From Sphaerochaeta sp. (GTDB taxonomy: Bacteria; Spirochaetota; Spirochaetia; Sphaerochaetales; Sphaerochaetaceae), in the NCBI GenBank assembly GCA_016342655.1, contig JAEINL010000005.1, positions 1-64,000 of the forward strand: a DNA stretch of 64,000 bases, given 5' to 3'. The notes beneath the pieces are model-generated. The model saw only the letters and a list, made by a program, of their open reading frames with translations. It made no database searches and was not told the DNA's origin. Made by a program: the position numbers and the translations under genes. The first letter of the stretch is position 1; the number at the start of each line of letters is the position of its first letter. Shown piece after piece: positions 1 through 64,000 of the stretch.

Positions 1-105
1 ATTGTCTTTTTATCCTCTTGGACACAATGATGACATACCTGCCCCATACTCTCAAAGGGCTACGAATTTACGCATACGAATAACATCTTCGTTTATCGTT
101 GTCAT

Positions 106-654
106 GTTTGAGATAGGTGTTATCTCATAGGGTTACTGACCTGTCAAGGAGGCTGTCTCATCGATAGCACTGTTTGAGATAGGTGTTATCTCATAGGGTT
201 ACTGACCTAAAAACCTCATTGCCTCCATAGACTTCCGGTTTGAGATAGGTGTTATCTCATAGGGTTACTGACCATAACTTCCATCAATAAGTTTTGGGTC
301 TAAGTTTGAGATAGGTGTTATCTCATAGGGTTACTGACCCAGCTTGGCGGACAATAGACTTGAACTGCTGTTTGAGATAGGTGTTATCTCATAGGGTTAC
401 TGACCATAGCATATGAGGCATGCACAAAAGACAACGTTTGAGATAGGTGTTATCTCATAGGGTTACTGACCGTTATAAATAATGCTTACAATGCTGTAAT
501 AGTTTGAGATAGGTGTTATCTCATAGGGTTACTGACCGGTTGGACAGATGAAAATCTTGTAGACCATGTTTGAGATAGGTGTTATCTCATAGGGTTACTG
601 ACCGTAAGGACGTAGCGTATGACGCTTTGAAGGGTTTGAGATAGGTGTTATCTC
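106..654 (+). CRISPR. CRISPR array: repeat GTTTGAGATAGGTGTTATCTCATAGGGTTACTGACC (36 bp) x8 intact plus a ninth truncated to 21 nt; eight 30-bp spacers; likely type II by repeat start
   Basis: Repeats start at 106, 172, 238, 304, 370, 436, 502, 568 and 634 with an exact 66-bp period. Spacers are all different. The ninth repeat diverges after GTTTGAGATAGGTGTTATCTC (634-654). The type is inferred from the GTTTGAGA start; no cas gene is in the window. Confidence 0.97.
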
Positions 655-720
655 TATGAAAACAAAATTCGGTTGGATTTCTACATGACGAGGGATCCAG
701 AAATCATTTTTACACTTTGC
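654..720. mobile_element. Degenerate IS terminus related to the left end of the IS at 4626-7407
   Basis: ctatgaaaacaaaattcggttggatttc (654-681) against ctatggaaacaacaaacggttggatttc (4626-4653): 24 of 28 identical. A further shared cactttRcg block lies about 43-47 bp inward in both. Confidence 0.6.
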
Positions 721-883
721 GTGCTATGACTCTGAGTAACAGTTTCTATCATTAGTTTCTTCAAAGGAGTTATAACTTATAGGATTTTCTCAGGGTAGGT
801 GTTCATCCCTTCTTGGTTTCCTAACTCTTTTCTTTGCCAAGCTACTATCACTGTCTTTGGAGATGAACCTTCTGATTATTTAA

Positions 884-2089
884 GGCTATGTTTGACAAAT
901 CATATTGAAACTTCATCTTCTGGTTTTGTATCAAGCACCTCATACACAAATGGTGGATAGTCTTTAGCCCTCAAATCTTCCCATCTTGCTACCTTTGAGA
1001 CGTTTCTAAGCTTATCAGTGAGTAGTGTTGCCCTGGTAATGACCGTGATTCCAGGGGTTTCCTGCTTGAATATGGTCAGGTTGGCATAGTTTTCCAAGTA
1101 TTTCGTGCTGACACCGTTGTAACCTCTCAAATCCTGCTTGAAGGAGGAGTGGAGATTGTTGACCTTCTGAAGGTTATACTTGCCTTGTCTGGATTCCGTC
1201 TTGCTTTTCAGTTGGATGATAGGGAGCTCCTTATCTTCAGCATATTTTCTGGCTGCTGTTGAGGCATCGGTGACCAGTATGACTGATTCGCCAAGATGCC
1301 CAGCATATACCGAATCAAGGTCATCAGAACTTGGAGCTCCCATATTTGAGGGCTTTCCCCAGCAAATGTCGTTTCCCCCTATGGCAAAAGGAGTGCATAC
1401 AAGACCTTGGTTCAATCCTCTGGTGCTGCTGCACGATCCTTTGCCATGTCTGTGTCCGGATTTCCTGACTCTCTTATAATCAGGCTCCCTGAAAACGGGT
1501 TCTCCCCGATGCAAGTTGTTGTAGGCATTATTGTTACCTTTAGTGCTCAATTGGGTGAAGGTTTCGTCTGCTTGCGTATGTTCCTCCAATACAGCATCGG
1601 ATTTGCCATCCTTAAGTGCTGTGAGGATCTTATGCCTCCAAAAGAATGCAGTGGTAGGGTTGATTTCCAAGGCTTCAGCTATTGCCCTGATGGAAGCACC
1701 CATGTTCATGAGTCGGATGTACTCCATCCAAACTTTCAGGGGGTAATGGCTTCCCAACCATACTGGCCTTTCCTTTTCTCCAAAAGTCTTGCGGCACTCG
1801 ACACAAACGAACCGCTGATAGCCTTTTGGGGTCTTTCCACACCTGCTCACATGGGAACTTCCACAATGTGGGCAACATGGCTTCTCTTTTTGGGATTTCT
1901 TATCAGGCTCTGGTGTTTCAGACTGGGAAACCTCGCGTAAAACGAGCTGTTGCTCTTCTTCTGAAAGGTTCATCAACGCATTGTAGGCTTCAAGTGCTTC
2001 TTTGCTGAATTTTTGCTTCTTCATGCTTCAAGTATACAACACTTAACAAGTGAATAGTAGTGTTTCAATACAAAATGTCAAACATAGCC
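884..2089 (-). mobile_element. IS1595-like insertion sequence with 14-bp perfect terminal inverted repeats
   Basis: ggctatgtttgaca (884-897) and its reverse complement tgtcaaacatagcc (2076-2089) flank the transposase ORF. No clear TSD. Confidence 0.75.
900..2024 (-). CDS. IS1595 family transposase
   Basis: 374 aa; N-terminal zinc ribbon CPHCGSSHVSRCGKTPKGYQRFVCVECRKTF, then ADETF and VTDASTAARKYA acidic motifs, typical of ISXO2/IS1595-like transposases. Confidence 0.75.
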   Translation of the reverse strand: MKKQKFSKEALEAYNALMNLSEEEQQLVLREVSQSETPEPDKKSQKEKPCCPHCGSSHVSRCGKTPKGYQRFVCVECRKTFGEKERPVWLGSHYPLKVWMEYIRLMNMGASIRAIAEALEINPTTAFFWRHKILTALKDGKSDAVLEEHTQADETFTQLSTKGNNNAYNNLHRGEPVFREPDYKRVRKSGHRHGKGSCSSTRGLNQGLVCTPFAIGGNDICWGKPSNMGAPSSDDLDSVYAGHLGESVILVTDASTAARKYAEDKELPIIQLKSKTESRQGKYNLQKVNNLHSSFKQDLRGYNGVSTKYLENYANLTIFKQETPGITVITRATLLTDKLRNVSKVARWEDLRAKDYPPFVYEVLDTKPEDEVSI

Positions 2090-2290
2090 AAAATCATTAT
2101 TCATAGCACGTTTATCTTTTGTATCGTTCTTCCTGATGCAGGCACGCCTGATCCGTTGGTTTAAGTCGGTATGCTTTTCCGGCGATGCTGTTGGTATGAA
2201 GAACCCTGGAGCCAGTGAAGAACTGCAACACATCATTCTTGGGTTTCTCACCCTGCCGATACCAGCCCTATCATGCGGCGCCTGAATAAC

Positions 2291-3037
2291 TCAAGAGCCT
2301 CTTTGAATTACCTTTGGGCACTTTGAACAAATAAGGCATTCCTTGCAATTAGGATTGTTAGGTTTACAGTACGTCTTTCCAATTTCCCAGCAGGAATAGT
2401 CTATAATACCAGGGAATTCTGGGCATAGCTCACGGGCTTTATAGATGATCGACTGGATATCCGCACCTTCCTTAACAAGACCGGTTCTTGCGAGTACGCG
2501 TTTGATATGGACATCGGGCGATATGTCGATCGAGTAGTAATCGGAGAAGGGAACCTTGTATGCACGGGCGAGTATATTCGCAGCCATCGTGGCGATTTTA
2601 ATGCCACATCCATAAAACTGCAGGAACCGGTAGACTACCGCCGCACTGCTTGGCTTGCCGCTCCAGATGAGGGAGGCATCTCCATTGTACTCATCCATGA
2701 TATGTTGGACAGCCTTATGGAAGACGTTCGCCATGGCGACCGGAAACCTATGCAACGAAAGTCGTTTGAAAAGCTCCTCATAATACCCAACCGATTTCGA
2801 TGCAAGTATAATTATGTCAAAGGTTCCCAGATCTTCTTTGATACGTTTGGGAATCATCCACACCTTTTCCGCCTGCATCTGACGGTCCATCATACAGGCC
2901 AACACAAAAGCATGTGGGTAGACCACGAGATCATTGAGAAGTAGGTTCGCCAAGATGTCAACAACAAAATCAACTGGGGCATCTTCGAGATAATCGAACC
3001 GCCTCTTGCCGATTGTGACCAATATATGTTCTTCCAT
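2291..3037 (-). CDS. EndoIII/HhH-GPD family DNA glycosylase-like protein with C-terminal 4Fe-4S motif
   Basis: 248 aa; HhH segment FYGCGIKIATMAANIL and ISPDVHIKRVLARTG carry the Lys/Asp positions of EndoIII; C-X6-C-X2-C-X5-C (CKPNNPNCKECLICSKC). Confidence 0.7.
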   Translation of the reverse strand: MEEHILVTIGKRRFDYLEDAPVDFVVDILANLLLNDLVVYPHAFVLACMMDRQMQAEKVWMIPKRIKEDLGTFDIIILASKSVGYYEELFKRLSLHRFPVAMANVFHKAVQHIMDEYNGDASLIWSGKPSSAAVVYRFLQFYGCGIKIATMAANILARAYKVPFSDYYSIDISPDVHIKRVLARTGLVKEGADIQSIIYKARELCPEFPGIIDYSCWEIGKTYCKPNNPNCKECLICSKCPKVIQRGS

Positions 3038-3623
3038 AAGACCCCCCTGTTTCGATCAGTTGTTCTTCTATTCCTATGTAAGGTGTACTGCATGAATTGA
3101 CCGGTAAATACCAGCCGAACATTGATTTTGCAGATGCCTTACCAACAGGGTATCATAGAACAAGGACTCACGTTGTCTTTTTCCAAAGGGTTATTGGTAA
3201 AGGGCAAATAGAACGGTAGAACCTGATTACCTCTACTACCTGGGTAATCTAGCCCAGTTAAAAGGCAGGCTGCTTCGCTAGGAAAATATATCACGCTACA
3301 TAATGAGAGGATAAGTACTATTTTCAACCTGAGGGAGACTCTCTCTCAGTCACATCTCCATCCAGAGGCCCCATAATACTCCCCTATCACAACCAGTTCA
3401 GGCAGGTGCTAAATTATCTTGTTGCCATATCCCACTGCCGTGGTGGACTGATTACCCTTGCATAGGAGTTGCTGGAACTTCCTTGCTCCTCACCAATTTG
3501 ATATACCATATACTAGAATATGACCTAAATATTTGAGGCATATGCATAGCTAAATCTGTCAGTAGAATTCCCATGAATCCTCATCAGAGGCTGTGTCTTC
3601 TTCTATTCTTGTATTTACTCTAC

Positions 3624-4535
3624 TCAGTTTTTTGGCCTGGGTCCTTCTGGCCAACCAATAGGCATCGTTACCCTTTCCTCAAGTAGAATCCATTTTCCTC
3701 CAATCTTGATGAACCTTGAGTTCATGGACATTAAGTCTATGATTATATTGCTGCGATTGATATTCTCTGGAATTTCTATCTGTAAAAGAACACTCAATAT
3801 GTTCGTGCAGAGTTTACTCAAATACTCCAAGCCCTTCTTATCTTTGAATTCTCTTTGATTAGGCAACTGTTGCAAATACGGTATTATCACTCTTTCAATT
3901 ACCTCATAGCTCTCAGCAAGCAGCCTGATTTCCTTCAGCTGATCTTGATTTTTTGAGTAAGCAAATATTGTACTACCTGTATAAACCTCGGGCAATTTAT
4001 CTTGCTGTAATTTATTATCGCAAAGCACAACTTGATTTTCGGTATCCCCAGTGAGAAATTTCTTAAAAACATCAATGTCTCTGCCAAACAATATCACAAT
4101 ATTATGCTCACTTTCCAACTCTGCCTTTTTATTTCCAAACTGAAAGAATCTGCAGTAGACCTGCTCAGTTTCTAAAGGAACATACATCTCCAGGTAGCAG
4201 GACAATGGCTCGAAATAGCTGAAAAAATATATAAGGTCCTTATTTTTAAATGATTTAAACTTTGTTTCCGACCAGGTAATGCCTTCACTACTCTTGAGAG
4301 AATTTTCAACCACATTGTAGAAGGCATCACGGAATCTGATTTCTTCTGCAGGAGCATATCCCAGACGGGCCTTACGGAATTCCGGTTTACCTTCTGCATC
4401 ATATGTCCCTGTAAACACACCACAGTATTCCTTTTTCTTGTCAGTACGTTTTTTCACTGGGTTGTATATATTCTGGACACGATAGACATACCTTTTCTCA
4501 CCACGATTTTCAATCATCAGTTTTTTTTCTGCCAT
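3624..4535 (-). CDS. Hypothetical protein; N-terminus resembles the N-terminal region of IS1634/IS4-like transposases
   Basis: 303 aa intact ORF starting at 4535. ENRGEKRYVYRVQNIYNPVKKRTDKKKEYCG is reminiscent of transposase N-termini; no catalytic domain recognised. Confidence 0.6.
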   Translation of the reverse strand: MAEKKLMIENRGEKRYVYRVQNIYNPVKKRTDKKKEYCGVFTGTYDAEGKPEFRKARLGYAPAEEIRFRDAFYNVVENSLKSSEGITWSETKFKSFKNKDLIYFFSYFEPLSCYLEMYVPLETEQVYCRFFQFGNKKAELESEHNIVILFGRDIDVFKKFLTGDTENQVVLCDNKLQQDKLPEVYTGSTIFAYSKNQDQLKEIRLLAESYEVIERVIIPYLQQLPNQREFKDKKGLEYLSKLCTNILSVLLQIEIPENINRSNIIIDLMSMNSRFIKIGGKWILLEERVTMPIGWPEGPRPKN

Positions 4536-4574
4536 AGCGTACCAATTATGGTACGCTATTTGCTATTTTGTCAA
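4535..4574 (-). promoter_or_regulatory. Promoter plus palindromic operator for the 303-aa ORF
   Basis: Minus strand reads TTGACA (4574-4569), N18, CATAAT (4550-4545). Perfect 9-bp inverted repeat tagcgtacc-aattat-ggtacgcta (4535-4558) overlaps the -10 and touches the ATG. Confidence 0.6.
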
Positions 4575-4625
4575 GTAAGAAAGTACATATTTCATTACTT
4601 TATATCCCTTTAATACCCTAATTCT

Positions 4626-7407
4626 CTATGGAAACAACAAACGGTTGGATTTCACCCTTGAAGCTGAGGATTAAGTAGGAAAAGTCGCACTTTACGGGAT
4701 CAGTTGCTTATGAAGCCTTCCTGTTTATAAGTGACTTGAGAGACTCAATAAACGTTGGAGCATTGATGAATTTCTTCAGTTTGTGAGAAACCGGATATGT
4801 ATTGGTGCTTAATGAATTCAGGTGAGAGCGAACGATTTCCGCATCAATATCAGCGAACCTCTCCCCCAGGGTTTGTCTGCCATCGAGCAGTATATTCATA
4901 TAGTCTTTGTTCCGTAGGTTCATTACCAGAGGAGTGTCTTCAAGCATTGCCTTCAATACTCTGGTCACTGCCTGAAAACCATTTTTCTTTCGATATTTCC
5001 GCATAAAATTTCGAAAAAATTGCTCGAGCAAATTATTTGTCCGTTGAGGTTGGATGAGCATTTTCCCTGCAGGAGTTTCGATTGTGATAGGATCACAGAA
5101 AAGCTTATCCCAATACTGAGTGATTGTACCGACCAGCCTTTGATACGCTTTTTCTTTCATACGGTTCGTATCCTTGGATAGCCGGGTATGAAACTTCTTA
5201 ACCTCTTTTTCGATCGTTTCCATGTTGCAGGAGTCTCCCATATCATTGAGGCCCCGCTTATTCTCCGGAAGCGTTATTCTCATGGCAGTTCTGAGGCGGC
5301 CAAATACCACCACTTTCTCCTGCATCCTGGCCGATGCCTTTTTGAGTACCGAATCCCTGATGACCGGCTTCAGGTCACCGCGAATGGTAGTACAGAGCCT
5401 TTTCTCCTTGGCAGTCTTACACACAGAAGCGAATCTGACCGTACCCAGAAGTGTGTATGCACTTACCAGTCTCTGGTAGAAGCTCAGATAGGGCTGGTCA
5501 AAAGGGAATCCGCATCCTTGCCCCTGATGCTTGCCCTCAAGTACCCAGACAAGCAGTGTGTGGATAATAAGCGGTACTAATCCTTCACAACTGCCGGGGG
5601 CCAACTCCTCTTCAGTCTCGAAAATCCTGATGTATGTCTGCATCAGGTGTGGTGGGGAACTGGCAACAGTAGCGTGCAAGGTGCGTACCCTCTTTTTTAG
5701 GATACCCTGTATTGCATAACCCTTTAGCCTTTTCCTGATGCTGTCATGCTCCTCCCCCAAAAGGTTTTTCCCTGCCGCCTTGAGAAAATGGAAATGACAG
5801 ATGAAGGTCGGAACCTGTGCAAACACTACCCTGACGGCCTGGGCTATCCCTTTGCCCATGTCACTGACCACTGCCACAGGGTCCCCGTAAGCAGTCTTGA
5901 GTTCTGCAAGAAACGGGATCAGCTCATCGGCGTTCTCGGTAGATACCTTTGTATTGTCAAGTACGATTTCTGTTATACCGTCGAGCACGCTGACCAGATG
6001 CGGACTGTCTCCGTCACAGGTGCCGTCGAGGTGCAGGATGTATCCTCCTTGTATCGACAAGAATGCCCTTGTCTCTTTCTGCACCTTTTTATGCAGCAAT
6101 GACAGATATACGATGAACTTCTTCGCCAGGTAAGAGATCTCACTCTTGCTGATGGTTATGTGCTTTTCTGCCAGAGTCGCTGCTATCTGTTGGTTGTCAA
6201 CAGAATCCAGGAAAAAAGCCTGTCCCACAGCGACCAGCACATCATAGCCCATGGTACATCGTACAGGGACCAGTCGCTTCAGCTCTTCAGAACCTACGAC
6301 ATGCCCGCACTGTGAACAGGTGTACGTAACTTCTCGGGCCATGAAATCTCCGATAGCCAGGGTCGCAACCTGTTTGGTGGTTGTCTTGAGTATCTTCATT
6401 GGTGCTTCACATCGTGGGCAGGCAAGAGATTCGGGTCGGAAGGTAATGGTGGGCAGGATGGGAAACAGGCTTGCAGATGCCAGATTGTCTGTCAGTCGGG
6501 TAAGGATCCCCCTGAGAACGCTCACCCGTTCATATTCAGTTTTTTTTTTAAGACCATAGCTACGAAAAAGGTTCTCAATCATGAGCACGTCGGTCTTGTG
6601 TCCCGCCTTCCCTAGCTTCTGCGCGATTTCTTCCGGTGAGAAGTCCGGGTGTCTGATCAACTCAACAAGGATAATGATACTCAAGGCATCCGAAGGCAGT
6701 TCCAGTGCCGAAGGTTCCGGGGGAAATCTTCTTCTCTTCTGAGCCTGGTATATCGCTTCATCGGCTGAAAAGTACACTACCTGCCGTTTGTGCTTTTCCC
6801 TCTTCACTCCCTCAAGGGCCTTGTATTGGGGAAGGTAGGAGTTGGGATTTGTCCCAAGAATCTCCTCCAGCTCAGAATTGGACAGCCCTCTTGCAGCTAT
6901 CTGCACCAGATGCACTACGGTATCCTTCATCGTACCCTGCTTGGAGAAGAAGGCCCCTTCATGTCTCCACAAGCCCTGCTTGTTGAACGCCGGTATCGAG
7001 GGAAGTGTGTAATACTGTCCGCTTCGATTGTAGCTGCTCAGTGCGTCCCACTCTTTCAGACGTCTTCGTACGGTGGCTTCAGAAAGCTGCAGCAGCAGAC
7101 AAAGGGAAGTGAAGGTCAATACCTTCTGCTGCTTGAAAGCAGTGATGGCTTGCTCGTTCCGGTCTGTTTTTCTTGGTCGCATACGCTTCTCCTGTTATGA
7201 ATATATCTAAGTATTCAAGTAGTTGGATTACTTATATACCGTAGATTATATCATAACAAAAGGAATAATTCATCCCTTTCAAGCCAAAACAACCCCTTTT
7301 TCCCCTGAAAAAGCTGCAGGTTATGAGAATACCTACATGATTTTGTTTGAGTTATTTGTTTTATGGATGGAATTTATTCAGTTCACAACCGTTTGTTGTT
7401 TCCATAG
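4626..7407 (-). mobile_element. Complete insertion sequence, 2.78 kb, 22-bp perfect TIRs, 8-bp TSD (ctaattct)
   Basis: ctatggaaacaacaaacggttg (4626-4647) and exact reverse complement caaccgtttgttgtttccatag (7386-7407); ctaattct at 4618-4625 and 7408-7415. Confidence 0.93.
4708..7182 (-). CDS. Large DDE-type transposase with N-terminal winged-helix-like and zinc-ribbon regions
   Basis: 824 aa; CPRCEAP...CSQCGHVVG; HLDGTCDGD, VVSDMGKGIAQAV...ICHFHFLKA, TNNLLEQFFRNFMRKYRKKNGF as candidate D, D, E regions; sits between TIRs. Confidence 0.85.
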   Translation of the reverse strand: MRPRKTDRNEQAITAFKQQKVLTFTSLCLLLQLSEATVRRRLKEWDALSSYNRSGQYYTLPSIPAFNKQGLWRHEGAFFSKQGTMKDTVVHLVQIAARGLSNSELEEILGTNPNSYLPQYKALEGVKREKHKRQVVYFSADEAIYQAQKRRRFPPEPSALELPSDALSIIILVELIRHPDFSPEEIAQKLGKAGHKTDVLMIENLFRSYGLKKKTEYERVSVLRGILTRLTDNLASASLFPILPTITFRPESLACPRCEAPMKILKTTTKQVATLAIGDFMAREVTYTCSQCGHVVGSEELKRLVPVRCTMGYDVLVAVGQAFFLDSVDNQQIAATLAEKHITISKSEISYLAKKFIVYLSLLHKKVQKETRAFLSIQGGYILHLDGTCDGDSPHLVSVLDGITEIVLDNTKVSTENADELIPFLAELKTAYGDPVAVVSDMGKGIAQAVRVVFAQVPTFICHFHFLKAAGKNLLGEEHDSIRKRLKGYAIQGILKKRVRTLHATVASSPPHLMQTYIRIFETEEELAPGSCEGLVPLIIHTLLVWVLEGKHQGQGCGFPFDQPYLSFYQRLVSAYTLLGTVRFASVCKTAKEKRLCTTIRGDLKPVIRDSVLKKASARMQEKVVVFGRLRTAMRITLPENKRGLNDMGDSCNMETIEKEVKKFHTRLSKDTNRMKEKAYQRLVGTITQYWDKLFCDPITIETPAGKMLIQPQRTNNLLEQFFRNFMRKYRKKNGFQAVTRVLKAMLEDTPLVMNLRNKDYMNILLDGRQTLGERFADIDAEIVRSHLNSLSTNTYPVSHKLKKFINAPTFIESLKSLINRKAS

Positions 7408-7499
7408 CTAATTCTCCCTAACATGAAGTTTTCATTCAGATCCTAACTATCTAAATGTGATCAAAGGCCTTTGAGCTAGATTACAAAAGGAAATTAGGT

Positions 7500-8027
7500 A
7501 TGAAAGAACTTGAAGAAAAGAAAATTTCTAGACTTGGGTATCAGGTGGAGTGTGAAGTATCGGTACAGGCAAAGACTGAAGAGGATGAGGAACCTTGGGA
7601 TGTAGAAAAGGCAATCGAACTAGGGAAGACATTCGTCATAGGGTACAGGGCTTCAAAGAAGAATTTTGAGAACTATATGCCTGTCTTACTTAAGGCGCAG
7701 CAGGAGCTTTCAAAAGAAGGTAATCCCCACCGAAGGATAAATGGCGATTTAATTACATGGAATGATTATTGCGAGACCATTGGGGTATCTAGGAGGACAG
7801 CTAACAACTGGCTTGCAAACTACCGTCTCGCCATAGGCGAAGCTTCCCCTAAGAAAAAAAGGAAGGACAAGCCAAGTGGAGGCATCCAGGACCCTCCAGA
7901 AAAACCAATTAAAGACATCAAGATTACCGTTGGAACCAAAGACGAGGATGGCAACCTCGTTATCAATTATCATTGCTCAGACTGTGGTTTAAAACACCAG
8001 ATAACCATAATTAAGGAGATTTTATGA
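7500..8027 (+). CDS. DUF3102-like hypothetical protein, translationally coupled to the downstream methyltransferase
   Basis: 175 aa; TWNDYCETIGVSRRTANNWLANYRLAIGE segment; stop overlaps the next ATG (ATGA at 8024-8027). Confidence 0.6.
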   Translation: MKELEEKKISRLGYQVECEVSVQAKTEEDEEPWDVEKAIELGKTFVIGYRASKKNFENYMPVLLKAQQELSKEGNPHRRINGDLITWNDYCETIGVSRRTANNWLANYRLAIGEASPKKKRKDKPSGGIQDPPEKPIKDIKITVGTKDEDGNLVINYHCSDCGLKHQITIIKEIL

Positions 8028-8959
8028 ACAACAATACAAACAACACAGGTCCCACAAGCATCACCCTTTTTGCAGGTGGTGGTGGAAGTATAGTAGGAAG
8101 CAAGAATGCCGACTGCAAGGAATTGCTGGCAATCGATTTCGACGAAAACTCATGTGAAGTTCTCAAGCTCAACAACACAACAGACGGAACACTGGATTTT
8201 CCAGTATGGCAAAGGGACATCCAAATTGTCACGTCTACAGAGATTATGGAAGCAACAGGACTCCAGGTGGGGGGGCTCGACATCCTTAATATGTCACCAC
8301 CGTGCCAGGGGTTCTCGACGCAAAACACCAAAAGGGACCTCAACCATCCGCTCAACCGCTTGATTTACCACGCTATCAGATTTATCAGAGAAATGCAGCC
8401 GAAGGTGTTCATCATCGAAAATGTACCTGGAATGGTACAGGGCATAATGCAAGAAAACTGGAAAAAGAAGGCAAAGGTTCTGATCAGTTTGGGATACAGG
8501 GTGAGGTGGAAAATACTTGATGCGAGCCACTACGACGTGCCACAAGCACGAGAGAGAGTATTCGTCATTGGTATCCGTAACGACCTAGGTATAACACCGA
8601 CATTCCCCAAGCCTGACTTGGATCATGTTGTCACATTCACTGAGGCAACGGGCAAGGATGGGTTCCTGACTGAGCAGTACGGGGGAAAGGTTTTCTGGGG
8701 TGACAGGCCCTGCTTCACTATCACGAAGAACAGAAATATGTCGTTCTATGGTGATAAAGGCACATACAAGCCTGGCATCGATAACATCAAAGAAATCGAT
8801 GACGTCAAGGCCCTCTGTGGTTTTCCCCGTGATTACAAGCTCATAGGGTCCTCTACTGAACAGTGGGCACGTCTTGGCAACGCCGTGATGCCACCTGTCA
8901 TGGAAGCGATAGTAAGGCATATAAGGGAAACTGTATTTGATCATCTCAACATGAACTAG
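8024..8959 (+). CDS. DNA (cytosine-5-)-methyltransferase
   Basis: 311 aa with C5-MTase motifs: LFAGGGG (I), SPPCQGFST (IV), IENVPGMV (VI), QARERVFVIG (VIII), ARLGNAVMPPV (X). Confidence 0.93.
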   Translation: MNNNTNNTGPTSITLFAGGGGSIVGSKNADCKELLAIDFDENSCEVLKLNNTTDGTLDFPVWQRDIQIVTSTEIMEATGLQVGGLDILNMSPPCQGFSTQNTKRDLNHPLNRLIYHAIRFIREMQPKVFIIENVPGMVQGIMQENWKKKAKVLISLGYRVRWKILDASHYDVPQARERVFVIGIRNDLGITPTFPKPDLDHVVTFTEATGKDGFLTEQYGGKVFWGDRPCFTITKNRNMSFYGDKGTYKPGIDNIKEIDDVKALCGFPRDYKLIGSSTEQWARLGNAVMPPVMEAIVRHIRETVFDHLNMN

Positions 8960-8995
8960 ACAGGTTGAGAGGTCAGTTATAACAACGAGAAGGTT

Positions 8996-9019
8996 AGCTG
9001 GGAAACTTAGCCCAGTTAA
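8996..9019. repeat. Hairpin-forming 24-bp motif, second copy at 3238-3261
   Basis: agctgggaaacttagcccagttaa against acctgggtaatctagcccagttaa: 20 of 24 identical; both keep CTGGG...CCCAG arms. Confidence 0.55.
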
Positions 9020-9145
9020 CCCTCATACCTTTAGTTGCATAGGGACTACCGGCCAGTGACCCTAGCAACACCCAGAAGTTCCGTGACCGTGGGGTTTTCT
9101 GGGAAACGACAACTATATACATGTAACGCAATAAGGAGATGAGAC

Positions 9146-9388
9146 ATGAACGAAGAGATGAGAGAAGAAATTGACGCCCTGGTACCTAAGAAAGCCTGGT
9201 TCAGCCTGAAGGAAGTCTGTGCACTGAAGAACCTCTGCTACAAGACTTCATGCAACAACACCGACCTGCAGCCGCTCAAGGGCAAGCCTGACGGCAAGAT
9301 TGGAGGGAAGAAGATGTGGCTACGGATGACGCTGATCAGCTGGCTCACCATGACAGACCAGGACATCAAGGGGGATACCACCAAATGA
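9146..9388 (+). CDS. Small helix-turn-helix/excisionase-like protein
   Basis: 80 aa; AWFSLKEVCALKNLCYKTSCNN...GKIGGKKMWLRMTLISWL. Overlaps the next gene's start (ATGA at 9385). Confidence 0.5.
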   Translation: MNEEMREEIDALVPKKAWFSLKEVCALKNLCYKTSCNNTDLQPLKGKPDGKIGGKKMWLRMTLISWLTMTDQDIKGDTTK

Positions 9389-11580
9389 AAATCAAGGTGA
9401 CTACCGGCTTGGCTGGAACAGGGAAGAGCTATGAGATGTACAAGGCCATCAATGATTATATCCATGACAATGAAAATGATCATGTCATGGTGCTTTCATT
9501 CAACAGGGCTCTCAAAGAGAAGGCGATGTCCGAGCTTGAGGATTGCAAACGGTGTAGCATCCATACTATCCACAGCCTTTCATATGATATGCTCAAGTAC
9601 TTTATGAGACTGCCAAAGGCTTTTCAGAACCTGGCATCTGCACCAGATCAAAACGCCAGCTGTATTAATGGGGAAAAAGGCAAGTTCGATACCCTTATCC
9701 ATAAGGCGTTGCAATTATGCATAAAGGACCCTGCGTCGATACGAAAGTACTTCCAACACCGTTCCCCAAATGCAATATTCATAGATGAATTCCAAGACTT
9801 GAGACGTGACTACGTCGAGCTGGTGTTCCAGATTTCTTCAATCATGGGAACAAAGCAGGTAATCCTCATGGGCGATCCAAACCAGAAGATATACGAGTAC
9901 CTCAACGCCCATGCCAAGGATGTTCGATTCAAGGGGCTGCCCTACCCCACAAGCACAAGTATAGAGGACAACTTCTCCAAGGTGACGGAACTGTTCCATG
10001 CCCAGAAAGAAGACATCTCAAATAGTTGCCTGAATATATGCAGACGCTCGACACTTGAGATACAACAAGCCATCAACCATTTCTTATCAGGCAATGGAGG
10101 CATCCAGGGAGACCTATACTATAAATTGGACGGGCAGCAACCATCAGGGGACAAGGCAAAGGTAAGGATATTTACTACGAAAGAAGAAGAATTCATATGG
10201 GTATGTAAAGAAGTCAGCAACCTGCCTGCTGGGGCTGATATCCTCATAGTCTCACAGTATAACCATGTACTCAAAATGTATGAAAGCCTTGTGACGCAGG
10301 CGAAAGAACAGGAGATCAGCCTAGATCTATGCGCAGTAGATGAGATGGCAGTCACTACCATACATAGGCAGAAAGGATTGGAAGCAGATTTTGTGTTCCT
10401 CGTGGGAGTACAGGGAAAGGAGGTCCTAGAGAAGGTATGCCAGGACGAGATGCTATCAAAGGAGCATGATCACCTGGACATCTACAACCTGGTACCTCAG
10501 GCTGACACGGGAATAACAGACGTCATCTATACGGGCATGTCCAGGGCAAAGAAACAGTTGTCCCTCTCAACGAGTTACCCAAACTCTCCCCTTGAGGTCT
10601 TCTCAACATGCAGCCATATCTGCTTCAGTGACACCAGGAATGCCGTAGCGAAGTCCTGGAAACGGTTCCCTGTATTATCACTGGACAGGAATTTCACCCT
10701 CGACAAGCTCAAGAAGTCTTCCATAGACTCACTGATCATTAATGTAAGGGATGTCGATGCACCTTTTCTCAGATATGTACCTAAAGGCAATATCCCAAAG
10801 GATAAGGGTAAATTCCAGAAGGGGTTCGTAGGACATGAGAGAGGTGTCCCGGTCACAGTAATAAGGAACAACGGCAAAAACGGAAGTTACCAGTTCGAGA
10901 TGCTGGACCTCAACCCTCTGAAAAAGAGAGGCTACAGTGATATACAGATACTTAGACACTGCATGAACTATGTACTGAAGTTCTTCGATGAAAGGATAGA
11001 CCCAGGCAAGATGGAGATAGCAAGGCTGGACATAGCGCTATACCGTCAGTTCAATGATGCCAGTGAAGCGAAAGCCGTCCTCAACAGCTTCTACGCTGGA
11101 ATAGACCATTCTAAGATCAACAGTGTTAAAGACAACTCAGGGAATGCCTACAGTGTTGTAGAAGGCAAGAGGTTCAAATCATGGGGAATCCATACCCTGT
11201 ACCTGAACTTTCATGCGAATAAGCATGGTAAGAAACACCCCTGCGTATACAGAATATACAATACTAATAACAAGAACAGGAACTATCAGGAATCCACTGA
11301 GGATAGAAATCAAAGCGGGTATACCAAAAGGAATTGCTGGAAGGTTGAATGGAAACTTACAAGCAGCGTCCTTAGAAGAAACTATGCACTTAAAGGTAAC
11401 AACAACTGCAGAAGCCTGATGGAGTCCTTACAGCGAGATGATGCTTTCCTGCTGGACTTGTATAAAAGCATAAGCAATCACTTCAACCTGCATGTAGGCA
11501 AGATATTCGATATAGGGGAAGGTACCTCTGAGACAGCAGACACCCTACTGACTTTAGAGAGAGCAAGGCTGCATATGTAG
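9385..11580 (+). CDS. Superfamily 1 (UvrD/Rep-like) helicase with a C-terminal replication-initiator-like region
   Basis: GLAGTGKS (Walker A), IFIDEFQDLRRDYVEL and LMGDPNQKIYEY, TTIHRQKGLEADFVFL, YTGMSRAKKQL. The C-terminal ~280 aa include MEIARLDIALYRQF and VYRIYNT...WKVEWKLTSSVLRR. The ORF track starts at 9316, but ATG 9385 overlaps the upstream stop and begins MKIKVTTGLAGTGKS. Confidence 0.85.
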   Translation: MKIKVTTGLAGTGKSYEMYKAINDYIHDNENDHVMVLSFNRALKEKAMSELEDCKRCSIHTIHSLSYDMLKYFMRLPKAFQNLASAPDQNASCINGEKGKFDTLIHKALQLCIKDPASIRKYFQHRSPNAIFIDEFQDLRRDYVELVFQISSIMGTKQVILMGDPNQKIYEYLNAHAKDVRFKGLPYPTSTSIEDNFSKVTELFHAQKEDISNSCLNICRRSTLEIQQAINHFLSGNGGIQGDLYYKLDGQQPSGDKAKVRIFTTKEEEFIWVCKEVSNLPAGADILIVSQYNHVLKMYESLVTQAKEQEISLDLCAVDEMAVTTIHRQKGLEADFVFLVGVQGKEVLEKVCQDEMLSKEHDHLDIYNLVPQADTGITDVIYTGMSRAKKQLSLSTSYPNSPLEVFSTCSHICFSDTRNAVAKSWKRFPVLSLDRNFTLDKLKKSSIDSLIINVRDVDAPFLRYVPKGNIPKDKGKFQKGFVGHERGVPVTVIRNNGKNGSYQFEMLDLNPLKKRGYSDIQILRHCMNYVLKFFDERIDPGKMEIARLDIALYRQFNDASEAKAVLNSFYAGIDHSKINSVKDNSGNAYSVVEGKRFKSWGIHTLYLNFHANKHGKKHPCVYRIYNTNNKNRNYQESTEDRNQSGYTKRNCWKVEWKLTSSVLRRNYALKGNNNCRSLMESLQRDDAFLLDLYKSISNHFNLHVGKIFDIGEGTSETADTLLTLERARLHM

Positions 11581-12220
11581 AAGAAGACGGTAAGATACCT
11601 GAGGATAGATTATGGTGGGAGAGCACTACTGAACATACTGGAGAGGAGTCAGTCTCCCCTTATGCTAGGGATGATAACAAGCAAAACTATACTACAGTCG
11701 ATACTACCTTAGAAGAGATGCCGGTATGTATAGAGGAAGAGAGCAATACTTTCAAAGTGTTATGATAACGATATATGCGCAAGTCTAGGGCATAAACTGG
11801 AGGAGATTGATAGCCATACTGGTCGTTTTAGCTAGAAGTCTGGTTGGATGATGAGACAAACTGTTCCGATGCAAGGGAAAGAGATTTATAAGGGGAAAAT
11901 GCTGGTGATGATGAGAAGGAAGGAAGTCCAGGGTATATATTAAAGAAAGATTTCAACCCAGCTTGCAATGGTTACCATATAAATAGAAGGAACAACCTCC
12001 TTCTAATCCTATCAAGGGTATTCTCTTCTTCCTATACCTCAATAACAATATACGGTCTTGCAGGTTTTCACTTAAAAAACCCATAGCGTCTGGTTGTTAC
12101 CACAACGAATACACTGGGTGACTTTCAGCTTCTAAGTAATCGCAGGTGACGGTGTCTCACGCTCCTGAGTTAAAGCGAGATTGGCGGCTACTAAAGTTTA
12201 TCTTGTGCCCCCGCTCCCCT

Positions 12221-12255
12221 AATACCACGTAATTGGCATAATGTGGTTATAGAAG
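12221..12255. promoter_or_regulatory. Candidate recombinase core site or operator upstream of the tyrosine recombinase
   Basis: ACCACGTAAT-TGGC-ATAATGTGGT (12224-12247): 8 of 10 arm positions symmetric; contains GCATAATGT as in dif-type sites; ends 45 bp before ATG 12292. Confidence 0.35.
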
Positions 12256-12291
12256 AGACCGAAAACACAAAGGTCAAAACGGAGGCAAAAC

Positions 12292-13146
12292 ATGGAAACA
12301 TCGGTTCAGAGAAAGAGGGGAGAGACAGAATACCTCGCCCTGTACCCCAAATACAGACGGGAGACCTCAGCTCTCATCAAATGGCTGCACACGAACACGA
12401 GGAGTCTCGACACGGAGTCCATCGGCGACTACCTTATATTCCTCAAGGATTGTGGCTACGCACCCCGCAGCTACAACCTCAAGCTTACAGCAATCAAGGA
12501 AAGCCTCAGGTGGGTGTTCGACCAGAGTACCGACTCGATGGACATGGGCAAGAAGATGCAGCTCGAGGCTTTCCTCAAGACACTCAAGCCGTACAAGATA
12601 CAGTCCATAGCGATTTCCGATGACAAGGTCCTGTCACGTGAAGAGGTGGACCTCTTGAGGGCTTCGGTCACACTGAGACTGGGCATCATCATATCGTTCC
12701 TCTACCATACAGGGTTGCGCATATCAGAGTTGACAGGAATCAGGCTTGACGACATCAGGGAAAACGGCGCCTATGACTACATCCAGATCCTCGGCAAGGG
12801 GAACAAGATACGTGAAATCAAATGCCGGAGGGAGCTCATGGATCAGATAAGGGATGAGTTCAATGGATCCGTCTACCTTTTCGAGTCTGAGGTATGGAGA
12901 CAGGGCAATGAAGGGGGCCGTCCCCTGAGCCGCCATAATGTCTCAAAGGCCATAACGAAGGCAGGGCTGAAATACCTGGACAGGGAGATATCAGCCCACA
13001 CGTTCAGACACTCATTCGCAACTCGCCTGATCGGTGAGGGAAAGAACATAAAAGGCGTCTCAGGTTACCTCGGCCACAGCTCGGTGAAGACGACGCTGGA
13101 CCTCTACGTCCATGACAGCCTGGAGCTTGGCGACCTGCCGGTGTGA
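12292..13146 (+). CDS. Tyrosine recombinase (XerC/XerD-like)
   Basis: 284 aa; HTGLRISELTGIRLDDI (R), HTFRHSFATRLI (HxxR), YLGHSSVKTTLDLYVH (GH, catalytic Y). Confidence 0.93.
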   Translation: METSVQRKRGETEYLALYPKYRRETSALIKWLHTNTRSLDTESIGDYLIFLKDCGYAPRSYNLKLTAIKESLRWVFDQSTDSMDMGKKMQLEAFLKTLKPYKIQSIAISDDKVLSREEVDLLRASVTLRLGIIISFLYHTGLRISELTGIRLDDIRENGAYDYIQILGKGNKIREIKCRRELMDQIRDEFNGSVYLFESEVWRQGNEGGRPLSRHNVSKAITKAGLKYLDREISAHTFRHSFATRLIGEGKNIKGVSGYLGHSSVKTTLDLYVHDSLELGDLPV

Positions 13147-13583
13147 ATACCGGTCGAATAGTATAAGAGAATTCCAGCATGGCAGAATCAGATTCCTGAT
13201 ACATGGGATCCCCCTGGTACTTTTGTGTTCTGTTAAAACCATAGTAACAGGGTTCCGTGGGGTTTTGCTTTCTTTTCCGCTTTTCGGCCGACATATTATC
13301 TTATTGTCCTCCTTTCATTGCAACCAGAGAAAACATCTTTACAGCCACAATCGTCTTCAGTCTTCGGCAGAAACAGTACAACCAATGACCCACGAGGGAA
13401 ATATAACCTGTAATCGCCATCACGAGGTAAAGAGAAGACTGCCAATCCAAAGTGGACATTTGTCCTGTTTGAATTCTTTGGTTTCCTTCAATTGACGCCG
13501 AAGGTACTTCATGTGTGCGTATTTGATTAGGTAGGAATGATCAGATTAATGGCAGTTGCTTCTAGCTCATACCACACTCACAT

Positions 13584-13699
13584 ATATGCACTAGGATCAG
13601 CCATACCGCATCCAGTAGACTAAGGAAGCAAATTACCTAGTCTATGAATCTGGGCTTGGTATGGAGAGCTTTGGACTCAGCTGGTCGATTAGTGCATAT
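13584..13699. other. Long imperfect inverted structure in intergenic DNA (candidate ncRNA, ssDNA origin or recombination site)
   Basis: Nested stems: ATATGCACTA/TAGTGCATAT (13584-13593/13690-13699), GATCAG/CTGGTC (13595-13600/13681-13686), CCATACC/GGTATGG (13601-13607/13658-13664), TCCAG/CTGGG (13611-13615/13650-13654), TAGACTAaGG/CCTAGTCTA (13616-13625/13636-13644). Confidence 0.7.
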
Positions 13700-13923
13700 C
13701 AAAAGTTGTAACTATGATTGTTAACTAGACTTAATCTATGGTTAAGTTAAGCTCTGATTTGGTGTATGGTGAATATGAAGAGCGTTCTCTGTCAAGTAGA
13801 AACCAACTGAACCAAGTTTTTCAAATGAGATAGTAACGGCGCTTTGACTCTACAAGGCTACAATTGGTTTGTAATCCATCTGATTGCTCACAAAGAATAC
13901 TATTAACAACCAGCAAATGGAGA

Positions 13924-15552
13924 TTACGTTTTGAAAATATGTTTTCTATGATATTCAAAATATTTCTTCTGCTTTTCTGTCAGTGTTTTGTGTAATCTCA
14001 TATATATGGAAATTCCTAGTCTTGAAAGATCTTCTTCTGAAATATGGGGGGAAATACTAATTTTACCCTCATTATCAAATGATATAAGTCCTTGGTCAAA
14101 TGCCCTATCCAGATTTGGGACAAGTAATAATCCATTATCTTTATCAGTAGACTCTAAAAGAGTACAAGCCTTCCAAGGCTTTATATGTGAAGCAATCAAC
14201 ATGTTTTCATTACGGCACCCAGTAACACTGCAATAATTCCAGTATTGGAGTAATGACTTTCGGTACGAACCTTGCCCTACTCTTGCCATAACCACTGTCT
14301 CTCGCTCATTAGGGGTAAGAGAGTCATATTGTTCTAAGTGTTCTGTGAAGCGAAATTCAGTAATCTGTTGATCTTCTAATTCTTGACTAACAGTAGCAAT
14401 AATCCAAACAAAGGAATGGGCATCAAGAAGAGATACTTCCTCAATGCCAAATTCAATTAGTAGTTGTTGGACCTGTTTAATATACGAAATATAAAGATTG
14501 TAGTTATCCCATGAACAGTTACCTGAAAGGGTAAAATCTTGAATACCTAAGAGCTTTAATGCCATCTCAAATCGAGTAGTACTCACGGGCAAGTATTGCA
14601 ATTTATTTTTTAAGAAAAAGAAAAAGGACATCAACGAATAGTGATTTGGGATAAGCTCCTGCAACAATATAAACGATTCCCGATCACTCTTAATTCCTCT
14701 ATAAAAATCAAAAAATGCTTGCTCCAACCGTTTTGAGGTATCTTTGTTAGGTCCAATCGATGCAAATCTTTCCACATCCTGCCATGGAACAAGATTCTTC
14801 CGGGCTTGCAAGGCAGCTACGACCTTAGCAAAGATTCTACCCGTGCCAATTTCCTTTTCCTTCCATTCTTCGTAGTCCAGTAGTATATTTGCTTTGCTAA
14901 AAACAGAGTCTTTGTATCCTTCACTATTTAATAGATATTCATTTTGAGAAAAGGAAGTAAATCCTTCGTTGCTATTTTGGTTTACCAAAGCTTTGAACAT
15001 GTCAAAATAGGTTAAAAATCTCACGGTATCTATTATTTGGGTTGATTGTACATTTCGAATAGGAATATTATGCAATCTATCGTTGATAATGTCGAATGAT
15101 ACTTTTGAAATAGGATAAGTTGAAGCTTGGATACCAGCAAAAATCAAGGGATCCTCTTCCTTGATTGCAGTATCTTCCAAATCGCTAAGAAGCAAAGGAT
15201 TATTGAGATGTGTCGAAATATATTCTAATTTTACCCTGTAACGTGGTATTTGGCCATCATCCTTGTTTATCCAAAAATCACTTTTATCTGAAACAATTTT
15301 TTGTGGCTGTGACATAACCCTTACAATTGCATATATTCCTGGTTGCAATCTAGGATTTCCGCCTAATTTCTTTTTTGACCTATTGTCTCTACCAACCCTA
15401 ATAATCCCTAACTCTCCAGATTTAAAATAGTCTTTATGGAAATCAGAAATTGAATAGATATCCTCAGTTACTCCAGATTTAATGAACCGATCAATTTCCC
15501 ATTTGTTCGGATTACACATGAACATCCAATAGCCAGTATTTGGTTTTTTCAT
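13924..15552 (-). CDS. EVE domain-HNH endonuclease (candidate modification-dependent restriction enzyme)
   Basis: 542 aa; EVE/PUA-like N-terminus (GYWMFMCNPNKWEI...GELGIIRVGRDNR...GIYAIVRVMSQP); HNH_2-type C-terminus (GSYRKSLLQYWNYCSVTGCRNENMLIASHIKPWKAC...NGLLLVPNLDRAFDQGLISFD). Confidence 0.88.
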   Translation of the reverse strand: MKKPNTGYWMFMCNPNKWEIDRFIKSGVTEDIYSISDFHKDYFKSGELGIIRVGRDNRSKKKLGGNPRLQPGIYAIVRVMSQPQKIVSDKSDFWINKDDGQIPRYRVKLEYISTHLNNPLLLSDLEDTAIKEEDPLIFAGIQASTYPISKVSFDIINDRLHNIPIRNVQSTQIIDTVRFLTYFDMFKALVNQNSNEGFTSFSQNEYLLNSEGYKDSVFSKANILLDYEEWKEKEIGTGRIFAKVVAALQARKNLVPWQDVERFASIGPNKDTSKRLEQAFFDFYRGIKSDRESFILLQELIPNHYSLMSFFFFLKNKLQYLPVSTTRFEMALKLLGIQDFTLSGNCSWDNYNLYISYIKQVQQLLIEFGIEEVSLLDAHSFVWIIATVSQELEDQQITEFRFTEHLEQYDSLTPNERETVVMARVGQGSYRKSLLQYWNYCSVTGCRNENMLIASHIKPWKACTLLESTDKDNGLLLVPNLDRAFDQGLISFDNEGKISISPHISEEDLSRLGISIYMRLHKTLTEKQKKYFEYHRKHIFKT

Positions 15553-15695
15553 TTAATTGTTTTCCTTTATATAATTAACATACTAAAGGATGTCCTTTTA
15601 GTAAATCAAGCACAAACGATATTTCAAAGTAAAACATTGGTTGCCTCTGTTGCCCTCACTAATGACTACATAAAAATCCAGCTATATCCAGTGGG

Positions 15696-16841
15696 TTATA
15701 CCGAAACCTCCTGCTCATTAGAGGTAATCCACATGGCATCGATAACATCTCCCTGGCTTTGCATATGGGCGGGTTCCCAATGTGTATACCTGTCCTGTAC
15801 GGCCTCGCTGTTCCATCCCAGCATCACCCTTATTTTATCAGGGTTCTCCCCACTGGCCCGTAACATCGTATTCAGGGTGTGTCTGAAACTATGAGGACGC
15901 AACCGCCTTCCTTCAGTGGGAATGCCAGCCCTTTCAAGCGCTTTGTCGAACCTCTTCTTCCACCAGGTTTCACCCAGACGAGAACCATCTATATTGCAGA
16001 ATACAAGATCATCAGGTGATTTGTTATATGTATCTTCCCAACGAAGTATCAGTCGTTCTCTGAGGATATTTGCCATAGGTACTGTCCTAGGATGGTTCGA
16101 TTTTGGTGGCCCGGTGGTATCCAAGTCTTTCCATGCATCTTCTACCGAAATGTAACTTTGTTCAAAATGAAGATGCTTCCACTTGAGTGCAAGAACCTCA
16201 CCTCTTCGCATTCCTGTGGTAGCCGCTAGAAAGAAACAGGTGTAATCAAGTACTTCGTTCCATATCTTTTTGTAGTCATCAGGAAATAATTTATCAAGTT
16301 CTTCAATGGAGAAGATCCCTGTTGGCTTGGCGTTATCCTTAATGTCACTGACACCGATCATAGGATTGACTACGATATCTTGTCGATACACAGCCTCATT
16401 AAAAATAACACGAAGGACACTCATGATCTTGTTAACTGTGCCAGACGCTAGGTCCTTCTTAGTAATTGAGGTGCGGAAGTCAAGGATATGCGAACGCCTT
16501 ATATCCTGCAAACGCATCTTTTGTAATCTAGACTTCAACACATGGGTCTCCAGATTGGTCCTCTGGATTGCCACATACCGTTTCGTGATGGACTTCCCTT
16601 CTTCACGCAGTCTTGCAGCGTGAGGGCAACTGTCCCAGAGAAAAAACTGATTTGCATAGTTCTCAAATACTTCATTCGATACCTTCTGGAGCCCATTGTT
16701 TTTAAGCAGTTCATTCACGTAGGACTCGGCCTTTGCTTTAGCCGTCAGACCTGATGAAGTGAAATTCACCTCACCCTTGAACTTGTAATACCATACCTTC
16801 CCTCGTTTCTTGTAACAGACGTCCTTGTTTAATCTACCCAT
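15696..16841 (-). CDS. Phage-type tyrosine integrase
   Basis: 381 aa; TTGMRRGEVLALKW, HSFRHTLNTML, LGWNSEAVQDRYTHW; AP2-like N-terminus; adjacent to tRNA-Val. Confidence 0.93.
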   Translation of the reverse strand: MGRLNKDVCYKKRGKVWYYKFKGEVNFTSSGLTAKAKAESYVNELLKNNGLQKVSNEVFENYANQFFLWDSCPHAARLREEGKSITKRYVAIQRTNLETHVLKSRLQKMRLQDIRRSHILDFRTSITKKDLASGTVNKIMSVLRVIFNEAVYRQDIVVNPMIGVSDIKDNAKPTGIFSIEELDKLFPDDYKKIWNEVLDYTCFFLAATTGMRRGEVLALKWKHLHFEQSYISVEDAWKDLDTTGPPKSNHPRTVPMANILRERLILRWEDTYNKSPDDLVFCNIDGSRLGETWWKKRFDKALERAGIPTEGRRLRPHSFRHTLNTMLRASGENPDKIRVMLGWNSEAVQDRYTHWEPAHMQSQGDVIDAMWITSNEQEVSV

Positions 16842-16995
16842 GATACTGTCCTCCTGATGTAATAGTCAGAGGTTTTTGAAAAACCTTGATCTTTGAACTC
16901 AGAAGAACGTAAGGGAATGAGGATGGGATGGGGTAGCTACCTTTGAATTTAAAAATAAAATGTACATAAAATGTACAAACCTTCATAAAAACAAT

Positions 16996-17030
16996 AAAAG
17001 CCATTCTCTTTTTCTTAGAGGATGGCTTTT
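16996..17030. terminator. Bidirectional hairpin terminator between integrase and tRNA
   Basis: AAAAGCCATTCTCT-tttctt-AGAGGATGGCTTTT, 13 of 14 paired, A/T tracts on both sides. Confidence 0.7.
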
Positions 17031-17059
17031 ATTCTTAAGTAATATAAGGTATTAGTTAA

Positions 17060-17131
17060 TAGGCGCGATTGGGTTTGAACCAACGACTTCTACCGTGTGA
17101 AGGTAGCACTCTCCCGCTGAGTTACGCGCCC
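17060..17131 (-). tRNA. tRNA-Val (anticodon CAC)
   Basis: Minus strand GGGCGCG TA ACTCAGCGGGAGAGT G CTACC TTCACAC GGTAG AAGTC GTTGG TTCAAAC CCAAT CGCGCCT A folds as a cloverleaf; CCA not encoded. Confidence 0.93.
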
Positions 17132-17386
17132 GACTACTCAAACCATAATAAGGAAAAGAAAGGCTCTTGTCCAGTACTGATTTTCTTGATTTATTGACAA
17201 TGAGCCTAGTATTTCAGGTAATTCCTTATGAGAGCCTTTATTACCCAGCATTCAAACAAACTTGATTTAGAAATACCTGCACTTGCATTCTTTTTCTGAG
17301 TTCAGGGTGTTTCGTTGCTCTTCCCATGAAAAGTCCAAACACCCCTCCCCCTTCTCATGCTACAATAAGAGTAAGAGAGGCCCACC

Positions 17387-18430
17387 ATGGCAACAACAAA
17401 TCTGATAGTCGGCTCGCGTGTCATAGCTACTGAAGCTGGACTTTCCCTATTCTCCTTTGATGAGAGTACAGGACAGCTCACTCTTTGTGGTTCCTACACA
17501 GGCATTGATATGCCTACCTTCCAGGCCTTCAACAGGAGGGCGTCTCTTCTGTACTCAGTGAGTGAAGTCCAGGGGAAGGAAGGGTCTGTAGAGACCTTCC
17601 ACTTTGATCCTCTTTCTTCTGAGCCTTTCACGTTTAGCGGGACACTACTCTCTGGAGGAATCTCACCGTGTCACCTTGCTCTCTCACCCGATGGTGAATA
17701 TCTTGCTGTTTCCAACTATGGGGATGGGGTATTCACCCTGTATGCCTTGGGTCCTTTAGGAAATATTACCTCTGTAGCCTCTTGCAAACGCTTTTTTGGC
17801 ATCGGGCACAACCCTTCACGCCAGGAAGGTTCTCATATTCATTCTGCCTTATGGACTCCTGATTCAAAAAATCTCTTTGTAGCGGATCTCGGACTTGATC
17901 GCATCGTGCATTACAGCAGACCCGAATGGAGCTTCCCATCCTTCAAGAAAGTACCTTTGGGGACAGGTCCCCGTCATATGGCCCTTAGCTCTGATAGTCA
18001 GTACCTGTATGTTGCTGGAGAGCTCTCAAATCATGTGGTTGTCTATCGCATCGACAAGTTTGACTCCTGCTTCACGCTCCTGCAGACCATAGCCACCCTT
18101 CCCTCACAATTCCTCCAGGAAAACACCGTTGCTGATATCCATCTCTCTTCAGACAACCAGTACCTGTATTGTTCTAACAGGGGCCATGACAGCATAGTGA
18201 CCTATGCTGTAAACAGTGAGACAGGAATGCTTACCTTTGTCGCCTACACCCCGACACTGGGGCAGGAACCAAGGAACTTCACGCTCTCGCCTTCGGGCAG
18301 ATGGCTCTTGGTGGCAAACGGCTCATCTGACTCAGTTGTGGTCTTCTCCATCGACCCCTATTCAGGGGTCCCTGGTGTTGCAGTTTGTACCGTTGAGGTC
18401 AAGGAGCCAGTTTGCCTCCTGTTCCCCTAG
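17387..18430 (+). CDS. Lactonase family protein (beta-propeller, 6-phosphogluconolactonase-like)
   Basis: 347 aa with repeated propeller motifs (SPCHLALSPDGEYLAVSNYGDGVF; GTGPRHMALSSDSQYLYVAGELSNHV). Confidence 0.88.
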   Translation: MATTNLIVGSRVIATEAGLSLFSFDESTGQLTLCGSYTGIDMPTFQAFNRRASLLYSVSEVQGKEGSVETFHFDPLSSEPFTFSGTLLSGGISPCHLALSPDGEYLAVSNYGDGVFTLYALGPLGNITSVASCKRFFGIGHNPSRQEGSHIHSALWTPDSKNLFVADLGLDRIVHYSRPEWSFPSFKKVPLGTGPRHMALSSDSQYLYVAGELSNHVVVYRIDKFDSCFTLLQTIATLPSQFLQENTVADIHLSSDNQYLYCSNRGHDSIVTYAVNSETGMLTFVAYTPTLGQEPRNFTLSPSGRWLLVANGSSDSVVVFSIDPYSGVPGVAVCTVEVKEPVCLLFP

Positions 18431-18476
18431 CCATAGCATACGCACCATCTTTCAGTCTTCTAGTCAGGAGGAAATC

Positions 18477-18830
18477 ATGCTCATAACCCGCATCTATGCC
18501 GACAAGGACGGTTCGTCCCACTTTGAGGACATGCACATAGAGACACAGCCATCAGGCCCATTGGGCCTGATGTCCCCACCTCTTCCTGTCTCCTCCATGA
18601 TCCTTCGGGAGAATGAACCGGGCTATTCCTATCCTTGGCATGTGGCACCCTGCAGGCAGTACATAGTCATGCTTGAAGGTCTGGTGGAAATTACGGTCAG
18701 TGATGGGACTGTGCGTAGCTTTGAGCCTGGGACAATCCTGCTGGTCGAAGACACCTTTGGGAAGGGTCACACCTCCCGCTCCCCTGACGGCAAGCGACGG
18801 CGTTCACTCTTCCTGCCTTTGCCAGACTAG
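18477..18830 (+). CDS. Cupin-domain protein
   Basis: 118 aa from ATG 18477 (AGGAGG upstream); WHVAPCRQYIVMLEGLVEITVSDGTVRSFEPGTILLVEDTFGKGHTS. Confidence 0.75.
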   Translation: MLITRIYADKDGSSHFEDMHIETQPSGPLGLMSPPLPVSSMILRENEPGYSYPWHVAPCRQYIVMLEGLVEITVSDGTVRSFEPGTILLVEDTFGKGHTSRSPDGKRRRSLFLPLPD

Positions 18831-18891
18831 GGTGATGTTCTTTTACCCAATGCTTCTTAGGGCTTGCATATCTGCTCTCTCTACAAACTTG

Positions 18892-18926
18892 AAACACCCC
18901 CGTCATTTGAAGTGACAGGGGTGTTT
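18892..18926. terminator. Bidirectional terminator between convergent cupin and permease genes
   Basis: AAACACCCCcGTCA...TGACaGGGGTGTTT stem. Confidence 0.75.
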
Positions 18927-18952
18927 GAGTACGTCTTTGTTCTCTTCTTAGC

Positions 18953-20206
18953 TTAGCCGTCTGATTTGGTGATGTCCTTAGGCCTGAGAATGGCATTGAG
19001 AATGATGCCGAAGATGGCAGCAAGGCCAAGACCTGATAGCTGGATAGGACCCAAATAGAACGTAGCTCCACCAAGACCCAGAACCAACATCGAAGCGCTG
19101 ATCATCAACAGCTTCGGGTTGGAGAGGTTGACCTGAGCATCAACCATGTTCTTGATACCGATGCTGCTGATCATACCAAACAGCAGGATGGAAATACCCC
19201 CGATCACTGGACCAGGAATTGTCCCGACCAAAGCAGTAAACTTAGGGATGAGAGAAAGGAAGATGGCAAAGATAGCCGCGATACGCATGATGATAGGGTT
19301 TGATACCCCAGTGAGAGCGATAGCACCGGTATTCTCTGAATACGTGGTGTTTGCAGGACCTCCGATCAAACCGGCGAGGGATGTTGCGATACCATCACCT
19401 AACAAGGTTCTATGGATGCCCGGATCCTTGATAAAGTCCTGGCCTACAACATTGCCGATCGCCAACACGTCACCGAAGTGCTCAACCATCGTAACAATGG
19501 CAATAGGCACCATTATCGTGATGGCACTGATGGAGAACTTAGGAAAGGTGAAATGAGGAATTCCTATATACGAAGCACTGACCACAGAAGAAAAGTCAAC
19601 AACTCCCAAAATGACGGAGAAGAGGTAGCCAACCACCAATGCCAGCAAGACAGGCAGGTTTGAAGCAAACTTCCATCCGAACTTAGGGAACCCGATCTTT
19701 ACGAACACCCCGGTAGAAAAAGTAACCAGAGCAATAAGCCAACAACCATTCACCCCGATAGCCTCGGCAATGCCTGGGGAGAATGCCCCACTGGCATTCT
19801 GTATGGCAACAGGAGCAAGAATCAGACCAATCAAAATGATCATGGGTCCTGTCACATATGGGGGAAGAATCTTATGCAGGTTCTCGTATTTTACGAACCT
19901 GAAAATAATGGAAACAATGACATAGAGAAGGCCAGAGACTACTATGCCTCCCAAGGCATACGGCAACCCCTGGGTGGCCCCTATGGCAATGATTCCGGGG
20001 ATGTACGCAAACGAACTCCCCAAGAATACAGGAACCTTGAACTTGGTGATCACATGGAACAACAGCGTTCCAACACCTGCAGCGAATAACGTCACTCCTA
20101 CATCCAAGCCTGTCAGCATCGGTACCAATACAGTTGCACCGAACATGACAAAGGTGTGCTGGAGTCCAAATACGATATTTTTTCCAGTCAAATCTTTTTT
20201 AGCCAC
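18953..20206 (-). CDS. Uracil/xanthine permease, NCS2 family
   Basis: 417 aa; GLQHTFVMFGATVLVPMLTGLDVGVTLFAAGVGTLLFH; GGPANTTYSENTGAIALTGV signature. Confidence 0.92.
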   Translation of the reverse strand: MAKKDLTGKNIVFGLQHTFVMFGATVLVPMLTGLDVGVTLFAAGVGTLLFHVITKFKVPVFLGSSFAYIPGIIAIGATQGLPYALGGIVVSGLLYVIVSIIFRFVKYENLHKILPPYVTGPMIILIGLILAPVAIQNASGAFSPGIAEAIGVNGCWLIALVTFSTGVFVKIGFPKFGWKFASNLPVLLALVVGYLFSVILGVVDFSSVVSASYIGIPHFTFPKFSISAITIMVPIAIVTMVEHFGDVLAIGNVVGQDFIKDPGIHRTLLGDGIATSLAGLIGGPANTTYSENTGAIALTGVSNPIIMRIAAIFAIFLSLIPKFTALVGTIPGPVIGGISILLFGMISSIGIKNMVDAQVNLSNPKLLMISASMLVLGLGGATFYLGPIQLSGLGLAAIFGIILNAILRPKDITKSDG

Positions 20207-20321
20207 GATAGCTTTCCTCCTAGTAAGACCTCCAATTCAATCCGGATCCCCTGTACAAGACACAAGCCCGGAATTGTTCTTCTCCACTCGCTCTCAAAAT
20301 CTTGTTGTTCCCTCCTTTTCG

Positions 20322-22778
20322 TTAAGGCTCCATCGCCCGAGATGGCAAGTGGGATCCGGAGACAGGTACAGACCGACACGATCCAATTGGAGTCTTGGTG
20401 ATCCAATTGTCGATCGGCTTCCTGTCCTCCATAGCCCTCCATACATCCTCGGCCCGTATCGGCATATGGCTCAAATCGGCTCCTACAGCCTGAAAAATAG
20501 CATTTCCCAACGCAGGTGCTACGCTGATCATCGGATGTTCGGCAACACCCCGTGCCCCATAGGGCCCATCAATCTGTACATTTTCCACAGCAATCGCCTC
20601 AACCTCAAAAGGAAGGTCCTTGGAAGTGGGTATCTTGTTGTCGGTGAAAGAAGGATTGAGCAGGTGCCCCTTCTCGTCATAGATGTACCCTTCGCACATG
20701 GCAGTACCCAGACCTTGGAGCATACCACCAAGTATCTGGCCTCTGAGCAGCTGGGGATTCACCACCTTACCCACATCAAAGGCTGAGGCAATCTTACGCA
20801 CGGCATACTCACCGGTAACAGGATTCACCTCACAGATGATTCCATGCGCCCCGAACGTCCAGTCAAGGGCAGGCTTACCCTGTCCTGTCTCCTTATTAAG
20901 GTTGGAAAGACCCTGGGCAATGTAACTGCCGACCCCAATAAGAGGCCCGCCTATGCTCATCCCGTCAGGATAGGCATACCCTATTGCTATCTTGGGCCAG
21001 GGGATCCTGTTCTCGGGGTCATGGCGGACATAGACAGCCTCAGCATCATGGGAAAGGTCATCCTCACAAGCCTTCAGCACATGCGAGGCAACCCTATACC
21101 CCTTTTCCAACAGGTCCTTACAGGCAAGGATACATGCATTGCCACTCATCACCAGGCCCTTGGAAGCAACTGTCTGCCAGTCATAGGGGTCGCTATCGGT
21201 ATCCTTCTCCACTTTGACATAGACCTGGTCGAGCCTGAAGCCCAACCTCTCAGCGACTATCTGTGCAAGGGCTGTGGTCGAACCTTGCCCTATATCCGTC
21301 AGCCCGATCGTGACACAGACTGTCCCGTCACTATTCATCTTCACTATAGCGGCAGTCGCAGTATTGCTGGGCATGGCAGGAGCCTTCTGCAGGATGGCTA
21401 CAGCCTTGCCTATTTTCAGACCGGTCTCCTTCTCCCTCTGGCGCTCCGCTTTTGTCTTCTTTCCATAGCCAATGGCCTTGGCAGCAGCATCCATGCAGGC
21501 TATGACATCTCCAGTATGCTCGGTGATCTTCTCTCCCGTCAAGGTTATCGAACCTGGCCTGAGGGCATTGAGACGCCTGAATTCCAGAGGGTCCATACCT
21601 AGGGTATGGGCAACCAGATCCATATGCCTTTCGATACCCCAGTGGAACTCCACATGCCCGAACCCACGATAGGCAGTGCCATAGGGCTTGTTGGTATACA
21701 GGGTATATGCATCAACCCAAGCATTGGGAATCTCATACGGCCCTGATGCAGAGCAGCCTGAAGCACGGGTTACGTTTACCGCATAATCAGCATAGGCACC
21801 GGCATCCCAGTACATATCCATCCTCTGGGCAAGAATCTTACCCTCTTCAGAAACACCAGTCTTGATGCGGTAGGTCAGGGCACTGCGACAAGGGAGCAGA
21901 GAAAATTCCTCTTCACGCGTAGCCTGGAACTTAACAGCAAGCCCTCCCGCCTTCTTGGAAAGGCATGCCGCCAACGGCTCGATATGAATACCGGCCTTAC
22001 CCCCGAACCCTCCCCCGACATAGGGGATTACAACCCTCACCTTGTTCAAAGGCAGGCCGAACGTCCTGCAAAAGAGATTCCGTACCGTAAAGGGGGACTG
22101 TGCACTGGTGTGGATGGTAACCCTGTCACCAAGGCCCCATTTCACGATGGCCACATGGGTCTCCATCGGTACATGCTGAACACTAGGATTGTCATACTCC
22201 CTTTCGACTATGTAGGCAGCATCAGAGAACCCCTGCTGGACATCCCCCTTACGCAATTTGGTCAGGTTGGCGATGTTAGTTCCAGGTATGGGGGTGAAGA
22301 CAGCCTTGATATAGTCATAGGAGCCAAGATCAGGATGGACCAGAGGAGCATCCTCCTTCAGTGCGTCCATATGGTTGAGCACCGGGGTGAGCACCTCATA
22401 CTCAACCTCTATCAGATCGACAGCCCTTTTGGCTATTGCAAGGGTCTCTGCCGCCACAGCTGCCACTGCCTCCCCATAGTGACGGACCTCACCCTTGGCA
22501 AGGATATACTTGTCCACCACATACAGGCCCAGGCGATAGTCCAACTCCTCCCCTGTGAGGACAGCACGAACCCCCTCCAAGGCCTCTGCCTTGGAAGTAT
22601 CTATGCTGACAATCTTTGCCCTCGCATGAGGACTCTGCTTAATTTTGGCATAGAGCATCCCTGGAAGGACCATATCACTGGCATACAGGGCTTCTCCGGT
22701 AAGTTTTTCAGTGATATCGAGTCTTTTTGCACTTGTACCCACCTGTTTCAGGAGAGTCCGGTCAAGATTTTCATACAT
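20322..22778 (-). CDS. Xanthine dehydrogenase family, molybdopterin-binding subunit
   Basis: 818 aa; TGEALYASDMVLPGMLYAKIKQSPHARAKI; YVGGGFGGKAGIHIEPLAA; AYRGFGHVEFHWGIERHMD. Confidence 0.93.
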   Translation of the reverse strand: MYENLDRTLLKQVGTSAKRLDITEKLTGEALYASDMVLPGMLYAKIKQSPHARAKIVSIDTSKAEALEGVRAVLTGEELDYRLGLYVVDKYILAKGEVRHYGEAVAAVAAETLAIAKRAVDLIEVEYEVLTPVLNHMDALKEDAPLVHPDLGSYDYIKAVFTPIPGTNIANLTKLRKGDVQQGFSDAAYIVEREYDNPSVQHVPMETHVAIVKWGLGDRVTIHTSAQSPFTVRNLFCRTFGLPLNKVRVVIPYVGGGFGGKAGIHIEPLAACLSKKAGGLAVKFQATREEEFSLLPCRSALTYRIKTGVSEEGKILAQRMDMYWDAGAYADYAVNVTRASGCSASGPYEIPNAWVDAYTLYTNKPYGTAYRGFGHVEFHWGIERHMDLVAHTLGMDPLEFRRLNALRPGSITLTGEKITEHTGDVIACMDAAAKAIGYGKKTKAERQREKETGLKIGKAVAILQKAPAMPSNTATAAIVKMNSDGTVCVTIGLTDIGQGSTTALAQIVAERLGFRLDQVYVKVEKDTDSDPYDWQTVASKGLVMSGNACILACKDLLEKGYRVASHVLKACEDDLSHDAEAVYVRHDPENRIPWPKIAIGYAYPDGMSIGGPLIGVGSYIAQGLSNLNKETGQGKPALDWTFGAHGIICEVNPVTGEYAVRKIASAFDVGKVVNPQLLRGQILGGMLQGLGTAMCEGYIYDEKGHLLNPSFTDNKIPTSKDLPFEVEAIAVENVQIDGPYGARGVAEHPMISVAPALGNAIFQAVGADLSHMPIRAEDVWRAMEDRKPIDNWITKTPIGSCRSVPVSGSHLPSRAMEP

Positions 22779-23256
22779 AGCTCAACTCCTCCTTAGGCTC
22801 GTAGCCTCCAGTCACATCGAGGACAGCCTCGATGATCTGCTCATAGCCGGTACACCGACAGAAATTTCCTTCCAACCCCTCCTGGATCTCAGCCCTGGTG
22901 GGATGGGGGTGGTGGTGGATAAGCTCGCGGGCACTCATGATCATCCCGGCTGTGCAAAAGCCACACTGCACAGCCCCATGCTCCTCAAAGGCCTTCTGCA
23001 AGACCGAAAGCATGCCCCCGGAAGCCTCCCCCTCGATAGTCTCTATGACTGCTCCATCGGCCTCGGCGGCTAGGACCATACAGGAATTGACTGTCTTCCC
23101 GTTGAAGAATACCGTACAGGCTCCACACTCCCCTGCTCCGCACCCTTCCTTGGTGCCGGTCAGCCCAAGGTCTTCCCCAAGAAACCTCAGCAAGGTCCTG
23201 TTTTCCTCAATATCCCTTTCATACACCTTATTGTTGACTGTTACCTTGATTCTCAT
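22771..23256 (-). CDS. Xanthine dehydrogenase family, 2Fe-2S subunit
   Basis: EGCGAGECGACTVFFNGK and QCGFCTAGMIMSARELI...EGNFCRCTGYEQI motifs; start likely at 23256. Confidence 0.95.
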   Translation of the reverse strand: MRIKVTVNNKVYERDIEENRTLLRFLGEDLGLTGTKEGCGAGECGACTVFFNGKTVNSCMVLAAEADGAVIETIEGEASGGMLSVLQKAFEEHGAVQCGFCTAGMIMSARELIHHHPHPTRAEIQEGLEGNFCRCTGYEQIIEAVLDVTGGYEPKEELSYV

Positions 23257-24071
23257 GAGATTACCTCCTTCCACAATCGCTTGGTATACTCACCTACCAT
23301 AAAAGAGCGGTACTCCTGGCTACAGCGCACATCACTGATAGGGCGTATGATAGCGTTGACCGCCTGCAATACCTTCGGCAAAGACAGGTCAAGAGGTAAC
23401 AACGGGGTAACCACAGGGGTGGGGGCAGAGGAGCTTACCGCAATCCTTGCACCATTGCCAAAGTTGGCAACAGCCACCCCGACAATTCCCAGGTCATGGC
23501 CTTGGATTCTCTTCAGCTTCCTATATACCCCCTGGACTCCAGCCTTATCGGCAGGGATGCGAATAGAAGTGACCATCTCATCTTGTTGCAAGACAGTCTT
23601 TTTTACTCCAGTAAAGAACTCTGCGATGGGGATCTCCCTCTTCCCCTGTTTTGACTCGATCAGGATAGTGGCATCGAGACAGAGCAGGGCAGGAGCCATA
23701 TCGGAGCAAGGAGAAGCGTTGACGATATTGCCTACCACCGTTGCACGGTTACGTATCTGATAAGAGGCAAGGTCTTTTGCACAGGCAGAGAGCAGAGGAT
23801 AATGCTCTCTTACCTTCACATTTATGAGGACCGCATTGATGGTCACAGCAGGGCCTATCGTAAGGCCAGCTCTCTTATCCCATGTTATGGCATCGAAGCC
23901 TGGAATCTTCTTCAGGTCGACGACTGTCTTGGGACAATAGACACCATTACGGATATTGACCAGCAAGTCAGTCCCCCCAGCCAGAAGCTTCAGATCTGAG
24001 TCGCCCGTTGCAAGCATATCCAGCAACTGCTCCCTTGACTGCGGAGCTTTGTAAGCAAATTTCACTAACAT
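23253..24071 (-). CDS. Xanthine dehydrogenase family, FAD-binding subunit
   Basis: 272 aa; KLLAGGTDLLVNIRNG; RNRATVVGNIVNASPCSDMAPALLCLDA. Confidence 0.93.
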   Translation of the reverse strand: MLVKFAYKAPQSREQLLDMLATGDSDLKLLAGGTDLLVNIRNGVYCPKTVVDLKKIPGFDAITWDKRAGLTIGPAVTINAVLINVKVREHYPLLSACAKDLASYQIRNRATVVGNIVNASPCSDMAPALLCLDATILIESKQGKREIPIAEFFTGVKKTVLQQDEMVTSIRIPADKAGVQGVYRKLKRIQGHDLGIVGVAVANFGNGARIAVSSSAPTPVVTPLLPLDLSLPKVLQAVNAIIRPISDVRCSQEYRSFMVGEYTKRLWKEVIS

Positions 24072-25006
24072 ATTCCCCCCTTGTATTCGAAATCCGGTAG
24101 CAGGACAGAGAAAGCAAAAAGGAACCCAAGCCCTGCATCAAGGCCGGAACTGTGTCCATATGTAGCAAGAGCTTCCCAGGATGACCTATCTGCAACAGAG
24201 CTGGAAAAGCTCTTTGCCATTGCAATGAGGGGTTGCGAAAACAACCCTTCAGAAGCAAGGCCCAACAATTGTATAGATACGTCTGTGGTTATAGGTAGAG
24301 GTTTCCGTATCAGATCCGAAAGGATTCTGGTGATAGAGCTGAAGTAGCTTTGCAAATCCTGTCCATAGGAAGAATACTGGCACATATGCATTGCCAGGAA
24401 AAAGCCACAGAGAAAATCATCACCACTTGGGGTTGAGCCCGGGCCAAGGCCCAAAAGGCCTTCTATGCCCCGCTTTGCCATGTCAACATTTTTTGTCTGT
24501 ACACTCTCTTTCAGAAGTTTTGCATGAGAAGATACCAAAGTGGAAAGAGAGGGTTTCCCACAAGCAGGGGCGAACAAAGCGTCCATGGTCAATGCTGTCT
24601 GTTTTTCTTTTTGTATGCTAGAGAGAATCTCCATCTGCTTTCGCAGGTAGGATGATTTAAGAGTGACAAGCTTAGGAGGGCTCTCTTCTGAAGGATGGAC
24701 CCGTTGTGCTCCCTTGCAGGAGACCCAAATACCACAATCAAAGAAGAGGGACCCCTCCTTGAACTTCCCCACGTGAGCTTGGGTAAAGGCACATTCATCG
24801 AAACCGGCACAAGGATCAGAAAAGCAGACCAAGGCGGAAGAGGGGTGCACTTGGCCCTTGTGCATCACCAGGGTATACAGCATTCCTTTCTCATCAAGGA
24901 GATTCAAGGCAGAGTGGAAGACAGAGTGCACCTTCACGTCCCTAGGTTCAAGGGAGAATCGGGAGCCGATCAGATAGGCATGTCCACTAGGCCATGTGGT
25001 GTGCAT
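24065..25006 (-). CDS. DUF2877 protein (YlbF/AllH-like, putative oxamate carbamoyltransferase subunit)
   Basis: GLLGLGPGSTPSGDDFLCGFFLAMH signature; clustered with a FdrA-YlbE fusion. Start likely at 25006. Confidence 0.75.
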   Translation of the reverse strand: MHTTWPSGHAYLIGSRFSLEPRDVKVHSVFHSALNLLDEKGMLYTLVMHKGQVHPSSALVCFSDPCAGFDECAFTQAHVGKFKEGSLFFDCGIWVSCKGAQRVHPSEESPPKLVTLKSSYLRKQMEILSSIQKEKQTALTMDALFAPACGKPSLSTLVSSHAKLLKESVQTKNVDMAKRGIEGLLGLGPGSTPSGDDFLCGFFLAMHMCQYSSYGQDLQSYFSSITRILSDLIRKPLPITTDVSIQLLGLASEGLFSQPLIAMAKSFSSSVADRSSWEALATYGHSSGLDAGLGFLFAFSVLLPDFEYKGGIC

Positions 25007-25655
25007 GAAAGAGTGCCTCCTTGATGGCAGAATCAACCTTCTCCTTACCCCAGAGGATATTCAGCCTCATTATTTCCTGTGCAGCCTCGCAATCCTTTAT
25101 TTCCAAGGCATCGAGCAGTTTCAAATGGTCACCGCTCGTCCTTTGCAACCGTTCGAGATCGGTGATATCAGAAAGCCGGACGAAATGTATCCTCTTGGAT
25201 ATGTCTCCCAGCAACTGGGCCAATACCTGGTTTCCTGCAGCTTGGGCAAGCGTGTCATGAAACAGCTCATCCTCATAAGCGGATATGCAGACATTCCCCG
25301 AGAGGCTTTCAACCACCTCTTGCCAGCGTTTTCTCAACCATGCAAGGAGATCTGCACCAAGGCCTTTTTTGCACAAGATGCTGACAACCTCCAATTCCAA
25401 AACCAAACGGGTATCATAGAGCTCATTGACCTCCCTGAGGTCAATGAGCCTCACTGTGTAGCCCTTATGCGCCTCCTTCTGTATGAGGCGTGCTGAGACA
25501 AGGCTGTTGAGTGCCTCACGTACAGGGGAGCGGCTTACCCCGAACTCGGTGCAGAGTTCCTCCTCAGTAAACCTATGCCCAGGCGAATAGGCCCATGTAC
25601 TGATACGATCAGCAAGAGTATTGTAGATAGTTACACTACGTGAACGCTCACCCAT
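24987..25655 (-). CDS. GntR family transcriptional regulator (FadR/FCD type)
   Basis: 222 aa; YSPGHRFTEEELCTEFGVSRSPVREALNSLVSARLIQKEAHKGYTV. Confidence 0.93.
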   Translation of the reverse strand: MGERSRSVTIYNTLADRISTWAYSPGHRFTEEELCTEFGVSRSPVREALNSLVSARLIQKEAHKGYTVRLIDLREVNELYDTRLVLELEVVSILCKKGLGADLLAWLRKRWQEVVESLSGNVCISAYEDELFHDTLAQAAGNQVLAQLLGDISKRIHFVRLSDITDLERLQRTSGDHLKLLDALEIKDCEAAQEIMRLNILWGKEKVDSAIKEALFHAHHMA

Positions 25656-25675
25656 GGCAAACCTCCCCTACGCAC

Positions 25676-26059
25676 CTACTGTGTGAATACGAACACATTC
25701 ACCGGATCGCCTGGCCTCTCATCGCTCTCAACGACAGTGGAATGGAGTGCCATCCCAGTCTTGGGATCGTCCACCTCCAGCTGTCCTGATGCACGCAAAC
25801 CGTTTTCGAACTCAACAATGCCAAACAGCATATTCTTTTTGGAATATCCTTCGGGCAGGTTCCAAAGTCTTGTCCAGGAGAGCAGGGTGCAAGGACCTTC
25901 AAGATCGAAGGTCTCCCACCCCTTACCGGTCACCGGATCCCGCCTGGTGTCACAAGAGCTGCATACCATCGGTGCAGGATAATAAATGGCGCCACACTTG
26001 AGGCACTTGTATGCTTCAATCTTTGGCTCCTTCTGGTCGTACATGCTGAAATCAATCAT
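25676..26059 (-). CDS. Zn-ribbon/OB-fold (DUF35-like) protein, thiolase partner
   Basis: 127 aa; YKCLKCGAIYYPAPMVCSSCDTR; adjacent to a thiolase. Confidence 0.82.
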   Translation of the reverse strand: MIDFSMYDQKEPKIEAYKCLKCGAIYYPAPMVCSSCDTRRDPVTGKGWETFDLEGPCTLLSWTRLWNLPEGYSKKNMLFGIVEFENGLRASGQLEVDDPKTGMALHSTVVESDERPGDPVNVFVFTQ

Positions 26060-26069
26060 GGATTACCCC

Positions 26070-27266
26070 CTACTCCTTTGCGCAGATAAGTGCGACAACA
26101 TTGTTGCCAAAGCCACCGAAATTGACCGACATGCCATACTTGGGATTGAGGACCTGTCTGCCCTTCTCGGCCTCTCCGCGCAACTGCCGGACCAGCTCCA
26201 CCGCTTGGGAGACGCCTGTGCCCCCTACCGGGTGACCTTTGGACTTCAGTCCCCCTGAGGTGTTTATGGGCAACCTCCCACCGATGTCTGTCTCACCCTT
26301 GCGAACGGCTAGGAAACTCTTCCCCCGTTCGAAGAACCCAACCTCCTCACTGATGGCAAGCTCCAGGATGGAGAATGCATCATGCAACTCGGCAAACGAG
26401 ATGTCCGAAGGCTTGAGGGACGCCATCGCATAGGCCTTCTCAGCCGCCATCCTCACTGCATTAAGCATGAGAGGATCCTTACGGTTGTGTACGCAATGGG
26501 TATCGGTGGCACTTGCGATGCCTGCAATCCTAATGGGTTTCTTGGGGAAACCCTTGGCCTTGGGCGAGTCCATATTCACCAGCAACAAGGCTGCCGCCCC
26601 ATCGCTGACCGGGCAGGTGGAATACATGCGTAGCGGTTCCGCCACGTAGGTATTTACCACCGATGCATCAGGACCGTCCGCTATTGCCTCAATGGTGCAG
26701 GGGGCCTGGATATGGGCATACTTGTTCTTTGCCCCATTTGCATGGTTTTTGACAGCAAGCAAGGCAAGGTCTCGCTCGGTCAGACCGTAGCGCTCCATGT
26801 ACATGCGGGTGAATATCCCTCCAAAGGCAGGCAGGGTCAGGCCCATATTATACTCGGCTTCGGTATGGAGCATCGTTGCCACATAGTCGGTACCAACCCA
26901 TCCGGTGACCTTGCGCATCACCTCCCCTCCCACGACCAGCACGATGTCAGCCATACCACTGGCTACGGCCATATACCCGATCTTGATGGCACTCGCACCC
27001 GATGCAGGGCCGTTTTCCACCAACTCGGCAGGAACCGGCTCCATATCCATGCGACTTACCAAAGCCGAGGCAACAGCGCTCTGGTGACAAAACAGGCCGC
27101 TGGCCATGTTGCCTACGATGACCTGATCTACCTCCTTTCTTCGTGCGAGAAAGTGCGCATCCTCCAAAGCATCGGTGGCTGCGTATGCCAGCACATCCGA
27201 GAGATCATACTCTGAAGAATTACCAAATTTCGTATGTCCTATTCCAACGATTCCTACATTAGCCAT
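26070..27266 (-). CDS. Thiolase family protein (acetyl-CoA acetyltransferase-like)
   Basis: 398 aa; GNMASGLFCHQSAVASALVSRMDMEPVPAELVENGPASGASAI; NTSGGLKSKGHPVGGTGVSQAVELVRQLRG. Confidence 0.88.
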   Translation of the reverse strand: MANVGIVGIGHTKFGNSSEYDLSDVLAYAATDALEDAHFLARRKEVDQVIVGNMASGLFCHQSAVASALVSRMDMEPVPAELVENGPASGASAIKIGYMAVASGMADIVLVVGGEVMRKVTGWVGTDYVATMLHTEAEYNMGLTLPAFGGIFTRMYMERYGLTERDLALLAVKNHANGAKNKYAHIQAPCTIEAIADGPDASVVNTYVAEPLRMYSTCPVSDGAAALLLVNMDSPKAKGFPKKPIRIAGIASATDTHCVHNRKDPLMLNAVRMAAEKAYAMASLKPSDISFAELHDAFSILELAISEEVGFFERGKSFLAVRKGETDIGGRLPINTSGGLKSKGHPVGGTGVSQAVELVRQLRGEAEKGRQVLNPKYGMSVNFGGFGNNVVALICAKE

Positions 27267-27269
27267 GGC

Positions 27270-27956
27270 CTACCTCTTGAACCCCGGAATTTGGGGATAT
27301 TCGCTGGGCATGATCAGCTTTTCTGAAGACTTGAGGTCTTCTGCAGATACCGGTCGTACACCAGTGCATTTGACGTCTCGAACAGCGTCCCAGAGAGGAC
27401 GTGTCAGCACAAAGGTCGGAACTCCACCCAACTCATGCCTTACTTCAGGAAAGAGTGAGGAGCGGTCCTCAAGCTGGTACTCGATCATCCACCTCTTGAA
27501 CCCATTGGGACTCTCTGCAACGATGTACACCTCATCCTCACCGAGGATATCCAGGTGGTGCTCCATCTTGGCGGCGAAAAGTTGCGCTCCCACCCTGAAA
27601 CCACGCTTGATGGTAAGGGTATGCAGGCTCATGCCCAACTTGGGAGTCACATGCCGACTGGTGACAATCCCTGCGATGACGCCATTGATTGTGCCTACAA
27701 GCACGAACTCATTGGCAACCCTGTAGCGATACCAGCCCAAGATCTCCGAATACATGCGCACAGCAACGATATCGTAGAAATCCTTGGCAACTCCAAACAA
27801 AGGATAGAGGGTGCCCAAAAGGGCTCCAACTTCCTCGCGCTTCGCCTCACGAACCACCATCTTCTCCCCCGAAGCCAAGGTTATAACCTTAGCAGGATAG
27901 GGTTTGAGCGGAAGAGCCGGCGGTCGTAGGGTCTTTTCCATTGCATCCAATGCCAT
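27270..27956 (-). CDS. Hypothetical protein, possible acyl-transferase (GNAT-like)
   Basis: 228 aa; ANEFVLVGTINGVIAGIVTSRHVTPK...LHTLTIKRGFRVGAQLFAAKM; overall pattern only. Confidence 0.45.
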   Translation of the reverse strand: MALDAMEKTLRPPALPLKPYPAKVITLASGEKMVVREAKREEVGALLGTLYPLFGVAKDFYDIVAVRMYSEILGWYRYRVANEFVLVGTINGVIAGIVTSRHVTPKLGMSLHTLTIKRGFRVGAQLFAAKMEHHLDILGEDEVYIVAESPNGFKRWMIEYQLEDRSSLFPEVRHELGGVPTFVLTRPLWDAVRDVKCTGVRPVSAEDLKSSEKLIMPSEYPQIPGFKR

Positions 27957-27976
27957 ACTTGTCTCCTTTTTGAGAA

Positions 27977-28852
27977 CTATCTCTTTCTTGCCTCTTCATG
28001 CAACCAGGCATTCTTTGATCCTGCAACATCCCCAAAGCGAGTCAGCTCGGCTTTGGCCTTCTTTGCCATCAGGGCCTCATAGCGGTCATCCTCAACATGG
28101 GCGACGATTCTTGCTATGGAGGACTCCCCGTCGACAAATCTCCAGGGGTAACAGCCTATGACAGCCCTCTGGTTCAACAGCAGATCAATATCCCCGCCTA
28201 CACACTCCGCATGGATAATGCCATGGTTGAACATCTCGATGTGCATCAGCTGGTACTTGTCTTCAGTAAAGAACTCATCAAGGCTCTTTCCATACTTTTC
28301 CTTGAAGTGAGCATCACACTGCTTCGCCTCACGGGGCATCCAGTCGCGGATCTTGGTGTTCATGGGGTGGTCTGCGCTTCCGCAGTCCACACCGATCCAG
28401 CGCAGCTTCTTCTTCTTTGCCCACTCGGCAAACTCACGGTCAGGGCCGGGGTGCTTGATCATGTACCTGATCTCGTCGCCTGTTGGCTGGTCCCACCCAT
28501 AATGGTGAAAGCCTGTATGGATCAGAAGGATGTCCCCTTCCTTCACCTCAACACGGTCCTCCACCATCTTGGAGGTATAGACATCATAATCTGAGCAGAC
28601 ATCAGAGAGGTCTACGATGGCTCCCTCATGCACCAAAAAGTCCATGTCCAGCTGGGCAATGTCCTTTCCAGGGGTGTAGAAGTGAATCTCTCCATCAAGG
28701 TGGGTCCCCACATGGTTGGAGTGGGTCACCACCTGCCCATTGGCACCATTGGGCGCAAGCCGCTTGAAGTACTGGACTTGCAGGGGGATGTACGTTGGCC
28801 AAGGTGGGGTACCAATACCCAAAGGAATGGTCAGATCTATTACTTTCATCAC
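27977..28852 (-). CDS. Cyclase family / metal-dependent hydrolase (kynurenine formamidase-like)
   Basis: 291 aa; IDLTIPLGIGTPPWP; THSNHVGTHLDGEIHF; GDILLIHTGFHHYGW. Confidence 0.85.
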   Translation of the reverse strand: MMKVIDLTIPLGIGTPPWPTYIPLQVQYFKRLAPNGANGQVVTHSNHVGTHLDGEIHFYTPGKDIAQLDMDFLVHEGAIVDLSDVCSDYDVYTSKMVEDRVEVKEGDILLIHTGFHHYGWDQPTGDEIRYMIKHPGPDREFAEWAKKKKLRWIGVDCGSADHPMNTKIRDWMPREAKQCDAHFKEKYGKSLDEFFTEDKYQLMHIEMFNHGIIHAECVGGDIDLLLNQRAVIGCYPWRFVDGESSIARIVAHVEDDRYEALMAKKAKAELTRFGDVAGSKNAWLHEEARKR

Positions 28853-28873
28853 AATCTCCTTTTTTCGGTATAA

Positions 28874-31800
28874 TCAACCGGCGCAATATTCGTCGGCAAA
28901 AGCCATAAGAGCGTCCTTGAAGCACGAGGAAGGGGGTTTTACCAACCCTGCCCCCACCATCCCTATCCCAGGATCCTTGTGGGCGATACCGGTGTTGATG
29001 ACTGGCAGGATGCCACTTTCAACGACCTTTTGCACATCAATGCCTGTAGGGGTTCCGCGGAAATCGAGGGCGGGGATGCGATACTCCCTGTTCTCGGCAA
29101 GGGTTATGCTGTACATCCGCTTGGTATAGAGGATGGCATCAGATGCAGAGCCTCCCACGAACTTCACAATTGCCGGTGAGGCGGCCATCGCAAAGGCACC
29201 GAAGCCCGAGGTTTCGGTGATGACCGAGTCCCCGATATCCGGGGCAGAATCCTCAGCCTTGAAGCCAGGCAGGTACAGCCCATCGACCATGGAAGCAGGA
29301 GCGGTAAACCAACGATCACCCAGACCGGATATCCTGATGCCAAAATCCGTACCATTGCGGGCCATAGCTGTAATGAGGGTACTGCCTTTGACATTTGCAG
29401 CTGCATCCATAGTGCATTTTGCAGACGGCATGGAGAGATTTAGGAAGAAGTGGTCGTTCGCGTGCATGAAGGAGAATATCCTGGCAAGCTCTTCTTTTTT
29501 GTCGGAGAGCATCACCAAATGAGGTGCCAGCTCACGGATTATCAAAGAGGTGCCAGCCCTGTTGCGGTTATGGCACTCGTCTCCCATCTGCAGGGCCTGG
29601 ACTATGATGCTGCGCATATCAATAGGACCGTGGGAGAGCATTGCCTTGTTGAGAATCGGTGCAAGACTGTGTTCCATCCATCTGAGGCGCTCTATGACCT
29701 CAGGAGAGTAGGCACCATAGCGCAGGACCTTGCCCAACCCCTCGTTGAGGGTTGCGTACGCCCTGTTGCCAAAGGTAGCATTTTCCAAAATCCAGACAGG
29801 CATGCTCGCTGTTATGATCCCTGCCATCGGCCCTACACAGCTATGGTGGTGACAAGGTTCGAAGTCAATCTCACCTGAAGATGCCAAGGCAGTAGCCTCC
29901 TCGGCGTTGTTTGCCCTGCCTTCATAGATTAGGGCCCCTATCACGGCACCTTTCATAGGTCCGCACATCCGATCCCACGTAACAGGAGGGCCAGCATGCA
30001 GAACCAGGTTCTCCCTCATGCCGGGAATGACATCCAGGGCTTTGCCAATACCCAATAAAGTGGGCTTTCCCTGCAGGACCTTCTCAATGGCAATTGCATT
30101 GGCCGAATCAACCAAATCCAGAGCACCGATGCGAGAGAGGGCTCCTATCAGGCTAGGGTCACCTCCGGCCGGAGGTCTCCAATCGAGATGGATGGCAGAG
30201 GAACCAAGGTTATCTGCAAAGCTTTGCAACCCTAGGTTAACGACCTTCACTCCCTTGAAGAGGGAGAGTACAGGGGCAACTTCCAACGAAGGGCCCTTAC
30301 TGGCCTGTGAAGAAGGCTTTTTACTAGGAACAGCGACACTCTTCTCAATACCCGGGCCATACTCCTGGACGAGGATACGCCTCGCTAGCTGGACTGCCTG
30401 ATAGTTGGAACCCATGACCACCACCCCTGCCTGTTCAAGCTTGGCTACCTGGGAGGCAAAGCCTTGGGGATCCAAGGCTGTACCGGTCACCGAAGCGATG
30501 ACTGAAAGGTAGCCACCCCTCTTCACAGCCGACTCTTTAGCTTTGAGCAGGGCTGGGACCATAGATCCCGCAGGGTCGTCACAGGAGCCATAGCCGAGCA
30601 CACAATCCAGCAGCATGACGGCAATTGAGGGGTCGTCACTTTCAGATAGGATGCGATCAACCCGGGTAGAGGGGTCGATCATAGGATGGGGCCTCCCTAC
30701 AGTAAAGACATCATCTCCTAGGTCAATGATGGTGTTTCCCACCGATATTTGCGGGTCTTCAGGTACGAATGCAGGATTGGTGTGGTTGTTTGACCATACG
30801 CCTCCAGGAATATCAGACAAGGCAAGCCAGGCTTCGTCTGCAAGCGTCCCCCCTGTATAATATCCGCGTAGGTTCTTCTGTTCGGGAAGAAAGGATTCTG
30901 ACTCCTTCTTCACCAAGGCATCGATGGTCTCATGATCGAGGTCAAAACTCCAAGCGTCATGGTGTTCACGCTTAGGAAGGACACTACCTGACAGGGAAAG
31001 GGCAACGCGTGCTGTCTCCTCAAGATTGCTTGTCCAGTGGATAGTCTCATACGATGGGTACTGTGCAGGGTCTGCTCCGATGAAATGGACCACAGAGGGC
31101 TTCCCACAGGCAGACAGCTCTGAAAGGATGGGTTCTACAACCTCAGCTGCAGGGGGTTTGGAGACAACGACAATGACGCTTGTCTCGCTATCAGAAGCAA
31201 GGGCCGCTATGCCAAGGCTCATCATCAAGGCACCCACCGCCTTGTTCTTCAAATCCCGTCCACCGGTACCGATGGCTTGGCTTATGCCACCTCCATACCG
31301 ACCGATGAGGGAAGTCACCTCCTGCAGGCCTGTCCCTGAAGCCGCCACTACACCGATAGATCCGCCCTTGACGACATTGGCAAAGCACAGGGGTTTTCCA
31401 CCGATGATGGCGGTCCCGCAGTCGGGTCCCATGACCAGCAAGCCCTTTGCAAGGGCTTCCTTCTTGAGGGAGATTTCATCTTCTAGGGAGACATTGTCGG
31501 AGAAGAGCATGACATGCAGGCCATTATGCAACGCCTTGCGTGCCTGGTGGGCGGCATAGATGCCGGGAACCGATATGATGGCCAAATTGAGATCGGGGTA
31601 TGCCGCCAGAGCATCTTCAATGCTATGCAGCTCTTCCTGTGCACTGTCTTGGTTCTTGGCCCCTCGCTTCCCTGCCAACAGCTCATTGGCAAAGGCTACG
31701 ACCTCTTCGTAGTCATTTTCGTTACAAGAGATGGCCATCACAAGATCTGATGGGGTGACAGAGGATAGGTCAGAGGTAGGAAACCCTTGGTCTAGGAGCA

Positions 31801-31933
31801 ACTGGACATTCATGGCAGTACCCATGGTAACTGTTGCTTCTTGTACTGATGGATGGTTCTCTAGGTCTCTGCTGGCGAGCATCAACATAACAGAATCAAC
31901 GTACATGTCCCTCTTTACGGTAACACGTTTCAT
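28874..31933 (-). CDS. FdrA-YlbE (DUF1116) fusion protein; putative oxamate/carbamoyl transferase subunit
   Basis: FdrA-like N-half (MLASRDLENHPSVQEATVTMGTAMNVQLLLDQGF; GPDCGTAIIGGKPLCFANVVKGGSIGVVAASGTGLQEVTSLIGRYGGGISQAIGTGGRDL). DUF1116-like C-half (GPPVTWDRMCGPMKGAVIGALIYEG; CHHHSCVGPMAGIITASMPVWILEN). Start placed at ATG 31933. Confidence 0.85.
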   Translation of the reverse strand: MKRVTVKRDMYVDSVMLMLASRDLENHPSVQEATVTMGTAMNVQLLLDQGFPTSDLSSVTPSDLVMAISCNENDYEEVVAFANELLAGKRGAKNQDSAQEELHSIEDALAAYPDLNLAIISVPGIYAAHQARKALHNGLHVMLFSDNVSLEDEISLKKEALAKGLLVMGPDCGTAIIGGKPLCFANVVKGGSIGVVAASGTGLQEVTSLIGRYGGGISQAIGTGGRDLKNKAVGALMMSLGIAALASDSETSVIVVVSKPPAAEVVEPILSELSACGKPSVVHFIGADPAQYPSYETIHWTSNLEETARVALSLSGSVLPKREHHDAWSFDLDHETIDALVKKESESFLPEQKNLRGYYTGGTLADEAWLALSDIPGGVWSNNHTNPAFVPEDPQISVGNTIIDLGDDVFTVGRPHPMIDPSTRVDRILSESDDPSIAVMLLDCVLGYGSCDDPAGSMVPALLKAKESAVKRGGYLSVIASVTGTALDPQGFASQVAKLEQAGVVVMGSNYQAVQLARRILVQEYGPGIEKSVAVPSKKPSSQASKGPSLEVAPVLSLFKGVKVVNLGLQSFADNLGSSAIHLDWRPPAGGDPSLIGALSRIGALDLVDSANAIAIEKVLQGKPTLLGIGKALDVIPGMRENLVLHAGPPVTWDRMCGPMKGAVIGALIYEGRANNAEEATALASSGEIDFEPCHHHSCVGPMAGIITASMPVWILENATFGNRAYATLNEGLGKVLRYGAYSPEVIERLRWMEHSLAPILNKAMLSHGPIDMRSIIVQALQMGDECHNRNRAGTSLIIRELAPHLVMLSDKKEELARIFSFMHANDHFFLNLSMPSAKCTMDAAANVKGSTLITAMARNGTDFGIRISGLGDRWFTAPASMVDGLYLPGFKAEDSAPDIGDSVITETSGFGAFAMAASPAIVKFVGGSASDAILYTKRMYSITLAENREYRIPALDFRGTPTGIDVQKVVESGILPVINTGIAHKDPGIGMVGAGLVKPPSSCFKDALMAFADEYCAG

Positions 31934-31990
31934 TGTAGTACTCCTTGCCACACCCATGGGAAAGAACACACAAGAACAGTATATACAAGT

Positions 31991-32000
31991 TTGTATACAA
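31991..32000. promoter_or_regulatory. Candidate GntR (FCD) operator TTGTATACAA upstream of the FdrA-YlbE gene
   Basis: Perfect 10-bp palindrome, with a related tatacaag just upstream (31982-31989). Confidence 0.45.
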
Positions 32001-32287
32001 GTCAATTAAAAAATTGCAAATGTACTTTTCGCCTTTTGTAATTTGAATAGATACATATAGTTATAATTTATGTCTGTGAGACATATAAGATCCTTTACAA
32101 TCCAATATCATGCAAAAAACAGCTTAGTCTCTTACGTACGGGTCTGTGACAACAGAGGAAAGCTATTACCTGAACATTCCTGCTAGAGACTTAGGTAATC
32201 CATTCATTTTCATGCCACGTTTGGTACCACTTTGAGGCATCAAGAGTAACACCAAAATTCTTCAGGACTACTAACAGGCCCTTCTCT

Positions 32288-32318
32288 ACAGCATATTTCT
32301 TAATTGTGCTGTTTTTTT
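32288..32318 (+). terminator. Rho-independent terminator without an upstream + strand CDS
   Basis: ACAGCA...TGCTGT stem followed by TTTTTT. Confidence 0.45.
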
Positions 32319-32429
32319 GATATTCTCTCCTCTTTTGTCAGTTGTGATGTGCCTTAAGTGGTCTTACCATTAACGAGTAATGAAAGGACATGAAAGATTC
32401 ATGTTTGAAACAGACCAAAAGGAGAGAAT

Positions 32430-33779
32430 ATGAGAAAAGTAAAATCAAAGATCATGATGATTATTGTTATCATGATGATTGCTTCCATTTCAGTCTTTGC
32501 TGGTGGAGCAAAAGAGGGAACTGGCCAAGTAGATAGTAAAAGTGGGGCAGACGAAGTAATGACATTACAGATGTTCTACCCGGTACAAGTAGGTGGACCA
32601 CTTACTAAACTTGTGGAAAAGATTGCAGATGATTTTCACAAGGCGAATCCGAACATTATTGTAAAACCAATTTATACTGGTAACTATGATGACACTGTCG
32701 TAAAAATTCAAACGGCTATTCAAGGGAAAACTCCACCTGATTTCTTCTTAAGTCTAGCAACCCAACGTTTTAGTTTAGCTTCTTCTGATTCAGTAATCCC
32801 ACTTGATGACTTAATTGCAAAAGATGGTGGTGATGAATACATCAACGATTTCCTTCCTGGATTCATGGAAGACTCCTTTGTTGATGGAAAAATCTGGAGT
32901 ATCCCCTTCCAAAGAAGTACTCAAATAATTTATTACAATAAGGAGGCCTTCAAGGAAGTTGGGCTGGATCCAGAATCTCCTCCAAAAACTTGGGCAGAAT
33001 TACTCGATTTTTCCAAAAAGCTCACCAAGAAAGATGCAGGTGGGAACGTAGTGAGATGGGGCGTAGGCCTTGCTCAACAATCAGGATCTGCCCAATGGCA
33101 GTTCACTGGATTCTGTTTGGAAAACAGCGTGAATGGGGAAAACCTCATGAGTGATGATGGAAAGAAAGTATTCTTCAACACACCAGAAAACGTTGAGGCT
33201 CTCCAATTCCAAATTGACTTACAACAAAAATATGAAGTGATGCCTAAAGGTGTCGTCCAATGGACAGAACTTCCTGGAGCTTTCTTAGAAGGGAAATATG
33301 GTATCATCTACCATACCACTGGAAACCTCACAAACATCTCCAAAAACGCTTCTTTTGAATTTGGAACAGGATTCATGCCTGGAAACAAACGTTATGGCGC
33401 TCCTACTGGCGGTGGCAACTTCTACATCACAAGCGGAATTTCTCCTGAAAGACAAGAAGCAGCATGGAAATTCATTCGCTTTGCAACAACTCCAGAAAGA
33501 TTAGCCCAATGGAATGTTGATACTGGATATGTTGCCCCAAGAGCAAGTAGCTTTGAAACAGCAATTATGAAGAACTACTATGAGACTCTTCCCCAAGCCC
33601 AAGTTGCTAAAGATCAGCTAAAATATGCTAAGCCAGAATTGACCACATATGACTCGGCACGGATCTGGAGAATATTCAATGATAACTACCAAGCAGCGAT
33701 CATCGGTGATTTGACTGCTAAAGCAGCATTGGACAAAGCTCAGAACGAAGCTACAAAAGTATTGGAAAGATTTCAATAA
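32430..33779 (+). CDS. ABC transporter substrate-binding protein (sugar type)
   Basis: 449 aa; signal peptide and FAGGAKEG lipobox-like start; IIYYNKEAFKEVGLDPESPPKTWAELLDFSKKLTKKD. Confidence 0.92.
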   Translation: MRKVKSKIMMIIVIMMIASISVFAGGAKEGTGQVDSKSGADEVMTLQMFYPVQVGGPLTKLVEKIADDFHKANPNIIVKPIYTGNYDDTVVKIQTAIQGKTPPDFFLSLATQRFSLASSDSVIPLDDLIAKDGGDEYINDFLPGFMEDSFVDGKIWSIPFQRSTQIIYYNKEAFKEVGLDPESPPKTWAELLDFSKKLTKKDAGGNVVRWGVGLAQQSGSAQWQFTGFCLENSVNGENLMSDDGKKVFFNTPENVEALQFQIDLQQKYEVMPKGVVQWTELPGAFLEGKYGIIYHTTGNLTNISKNASFEFGTGFMPGNKRYGAPTGGGNFYITSGISPERQEAAWKFIRFATTPERLAQWNVDTGYVAPRASSFETAIMKNYYETLPQAQVAKDQLKYAKPELTTYDSARIWRIFNDNYQAAIIGDLTAKAALDKAQNEATKVLERFQ

Positions 33780-33794
33780 TTAGAAATTCGTTCT

Positions 33795-33824
33795 GTACAA
33801 CCACTCATTTTTGAGTGGTTGTAC
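33795..33824 (+). terminator. Intercistronic hairpin after the SBP gene
   Basis: GTACAACCACTCA-tttt-TGAGTGGTTGTAC, perfect 13-bp stem. Confidence 0.7.
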
Positions 33825-33848
33825 TATCTCCCTAAAAGGAAATATGAA

Positions 33849-34766
33849 GTGAATCTACTCCACTCAAAGCAATATCAAAAAAAATTAAGAATGAGAAGAT
33901 TAGCAAATGATGGGAAAGCTTTTTTGCTGCTCCTACCTTCCCTAATTTTTCTTACCACCTTTACCTTAGTTCCCATAGTGAAGAGTTTCTATATTAGTTT
34001 AATGGATTTACAACTTGGGATGAAAAAACCCTATTTTATTGGATTTGGAAATTATGTTGAACTATTTACCAGCACTCTCTTTTGGAAAGTAATGGGGAAT
34101 ACTCTTCTCTTTGCAATTATGACAGTACTTCCAAGTATGATATTAGGCCTTGGATTAGCTCTTATGCTGAATATGAAGCATAAGCTCACAGGACTGTTTA
34201 GAGTTTCATTCTTCTCTCCTGTCGTGATGCCACTCATTGCTGTGGCAAGTATCTGGATGTTTATCTATATGCCAGATGCAGGGCTCCTTGATCAGTTGCG
34301 TGCAGCTTTGGGACTCCCTGGTCAAATATACCTCCAGCGGTCTGATACAGTACTACCAGCTCTTGCTATAGTCTATAACTGGAAAGAAGCTGGCTTTCTC
34401 ATGATATTCTTTTTATCAGGCCTTCAAAGTATTTCTACAGAGATGTATGAAGCTGCAAAGATTGATGGAGCTAGCAAATTCACCATTTTCAGGAAGATGA
34501 CTATTCCCTTATTAATGCCTACTACCCTATTTGTATCAACTATAGCCTTAACTGATTCATTTAAATTAGTTGACCACATTGCGATGATGACTGAGGGTAT
34601 GCCTAACAATTCAAGTACTACATTACTCTATTATATATATCAAAATGGATTTAATTTCTTTAACCAAGGGATCGCTTCGGCTCTTACTGTTATCCTTCTC
34701 ATCATTATGCTCATTGCATCTTCCCTACAATTCTTCACCGCCGATAGTAGAATCCATTACAATTAG
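33849..34766 (+). CDS. Sugar ABC transporter permease
   Basis: EAAKIDGASKFTIFRKMTIPLLMP EAA motif. ORF track start is 33819; GTG 33849 with AAAGGAAA upstream is more likely. Confidence 0.9.
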   Translation: MNLLHSKQYQKKLRMRRLANDGKAFLLLLPSLIFLTTFTLVPIVKSFYISLMDLQLGMKKPYFIGFGNYVELFTSTLFWKVMGNTLLFAIMTVLPSMILGLGLALMLNMKHKLTGLFRVSFFSPVVMPLIAVASIWMFIYMPDAGLLDQLRAALGLPGQIYLQRSDTVLPALAIVYNWKEAGFLMIFFLSGLQSISTEMYEAAKIDGASKFTIFRKMTIPLLMPTTLFVSTIALTDSFKLVDHIAMMTEGMPNNSSTTLLYYIYQNGFNFFNQGIASALTVILLIIMLIASSLQFFTADSRIHYN

Positions 34767-34778
34767 GAGTTTTGCACT

Positions 34779-35588
34779 ATGAACATCAAGCGTCTTTCTT
34801 TTATCCTATTTTCTTCTGTGTTCTCCTTTGTTTGGCTAATTCCCCTTATTTGGCTAGTGGTGACGACATTCACTGAACCAACGTATTATATGTCAATCAT
34901 CCCTAGCACTCCTTTTACCTTAGATAATATCAAATACATAGTAACTGCAGCTCCTTTTGGGCAGTATTATCTGAACACCATTACTATCACTCTTGGAATT
35001 TTTACCGTTCAGTTTATTACTGTTACTCTTGCAGCTTTTGCTCTTTCTGTGATGAATTTCAGGTTTGAAAAGTTAGCCTTCTTCTTAATCTTTGTTCAAA
35101 TCATTATTCCTAATGATGTTCTTATAATGCCTAACTACTCAACCATTTCAGCTCTTGGGTTCATCGATACAAAACTAGCTATCATGATGCCATTCTTCTG
35201 CAGTGCCTTTGGAATATTCTTACTCCGGCAAAGCTTCAAATCAATTCCTATTGCTTTGGCAGACGCTTCAAAAATTGATGGGTGCAATTTGATACAGACT
35301 ATCTGGAAAGTATATGTTCCAAACGCCAAACCAGCATATGTTTCTTTTGGTCTCGTCTCCATCAGTTATCACTGGAACAACTATCTATGGCCAATGATTG
35401 TAACGAACTCAGTGGAGAATAGACCTCTAACTGTAGGTCTCGCCATTTTTGCCAAATCAAAAGAAGCTGTTATGCAGTGGGCTAATGTATGCGCTGCCAC
35501 ATTCATTATCATTCTTCCCCTACTATTGGCATTTCTTTTCTTCCAAAAACAGTTTATCAATAGTTTCGTGAGTTCAGGAATAAAATAG
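34779..35588 (+). CDS. Sugar ABC transporter permease
   Basis: 269 aa; ADASKIDGCNLIQTIWKVYVPNAKPAY EAA-like motif. Confidence 0.92.
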   Translation: MNIKRLSFILFSSVFSFVWLIPLIWLVVTTFTEPTYYMSIIPSTPFTLDNIKYIVTAAPFGQYYLNTITITLGIFTVQFITVTLAAFALSVMNFRFEKLAFFLIFVQIIIPNDVLIMPNYSTISALGFIDTKLAIMMPFFCSAFGIFLLRQSFKSIPIALADASKIDGCNLIQTIWKVYVPNAKPAYVSFGLVSISYHWNNYLWPMIVTNSVENRPLTVGLAIFAKSKEAVMQWANVCAATFIIILPLLLAFLFFQKQFINSFVSSGIK

Positions 35589-35596
35589 AGGTAGCT

Positions 35597-36301
35597 ATGA
35601 AATTACAATTTTTAGGGTGTGGCGGTGGATACACCCCATCTTTGAACAATACAAATGCTTTCTTCGTAAAAGGTGATACATTCTTTTTATTAGATTGCGG
35701 GTTTAGTACATTTAATCAATTGTTACAAATTGATGATTTCCTCAAAGCAAAGAATTTTGTTATCCTTCTTACCCATCTTCATGGGGATCACTGTGGCTCG
35801 TTAAGCATGACTATCAGCTACTCCCACAGTATCCTACACAGAATTCCAACTCTCATCTTTCCCCTACGTACAGTAACTGAATTACTTTCCCTTATGGGAA
35901 TCCCTGAAAATCAGTATATATTACGGCAATATTTAGAGGAGACGGATGGTGTTTCCGGGTCCCCTATCGTGGTGCAACACACACCCCTGATGAGTTGTTT
36001 TGGGTATTTGCTCAAAGACGAGGAAAAGAGCATCTTCTACGGTGGAGACTCATCCTCAATTCCAAAAGAGATACTGCATTCCCTTCATGCCAACAGTATT
36101 GATGAAGTCTACCAGGATACCACCTATGAGAGAGGAGAGCATGCTTCTCACGGGACTCTCGATTATCTCGATTCAGTTATTTCTCCTGAATATAAACATA
36201 AAGTCTACTGTATGCACTTTGATCATAACTTTATTGGAGAGGTAATACATAGAGGATACCAAGTTGTTTCTTCCTATACAGCAATTGCACAAATAAGCTA
36301 A
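35597..36301 (+). CDS. MBL-fold metallohydrolase
   Basis: 234 aa; LLTHLHGDHCGSL; FYGGDSSSIPKE; VYCMHFDHNF. Confidence 0.88.
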   Translation: MKLQFLGCGGGYTPSLNNTNAFFVKGDTFFLLDCGFSTFNQLLQIDDFLKAKNFVILLTHLHGDHCGSLSMTISYSHSILHRIPTLIFPLRTVTELLSLMGIPENQYILRQYLEETDGVSGSPIVVQHTPLMSCFGYLLKDEEKSIFYGGDSSSIPKEILHSLHANSIDEVYQDTTYERGEHASHGTLDYLDSVISPEYKHKVYCMHFDHNFIGEVIHRGYQVVSSYTAIAQIS

Positions 36302-36305
36302 TATA

Positions 36306-37070
36306 TTGATCATGATAAAAGTTGTAATTGCAGATGACGAATATTATATTCTCAAGGAATTGGATGATATCATAGACTGGAACAGGATTGGATGTGAAAT
36401 AGTAGGAAATGCCAAAAATGGGAGAGAAGCGAAAGAATTGGTTCTTTCTCTCCATGCAGATCTCCTTATTACTGATATAAAAATGCCATTTGTTGATGGA
36501 CTCTCTGTGATCCAAGACCTTCACGAACATAACAAGGAGATAGAATTTATTTTAATTTCTGGGTATAGTGATTTTTCTTATGCTTTGCAAGGGATAAAAT
36601 TTGGAGTCTCTGACTATCTTCTAAAACCAATCGATAGCACAGAATTAATGAATGCTGTTAAGAAAATAGTGAGGAAGAAAGAGGGATTCCCACTCCAAAA
36701 TGAAGAAAATCCCATTATAGAACAAGTGGTTCAAACCAATAGATATATTAAAAGAGCCCTAGAATATGTAGAAAAACACTATGCTTCCCCTTTACATCTT
36801 CAAGAAGTAGCAGATTCTCTCTCAATTAGCAGTAGCTATTTAAGTAAGCTCTTTGTTGATAAATTAGAGATGAGATTTACCCAATTTGTCAATCTGTACA
36901 GAATAAAAGTAAGCCAACAATATTTGAAATCAACAGACAAGACCATAGAAGAGATAGCTTCCATTGTGGGATACAGCGATTATAAATACTATTCACATGT
37001 ATTCAAAACTGTAAGCGGGATGACTCCGATGCAATATAAGAGTGAAAGAAGTTACTATGTTAATTCATAA
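36306..37070 (+). CDS. Response regulator with AraC-type DNA-binding domain (YesN-like)
   Basis: 254 aa; VVIADDEYYIL...LLITDIKMPFVDGL; C-terminal AraC HTH ...IASIVGYSDYKYYSHVFKTVSGMTPMQYK. Confidence 0.93.
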   Translation: MIMIKVVIADDEYYILKELDDIIDWNRIGCEIVGNAKNGREAKELVLSLHADLLITDIKMPFVDGLSVIQDLHEHNKEIEFILISGYSDFSYALQGIKFGVSDYLLKPIDSTELMNAVKKIVRKKEGFPLQNEENPIIEQVVQTNRYIKRALEYVEKHYASPLHLQEVADSLSISSSYLSKLFVDKLEMRFTQFVNLYRIKVSQQYLKSTDKTIEEIASIVGYSDYKYYSHVFKTVSGMTPMQYKSERSYYVNS

Positions 37071-38799
37071 CAAAAAGAAGATGCATAGTTTTTCTTTTAC
37101 CCTGAAGAACATCTATAAGAAAATTAATTCTTTTGTATATGACAAACGATATTTCATTAAACTCAGTCTCATCTACATAGGGATATCCCTTTCTCTCTTC
37201 GTTATTTTATCAATAATTTTTGAAAATGTTTATACTTCCATTAGTCGAAATTATATTTATGGGCAGGAGAAACTGAAAAGCACTCAAATCGCCAATTCTA
37301 TTGAAGAATTGATGCAAGAATACGTGTTGATGTCAGAAAATCTTGCATCTAATGATGATATTCAACAATTTTTCAAATTTGACAATGATACGGTAACCAA
37401 TAAGGCTGCACAAGATGCAATTGAAGATTACTTCCTCTTCAAGAAAGGAAAGGAAGAGATACACCTCATTAGTAAGATAGGGGAAAGAACAATTAGTACT
37501 GGATATATTCCTAATATATACCTCTATAAAAATTGGGGTATATTGTATGATTTACAGCACATGAATGGTTCAACAATGTATTTTAGCTCTCTCTACAGGG
37601 GCCTATCTGGAGATGGAATATCTCTCTCAGTGGCAACGAAAGTAAAGGATGACAGTGGCAAAGTAATTGGATATGTTATTGTAGATATCTATCGGAACAC
37701 TCTTCAAAACCTCTTCAATAATCTCCTCACTTCTCAGTCGAGCATTAAGATCTCAAACAAACAGAATTTTATCAGATTCAGCAATGAGGATACCTATGAT
37801 GAAGGAACACTGTATGAACCAATACATGAGTCTGATTATGTATATACCTTCACTACTTCCATACTCGATGGATCCTTTTCTATTCACTATGAGGTGAAAA
37901 ACACCTTCCTTCTTCACATTAAATCGACATTCCAAACACAGTTTTTCTATCTAATCGCTCTTAGCATTATCATCAGTATGATAACAGCTCTGATCATTTC
38001 ATCCGGTATTCGTAAACCCATCAAGACTCTCATTGAAACGATGAAAATTGTGGGGAAAGGGAATTTAGATGCTCAAATAACATTAGTAAAAAGAAATGAC
38101 CTTCATGAATTGCAGGATGAATTCAACAAGTTAGTAAGGAGACTAAAAACATTACAGAATGAGAATATACAGAATGAAAAACTCCTACATCTCGCTCAAA
38201 TTGAATTTTTACAAGCTCAGATCAAGCCTCATTTTCTCTATAATATGATGGCAACCATTAAAGGAATGATTTCCATCTGTCCCCCTGAAGAAGTGAAGAA
38301 CGCAATAGTAATTCTTACGAAGATACTAAGAGAATCGTATGATTTCTCAGAAGAACTAAAACCTTTGAAATCCCACCTTTCTTTTATTCAAAACTATATC
38401 GATATGCAAAACTACCGATTTCCTGGTCGTTTCTCCCTCTCTGTAGATGTCACCGAAGATGCACTCAATACACGGATGCCTCCTCTCTTATTACAACCTA
38501 TGATTGAAAATTCAATTATCCATGGATTCAAGGATAAAGAGAGCCATTGTAATATCTCAATAGTAGGATATTGCAACGACAACTATCTTCACCTGAGTAT
38601 TATGGATGATGGTATTGGAATGTCAGAGGAGAAGCTAGCGATAATTAACGAATATGCACTTTCAGAGCACTCCCCTCATGTGGGCCTTGCCAATGTATTT
38701 AAAAGAATCAAATACTTTTATGACAATTCCAGTTCGATACACATAGAAAGTACAAAGGGAAAAGGAACCACAGTGACCTGCACCCTGCAGGCACTGTAG
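37042..38799 (+). CDS. Sensor histidine kinase (YesM-like)
   Basis: 585 aa; HAMP; LQAQIKPHFLYNMMATIKG; LLQPMIENSIIHGF; MDDGIGMS. Confidence 0.93.
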   Translation: MKEVTMLIHNKKKMHSFSFTLKNIYKKINSFVYDKRYFIKLSLIYIGISLSLFVILSIIFENVYTSISRNYIYGQEKLKSTQIANSIEELMQEYVLMSENLASNDDIQQFFKFDNDTVTNKAAQDAIEDYFLFKKGKEEIHLISKIGERTISTGYIPNIYLYKNWGILYDLQHMNGSTMYFSSLYRGLSGDGISLSVATKVKDDSGKVIGYVIVDIYRNTLQNLFNNLLTSQSSIKISNKQNFIRFSNEDTYDEGTLYEPIHESDYVYTFTTSILDGSFSIHYEVKNTFLLHIKSTFQTQFFYLIALSIIISMITALIISSGIRKPIKTLIETMKIVGKGNLDAQITLVKRNDLHELQDEFNKLVRRLKTLQNENIQNEKLLHLAQIEFLQAQIKPHFLYNMMATIKGMISICPPEEVKNAIVILTKILRESYDFSEELKPLKSHLSFIQNYIDMQNYRFPGRFSLSVDVTEDALNTRMPPLLLQPMIENSIIHGFKDKESHCNISIVGYCNDNYLHLSIMDDGIGMSEEKLAIINEYALSEHSPHVGLANVFKRIKYFYDNSSSIHIESTKGKGTTVTCTLQAL

Positions 38800-38872
38800 A
38801 ACATAGGGCACCTCCTAACCAGGCAGAACATATTACGCTTTTTTTTCCGGCTCACCAGAGATAGGACGAAAC

Positions 38873-39991
38873 CTATTTCTTCTTCCTAGGCAGGAACAAG
38901 GCATTCACAGGGTCAATGACGAAGGAGACCTGCTGATCCTCATTGAATATTTGCATAGTGTTCGTATAAGGGACAAAGGCTTTTATCATCTCACCATTTG
39001 GTAGTGTCAGCTCATACTCCACATGGCTACCAACAAATATGGAAGAGGTCACTGTCGCATTGAAAGATTCCTCACCCCCCTTATACGGCACTACATTTAT
39101 TGACTCTGGGCGTATGACAAGAGCGGCATCCTTCCCCACCTGATAGCTCTCCACACTGGGATCAATATGGTCTGGAACGATACATCTGGCACCGAATACT
39201 CCCCCATTGTGCGTATTCACCTCCAAGTTCTCTCCTGTGAAGGAGGTTACTTTTAGATGCATGATATTCGCTTGTCCGATAAAATCAGCAACAAAGAGGG
39301 ACTGGGGATTGCTATATATCTCAAAAGCGGTCCCCACCTGCTCCACCTTCCCCTTGTTCATCACGACAATCCTATCAGCCATAGAGAGGGCCTCGCTCTG
39401 ATCATGGGTGACATACAGACAGGTAATGCCTAATTTCTTTTGGAGCTTGCGGATCTCTGTACGCATATGGATTCGTAGCTTGGCATCCAGATTGGAAAGG
39501 GGCTCATCCATCAACAGCAGATTAGGTTCCATGACTATCACCCGGGCAAGAGCAACCCGTTGCTGCTCCCCTCCTGACAATTGGCTTGGAAAGCGGTTCT
39601 CTGTGTTTTTGAGTCCGACAAGCAAGAGGGCGTCCTTGACCTTGTCACGGATGTCTTTTTCTCCGCGGGATTTGAGACCATAGGCCACATTATTATAGAC
39701 ACTCATGTGGGGAAACAGGGCATAGTTCTGGAAAACGAACCCTATCTTTCGCTTATTTACAGGGGTGTTTGTCATATCAAGACCACGAATGGTAATAGCT
39801 CCACTTGTGGGTAGTTCAAATCCTGCAACCATTCGTAAGGTGGTTGTCTTACCACAACCGGAGGGTCCAAGAAAGGTGACCATCTCCCCCTCTTCCACCT
39901 GAAGGTTCACCCTATCGACAGCTGTTATATATCCATCATCTTTTTTGAAGGTTTTTGTTACATTTTCAAGATTAAGCGCCAATTTTTTCAT
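38873..39991 (-). CDS. ABC transporter ATP-binding protein (Fe3+/polyamine type)
   Basis: Walker A GPSGCGKTT; LSGGEQQRVALARVI; LLMDEPLSNLDAKLR. Confidence 0.93.
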   Translation of the reverse strand: MKKLALNLENVTKTFKKDDGYITAVDRVNLQVEEGEMVTFLGPSGCGKTTTLRMVAGFELPTSGAITIRGLDMTNTPVNKRKIGFVFQNYALFPHMSVYNNVAYGLKSRGEKDIRDKVKDALLLVGLKNTENRFPSQLSGGEQQRVALARVIVMEPNLLLMDEPLSNLDAKLRIHMRTEIRKLQKKLGITCLYVTHDQSEALSMADRIVVMNKGKVEQVGTAFEIYSNPQSLFVADFIGQANIMHLKVTSFTGENLEVNTHNGGVFGARCIVPDHIDPSVESYQVGKDAALVIRPESINVVPYKGGEESFNATVTSSIFVGSHVEYELTLPNGEMIKAFVPYTNTMQIFNEDQQVSFVIDPVNALFLPRKKK

Positions 39992-41645
39992 AGCTGATAT
40001 TCTCCTGCTGGGTAAATTTTCTTGTACTCCACTTCATAAGCGAAAGCATTATCGCATCGACAACAAACACAATGACAATGAGCACTATCGAAAATGCTGA
40101 TGCCTGAGAAAATTGCAGCTCAGTCATGCTTTCAAGGATTCTCGTTGTCAACAGTGTCCATCGGACCGACACCAGGAAAATGGTTGCACTTATCGCGGTC
40201 ATGGAGTGGATAAACAGATAGCGCATTCCTGCAAGGACGGCGGGGATGATAAGAGGGATAGTGACATGGGTAAATGTTCTCAATGAACTTGCACCAAGGG
40301 AGAGGGACGCCTCTTCAAGGGCCGGGTCAATTTGCGCAAGTGATGCTATTACAGAGCGTATCCCTGTCGCATAATAGCGAAAAACATATGCAGCCACTAA
40401 AATGGCGAGGGTTCCTGTCAACAGGATGGGTTTTTGGTTAAAAGCGATGATATAGGCAATACCCACAACAGTTCCTGGAAGAGCATAGTTGAGCATGCTG
40501 CCAAACTCAAAGAATCTCTTGCCGAAGAAATTCTTTCTCTGTGCGATATAGCCGATTACAACACCAAGGATCGAGCCGATTACCGTCGAAAGGAGGGCGA
40601 TAAGCAACGTATCCGTAATGGCTTTTCTCCCATGGGCAAAGACATACCCAAAGTGTTCCAGGGTGAAGGAGTTATCCACACTCCATACCTTCACAAAGGA
40701 ACCCCACAGAATAATGGAATAGAGATAGAGGATAAATATGACAGTGAGAGCACATAGTACGCTGATGATGGCAGTCAGGAGATGGGGAAGCTTTCCAAAA
40801 CCTGACTTTGCGCCGTTTTTCCCTGTGACGGAAACATAACTTTTCTTACCGATGAGCACCCTCTGTAACATAAATACCAACAAGGCAGGCAAGAGAAGAA
40901 GGAATGAGAGGGAGGCCCCTCCCTTCAGATCAAACATGCCTGTAATCATGAGATAGGCTTCGGTAGGAAGGACTGGGAATGTGTGCCCTCCCAAAATGAG
41001 CGGGGTTGCAAAATCTGCCAAGGAAGCACCAAAAAGGAGAAGGATGGAGTTTCCTATACCAGGCAACGAAAGGGGTATGGTTATCGTTCGGAACATCCTC
41101 CACCGTGAAGACCCTAGGGAAAGCGCAGCATCATCAAGATTAGCGCTCATCGTATTCAACACAGCGGTTATCACCATAAAGGCAACAGGGAAATAGGTGA
41201 GGGTCTCACTCATCCATGTTCCTATGAAACCATAAATAGAGAAGTTTCCTATACCTAGCGCCTTAAGCAACATCCCATTTGGCCCAAGGGCTAAGGTTAG
41301 GGAGATACTACTAGTGAAGGGAGGAGAGATGAGGGGAAGAATTGTCACCGCTCCTAACAGCACCTTAAAGAATGCGGGAAGAGGGGTTCTTGTAACGGCC
41401 AGGGCAAATATATATCCAAGCACTGTTCCCGTGAATGCCACTGCAGTGGCAAGGATAAGGGAATTGAAGAGAGCCCTAATATTATACGTTTTGCTCATTA
41501 TCTTTCCAAGATTTGCAAAACTGACAGAACCATCAACGACGAACGTGGTCGCCAGAAGTTTGATGATCGGGAGAAAGATAAAGATGGCGAAGATAATCCA
41601 TATTGCAACAAGGGCACCAAATAGTGCAGGATCTCTTTTTGCCAT
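39972..41645 (-). CDS. Fused iron-type ABC transporter permease
   Basis: Two permease domains each with an EAA-like loop (LDDAALSLGSSRWRMFRTITIPLSLPG; LEEASLSLGASSLRTFTHVTIPLIIPA). Start likely MAKRDPAL at 41645. Confidence 0.9.
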   Translation of the reverse strand: MAKRDPALFGALVAIWIIFAIFIFLPIIKLLATTFVVDGSVSFANLGKIMSKTYNIRALFNSLILATAVAFTGTVLGYIFALAVTRTPLPAFFKVLLGAVTILPLISPPFTSSISLTLALGPNGMLLKALGIGNFSIYGFIGTWMSETLTYFPVAFMVITAVLNTMSANLDDAALSLGSSRWRMFRTITIPLSLPGIGNSILLLFGASLADFATPLILGGHTFPVLPTEAYLMITGMFDLKGGASLSFLLLLPALLVFMLQRVLIGKKSYVSVTGKNGAKSGFGKLPHLLTAIISVLCALTVIFILYLYSIILWGSFVKVWSVDNSFTLEHFGYVFAHGRKAITDTLLIALLSTVIGSILGVVIGYIAQRKNFFGKRFFEFGSMLNYALPGTVVGIAYIIAFNQKPILLTGTLAILVAAYVFRYYATGIRSVIASLAQIDPALEEASLSLGASSLRTFTHVTIPLIIPAVLAGMRYLFIHSMTAISATIFLVSVRWTLLTTRILESMTELQFSQASAFSIVLIVIVFVVDAIMLSLMKWSTRKFTQQENISYEKIGA

Positions 41646-41775
41646 TGTACTTTTAGTATGAGCTAACCTTGTTGTCGACACGTTAAGTCCTCCTAGCATA
41701 ATCAGAAAGGCCAAAGAGGTACACTGCACATACTACAGAGTACCTCTTCTCATAAAACAGGATACCTACCGCACC

Positions 41776-42810
41776 TTACTGCTGAATGATTTCTTCAATC
41801 CATTTTTCAACGAATCTTGACCTGTTCTCGCCTTTCCATTCTGCTTTGGCTTCGAGCAGCTTCACCGTTGACATATCAAGGGCTGGATTCGTTACCACGA
41901 CATCTCCACGGGTGGGAATGTAGTTGATCAGATTTTCAACCATCACTTCACCAAGGCGTTTTGAGGAGGCCCAATCCATCAGGACTTTTGCTGCCCCTAG
42001 GTTTTTGGCTCCCTGTACAATTCCACTGCCTTCTATCCCATAGGTGACACCCTCTTTTGGATACGAGACCGAAAGGTCATACCCCTGCTGTTGGATATCG
42101 AGTGCATCAACAATGTAAAACACTCCAGCAGCAGCTTGTCCTGTAGCAACAGGCATTGCCCCGCCTGCACCACCTTTGGTATACAGCTGAATATTATTGT
42201 GAAGTTTCTTCTGGTACTCGAAGGCCTCATCTTCACCAAACACCTTTACCAGGGAGTAAATCCTTTCAGTAGCTGTACCGGAGGTCCTGGCGTCAGCCAT
42301 CTGTAGTGATTTGCCATACTTGGGATCGATCAGGTCGAACCAGCTTGTAGGCACCTGCAGGCCCTTGCTCTTGAGATAAGCATTATTACTCAAGAAGCAC
42401 AGGGGGATAATGCCAATTCCTGTCCAGTACTGTTCTTCTGAACGGAATTTTGCGGGGATCTTGTCAGCTTCTTTAGGAGAATACTGTGCAAAGACACCCT
42501 CTGGGATACCAGCTTCATAGGTATCAGCGGGACCGCCCCAAAGTGCATCTACCTGTGGGTTTGCTTTCTCTGCGATCAACCTTGCCAAGGCTTCTCCTGA
42601 GGAGAGGCGCACAAAGTTAACGGAAATTCCCGTGTCCTTAGTAAATTCACTAAAGATTTTAGTGGCATACTTTTCCGGCATGATTGAGTAGACATTTACC
42701 GTCGTACCAACGGTTTCTGTTGTAACCGCCTCTTTTGCCCCTGCAGCGAACATTGGAGTAACGCACAACAGCACCAACAAAACAGAGAGTAGAATGTGTT
42801 TCATTTTCAT
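41776..42810 (-). CDS. Iron(III)-type ABC transporter substrate-binding protein
   Basis: 344 aa; signal peptide; VNVYSIMPEKYATKIFSEFTKDTGISVNFVRLSSGEALARLIAEKANPQVDALWGG. Confidence 0.9.
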   Translation of the reverse strand: MKMKHILLSVLLVLLCVTPMFAAGAKEAVTTETVGTTVNVYSIMPEKYATKIFSEFTKDTGISVNFVRLSSGEALARLIAEKANPQVDALWGGPADTYEAGIPEGVFAQYSPKEADKIPAKFRSEEQYWTGIGIIPLCFLSNNAYLKSKGLQVPTSWFDLIDPKYGKSLQMADARTSGTATERIYSLVKVFGEDEAFEYQKKLHNNIQLYTKGGAGGAMPVATGQAAAGVFYIVDALDIQQQGYDLSVSYPKEGVTYGIEGSGIVQGAKNLGAAKVLMDWASSKRLGEVMVENLINYIPTRGDVVVTNPALDMSTVKLLEAKAEWKGENRSRFVEKWIEEIIQQ

Positions 42811-42943
42811 ATAATCCTCCTTTAGGATTGTAGGAGAAGTGTCAGATTTCTCCTACCGATACTACATATTCTCTACTTCCATTGTGCCACCGATTGGGTT
42901 TATTACAAGTTACAAAACCGTAACAATAAAAGATATCAATACC

Positions 42944-42980
42944 CCAGGGCAAGCCCTGGAAAGAGGAGGCGTTGCCTCCT
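42944..42980. terminator. Two tandem hairpins in the intergenic region
   Basis: CCAGGGC-aa-GCCCTGG (42944-42959... on + strand) and AGGAGGC-gtt-GCCTCCT-TTT (42964-42983). Confidence 0.55.
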
Positions 42981-43037
42981 TTTCCGAGCCAAGGGGCTGA
43001 CGTATCTCACCTTGCTTTCCCGGCACTCGCTCGGTAA

Positions 43038-43724
43038 TCAAGTACCTTTTGCGTCTGTAAGGATATAGCCGACACCCCATTTATTAATGATATATCGTGG
43101 TGAAGCAGGGTCTTCCTCCACCTTTTTCCTTAGCCGGCTCATATTTACCTTAACAAGTTCGGATCCTTGTATCCAATCCTCATTTTTCCATACCGTTTGC
43201 AGGATCTTTTGTACAGAAACCGGTGTGTGCAGATATGTTGCTAAAACTTCTAGTATTTTGAATTCTGTCGGGGTCAGATTTAGTAACACATCCTTACAGT
43301 AAAGGGTTTGCTGTTCCAGATTGATTGTAAGGTCCCCTACAACAAGAATCTTTTCCTCATGGACCTGGACCCTTTTGAGAACCTTCTCTACCCGAAGAAG
43401 GAGTTCCTTATAGTTGAAGGGCTTGGAGACGTAATCCTCTCCCCCCACCTCAAGACCTTCTATAATTTGGTCATCCTGATCGTGTGAGCTCAAGAAGATG
43501 ACAGGGATATCCATAGCGACAAGATGCGTACATACCTCCAACCCATTCAATCCGGGGAGGCCTATATCGAGGATCACAATATCAGGGGACCACGAGGTCG
43601 CAACCTTGACTGCATCATCGCCTCTCTGCACAGATTGCACACTATATCCTTGCTTCTCAAATATGTAGGTAAGAAGAGTCAGGATTTCCTTTTCATCATC
43701 GACCAGTAATACTCTATTCTTCAT
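43038..43724 (-). CDS. OmpR/PhoB-type response regulator
   Basis: 228 aa; VLLVDDEKEILTLL; VILDIGLPGLNGLEV; C-terminal winged helix. Confidence 0.93.
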   Translation of the reverse strand: MKNRVLLVDDEKEILTLLTYIFEKQGYSVQSVQRGDDAVKVATSWSPDIVILDIGLPGLNGLEVCTHLVAMDIPVIFLSSHDQDDQIIEGLEVGGEDYVSKPFNYKELLLRVEKVLKRVQVHEEKILVVGDLTINLEQQTLYCKDVLLNLTPTEFKILEVLATYLHTPVSVQKILQTVWKNEDWIQGSELVKVNMSRLRKKVEEDPASPRYIINKWGVGYILTDAKGT

Positions 43725-44899
43725 CGTATTGCCCTTGCAGGAAGCGTAAAAGAAACGATAGTCCCTGTATCCTTCACACTTGTAATGTAGACCTTTCCCC
43801 CATGCTTGTGGACGATCTGCCGTGCTATGGAGAGACCCAATCCAAATCCATCCTGGTATTCCTCACTGGGACTCTGCTCCTGGTAAAACTCCTTGAACAG
43901 GTTTTCCCTACCCTCACCCTCCACACCTTTGCCATTGTCGCTAATGCTCACCACCATCTGTTCGTCATCCTGGGTCACTGATATAACGATGTATCCACCT
44001 TCTTTGGTATGCTTAACCGCATTATGGACCAGATTGATGAAAACCTGACGGATGAGCGATTCATCGCCAATAGGACTGTTCAGCAATGCAGGAAAGTAGT
44101 AGCGGATAGTCTGCTGTTTCATATGCACCAGCGGGCCGAAAAAGGTAACAATGTCCACTGTGATGAGACGTATATTGATCTTTTCCCTTTTCTGAAGCTC
44201 AAATTCCTTTTCGAACTTAAGCAAGGTAAGCATGTTTTCACTGAATGCGATAAGCCTCTGGGTATATTCATAGTTTGATTTTACAAATTGTTTTTGCCGA
44301 GGGTTTAAGGGGCCTGGAATCTCTTCCAATAACAGGCTTGTCGTTGTTTGCATAATTGTCAGTGGGGTCCGTATCTCATGGGCAAGCATGGATTGCAAAG
44401 AGAGTCTGGAAGCTGAATTGCTTTTTCTTTTCCTCATATGTTCAAACACAAGCACACATACAGGAAGGCTGGCATTGAGCAAGAAAAAAGGGGAAAGAGG
44501 GAATAGGAACAGACTGACCAGGAAAGTGATGAGTGAAGATCCTCCAAGAAGCAACAGCTTTTTGGTAGAGGAGAAACCGTACATTGAAAGCACATATCCA
44601 TACACGATGAGGACAATGGCATTGTACGAGACTAGCCAGGGAGAAAATTCTGAGCAGACACTCGTGCTAAAGGTGGAAAATACGAAGAGAACAGTGTATC
44701 CAAGAAGAAAAGGGGTAGTACTGAATATGTCTTTCCTCCTAATTTTCCGAAGCAGGAAACCTATGACTGTAAGCAGAAGGGAAAGCATCAGGAGCACACT
44801 CAGGGCCAGAGACAAATGCAGAGAGGCTGCCTCTTGTGCTAGCACAAGTGAAAGTAGACAGGGTATGAAGAAAAGAGCCGAAGTTACAGGCAAACTCAT
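43721..44899 (-). CDS. Sensor histidine kinase
   Basis: 392 aa; MLAHEIRTPLTIM; VFINLVHNAVKHTKEGG; ISDNGKGV; GFGLGLSIARQIV. Confidence 0.93.
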   Translation of the reverse strand: MSLPVTSALFFIPCLLSLVLAQEAASLHLSLALSVLLMLSLLLTVIGFLLRKIRRKDIFSTTPFLLGYTVLFVFSTFSTSVCSEFSPWLVSYNAIVLIVYGYVLSMYGFSSTKKLLLLGGSSLITFLVSLFLFPLSPFFLLNASLPVCVLVFEHMRKRKSNSASRLSLQSMLAHEIRTPLTIMQTTTSLLLEEIPGPLNPRQKQFVKSNYEYTQRLIAFSENMLTLLKFEKEFELQKREKINIRLITVDIVTFFGPLVHMKQQTIRYYFPALLNSPIGDESLIRQVFINLVHNAVKHTKEGGYIVISVTQDDEQMVVSISDNGKGVEGEGRENLFKEFYQEQSPSEEYQDGFGLGLSIARQIVHKHGGKVYITSVKDTGTIVSFTLPARAIR

Positions 44900-46032
44900 C
44901 AGGACTCCTTCGTAGTGAAAAGGTGGAATGAGGATGGGTGGAAATGCATCAACACCTTTTCCTTAACCAGATACTCATCGACAAACGTAAAGTTATGGGG
45001 GGCTACTACCCGAATAAAGGTCTCTTGAAACGTAATCTCATATTCAATGGAGTAGCCGTTAAAAGAGAGAGCCTCTATTTCACCCACGACCTGATGTGAG
45101 TTTTCTGGAGGGTAGTACGAGCTCAAGGTCACACTCTGAGGCAAGATTGCCACATAGACCCCATCGCCTTTCTGATACACAGCATCACATTGCTCAGGCA
45201 ACACGGAAAATTCGAGATTATTTACCGATACGATCACAGATTCATATGAAAACTCAAGAATTTCCCCTTCATAGAAATTTGCATTGCTGATAAAGTCCGC
45301 AACAAAAGGGGTCCGTGGGTTATTGTACACCTCACGAGGCGATCCTACCTGTATGATCGAGCCCCTATTCATCACCACTACCCTATCAGGCATGCTAAGG
45401 GCCTCACTCTGGTCGTGTGTGACGTAGATGGTGGTGATACCGAGAAGCTTCTGCATCTTTTTGATCTCTCGCCTTGTCTGCAACCTCAGTCTTGCATCCA
45501 GGTTGGATAGGGGTTCATCAAACAAGAGCAACTCGGGTTTTAATACAAGGGCCCTTGCCAAGGCGACCCTCTGCTGTTGCCCGTCGGAAAGTTGATGAGG
45601 AAACCGCTCTTCAGTCCCTACCAAATTGAGCATCTGGCACATCATGGCAACATCATGGTGGATACTGTCCATGGGTTTTTTCCGTGATTTCAGTCCATAC
45701 GCAATATTCTCAAAGACATTCATATGGGGAAACAGGGCATAGTTTTGGAATACCATGGGAATAGTCCTCTCTTCTGGCCCCTTGCCTGTCAATGAGACGC
45801 CATGGAGAAGGATTTCTCCACTATCAGGGGCTAAAAAGCCCCCGATCATCCGTAGTGTAGTACTTTTCCCACATCCCGATGGGCCAATTATGGTTATAGC
45901 CTCACCTTTCTGCACGGTAAGCGAGAAGGTATCAACAGCGGTTATTTTCGTATTTCGTGCACCGACAAAGGTCTTGGAAACTGCCCTAAGTTCCAGATGT
46001 GGTACGACCGGATTATCTTTCTGATCGGACAA
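44899..46032 (-). CDS. ABC transporter ATP-binding protein
   Basis: 377 aa; GPSGCGKSTTLRMIGG; LSDGQQQRVALARAL; LLFDEPLSNLDARLR. Confidence 0.92.
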   Translation of the reverse strand: MSDQKDNPVVPHLELRAVSKTFVGARNTKITAVDTFSLTVQKGEAITIIGPSGCGKSTTLRMIGGFLAPDSGEILLHGVSLTGKGPEERTIPMVFQNYALFPHMNVFENIAYGLKSRKKPMDSIHHDVAMMCQMLNLVGTEERFPHQLSDGQQQRVALARALVLKPELLLFDEPLSNLDARLRLQTRREIKKMQKLLGITTIYVTHDQSEALSMPDRVVVMNRGSIIQVGSPREVYNNPRTPFVADFISNANFYEGEILEFSYESVIVSVNNLEFSVLPEQCDAVYQKGDGVYVAILPQSVTLSSYYPPENSHQVVGEIEALSFNGYSIEYEITFQETFIRVVAPHNFTFVDEYLVKEKVLMHFHPSSFHLFTTKES

Positions 46033-46405
46033 TGGTACCCCTTTTGATTACCAGGTATGGCATTTGGAGAAATATGCTACCTCAGCAACACAGCGTTGTG
46101 ATTGAAAATCCAGACTTCCAGGGTACATCCAACCAGGATCACCCCTTGTTCCTCATGATACCACTCTTTGCAAGAAGAAGGATACTCTTCTTTTTCAGTC
46201 CAGCTTTTTCGGCAAAGCCTTACAAACCAGAAATCGACGTATTCTCCCTTCTGAGAAAATACGCCGAAAGCAAAAAAATATGAGTACACAATACGAGTAC
46301 ATGAGGAACAAGGCATTGCATCAAGGGGAAAAGGGAAGGCAGACACTCTCTCGGTAAGTAAAAACACGCTAGTTATGAGTGTCTGATCCTAACCCAAGTT
46401 CTTTA

Positions 46406-46606
46406 TCAATCTAAGAAATATACCCCAGGAAAATCTCCGTGTCGTACAGTGACGTTCGTGTAGGTAATATTCCTTTCTCTCATATCCTGTAACGTCTGCT
46501 TCTGGAGCATGAACGAACCAAAAATGACACTTGCTAGAAGATATGCCACAAGGAATATACCCCCTATGATAAGCATACGATTACTTTTCTTATGATTGGA
46601 CTTCAT
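46406..46606 (-). CDS. Small membrane-anchored hypothetical protein
   Basis: 66 aa; one TM helix MLIIGGIFLVAYLLASVIFGSFML; overlaps the upstream gene end. Confidence 0.5.
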   Translation of the reverse strand: MKSNHKKSNRMLIIGGIFLVAYLLASVIFGSFMLQKQTLQDMRERNITYTNVTVRHGDFPGVYFLD

Positions 46607-46976
46607 TGTAGTTGTGCTCCTTGTTGAATAATAGGAAATAGGTCTCTATCTCCTCGAAGGTGATATCCAAGGTCCTCATGGAATCGAAAAGGTTGGGAAG
46701 TTCACTTTTTATGAAGTGGTCCCGTCTTTTCTTGAGGACCAAGGTCTTGGAACCCTTGGCGACAAAGTATCCGATACCCCGTTGGTTCTCTAGGATACCT
46801 TCGTCCTGCAGCATCGAGTACGCCCTGATGACTGTATTGGGGTTAACCTCCAACTGCATCGCCATGTCGCGAACAGAAGGGATCCTCTCCTCCTCAACCC
46901 ACGTGGAGTTGGTGATAAGGTCATGGATGTACTGTGCTATCTGTAGGTAGATAGGTAATCGATTGTTAAACTGCAT
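46590..46976 (-). CDS. GntR family (YtrA-type) regulator
   Basis: MQFNNRLPIYLQIAQYIHDLITNSTWVEEERIPSVRDMAMQLEVNPNTVIRAYSMLQDEGIL; start at 46976. Confidence 0.9.
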   Translation of the reverse strand: MQFNNRLPIYLQIAQYIHDLITNSTWVEEERIPSVRDMAMQLEVNPNTVIRAYSMLQDEGILENQRGIGYFVAKGSKTLVLKKRRDHFIKSELPNLFDSMRTLDITFEEIETYFLLFNKEHNYNEVQS

Positions 46977-47754
46977 CTGTAGCTTGGACCTCCTCAACCC
47001 TAAAGAACGCCGTAACCCAACAGAACAGGGGGAGAACCACAAAGTAAAGTATCTTACCGATTACCCTGAAAGTCCCTATGGCCCCATAAGTAGGTTTGAA
47101 CAGCAGTGAATCAAATGAGAAGACTATGTCAAACGTCCGCAAGGATGATCCGTACTTGATGGAGAATATGATCTTCACGAACAGGAGACCTAGGGTGGCG
47201 AGGGCGATACCGAGGACTCCAAGCGAAAGGAGGGTCTTGAAGAAATGGCCCTTATGGAAATAGGTGGCACCCAAGAGGAATATCGATTGCCAGACCCAAT
47301 ATAGGGCAAACTGAGCTGCCATGTCTCTGGTAAAGGGATTGAACAAGGTGACAGGATTGCCAAAGAAGAGCAACTGTATGGGCTCAATGAGTACAGAGGC
47401 AAGGAAAAACACCACGGTGAGAGCTACAGGATAGGCAAAGGCAGTAAGCACCGCTTTGGCTAGGAATTTCTCCAGGGAAGTTGCGGGAAGCATCAGCCAC
47501 TCCTGTTGCCCGTTCTTGCTGAACATGTCATCAGCGAAGGAGAGGCTGGTTATGATCAGACCCCCAAGGAGTAGAAAATTTGGGAACAGACTGGCATACG
47601 TAGCAGGACCAAAAGCATTTTGGGAATACTGGGAGACAAACGAGCGAATGGTCTCACTCGCAAACAAAACCAAGAAGAGCGTCATTGCGTAGATCGAAAG
47701 ATCACGCTTGCTAGTCTGTATCTCACGGTTTATCAATAAGCCAAATCGATTCAT
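46966..47754 (-). CDS. ABC transporter permease protein
   Basis: 262 aa polytopic membrane protein between GntR and ABC ATPase genes. Confidence 0.75.
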   Translation of the reverse strand: MNRFGLLINREIQTSKRDLSIYAMTLFLVLFASETIRSFVSQYSQNAFGPATYASLFPNFLLLGGLIITSLSFADDMFSKNGQQEWLMLPATSLEKFLAKAVLTAFAYPVALTVVFFLASVLIEPIQLLFFGNPVTLFNPFTRDMAAQFALYWVWQSIFLLGATYFHKGHFFKTLLSLGVLGIALATLGLLFVKIIFSIKYGSSLRTFDIVFSFDSLLFKPTYGAIGTFRVIGKILYFVVLPLFCWVTAFFRVEEVQATDAV

Positions 47755-48659
47755 CTCGTACCTCCTTGCATACGGGTGGATCTCTCGACCACCACATTGA
47801 AGAGCGTCTCAAGGTCCAAAGGCTGACCTTCTCTCTCCTCTTCCTGCTCGCCCCTTTCCCTAAGGACCATCCAACCCCCGAGGACCTTCTCCTTGTAGAC
47901 TACCTTCTCATCCTGCACAGGATCAGTGGTGACAAGGCCCATGACATACTTGCCAGTGATGGAGTCAACCGTATCGTTGAATATGATATTCCCATCATGC
48001 AGGATGATGAGGGGGTCTATCAGGTTCTCCATATCCCTCACCTGATGGGTGGAGATGATGAACGTCCTGTCTTCGGTCATTGCAGAGGCGACGGTCTGAC
48101 GGAACTGTCTCTTGGAAGGGATGTCCAGACCATTGGTCGGTTCATCAAGAATGAGCAGGGAGGTATTGGAGGCCAGGCCAAAGGCCAACAACAGCTTTTT
48201 TTTCTGCCCTAGGGACATCTCACTGAGGTTCTGTTGCATATCGAGTTCGAAGTCCTTGCAGAACTGTAAAAACATCAGATTATCGAAACGGGGATAGAAG
48301 ACCGAGCGCATCTTGAGGTACTCTGTAGCCTTCATCTTGGGAAGGGGAAACTCTTCAGGAAGATAGAATATCTCACTGAGCATTGCAGGCTTGCGCACTG
48401 TGGGGTCGGATCCCAAGGCTGAGGTGAATCCCTCATCAGGAAACAGCTGGCCACAGATCAACTTGAGCAAGGTGGTCTTCCCTGATCCGTTCTTTCCCAG
48501 CAAGCCATAGATATTTCCTCGCTTGATCTCTAGATTCAGATGGGTGAACAAGGGCTTTTTTCCATAAGAAAAACCAATGTCCTGCATCAGGATCACTGCA
48601 TTATTCGTCGAAACAACCTCTGTAAGGTCTGTTTGTCCGCTTCCTATCTCATTGGCCAT
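47751..48659 (-). CDS. ABC transporter ATP-binding protein
   Basis: 302 aa; GLLGKNGSGKTTLLKLICG; MSLGQKKKLLLAFGLA; LLILDEPTNGLD. Confidence 0.93.
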   Translation of the reverse strand: MANEIGSGQTDLTEVVSTNNAVILMQDIGFSYGKKPLFTHLNLEIKRGNIYGLLGKNGSGKTTLLKLICGQLFPDEGFTSALGSDPTVRKPAMLSEIFYLPEEFPLPKMKATEYLKMRSVFYPRFDNLMFLQFCKDFELDMQQNLSEMSLGQKKKLLLAFGLASNTSLLILDEPTNGLDIPSKRQFRQTVASAMTEDRTFIISTHQVRDMENLIDPLIILHDGNIIFNDTVDSITGKYVMGLVTTDPVQDEKVVYKEKVLGGWMVLRERGEQEEEREGQPLDLETLFNVVVERSTRMQGGTR

Positions 48660-48974
48660 ATGTGCCTCCTTGATTACATTAGTGAACTAGTTAACTAATA
48701 CACTATACTTGCATGGATGTCTACCCTTTTCCCCAAATATTTCTTCAAAATATCTTGAAAATTCCACTATAAACCTTTTTATCACAAATCTTGAGGCTTT
48801 ATGCTGGTACAACACCCCATAAGCTGGTAATATCTTTTCTCGCGCATATACGGTTCGTTTATGCGCAACAGAACATCCCAAGAGCCTTGGCAATTGGGAA
48901 AACTTAATACAAAAGGGCCAAATACTCCCATTTTTGGTACAAAATTCAACATGGATTAGAAAGGGCAAAAGGTA

Positions 48975-50333
48975 ATGAACGAAAACCTGCAGCTACAATT
49001 GAACAAGACCTACCTAGACCGTCAGAACAGCACCGAATCGAACGCAAGAAGCTATCCAAGAAAATTCCCTATAGCAATAAAAAAAGCCAAAGGATCCTGG
49101 ATGGAGGATGTTCAGGGAAACTCCTACCTCGACTTCCTCTGTGGAGCAGGAACACTAGCGCTTGGGCACAACGATGATGAGGTGAACCAGGCAATGGTCA
49201 ACCTTATCCAATCTGAAGCCCCCTTACACACACTAGACCTTACCACCCCCACAAAAGACAGGTTTGTAGAGACCATATTCTCCCTTCTTCCCCCGGAACT
49301 GCAGAAAAATGGAAAAATCCAGTTCTGCAGCCCTTCTGGAACCGATGCCGTCGATGCAGCCATCAAGCTGTGCAAGACTGCAACAGGGCGATCCTCAGTC
49401 ATAGCCTTCGGTGGAGCCTACCATGGCATGGGCCATGGAGCCTTGGCCCTTACCGGCAATCTCAATGCGAAAAATCATATCACCGGCCTCATGAGCGATG
49501 TGCACTTCATGCCCTACCCCTATTCCTACCGCTGTCCTTTTGGCTTGGGTGGAGAGGCAGGCATCGATGCTGCATGCGCCTTCTTTGAGAAGACACTTAA
49601 GGATCCCGAAAGCGGTATAACCAAGCCTGCAGCGGTCATCCTTGAACCTATCCAGGGTGAGGGGGGGGTCATTCCAGCCCCAGCAAAATTCCTCCAGACA
49701 ATCAGACGCGTCACACAGGAACTGGACATCCCCATGATAGTCGATGAAATCCAGTGCGGCATCGGTCGTTCCGGCAAATTCTTCGCCTTTGAACATGCAG
49801 GGATAACACCCGATGTCATCCTCTCCTCCAAGGCCATAGGAGGCAGCCAGCCTATGAGCGTGGTCATTTACCATAAGGACCTTGACCTCTGGGAAACTGG
49901 GGCCCATGCCGGTACCTTCCGTGGGAACCAACTTGCCATGGCAGCAGGAACTGTAGTGATGAACCGGGTCAGTGACAAGAATTTTCTTTCGGAAGTCACA
50001 GCGAAAGGGAAGGTGATCGAAGACAAGCTGCTATTCTTGAAGAGTCAGCTCTCCATCATAGGGGACATTCGTGCCAAGGGCCTGATGATCGGCATTGAGT
50101 TTGTCGACCCCAATGGAACAATCGACTCATTGGGCTCCCTCCCTCCCAGCGGTACCATTGCAGCGAAAATCCAGAAAGAGTGCTTTGAGCACCACCTAAT
50201 TATGGAGAAGGGAGGGCGATACGGCTCTGTGATGCGTTGCCTGTGTGCTTTGAATGTGAGCTATGAGGATATTGATCTGATGCTTGCAACCTTTGAGCAG
50301 GCTATCCGTAAGGTGGACTCAGATGCTACCTGA
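48975..50333 (+). CDS. Diaminobutyrate--2-oxoglutarate aminotransferase
   Basis: 452 aa class-III aminotransferase; AFGGAYHGMGHGALALTGN; IVDEIQCGIGRSGKFFAFEHAGITPDVILSSKAIGGSQPMSVV. Confidence 0.88.
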   Translation: MNENLQLQLNKTYLDRQNSTESNARSYPRKFPIAIKKAKGSWMEDVQGNSYLDFLCGAGTLALGHNDDEVNQAMVNLIQSEAPLHTLDLTTPTKDRFVETIFSLLPPELQKNGKIQFCSPSGTDAVDAAIKLCKTATGRSSVIAFGGAYHGMGHGALALTGNLNAKNHITGLMSDVHFMPYPYSYRCPFGLGGEAGIDAACAFFEKTLKDPESGITKPAAVILEPIQGEGGVIPAPAKFLQTIRRVTQELDIPMIVDEIQCGIGRSGKFFAFEHAGITPDVILSSKAIGGSQPMSVVIYHKDLDLWETGAHAGTFRGNQLAMAAGTVVMNRVSDKNFLSEVTAKGKVIEDKLLFLKSQLSIIGDIRAKGLMIGIEFVDPNGTIDSLGSLPPSGTIAAKIQKECFEHHLIMEKGGRYGSVMRCLCALNVSYEDIDLMLATFEQAIRKVDSDAT

Positions 50334-51825
50334 TACTGAAAAAAAGCTGTACTTCGTGAATAACGAGCAGGATACCAAGGCCGCTTATACCCAGATGATT
50401 ACAGACACTGTCGATGCTATCCTCTCTTCTTTCTCTGATGGCAGTTCCTATGCGGGGGCAAGCCCACAAGAACTGCAAGAGCTAATAGCGCGGTCCACCC
50501 TGCTTCCTCTGCAAGGTCTTGGGTTCTCCCAAGTCCTCTCAGAGGTCAAGAGAATCATCTTGCCGAATTTCCTTCGGACATCCTCCACTGACTACCTTGC
50601 GCACCTGCACAGTCCGGCCCTTCTGGAAGGTATCTCCAGCGAACTGATCATCGCAACCTTCAACCAGTCGATGGATTCCTGGGACCAGTCCCCCATCGCC
50701 ACGGAGATTGAACTGCAGGTAACCAGAGAGCTGTGCAAGCTGTATGGATATTCCTCTGATAGTGACGGTGTCTTCACCTCCGGGGGAAGCCAGTCAAACC
50801 TCAGTGGCCTTACCCTTGCCCGAGACTGGTACTGCAAGAGCGTCCTCAAGCATGATGTGAAGAAACTGGGCCTCCCCCCGTCCTTTGCCAAGCTTCGCCT
50901 CTATACCTCCGAGGTGTCACACTTCTCCATGGAGAAGAGTGCACACCTCTTGGGTCTTGGCTACGACGCGATACGGAAAGTTCCTGTGGACAGGCTTTGC
51001 AGGATGGACTGCCAGACCTTAGAAGACCTCATCCTTCTGGACAAGGAGGCTGGTCTCATTCCTTTCTGCATTGTCGCTACCCTGGGAACCACTGACTATG
51101 GCAGCATCGATGCTGTAAAAGAGCTGAGTGCCGTCAGCAAGAAGTACAATCTCTGGCTCCACGCAGATGCTGCCTATGGTAGCGGTGTGCAGCTATCGGA
51201 GAAGTATGCCTCCCGCTTAGGTCCCATTGAATTGTGTGATTCCATCACTGTGGACTTCCATAAGATGTTCCTGCTTCCCATCAGCTGTGGGGCATTTCTG
51301 GTCAAGGACGGGAAAAGCCTTGAGGCCTTCTCCCTCCATGCTGACTACCTGAACCGCGAAGAGGATGAAGAGGATGGCTACACCAACCTTGTAGGCAAAT
51401 CGATGCAGACAACTAGACGTTTCGATGCCTTGAAGGTCTGGATGGCTTTCCTCACCCGTGGAAGGGATGAATATGGAGCCATCATTGATACCTGCATCGA
51501 GAATGCCTCCTATTTGTATGGACAGCTGAAAAGCAACCCCTCTTTTGAGGTTGCCATAGCACCTGAGATAAGTTCGGTGGTGTTCAGGCTGCAGAATACC
51601 GATGAGGTCAACAAGAAGGTTCGTCGTCTTTTGCTGCACCAAAAAGGTGTAGTCATAGGCCAGACAGTCTACAACAAGAAGACATTCCTTAAGTTTACCC
51701 TGCTCAACCCCCTGCTGGACCACAAGAAGCTCGATGAGCTGTTACACACGATCGAGGGTTTGGGCAGAGAGGCTGATCCAGCGTTGCATGAGCAAAAAAA
51801 AAGAACGCCAGCTGAACGAGAATAA
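50323..51825 (+). CDS. PLP-dependent decarboxylase, probable L-2,4-diaminobutyrate decarboxylase
   Basis: Group II decarboxylase motifs (SGGSQSNLSGLTLARDWY; WLHADAAYGSGVQLS; DSITVDFHKMFLLPISCGAFLVKD); overlaps the upstream aminotransferase gene. Confidence 0.88.
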   Translation: MLPDTEKKLYFVNNEQDTKAAYTQMITDTVDAILSSFSDGSSYAGASPQELQELIARSTLLPLQGLGFSQVLSEVKRIILPNFLRTSSTDYLAHLHSPALLEGISSELIIATFNQSMDSWDQSPIATEIELQVTRELCKLYGYSSDSDGVFTSGGSQSNLSGLTLARDWYCKSVLKHDVKKLGLPPSFAKLRLYTSEVSHFSMEKSAHLLGLGYDAIRKVPVDRLCRMDCQTLEDLILLDKEAGLIPFCIVATLGTTDYGSIDAVKELSAVSKKYNLWLHADAAYGSGVQLSEKYASRLGPIELCDSITVDFHKMFLLPISCGAFLVKDGKSLEAFSLHADYLNREEDEEDGYTNLVGKSMQTTRRFDALKVWMAFLTRGRDEYGAIIDTCIENASYLYGQLKSNPSFEVAIAPEISSVVFRLQNTDEVNKKVRRLLLHQKGVVIGQTVYNKKTFLKFTLLNPLLDHKKLDELLHTIEGLGREADPALHEQKKRTPAERE

Positions 51826-51846
51826 GAACTGCTGTCCCAACAGAAA

Positions 51847-51877
51847 AACAGCCTTCCTTAGATAACGGGAGGCTGTT
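51847..51877. terminator. Terminator between convergent genes
   Basis: AACAGCCTTCC-ttagataac-GGGAGGCTGTT. Confidence 0.65.
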
Positions 51878-52529
51878 CTGCTGTCCTCACCTTGATGAGT
51901 TTCCTGAACGTATCGGAAAAGGTTTCATGGACAACGGTTGTGGGGTCGAAGCGGAACATCTTGAAGGTTATCTGTATGCAGAAACCAATGAGAACGGCGG
52001 CAAGCAGGGTTCCTATGCCAAAGGAACCTCCTAGCAGGGCTCCGATGATGACAACAAGAATCTCAATGCCACTTCGGCAGGTTCCAATCGAAAGCTTGGT
52101 CCTCTTGGTAAGCACCACCATAAGAGTGTCGCGTGGCCCTGCTCCAAAGCCAGAAGAGATGTAGAAGAAGGATGCTATGGCAATGACAAACAGACCGACT
52201 ACCATCTGGCCCAGACCAAAATACAAACTGGTAAGCGTAGGGAACACATTCAATGCAAGCAGAAGGTTCATGAACAGCCCTATGAAGATCATGTTGCACA
52301 GGGTGCCCAATCCGAGCTTTTCCCCTGCCAGTAGGGCAACAAGACAGAGAGCCAATCCTACCAGAATAGAGATGGTACCTATCTGGATGCCAAAGACTGT
52401 TGAAAGCCCTGCATGAAAGACTTCCCAAGAGGCATAGCCTATATTGGCCTTCATAGTGAGTACAATTCCTACTGCATAGAGAAACAACCCGAAAAACAAC
52501 CGGAGCATTCTGAGCACAAACGTATTCAT
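51858..52529 (-). CDS. YczE/YitT-type integral membrane protein
   Basis: FGLFLYAVGIVLTMKANIGYASWEVFHAGLS; GFGAGPRDTLMVVLTKRTKLSIGTCRSGIEI. Start at 52529. Confidence 0.85.
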   Translation of the reverse strand: MNTFVLRMLRLFFGLFLYAVGIVLTMKANIGYASWEVFHAGLSTVFGIQIGTISILVGLALCLVALLAGEKLGLGTLCNMIFIGLFMNLLLALNVFPTLTSLYFGLGQMVVGLFVIAIASFFYISSGFGAGPRDTLMVVLTKRTKLSIGTCRSGIEILVVIIGALLGGSFGIGTLLAAVLIGFCIQITFKMFRFDPTTVVHETFSDTFRKLIKVRTAEQPPVI

Positions 52530-52655
52530 GGGGAAACATCCTCTTCCTGAAGCTACCATACCGACATTTGTCGGGATAATCCAGCCCTTGATTTTCTGTA
52601 TACAATACCTTGCCTGCATTTTTCTGTGGTAGAATACCAGAGAAGGAGAAATGCC

Positions 52656-53612
52656 ATGCCATTCTTACTGTTTCAAGGTGACATTACCCACATCAAGGCG
52701 GATGCTATCGTCAATGCTGCAAACGGTGCTCTGTTGCAGGGCGGTGGTGTCTGTGGTGCCATTTTCAAAGGTGCGGGAGAGAAGGATATGCAACAGGCGT
52801 GTACTTCCCTTGCACCGGTACAAACAGGTGATGCTGTCATGACCCCTGCCTTCAAGCTTCCCAGCAAGTATGTCATCCATGCTGTGGGGCCACGCTGGGC
52901 AGGAGGCAATAAGAACGAGGAGCTTCTGCTTGCCTCCTGTTACCAAAAAGCCCTTCTGTTGGCACACGAGAAAGGCCTCCAATCCATTGCCTTCCCCCTC
53001 ATCTCTGCAGGTATCTATGGCTATCCAAAATACCAGGCATACAAGATAGCAGTCTCCACCATGCTCTCCTTCCTTGAAGAGCATGAGCTTACGATATACC
53101 TGGTTCTCTTTGAAAAGGGCTTTTTCGAAGAGGTCCAGCCAAGCAAAAAACCTCTTGCAGACTATGTGAGAAACAACCTGACTGAGACAGAACCTACTCT
53201 TGATATGCTGTTCAGCACCTCTGCGTGCAGATCCTGTATGGACAAACCCCTTGATGGCATCATCAATGAAGTCGCTCTGTCCTTCTCCCAAAGCCTCATG
53301 GCTCTTATCAGGGAGAAAGGCCTTGATGAGGTGGCTGTCTATAAAGGGGCAAACATTGACCGCAAGCATTTTTCCAAGATACGAAGCAATGCATCCTATC
53401 AGCCGAACAAACGAACTGTCATTGCCCTTGCCCTTTCACTCAAGCTCAATGCCAAGGAGACCTGCACTCTTCTCGAAACAGCCGGATACTCCTTGAGCCA
53501 TAGCTACATCTTTGACATCATCATCGAGTATTTCATAGAGGAGAAACAGTATGACCTCTATGCGATCAACGAAGCCCTGTTCTCCTATGACCAGCCTCTT
53601 TTGGGTGCATAA
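52656..53612 (+). CDS. Macro-domain (ADP-ribose-binding) protein with an extra C-terminal helical/HTH-like domain
   Basis: GDITHIKADAIVNAANGALLQGGGVCGAIFKGAG; YVIHAVGPRW; SIAFPLISAGIYGYP; C-terminal YKGANIDRKHFSKIRSNASYQPNKRTVIALALSLKLN. Confidence 0.9.
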   Translation: MPFLLFQGDITHIKADAIVNAANGALLQGGGVCGAIFKGAGEKDMQQACTSLAPVQTGDAVMTPAFKLPSKYVIHAVGPRWAGGNKNEELLLASCYQKALLLAHEKGLQSIAFPLISAGIYGYPKYQAYKIAVSTMLSFLEEHELTIYLVLFEKGFFEEVQPSKKPLADYVRNNLTETEPTLDMLFSTSACRSCMDKPLDGIINEVALSFSQSLMALIREKGLDEVAVYKGANIDRKHFSKIRSNASYQPNKRTVIALALSLKLNAKETCTLLETAGYSLSHSYIFDIIIEYFIEEKQYDLYAINEALFSYDQPLLGA

Positions 53613-53678
53613 GATGTCGCCTTCCAAGTGACCTCCTCACCATTGTCTCTTCCTATACTACCCATAGAGGAGAACGAT

Positions 53679-54329
53679 ATGAACAAAGAGACTGAGCTGG
53701 TATGTATCCTTGATAAGAGTGGGTCGATGGCTGGCCTTGAAAATGACACCATTGGAGGCTTCAACTCGCTTCTGAAAAAACAAAAGGATGAAAAGGGAGT
53801 GGCAAGGGTAACGACTGTCCTGTTCGACCATCGTTACCAGATACTCCATGACAGGCTTCCCATCCAGGAAGTGCAACCTCTCACCAAGGAGGACTACAGA
53901 GCTGAAGGGACTACTGCCCTGCTTGATGCTGTGGGAAGGACGATTGATTCGCTTCTGGAAAACCTTATCGGTATTCCAAAAAAGGCGTATCCCTCTGTCA
54001 TGTTTGTCATCATCACCGATGGCGAGGAGAATGCAAGCAAAGACTATTCACTGGACAGGGTCCGCAAACGCATTAGGTTCTGCAAAGAGAGCAAGCTCTG
54101 GGAGTTCTTCTATTTGGGGGCTACTATTGATACCTTTGCAGCAGCTTCTGATATCGGCATTGGGAAGGACCGGACAGCTTCCTATCATGCTGACGCAAAG
54201 GGAGTGGAGCTTAACTTCGATGTCCTGAACAGTGCTATGAGTCAGATACGATGCTGTAGCGTCGTATCCGACAAGTGGAAAGAAAAGATTGAGAAGGATT
54301 TCAAGACAAGAGGCAAAAAACAAGGCTGA
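53679..54329 (+). CDS. vWA-domain protein (TerY-like)
   Basis: ELVCILDKSGSMAGLENDTIGGFNSLL (MIDAS DxSxS); VMFVIITDGEENAS. Confidence 0.88.
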   Translation: MNKETELVCILDKSGSMAGLENDTIGGFNSLLKKQKDEKGVARVTTVLFDHRYQILHDRLPIQEVQPLTKEDYRAEGTTALLDAVGRTIDSLLENLIGIPKKAYPSVMFVIITDGEENASKDYSLDRVRKRIRFCKESKLWEFFYLGATIDTFAAASDIGIGKDRTASYHADAKGVELNFDVLNSAMSQIRCCSVVSDKWKEKIEKDFKTRGKKQG

Positions 54330-54347
54330 GACAGGGCAAGCAACCCC

Positions 54348-54376
54348 CAATGCAGGAGGATAATCCCCCTGCATTG
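54348..54376. terminator. Terminator between convergent vWA and PG0541-like genes
   Basis: CAATGCAGG-aggataatccc-CCTGCATTG. Confidence 0.65.
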
Positions 54377-54392
54377 CTAGTCTCTTCATAGC

Positions 54393-54665
54393 CTAGAGCA
54401 CAAAATACCCAATACCCTCATGGTCATACTTCTTCTTGACCAGCTCTATTGCCTGCTCAATCCTATCGAGCACATTCTCCTGGCAGTAGATCAGGAGGAT
54501 GAAGTTCTCTTCGGGCCATACATCATTGCCCATTTTGGGATTTGTGCTACCCTTTCCATGGACTGTGGGGATGATGGTGTAGTTCATTGGCACCTCATAG
54601 TGAGATAAGGCATCCAGAAGATCCTCCTGGATGGCTTGGGCTGCTATAATCTCTACCCTCTTCAT
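54393..54665 (-). CDS. Small PII-like transporter-associated protein (PG0541-like)
   Basis: 90 aa; overlaps the end of the RND pump gene; HGKGSTNPKMGNDVWPEENFILLIYC. Confidence 0.65.
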   Translation of the reverse strand: MKRVEIIAAQAIQEDLLDALSHYEVPMNYTIIPTVHGKGSTNPKMGNDVWPEENFILLIYCQENVLDRIEQAIELVKKKYDHEGIGYFVL

Positions 54666-57600
54666 GATAGCTCTCCTTCTACGAATGACTCGATGCTCTC
54701 CACATCACGCTTTTTCTTCTCCCTGTTGAAGAGCGCATAGAGGACTGGGGTGAAGAAGATGGTCATAAGGGTGCTTATGGCCATCCCCCCTACGATAGTC
54801 TGACCCAAGGGCTGGATCTGCTCCGCTCCCACTCCTCCGAAGAAGGCCAGGGGAATCATACCGAAGATGGTGGTGAAGCTGGTCATCAGGATAGGCTTGA
54901 GACGACTCCCTCCGGCTTCAAGACAAGCACTTCGCAAGTCCATGCCACGCTTACGCATCAGGTTGATGTAGTCAACCAGGACAATGCCGTTGTTAACCAC
55001 AATACCGGCGAGCACCACAACGCCGATTGCTGAGATAAGGCTGAAAGTCTCCCCTGTTATCAGGTAGATGCCCACGACCCCTACTGCCATCAGGGGGATG
55101 GAAAGGAGAATGATGAACGGATTTTTGAAGGACTCGAACAAGCTTGCCATAACCCCAAAGACCAGCACTATGGCCAGGAGCATGATTATTATCACCTGGC
55201 GGAACATCGCCGTCATATCAGCGAAGTCCCCTCCATACTCGATATAGACTTCGTCACTCAGCACAAGCTTTTCATCAATAAGGGCTCGTATTTCCTGTTC
55301 CACAGCAGAGGATGCATAGCCATCGGCAAGTCCTCCTATCACATGCACCGCCCGGATTTCGTCTTCACGGTTGATGGATACAGGACCGGTCGAACGCTTG
55401 ACCGAAGCCAGATTGGCAAGGGATATCTTCTGGCCAAACGCGTTCTGGACAAAGATCCTCTCTATGTCCATCTCACTTGAGCGATCCTCTTCAGAGAGCA
55501 TGACCATTACATTGGTATCGGTACCGTTTGTCTTCAGCTGGGTGGCTGTAATGCCATTGAAGCTGTTGCTTATCTCGCTGGCGATACCCTGCATAGTCAG
55601 GCCATAGGAGTATGCACGTTCACGGTCAATTTCTATCTCAAGTTGGGGAAGTCCCTTGCTGAAATCGGTCCTTGGTTCGGTTACCCCCGGCAAGTTTTCT
55701 GCGATGAGGTCACGGATGGCTTCCGCAGTTGAAGAAGCCAGGCCCAGGTCGTCACTCTTGACGATGACATCAACAGGATTTGCATTCCCCAGCCCCATAG
55801 AGACAGTGGAAAAGGAGAAAGTGGCCGCAGGGTAATCATCAAAATAGGCACGGAGCTTATTTTGCACCTCAAACATGCCATCGATCTGTTTATCAGCATC
55901 GGGAAGGGATATTTGCAGAGTTCCGCTGTTTCCAGCACCCCCACCGAAAATACCTCCGCCGCCTATTGTTACAATGATGTCCTTATACCCCTGGATGTCA
56001 ACTTTTGCCTTCTTCTCGATATCCCTGAGGATACCCTCAGTAGACTCGATGGTAGAACCTTCAGGAAGGGTAACTGTCAGGGATACGGAAGTCTCTGACA
56101 TCGTTGGATAGAGGGTCGTATGCATAGCTGAGAAAGCCTGCACAGTGATGACCATGATAAGGGCAACCAGCACCAGGGATATCCACTTGTAGTCAATAAG
56201 GACTGCTAGGATTCGTTTATACCCCCTGTCCAGTGACTCGAAGGCATCTTCCATCTTGGTATCAAGGAATCGAAGGAACCGAATCCTCAGGGGTTTCTGC
56301 TTCCGTGTATACACCTTCACATAGGAAGAAGTCAGCACCGGTATGAGGGTAATGGATACTACCAAGGAAGATACCAGGGATATGATGATCGTAGCGGCCA
56401 TCGGGGTAAGCATCTCACCGAGCATCTCCAGGTTACTGCGCAAGAGCACAATGGGAACAAAGACACAGACAGTTGTCAGTGTTGAAGCAGAGATGGCTAC
56501 AATCATCTCCTTGGTTCCCAGCAGCGCTGCTGTCTGTAATTTGGAACCCCTTTCGCGGTAGCGGAAAATATTCTCAAGTACAACGATGGAACTGTCTACC
56601 GTCATCCCTAAGCCCAAGATCAAACCGGAAAGGGTCATCAGGTTAAGTGAGTATCCCATAAAGAACATCACCAGGATAGTCACCAGCATGGACACAGGGA
56701 TGGCAAGGCCGATGATAAACGTAGACTTGACACTGCGCAGGAAGATGAACAAGACCACCATGACCAACAGCACGCCATACGCCAACGATTCATACACCGT
56801 TGAGATGGTCGACTCGATCATCTCTGTGGTGTCTATGGTGACATAGAGGCTCACCCCATTGGGCAGCTCAGTATTCAAGGCCTCAATGACCTTATAGATA
56901 TCCTTTGCTACCTGCACGCTATTTGCGTCAGACTCCTTGGAGACAGAAAGGTAGACCCCACTCTCCCCATTTATGTAGACCTTGGAGGAAGCATCCTTAT
57001 ACGCATAGGAGACTTTTGCAATGTCCTTGAGCCTCACAGTTACGGTGGAGCTTACAGTTCCACTGGCACTATACTTGGGAAAGGATGCTATAAGCACATC
57101 TTCAATATCTCCAAGGGACGTAAACTGTGCATCGGTACGCAAGAGGTAGGAGACCCCACCTTCGGTTATGGCCCCGGAGCCGATCTGGTAGTTCTGCGGA
57201 CTGAGGGCCCTTGCCACCTGACTGAGAGTGACCGAATAGGCTTCCAGCCTGTTCTGGTCCACAGCGACCTGGATGTAGGTATCCTGTCCACCGTTGATGA
57301 CCGTGGAGGAGACTCCTCCAACACGCTCAAGTTTTGCCTGGATTTTCTCTTTTGCAATTGCGCGGAGTTCGTTCGCATCCTGTCCGCCAGAGCCTATGAC
57401 AGCGATGTTCATGATGGGCATCATGTTGGTGTTAATCTTGAAAATGGTCGGGCTCGTTGCATCGTCAGGGAAGAGGTCAGCGTATAGGTTAAGGTTGTCG
57501 TTAATTGACTGGCTGGCCTTGTCCAGGTCAGTACCATATTTGAATCTGAGCATCACCATGGCGAACCCCTCAGAAGAGGTAGATTTGATAGACTCGATAC

Positions 57601-57826
57601 CCCCCACATTGGAGACAGCGGATTCAAGATTCTTGGTTACCCGCTCTTCCATTGTCTCAGGGCTAGCCCCAGTATACGAGGAATAGATGACAACCATCGG
57701 CAGGTCCATCTCGGGAAATAGTTCAACAGCGAGATTGGGAAAGACCACTATGGCTAGGATCATCAACAAGGTATAGATGACGATAATGGTGGTGGGCCTT
57801 CGTACTATGGTATCAGTTACACTCAT
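54662..57826 (-). CDS. RND family efflux transporter permease
   Basis: 1054 aa; classic RND architecture (TIVRRPTTIIVIYTLLMILAIVVFPNLAVELFPEMDLPMVVI; GLGMTVDSSIVVLENIFRYRERG). Confidence 0.95.
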   Translation of the reverse strand: MSVTDTIVRRPTTIIVIYTLLMILAIVVFPNLAVELFPEMDLPMVVIYSSYTGASPETMEERVTKNLESAVSNVGGIESIKSTSSEGFAMVMLRFKYGTDLDKASQSINDNLNLYADLFPDDATSPTIFKINTNMMPIMNIAVIGSGGQDANELRAIAKEKIQAKLERVGGVSSTVINGGQDTYIQVAVDQNRLEAYSVTLSQVARALSPQNYQIGSGAITEGGVSYLLRTDAQFTSLGDIEDVLIASFPKYSASGTVSSTVTVRLKDIAKVSYAYKDASSKVYINGESGVYLSVSKESDANSVQVAKDIYKVIEALNTELPNGVSLYVTIDTTEMIESTISTVYESLAYGVLLVMVVLFIFLRSVKSTFIIGLAIPVSMLVTILVMFFMGYSLNLMTLSGLILGLGMTVDSSIVVLENIFRYRERGSKLQTAALLGTKEMIVAISASTLTTVCVFVPIVLLRSNLEMLGEMLTPMAATIIISLVSSLVVSITLIPVLTSSYVKVYTRKQKPLRIRFLRFLDTKMEDAFESLDRGYKRILAVLIDYKWISLVLVALIMVITVQAFSAMHTTLYPTMSETSVSLTVTLPEGSTIESTEGILRDIEKKAKVDIQGYKDIIVTIGGGGIFGGGAGNSGTLQISLPDADKQIDGMFEVQNKLRAYFDDYPAATFSFSTVSMGLGNANPVDVIVKSDDLGLASSTAEAIRDLIAENLPGVTEPRTDFSKGLPQLEIEIDRERAYSYGLTMQGIASEISNSFNGITATQLKTNGTDTNVMVMLSEEDRSSEMDIERIFVQNAFGQKISLANLASVKRSTGPVSINREDEIRAVHVIGGLADGYASSAVEQEIRALIDEKLVLSDEVYIEYGGDFADMTAMFRQVIIIMLLAIVLVFGVMASLFESFKNPFIILLSIPLMAVGVVGIYLITGETFSLISAIGVVVLAGIVVNNGIVLVDYINLMRKRGMDLRSACLEAGGSRLKPILMTSFTTIFGMIPLAFFGGVGAEQIQPLGQTIVGGMAISTLMTIFFTPVLYALFNREKKKRDVESIESFVEGELS

Positions 57827-57837
57827 GTATGCTACCC

Positions 57838-58776
57838 CTACTCTACTATCCGGACACTGGTTCCATCAGTAAGGAGCGTCTGTCCTTGCGTAATGAAAAG
57901 CTGTCCTTCTTCCAGGCCTGAGAGCACCTCTGCCTTGTCATCCACCACAAGACCGATCTTGATAGGTTTCTTTACTGCAAGGTTTTCCTTGCCAACGGCA
58001 TAGACATAGGCTTGGCTGCCGTCGTAGAGGACACTCGCTCGGGAAATGACCAGCACATCCTCCAATTTCTCGGTAAGGATGGTGACCGTGGGGAACATGC
58101 CGCTCTTTATCAGATAATCGGGGTCTGTAAGGCTAAGCCCAATCTCAAGAGTCCTGCTCGTCGGATTCAGTACAGGGCTGAGGCGAGTGACCTCACCGGA
58201 GAACTCTTGATCAGGGTAAGCCTTGAAGGTAGCCATAGCTCGGGTTCCCAACGTGACACTCCCCACATACCGCTCAGCAATATCCATCTCGACTTCCAGG
58301 GCCTCAAGCATGCCAATACGCAAGAGAGGCGCTTGTGAAGAGACAGAAGCACCTTTGGCAAAATTCACTGCAAGGATGGTACCTGATACAGGGGCCTTCA
58401 CCTCACTCTCCTTATAGACGACACCAGCTCTTGAGGGGTCAATCTTAGCGAGGACCTTGTCCTTCGCCACCTTGTCGCCAACTTTGGCGTCAAGGTAGGT
58501 AAGGTTTCCCATAACCTCAGGATAGACATCCAGAGCCTTGGGATCGACAACATTACCATTGCCTCGTATGTAGTTTTGCATCGTTGAACGCACCACAGGA
58601 GATACAGAGACAGCAATGGCCACTTTTTCAGTGCTTTGTGATTCCTCTTCACCCGATAGCGGGTTCAATGCCTTCAAAGAGGCAAAAGGATTGAGGATTA
58701 TGACAGACACAGCGGCCACAATGATCAGCAACAGGATGACCAGGCCAACCTTCTTCTTGTTTGTATGTTCGTCCAT
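57838..58776 (-). CDS. RND efflux periplasmic adaptor (membrane fusion) subunit
   Basis: 312 aa; VKAPVSGTILAVNFAKGASVSSQAPLLRIG; barrel-sandwich pattern. Confidence 0.92.
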   Translation of the reverse strand: MDEHTNKKKVGLVILLLIIVAAVSVIILNPFASLKALNPLSGEEESQSTEKVAIAVSVSPVVRSTMQNYIRGNGNVVDPKALDVYPEVMGNLTYLDAKVGDKVAKDKVLAKIDPSRAGVVYKESEVKAPVSGTILAVNFAKGASVSSQAPLLRIGMLEALEVEMDIAERYVGSVTLGTRAMATFKAYPDQEFSGEVTRLSPVLNPTSRTLEIGLSLTDPDYLIKSGMFPTVTILTEKLEDVLVISRASVLYDGSQAYVYAVGKENLAVKKPIKIGLVVDDKAEVLSGLEEGQLFITQGQTLLTDGTSVRIVE

Positions 58777-58778
58777 GG

Positions 58779-60179
58779 CTAGTCCAGCTCCTTGGAAAGG
58801 GTATTCGTATCGATATTCAGGTCATACATAAGGTCGACCAGTGCAGTGACATATTGGTACTGCAGACCAAGCATATTCTGTTGTGCCTTCAAGAGATCCC
58901 CTTGGATCTTCTCAACCTCGAGGTACCCCTTGTACCCACTCTGGTACTGGGCCACTGTCAGGCCGAACACCTTCTCGGTTAGGGACAAGTTGGACTGTGC
59001 CACCTCAAATTGCTCGGTGATGGCAGAGATGACATTGATGCGTGCGATCAAGGCCTGCTCCAACTGCTTTTTTGTCTGAAGCCGGGTAAGGAGCAGTTTG
59101 TCAATGCTATCCTGCATCTTGGCCAGGGAAACTTGGGTCTGGGACCCTGCAATATGACCATCGAGGGGGATGGACACTGTAATGGAGTATTGTGTTGTAT
59201 CACTCCACTGATCTTGTGCAGGAAAAAGGGGAGAAATACTTACAGGTTTAGGGTACGTGAAAGAAATGCCATAGGTACTGCTCAGACTAAGGCTCGGCAT
59301 CAGGGAGGCCTTGCTCTGCAGGGCCTTGCTATTCTCCAAAGATGCAAGATTAAGGTCCAACAGGGCCAAGTTGTAGTTCTGTCCTAGAAAGGCCTTCAGC
59401 TGTTCGAGGTCCAAGATGAAGCCAGTGGAAGGGACATCCCCTTCGATAGTAAGCTCTTCGTCAAGGTCAAGGCCAAGCAGCATCTTGAACGAGAGCAGAG
59501 CTGATTCATAGGAGTTCTTGGTCTGGGTGTAGGAGGGTTTGAGCGCTTCATAGGAGAGAAGTGAGGAAAGAAGCTCCAACTCTGAGGCAAAGGAGCTTTC
59601 ATACTTGGCCTTGACCTCTTCATACTGCTTGTTTGCCAATTCCAGGTTTGCCTGTTGCAAAAGGAGATTCTCCTTTTCCATAAGCAGGTAGTAGAAGGAT
59701 TTGGTGACATCCCTCTTCAGAGTAGCCCTGCCTTGCTCTAGTGTTACGCTTTGGACACTATACGCAAGGCTTGCCGCTTCCATCTGCTCCTTCATTGAAG
59801 GATTCAGCACAAGATTAACAGAGAGACCTAGGCTGGTTCTGGTGGTCAGATCTGAGGAACTTATGAAAGGCCCTGTACTGCCTCCGTGCGAGAGGGAAGC
59901 ATTCACTTTCGGAAGAAAGATATTCCAAACAGTATCAGCATTGCGCTGTGCAGTTTTGAGGTCAATCCTACTCGTCTGAAGGTTCAGATTGTTCTGGTAG
60001 GCAAGGTCGAGAGCTTCGTCAAGAGAGAGCGCTTTTGCATGCATTGAGGGGAATCCCAACAAGCACAGGAGAAAGACTAGCAGAAGCGGTGAATTGTGTG
60101 TATGCATGGTGCGTATTACTCCAAAAAAAATAGGAACCAACCCTCTTGGGCATACTATATGTACGGTTCTGCGTTGCAA
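58779..60179 (-). CDS. TolC-family outer membrane efflux protein
   Basis: 466 aa; LSLDEALDLAYQNNLNLQTSRIDLKTAQRN; VAQYQSGYKGYLEVEKIQGDLLKAQQNML. Confidence 0.92.
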   Translation of the reverse strand: MQRRTVHIVCPRGLVPIFFGVIRTMHTHNSPLLLVFLLCLLGFPSMHAKALSLDEALDLAYQNNLNLQTSRIDLKTAQRNADTVWNIFLPKVNASLSHGGSTGPFISSSDLTTRTSLGLSVNLVLNPSMKEQMEAASLAYSVQSVTLEQGRATLKRDVTKSFYYLLMEKENLLLQQANLELANKQYEEVKAKYESSFASELELLSSLLSYEALKPSYTQTKNSYESALLSFKMLLGLDLDEELTIEGDVPSTGFILDLEQLKAFLGQNYNLALLDLNLASLENSKALQSKASLMPSLSLSSTYGISFTYPKPVSISPLFPAQDQWSDTTQYSITVSIPLDGHIAGSQTQVSLAKMQDSIDKLLLTRLQTKKQLEQALIARINVISAITEQFEVAQSNLSLTEKVFGLTVAQYQSGYKGYLEVEKIQGDLLKAQQNMLGLQYQYVTALVDLMYDLNIDTNTLSKELD

Positions 60180-60282
60180 TATAGAACATTTCCTCTCTTT
60201 ATTCTAGGTTGTGAAAAAGAATGAAAGGAGAGTCAAATATGTTTTACCCATACCTAGTGATCACGCATAGGTACAGGTCTAA

Positions 60283-60302
60283 AAAAAGGCAACCTGCCTC
60301 TA
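60283..60302 (-). terminator. Terminator for the GGDEF gene
   Basis: Minus strand AGGCAggtTGCCTTTTTTT. Confidence 0.55.
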
Positions 60303-60312
60303 GTGTAGGACC

Positions 60313-61461
60313 TCAATGTTCGGTACGTACGTTTGCATGATAGTGGCGTTTATCCTGATACATCAACCTATCGAGGACATTGATAAAGGAAGGCCCATCT
60401 ATCTCATTTGAGGGTTCCTTGAGAGCAGAACCTTGACTAACACTTAGGGAGAACGGAAGGGGTTGTTTTGCATTGAAGCGCTCCAATGACTCTTGAAAAT
60501 TTTTAAGGTCATATTCCAGATCTTGCTGTGTCGCTCTTTCTCTAAAAAGGATGAACTCATCACCCCCAAACCGACCAATAAACCAGTCTCCCCCGAAAGA
60601 ATCAATGAGCAACCTGGAGAAAATGCGCAAGGTCTTGTCACCCAAATCATGTCCGTGGGTGTCATTGATCTGTTTGAAGTTGTTGATGTCCATCAGGATG
60701 CCACCTATTGCCTGGGTTTTCTTCTGATGGCCTATAAGGTATTGCAGATACTGTTCGCTTAGGCTGCGATTATACAAGGAGGTAAGGTAATCCTTGTTTG
60801 CCTGGGTGTTCTGCATCTGCAAATAGACGATCAACAAGGTAAAGGCCAAACTAATCCCGGTTACCTCCATACCAAAAAAAACGGCTTGCAATATTGAGCC
60901 TACCAGAACAGGAAGAGGAAAGAACAGGAAAAGAGAAAAATCCTTCTGTTTGAAACTGTCCCTGTATACGAGCAGATAGACAAACCCCAAGAACAGACTG
61001 AGATAATCAGCTATGATAATCAGATAAAACAAGGGGCCCCGTTGGTAGAGATTGTTTGCATCTAGGGAAAAGATGACTCCTCCAAACAAGCTCATACAGG
61101 AGAGGATGAAGGCAATGACAAGAGGAGTAAAAGCTATGATACCTATCCCACGAGGAATGCTGACCCATCGCCTATGAAGCTGATCGAGATACAGCAGGTA
61201 TACTACTCCAGGTAAGGGATTGGCCACATAAAACAAGAAAGTCACACAGGTAAGCAAGGTTCGTGAACCATAAAAGGTTCTTCCTGATAGAATGTCAACC
61301 GATAATTCAAGGATGATGATTGCCATAGTTGCAAGCAACAAGGCGACAAAAAGGGAATCCTGCGCTTGGCGTCGTCCGCCCTGGCCCTTTACATACAAGA
61401 GTATGATTGCGATTAGGATGATAGCTACACTTGAATTCTGGATATAGTAGAGAATTGGCAA
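60313..61461 (-). CDS. Membrane GGDEF-domain protein (diguanylate cyclase)
   Basis: 382 aa; multiple TM helices; RFGGDEFILF. Confidence 0.92.
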   Translation of the reverse strand: MPILYYIQNSSVAIILIAIILLYVKGQGGRRQAQDSLFVALLLATMAIIILELSVDILSGRTFYGSRTLLTCVTFLFYVANPLPGVVYLLYLDQLHRRWVSIPRGIGIIAFTPLVIAFILSCMSLFGGVIFSLDANNLYQRGPLFYLIIIADYLSLFLGFVYLLVYRDSFKQKDFSLFLFFPLPVLVGSILQAVFFGMEVTGISLAFTLLIVYLQMQNTQANKDYLTSLYNRSLSEQYLQYLIGHQKKTQAIGGILMDINNFKQINDTHGHDLGDKTLRIFSRLLIDSFGGDWFIGRFGGDEFILFRERATQQDLEYDLKNFQESLERFNAKQPLPFSLSVSQGSALKEPSNEIDGPSFINVLDRLMYQDKRHYHANVRTEH

Positions 61462-61598
61462 ACGCTCCTCCTGTCAATACTTGAGAACCCTAGTATATGC
61501 AACATACAGGCATAAGGACTAGGAAAATGAGTAAGAATCGTCTCTTTGAAGTATCAAATATCAACACTTTCTACACAAGACAGCAAAAATTAAGTAGC

Positions 61599-62780
61599 TC
61601 AGGGAGAAATATCGCTGAGTATAGACACATCGTGACGTGTGTAATAATTCCTTTTATTCAGGTACATGTTCTCATCGAGCATTTTGAGAAAGGTTGCTGG
61701 ATCATGTGTGTGGCCATCTTGTACAACACCTTTCCCAACACTCACCTCCAGCATAAAAGGAAATATGTCCAAGGCATTGAAGGCCTCCAGACCTTCTTTG
61801 AATTTCAACAGTGCTTCATCCATTCCCTCGGCACAGGCCATTTCCCGCAGAAGGAGAAACTCATCCCCACCATAGCGGCATATCATCCAGCTCCGGGAAA
61901 AGTTCTCACGCAACAATTGGGCAAAAGAACGCAGACTCCTATCGCCCATTTCATGGCCATACTGGTCATTTACGTCCTTGAAGAAGTTTATATCCATAAG
62001 CATTCCACCTATGATCGTATCCTTCTTACCTGTATGGGAAAAGAGATAGTTGAGATACTCTTCACCTACGCTCCGGTTATAGAGCGAAGTCAGATAATCC
62101 CTGTTGGCCTTGGTGTTCTGGGTATGCAGAAACAGTATGAGCAAGCTAAGGGTAAATGCAATCAGAACTATTTCCATCCCTTCCACGTTTACCTGAATTA
62201 TGGTAGCTATAATCAAAAAATGCGGAACGACAAAAAGAGGTACGTTCGTTTTCTTTCCTTGCACAAACCGATGGAAGAGCAAGTAGATTTGCCCACCAAC
62301 TATATACCCTATGTTGCAAGCAACGAACAAAAAGTAATAGTTTCCCCGTGTATAGATATTGTTAGCACCTAGAGAGAAAAGCATCCCATTGGAGAGGCTG
62401 ATCAGGACAAACATGAAATTGATCGCGATAGGAATACCTGCGAGCAATCCAAAGTGGAAGGGAACCTTCTCCCATCTTTTGTCCAGTTGGTCGATATAGA
62501 GAAAGTAGAAAAAACCCGGAAGCGGTGACACTACAAATAATCCAGATACAAGTATTGCGTACATAGTGTGCGATCCTAAAAAGACTCTCCCTGAAAGCAG
62601 TTCCATACACATTTTCAGGACAAGCAGAACTAGGGCAGAAAAGATCATATTGACAAACAACGAGTCATGAGCTTGCCTTTTCCCCCCTCTCCCCAGCACA
62701 TAATGAAGCATAATCATAATGAGTATGAGACCAATTATTGAGTTTTGCATATGATAGAGAAGTGGCAAAACAACCTCCAA
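61599..62780 (-). CDS. Membrane GGDEF-domain protein (diguanylate cyclase), paralogue of its neighbour
   Basis: 393 aa; RYGGDEFLLL; same N-terminal membrane architecture as the 60313-61461 protein. Confidence 0.92.
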   Translation of the reverse strand: MEVVLPLLYHMQNSIIGLILIMIMLHYVLGRGGKRQAHDSLFVNMIFSALVLLVLKMCMELLSGRVFLGSHTMYAILVSGLFVVSPLPGFFYFLYIDQLDKRWEKVPFHFGLLAGIPIAINFMFVLISLSNGMLFSLGANNIYTRGNYYFLFVACNIGYIVGGQIYLLFHRFVQGKKTNVPLFVVPHFLIIATIIQVNVEGMEIVLIAFTLSLLILFLHTQNTKANRDYLTSLYNRSVGEEYLNYLFSHTGKKDTIIGGMLMDINFFKDVNDQYGHEMGDRSLRSFAQLLRENFSRSWMICRYGGDEFLLLREMACAEGMDEALLKFKEGLEAFNALDIFPFMLEVSVGKGVVQDGHTHDPATFLKMLDENMYLNKRNYYTRHDVSILSDISP

Positions 62781-63044
62781 TGCTATTACCGATGGCTTGA
62801 GTATACTGAAAACCTTGGGGGGAATATAGGGATACTACCTAAAATGTACAAAGATGTGTACAAAGTATTGCCTATCTTTTTCGCATCTCACTCTTGTAGC
62901 AATCCGATAGAAGCGAACAAGCCTCTCTATAAAGCTTGTCTACTACGTGATCAGAAACTGTAAGGCATTATTCCAATTCAAATAGTTTCTGTTTGAGGTT
63001 TGTCTGATTCTTGCTTTCCCAGCTTCGCCACGATACAATTGCTT

Positions 63045-63521
63045 ATGAGTGAATGTACCATAGCCAATGCCTTTTTGTGCAAGCACAGCATGTTTGGAGG
63101 CCTGACCGATACAGAACTGATGATTATCCATGACTACTTGGATGAAAATACCTATGCCAAAGGGACCTGCATCCTGAAACAGGGGGAACCAAACAACAGT
63201 GTCTATTTTATTGTTGAGGGAGAAGTCTCCATCCAGAAGCATCCTAATGAAAATGAAGACCAGGAACGGGTTATAGCCACCTTGCATGCAGGGGATTCGT
63301 TTGGGGAGATGGAACTCATTGATATCCAACCTTGTGCTGCAAGTGCCATCTGCCTCACCGAAACCACGATTATCACCCTTTCCAACAAAGACCTGTACAA
63401 GCTTTCGACCACACATCTGAAAACATACACCATGCTTATTCTCAATCTTGCCAGAGATATCAGCCGAAGGCTTCGTTCCACTGACAACCTGTTATCCCTC
63501 GTTTCAAAGAAAAGTCCCTAA
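63045..63521 (+). CDS. Cyclic nucleotide-binding domain protein
   Basis: GTCILKQGEPNNSVYFIVEGEVSIQ...AGDSFGEMELIDIQPCAASAIC; no HTH domain. Confidence 0.85.
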   Translation: MSECTIANAFLCKHSMFGGLTDTELMIIHDYLDENTYAKGTCILKQGEPNNSVYFIVEGEVSIQKHPNENEDQERVIATLHAGDSFGEMELIDIQPCAASAICLTETTIITLSNKDLYKLSTTHLKTYTMLILNLARDISRRLRSTDNLLSLVSKKSP

Positions 63522-63528
63522 CCTCTCT

Positions 63529-64000
63529 TCACTGCACTCTTTGGACACCCTTTGATCCTGCTTGTTCTTTCTGTTTGTTCTCCTCACGTCTCATCATGAG
63601 CAAAGTGATGGCCATCAAGGCGGGGGAAAGCGCCCCTATCAACATACCACTTCTCAATGCTGACTCACCCTCGCCTAAGGCTTTCATCCAAGGCAGGACT
63701 TGCACTAAGGTGGGGTGTATGTCTGCTGTAAGGCCTATGAGCCAAGGCCCGATCGAAGCACCTCCATCTCCAGCTGCTGCAAGCATTGCGAATAGGGATG
63801 CTCCGGCAAGGGGGAAATGCCTCGCTCCAATCACAACCGATCCCGGCCAAAGCAGGCTACTGCCCAATCCTGTCAGAGCACAAGCAAAGAGGGAGAGCAG
63901 AGGCCACGGTGAAGTTGCGGCAACCAGATAGCACACTACACACAGCAACGAACCGTAGAACATAGCTTTCCAAATAGGGAGCCTGTTTCCATATTTTCCA
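63529..64000 (-). CDS. MFS transporter, C-terminal part (runs off the window)
   Basis: Frame stays open upstream of the ORF-track start (GKYGNRLPIWKAMFYGSLLC); TM helices. Confidence 0.75.
   Translation of the reverse strand, partial: GKYGNRLPIWKAMFYGSLLCVVCYLVAATSPWPLLSLFACALTGLGSSLLWPGSVVIGARHFPLAGASLFAMLAAAGDGGASIGPWLIGLTADIHPTLVQVLPWMKALGEGESALRSGMLIGALSPALMAITLLMMRREENKQKEQAGSKGVQRVQ

Follow-up and report, generated by a model that had tools for sequence, protein, structure and literature searches.

The 731-amino-acid product of a gene in a 64,000-nucleotide stretch of DNA from Sphaerochaeta sp. (hereafter the window) carries a UvrD/PcrA-type helicase followed, in the same chain, by a domain with the ordered motif residues of Rep_trans and Phage_CRI rolling-circle initiators. 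Both domains, their order and the motif residues are conserved in homologues from other genomes of the phylum, and the gene repeatedly has a tyrosine recombinase beside it. Judged from its sequence, the fusion protein most probably acts as Rep_trans and gpII initiators do, but with a motor of its own.

The fusion gene and its helicase part

The gene lies at positions 9385-11580 on the plus strand. The open reading frame is real, as claimed in a preliminary description of this DNA, and its 731 residues contain all the motifs quoted there: GLAGTGKS, DEFQDL, GDPNQKIY, HRQKGLEADFVFL, MSRAKKQL, MEIARLDIALYRQF, VYRIYNT and WKVEWKLTSSVLRR. Since both halves recur together in homologues from four other genomes, faulty assembly does not account for the fusion. 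Immediately upstream, a small gene of 80 amino acids (9146-9388, plus strand) ends within the start of the fusion gene; because its stop codon and the ATG of the fusion gene overlap as ATGA, the two are probably translationally coupled. The product of this small gene, previously described as excisionase-like, found no family match in library searches and is helix-turn-helix-like by eye only.

The helicase part spans residues 1 to about 400 (9385-10584, plus strand). Pfam recognised UvrD N- and C-terminal domains in it (UvrD-helicase, E 1.4e-15; UvrD_C, E 9.7e-10; residues 5-396), in agreement with the earlier assignment to the UvrD/Rep type. The motifs that mark SF1A helicases, shared with PcrA, UvrD and Rep, are all present, intact and in order: Walker A (GLAGTGKS), DExx (DEFQDL), Q-GDP (GDPNQ), motif V (QKGLEAD) and motif VI (MSRAKK). 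Only about 105-110 residues separate the N- and C-terminal stretches that align with PcrA/Rep models, in which the distance is about 250-260, leaving the fusion helicase about 150 residues shorter where domain 2B sits. This suggests that most of the regulatory domain 2B is missing. A further difference from PcrA, UvrD and Rep is the added C-terminal initiator-like domain.

Conserved motif residues in the C-terminal domain

The C-terminal domain (residues ~444-672; 10714-11400, plus strand) was assessed by its motifs, a joint alignment and a letter shuffle. The active site of Rep_trans proteins comprises motifs N' (D), I (RxD), II (T/SxY/ExG), III (YxKxxE) and IV (W/LxRxE) (PMC5714925), and Phage_CRI proteins carry similar motifs (PMC5714925; PMC4797284); in the set D...RxD...TxY...Y...KxE of these rolling-circle initiators, the roles are those of DDE metal ligands and a tyrosine. 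Seventeen C-terminal columns are invariant across seven homologous sequences, and eight of them follow the published Rep_trans order: D448, R547, D549, T604, Y606, a tyrosine, K653 and E655. The resulting layout is D448 (N'), R547xD549 (I), T604xY606xN608 (II), Tyr625 or Tyr622 (III) and K653xE655 (IV). The aspartate of motif N' and the RxD of motif I are thus present, and D448, R547 and D549 are the same in all seven sequences. Motif II reads TxYxN in every member, keeping T and Y and replacing the final glycine of T/SxY/ExG by asparagine. Motif III has a tyrosine throughout, with K at +5 instead of +2 and no E, and motif IV is an invariant KxE in which K replaces R and the preceding position varies. 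The column of motif III depends on the alignment: the family alignment gave Y622 and the joint alignment with Rep_trans proteins gave Y625. In the latter, an unguided alignment with the true Rep_trans proteins of the phylum, the motifs of the fusion proteins fell in the same columns as theirs, and Y625 of RIYNTNNK stood opposite RIYDK and RFYDK. The Y-x4-K spacing in the relatives agrees with Y625 as the tyrosine of motif III.

When the 17 invariant letters were shuffled over their positions, the ordered motif set arose in none of 400,000 trials, with K allowed for R, any residue allowed at the motif II glycine, and a motif definition that was taken from the literature but after the family alignment had been seen. 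A regular expression fitted to the family matched 7/7 members, 2/388 decoys, 33/2,100 shuffled sequences and 5/43 gpII proteins; because of the few gpII matches, it serves as a guide only. No histidine occurs among the invariant C-terminal columns of the seven sequences, and no conserved histidine-hydrophobic-histidine (HUH) motif is seen.

Profile and structure comparisons

No Pfam family matched residues 440-731 of the fusion protein, none of the family libraries recognised residues ~444-672, and no database match of the domain, in the window protein or its relatives, reached a curated cut-off. For Phage_CRI (PF05144), the window protein gave no match and one relative gave E 0.015 at 15.5 bits, below the Pfam cut-off of 21.7 bits; the same relative matched phrog_702, a replication protein, with E 0.014. 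PF02486 (Rep_trans) matched neither the window protein nor the relatives. In an hhalign comparison with 43 gpII proteins of phages, the alignment was colinear along the domain (P 0.0012; reversed controls, P 0.12 and 0.5); with nine gpII proteins, the comparison gave only P 0.033. Single gpII sequences were overrepresented among the high ranks of a list that included 132 mostly unrelated ORFs, with a fairly consistent register, none being significant alone. By hhalign, no match was obtained with three Rep_trans proteins; since gpII failed on the same three, this result is uninformative. Weak as they are, these independent comparisons point in the same direction as the motifs. The ordered motifs invariant in seven homologues support the likeness to Rep_trans and phage initiators put forward in the preliminary description, but without any curated cut-off being reached. 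Because of these cut-offs and the replaced glycine of motif II, we did not file the fusion protein under PF02486 or PF05144.

A profile search of the PDB returned nothing. AlphaFold models of the C-terminal region, built from the window sequence only in single-sequence mode, were of low confidence (pLDDT 42.5 and 48.3). Over the first ~100 residues, which were predicted better than the rest, strands and helices follow one another in an order compatible with the motif layout. The structural comparison proposed earlier gave no significant fold match for these models (pLDDT 42-48), with TBP-like proteins among the best weak ones at rank 1, rank 3 (probability 0.72) and rank 4; the sole interest of these lies in the TBP-like fold of Rep_trans proteins (PMC13107129).

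In the course of these searches, PF05144 matches in G222 and on G092:C100 (chemoreceptor-like proteins) and in G025 (a repeat protein) were discarded. Two further genomes of the phylum encode stand-alone Phage_CRI-type initiators of ~300 amino acids (L225:1402-2304 and L227:1144-2073).

Homologues and their history

A phylum-wide genome search found both halves in G130, G211, G092 and G137, and a profile search of the G211 family added a third copy from that genome. The six relatives of the window protein (23-36% identity) keep the order helicase then domain; the G137 copy lacks its N-terminus, as the contig starts there. A search of 393 genomes with a profile of the domain recovered the same set and a degenerate remnant in the window genome. 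This remnant, a C-terminal-domain fragment with no helicase, lies near a contig end (L131:6881-7408; G000:C150, minus strand). Among 395 genomes in the class to which G130 belongs, G130 was the sole carrier. The combination of helicase and C-terminal domain is rare and scattered. Helicase halves were all that tblastn detected in phages and plasmids, and helicase similarity all that was seen in a viral-contig scan and one scan of species genomes; scans of viral contigs (P0001, A1, P0010, P0012) revealed no carrier of the C-terminal domain. A degenerate DNA pattern (DLNxLK...D.QI) was abandoned, having matched just unrelated proteins of ~1,200 amino acids.

In a phylogenetic tree, the helicase halves of six fusions grouped together (support 0.92) to the exclusion of the other sampled helicases, which is consistent with one fusion event. 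The helicase-first order had been proposed to be new; it is conserved in the homologues, and no description of it was found in the titles and abstracts of the open-licence papers that the literature searches retrieved.

Neighbouring genes and the search for element ends

Downstream of the fusion gene and on the same strand, the window encodes a tyrosine recombinase of 284 amino acids (12292-13146, plus strand; Phage_integrase, E 1.2e-26). Noted earlier for the window, this neighbour proved recurrent: a tyrosine recombinase of 269-286 amino acids adjoins the fusion gene in four genomes (the window, G211:C7, G092 and G130), being divergent from it across a short gap in G211, G092 and G130. The window enzyme is 34-35% identical to the other three, and the pairs compared among these recombinases show 33-35% identity; within the recombinase set, the best score of each of the four was to one of the other three. 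The window also encodes a C5 cytosine DNA methyltransferase (8024-8959, plus strand; PF00145, E 7.8e-49), and such enzymes lie near the fusion gene in three of these four loci (the window, G211 and G092). The start of the window methyltransferase gene is overlapped by the gene of a 175-amino-acid protein with weak HTH/Cox-like similarity (7500-8027, plus strand; phrog_575, E 0.0012). An ArdC-type anti-restriction gene adjoins the two other G211 copies (one scanned, the other identified by matching sequence), and ParA is encoded on the G092 contig.

On the minus strand of the window, a second tyrosine recombinase, a phage-type integrase of 381 amino acids (15696-16841), stands beside tRNA-Val (17060-17131), and we infer that it belongs to the element of the fusion gene. 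A search with the 3' end of the tRNA found no second copy of an att repeat. The integrating element suggested in the preliminary description is accordingly not borne out by paired att copies, although a tRNA-adjacent integrase is present. Between the recombinase and this integrase, a gene at 13924-15552 (minus strand) encodes a 542-amino-acid EVE-HNH protein, likely a modified-DNA restriction enzyme.

The non-coding stretch upstream of the operon (8960-9145, plus strand) contains three predicted hairpins and folds more stably than most shuffled versions (z -2.93; 3/200 shuffles as stable). It has no Rfam match, occurs in a single copy in the genome and is a candidate origin or leader. The gap between helicase and recombinase genes showed no unusual folding (z 0.62).

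A predicted one-chain initiator and its alternatives

We consider it fairly probable that a mobile element starts its rolling-circle replication with this fusion protein, which would be a self-contained initiator with a predicted nickase and a helicase in one chain. The C-terminal domain, taken as distantly related to the Rep_trans/Phage_CRI endonucleases (pT181 RepC/RepD, M13 gpII), would bind an origin once the element is excised or circular, and Tyr625 would nick one strand, with the metal held by D448, D549 and E655. The domain would then remain attached to the 5' end through the tyrosine, while the fused PcrA/UvrD-like motor would load at the nick and unwind, leaving the 3'-OH as a primer for the host polymerase. 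The adjoining tyrosine recombinase may resolve, excise or integrate the element. M13 gpII works with a UvrD-type helicase, E. coli Rep. RepD nicks its origin, helps to recruit PcrA and raises its processivity (PMC4797284). Given these pairings, a UvrD-type helicase joined to a gpII/Rep_trans-like domain unites two known partners, and one chain would do what RepD achieves by recruiting PcrA.

The sequence by itself would fit conjugative mobilisation as well as vegetative replication. A relaxase-helicase with a NicK-like function, nicking an oriT and unwinding the strand so that a helper conjugation system can transfer it, accords with the presence in Rep_trans of the conjugation relaxases of ICEBs1 and Tn916 (PMC5714925), with the tRNA-adjacent integrase at the locus and with the ArdC-type gene beside two relatives; it is nonetheless unlikely, no secretion or coupling gene having been recognised among the scanned proteins next to the fusion genes. 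That the motif likeness arose by convergence or chance, in a new domain of different fold that binds DNA or has another function but is no nickase, appears a still poorer prospect: it would be in line with the absence of significant matches, by sequence or by structure, from every library used, but the domain is colinear with gpII, and eight of its 17 invariant columns agree with an ordered motif set known from the literature. Poorest is the case for a helicase of anti-phage defence or repair, its C-terminal domain serving there to bind or cut DNA; we regard this as very improbable. The best PADLOC matches of the helicase part were GajB-type UvrD helicases (E 1.1e-15), and a methyltransferase and the EVE-HNH protein lie nearby. 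The GajB matches, however, extend no further than the helicase core shared by such enzymes, and a scan of seven locus proteins revealed no GajA. It is a recombinase that recurs beside the fusion gene, and the motifs of the C-terminal domain belong to replication initiators.

Comparison with known systems

With Rep_trans proteins (PF02486: RepC/RepD of pT181/pC221, NicK of ICEBs1), the fusion proteins share the ordered D, RxD, TxY, Y and KxE and an SF1A helicase as working partner (PMC4797284). In Rep_trans systems this helicase is the separate host protein PcrA, whereas here it is fused in front; further differences are the N for G in motif II, the K at +5 with no E in motif III and a score below the Pfam cut-off. 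The link to Phage_CRI/gpII of filamentous phages (PF05144) rests on the colinear profile similarity and the one relative at E 0.015, and gpII too works with a UvrD-type helicase; gpII, by contrast, is a stand-alone protein of ~410 amino acids, and most fusion proteins have no PF05144 match. Rep-Arvir initiators of archaeal viruses and plasmids form another divergent Rep_trans-like branch, recognised by fold and catalytic residues; they are archaeal and linked to a MarR-like DNA-binding region, and the main text of the paper does not contain the word 'helicase' (PMC13107129). TraI/TrwC, Helitron Rep-Hel and CRESS Rep likewise join nickase and helicase in one chain, the nickase being a prediction in our case. 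In these HUH fusions the nuclease comes first and has the HUH fold, whereas here the helicase comes first. Because the C-terminal domain has no conserved HUH motif, the likening to TraI and Helitron proteins made earlier is limited to domain order, where the contrast holds.

In well-studied plasmids and phages, unwinding and nicking reside on separate proteins; here they would be joined, nicking being predicted. Rep_trans initiators recruit an SF1 helicase in trans, and work on its loading and processivity has relied chiefly on RepD and PcrA. With a natural fusion, stoichiometry and geometry would be fixed, and one protein would suffice to study nicking, loading and unwinding. The fusion further suggests that initiators and helicases were joined outside the HUH superfamily too, with reversed domain order. 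We judge the balance to be even on whether these proteins constitute a new one-chain initiator family, in which a compact PcrA-like helicase without most of 2B precedes a non-HUH Rep_trans-like nickase, with a recombinase of its own, and represent an undescribed class of mobile elements in the phylum; the fusion gene could serve as a marker for such elements.

Additional observations

Just upstream of the recombinase gene, the window contains an imperfect inverted repeat at 12221-12248, AATACCACGTA-ATTGGC-ATAATGTGGTT, which by eye resembles a recombinase core site. The G092 contig encodes two proteins of 791 and 959 amino acids that are related to each other (L082:5973-8348 and L107:4051-6930); a ParA gene and tandem tyrosine recombinases come after each of the two, which are possibly replication genes of another element. 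A claim of circularity for contig G092:C180 was rejected, the 20-base overlap of its ends alone being too short. An insertion sequence occupies window positions 4626-7408, with an 824-amino-acid transposase (4708-7182, minus strand) and inverted repeats near 4626 and 7386. At the contig start, a CRISPR-like array (106-655) consists of eight full copies and one partial copy of a 36-bp repeat, GTTTGAGATAGGTGTTATCTCATAGGGTTACTGACC, with a period of 66 bp.
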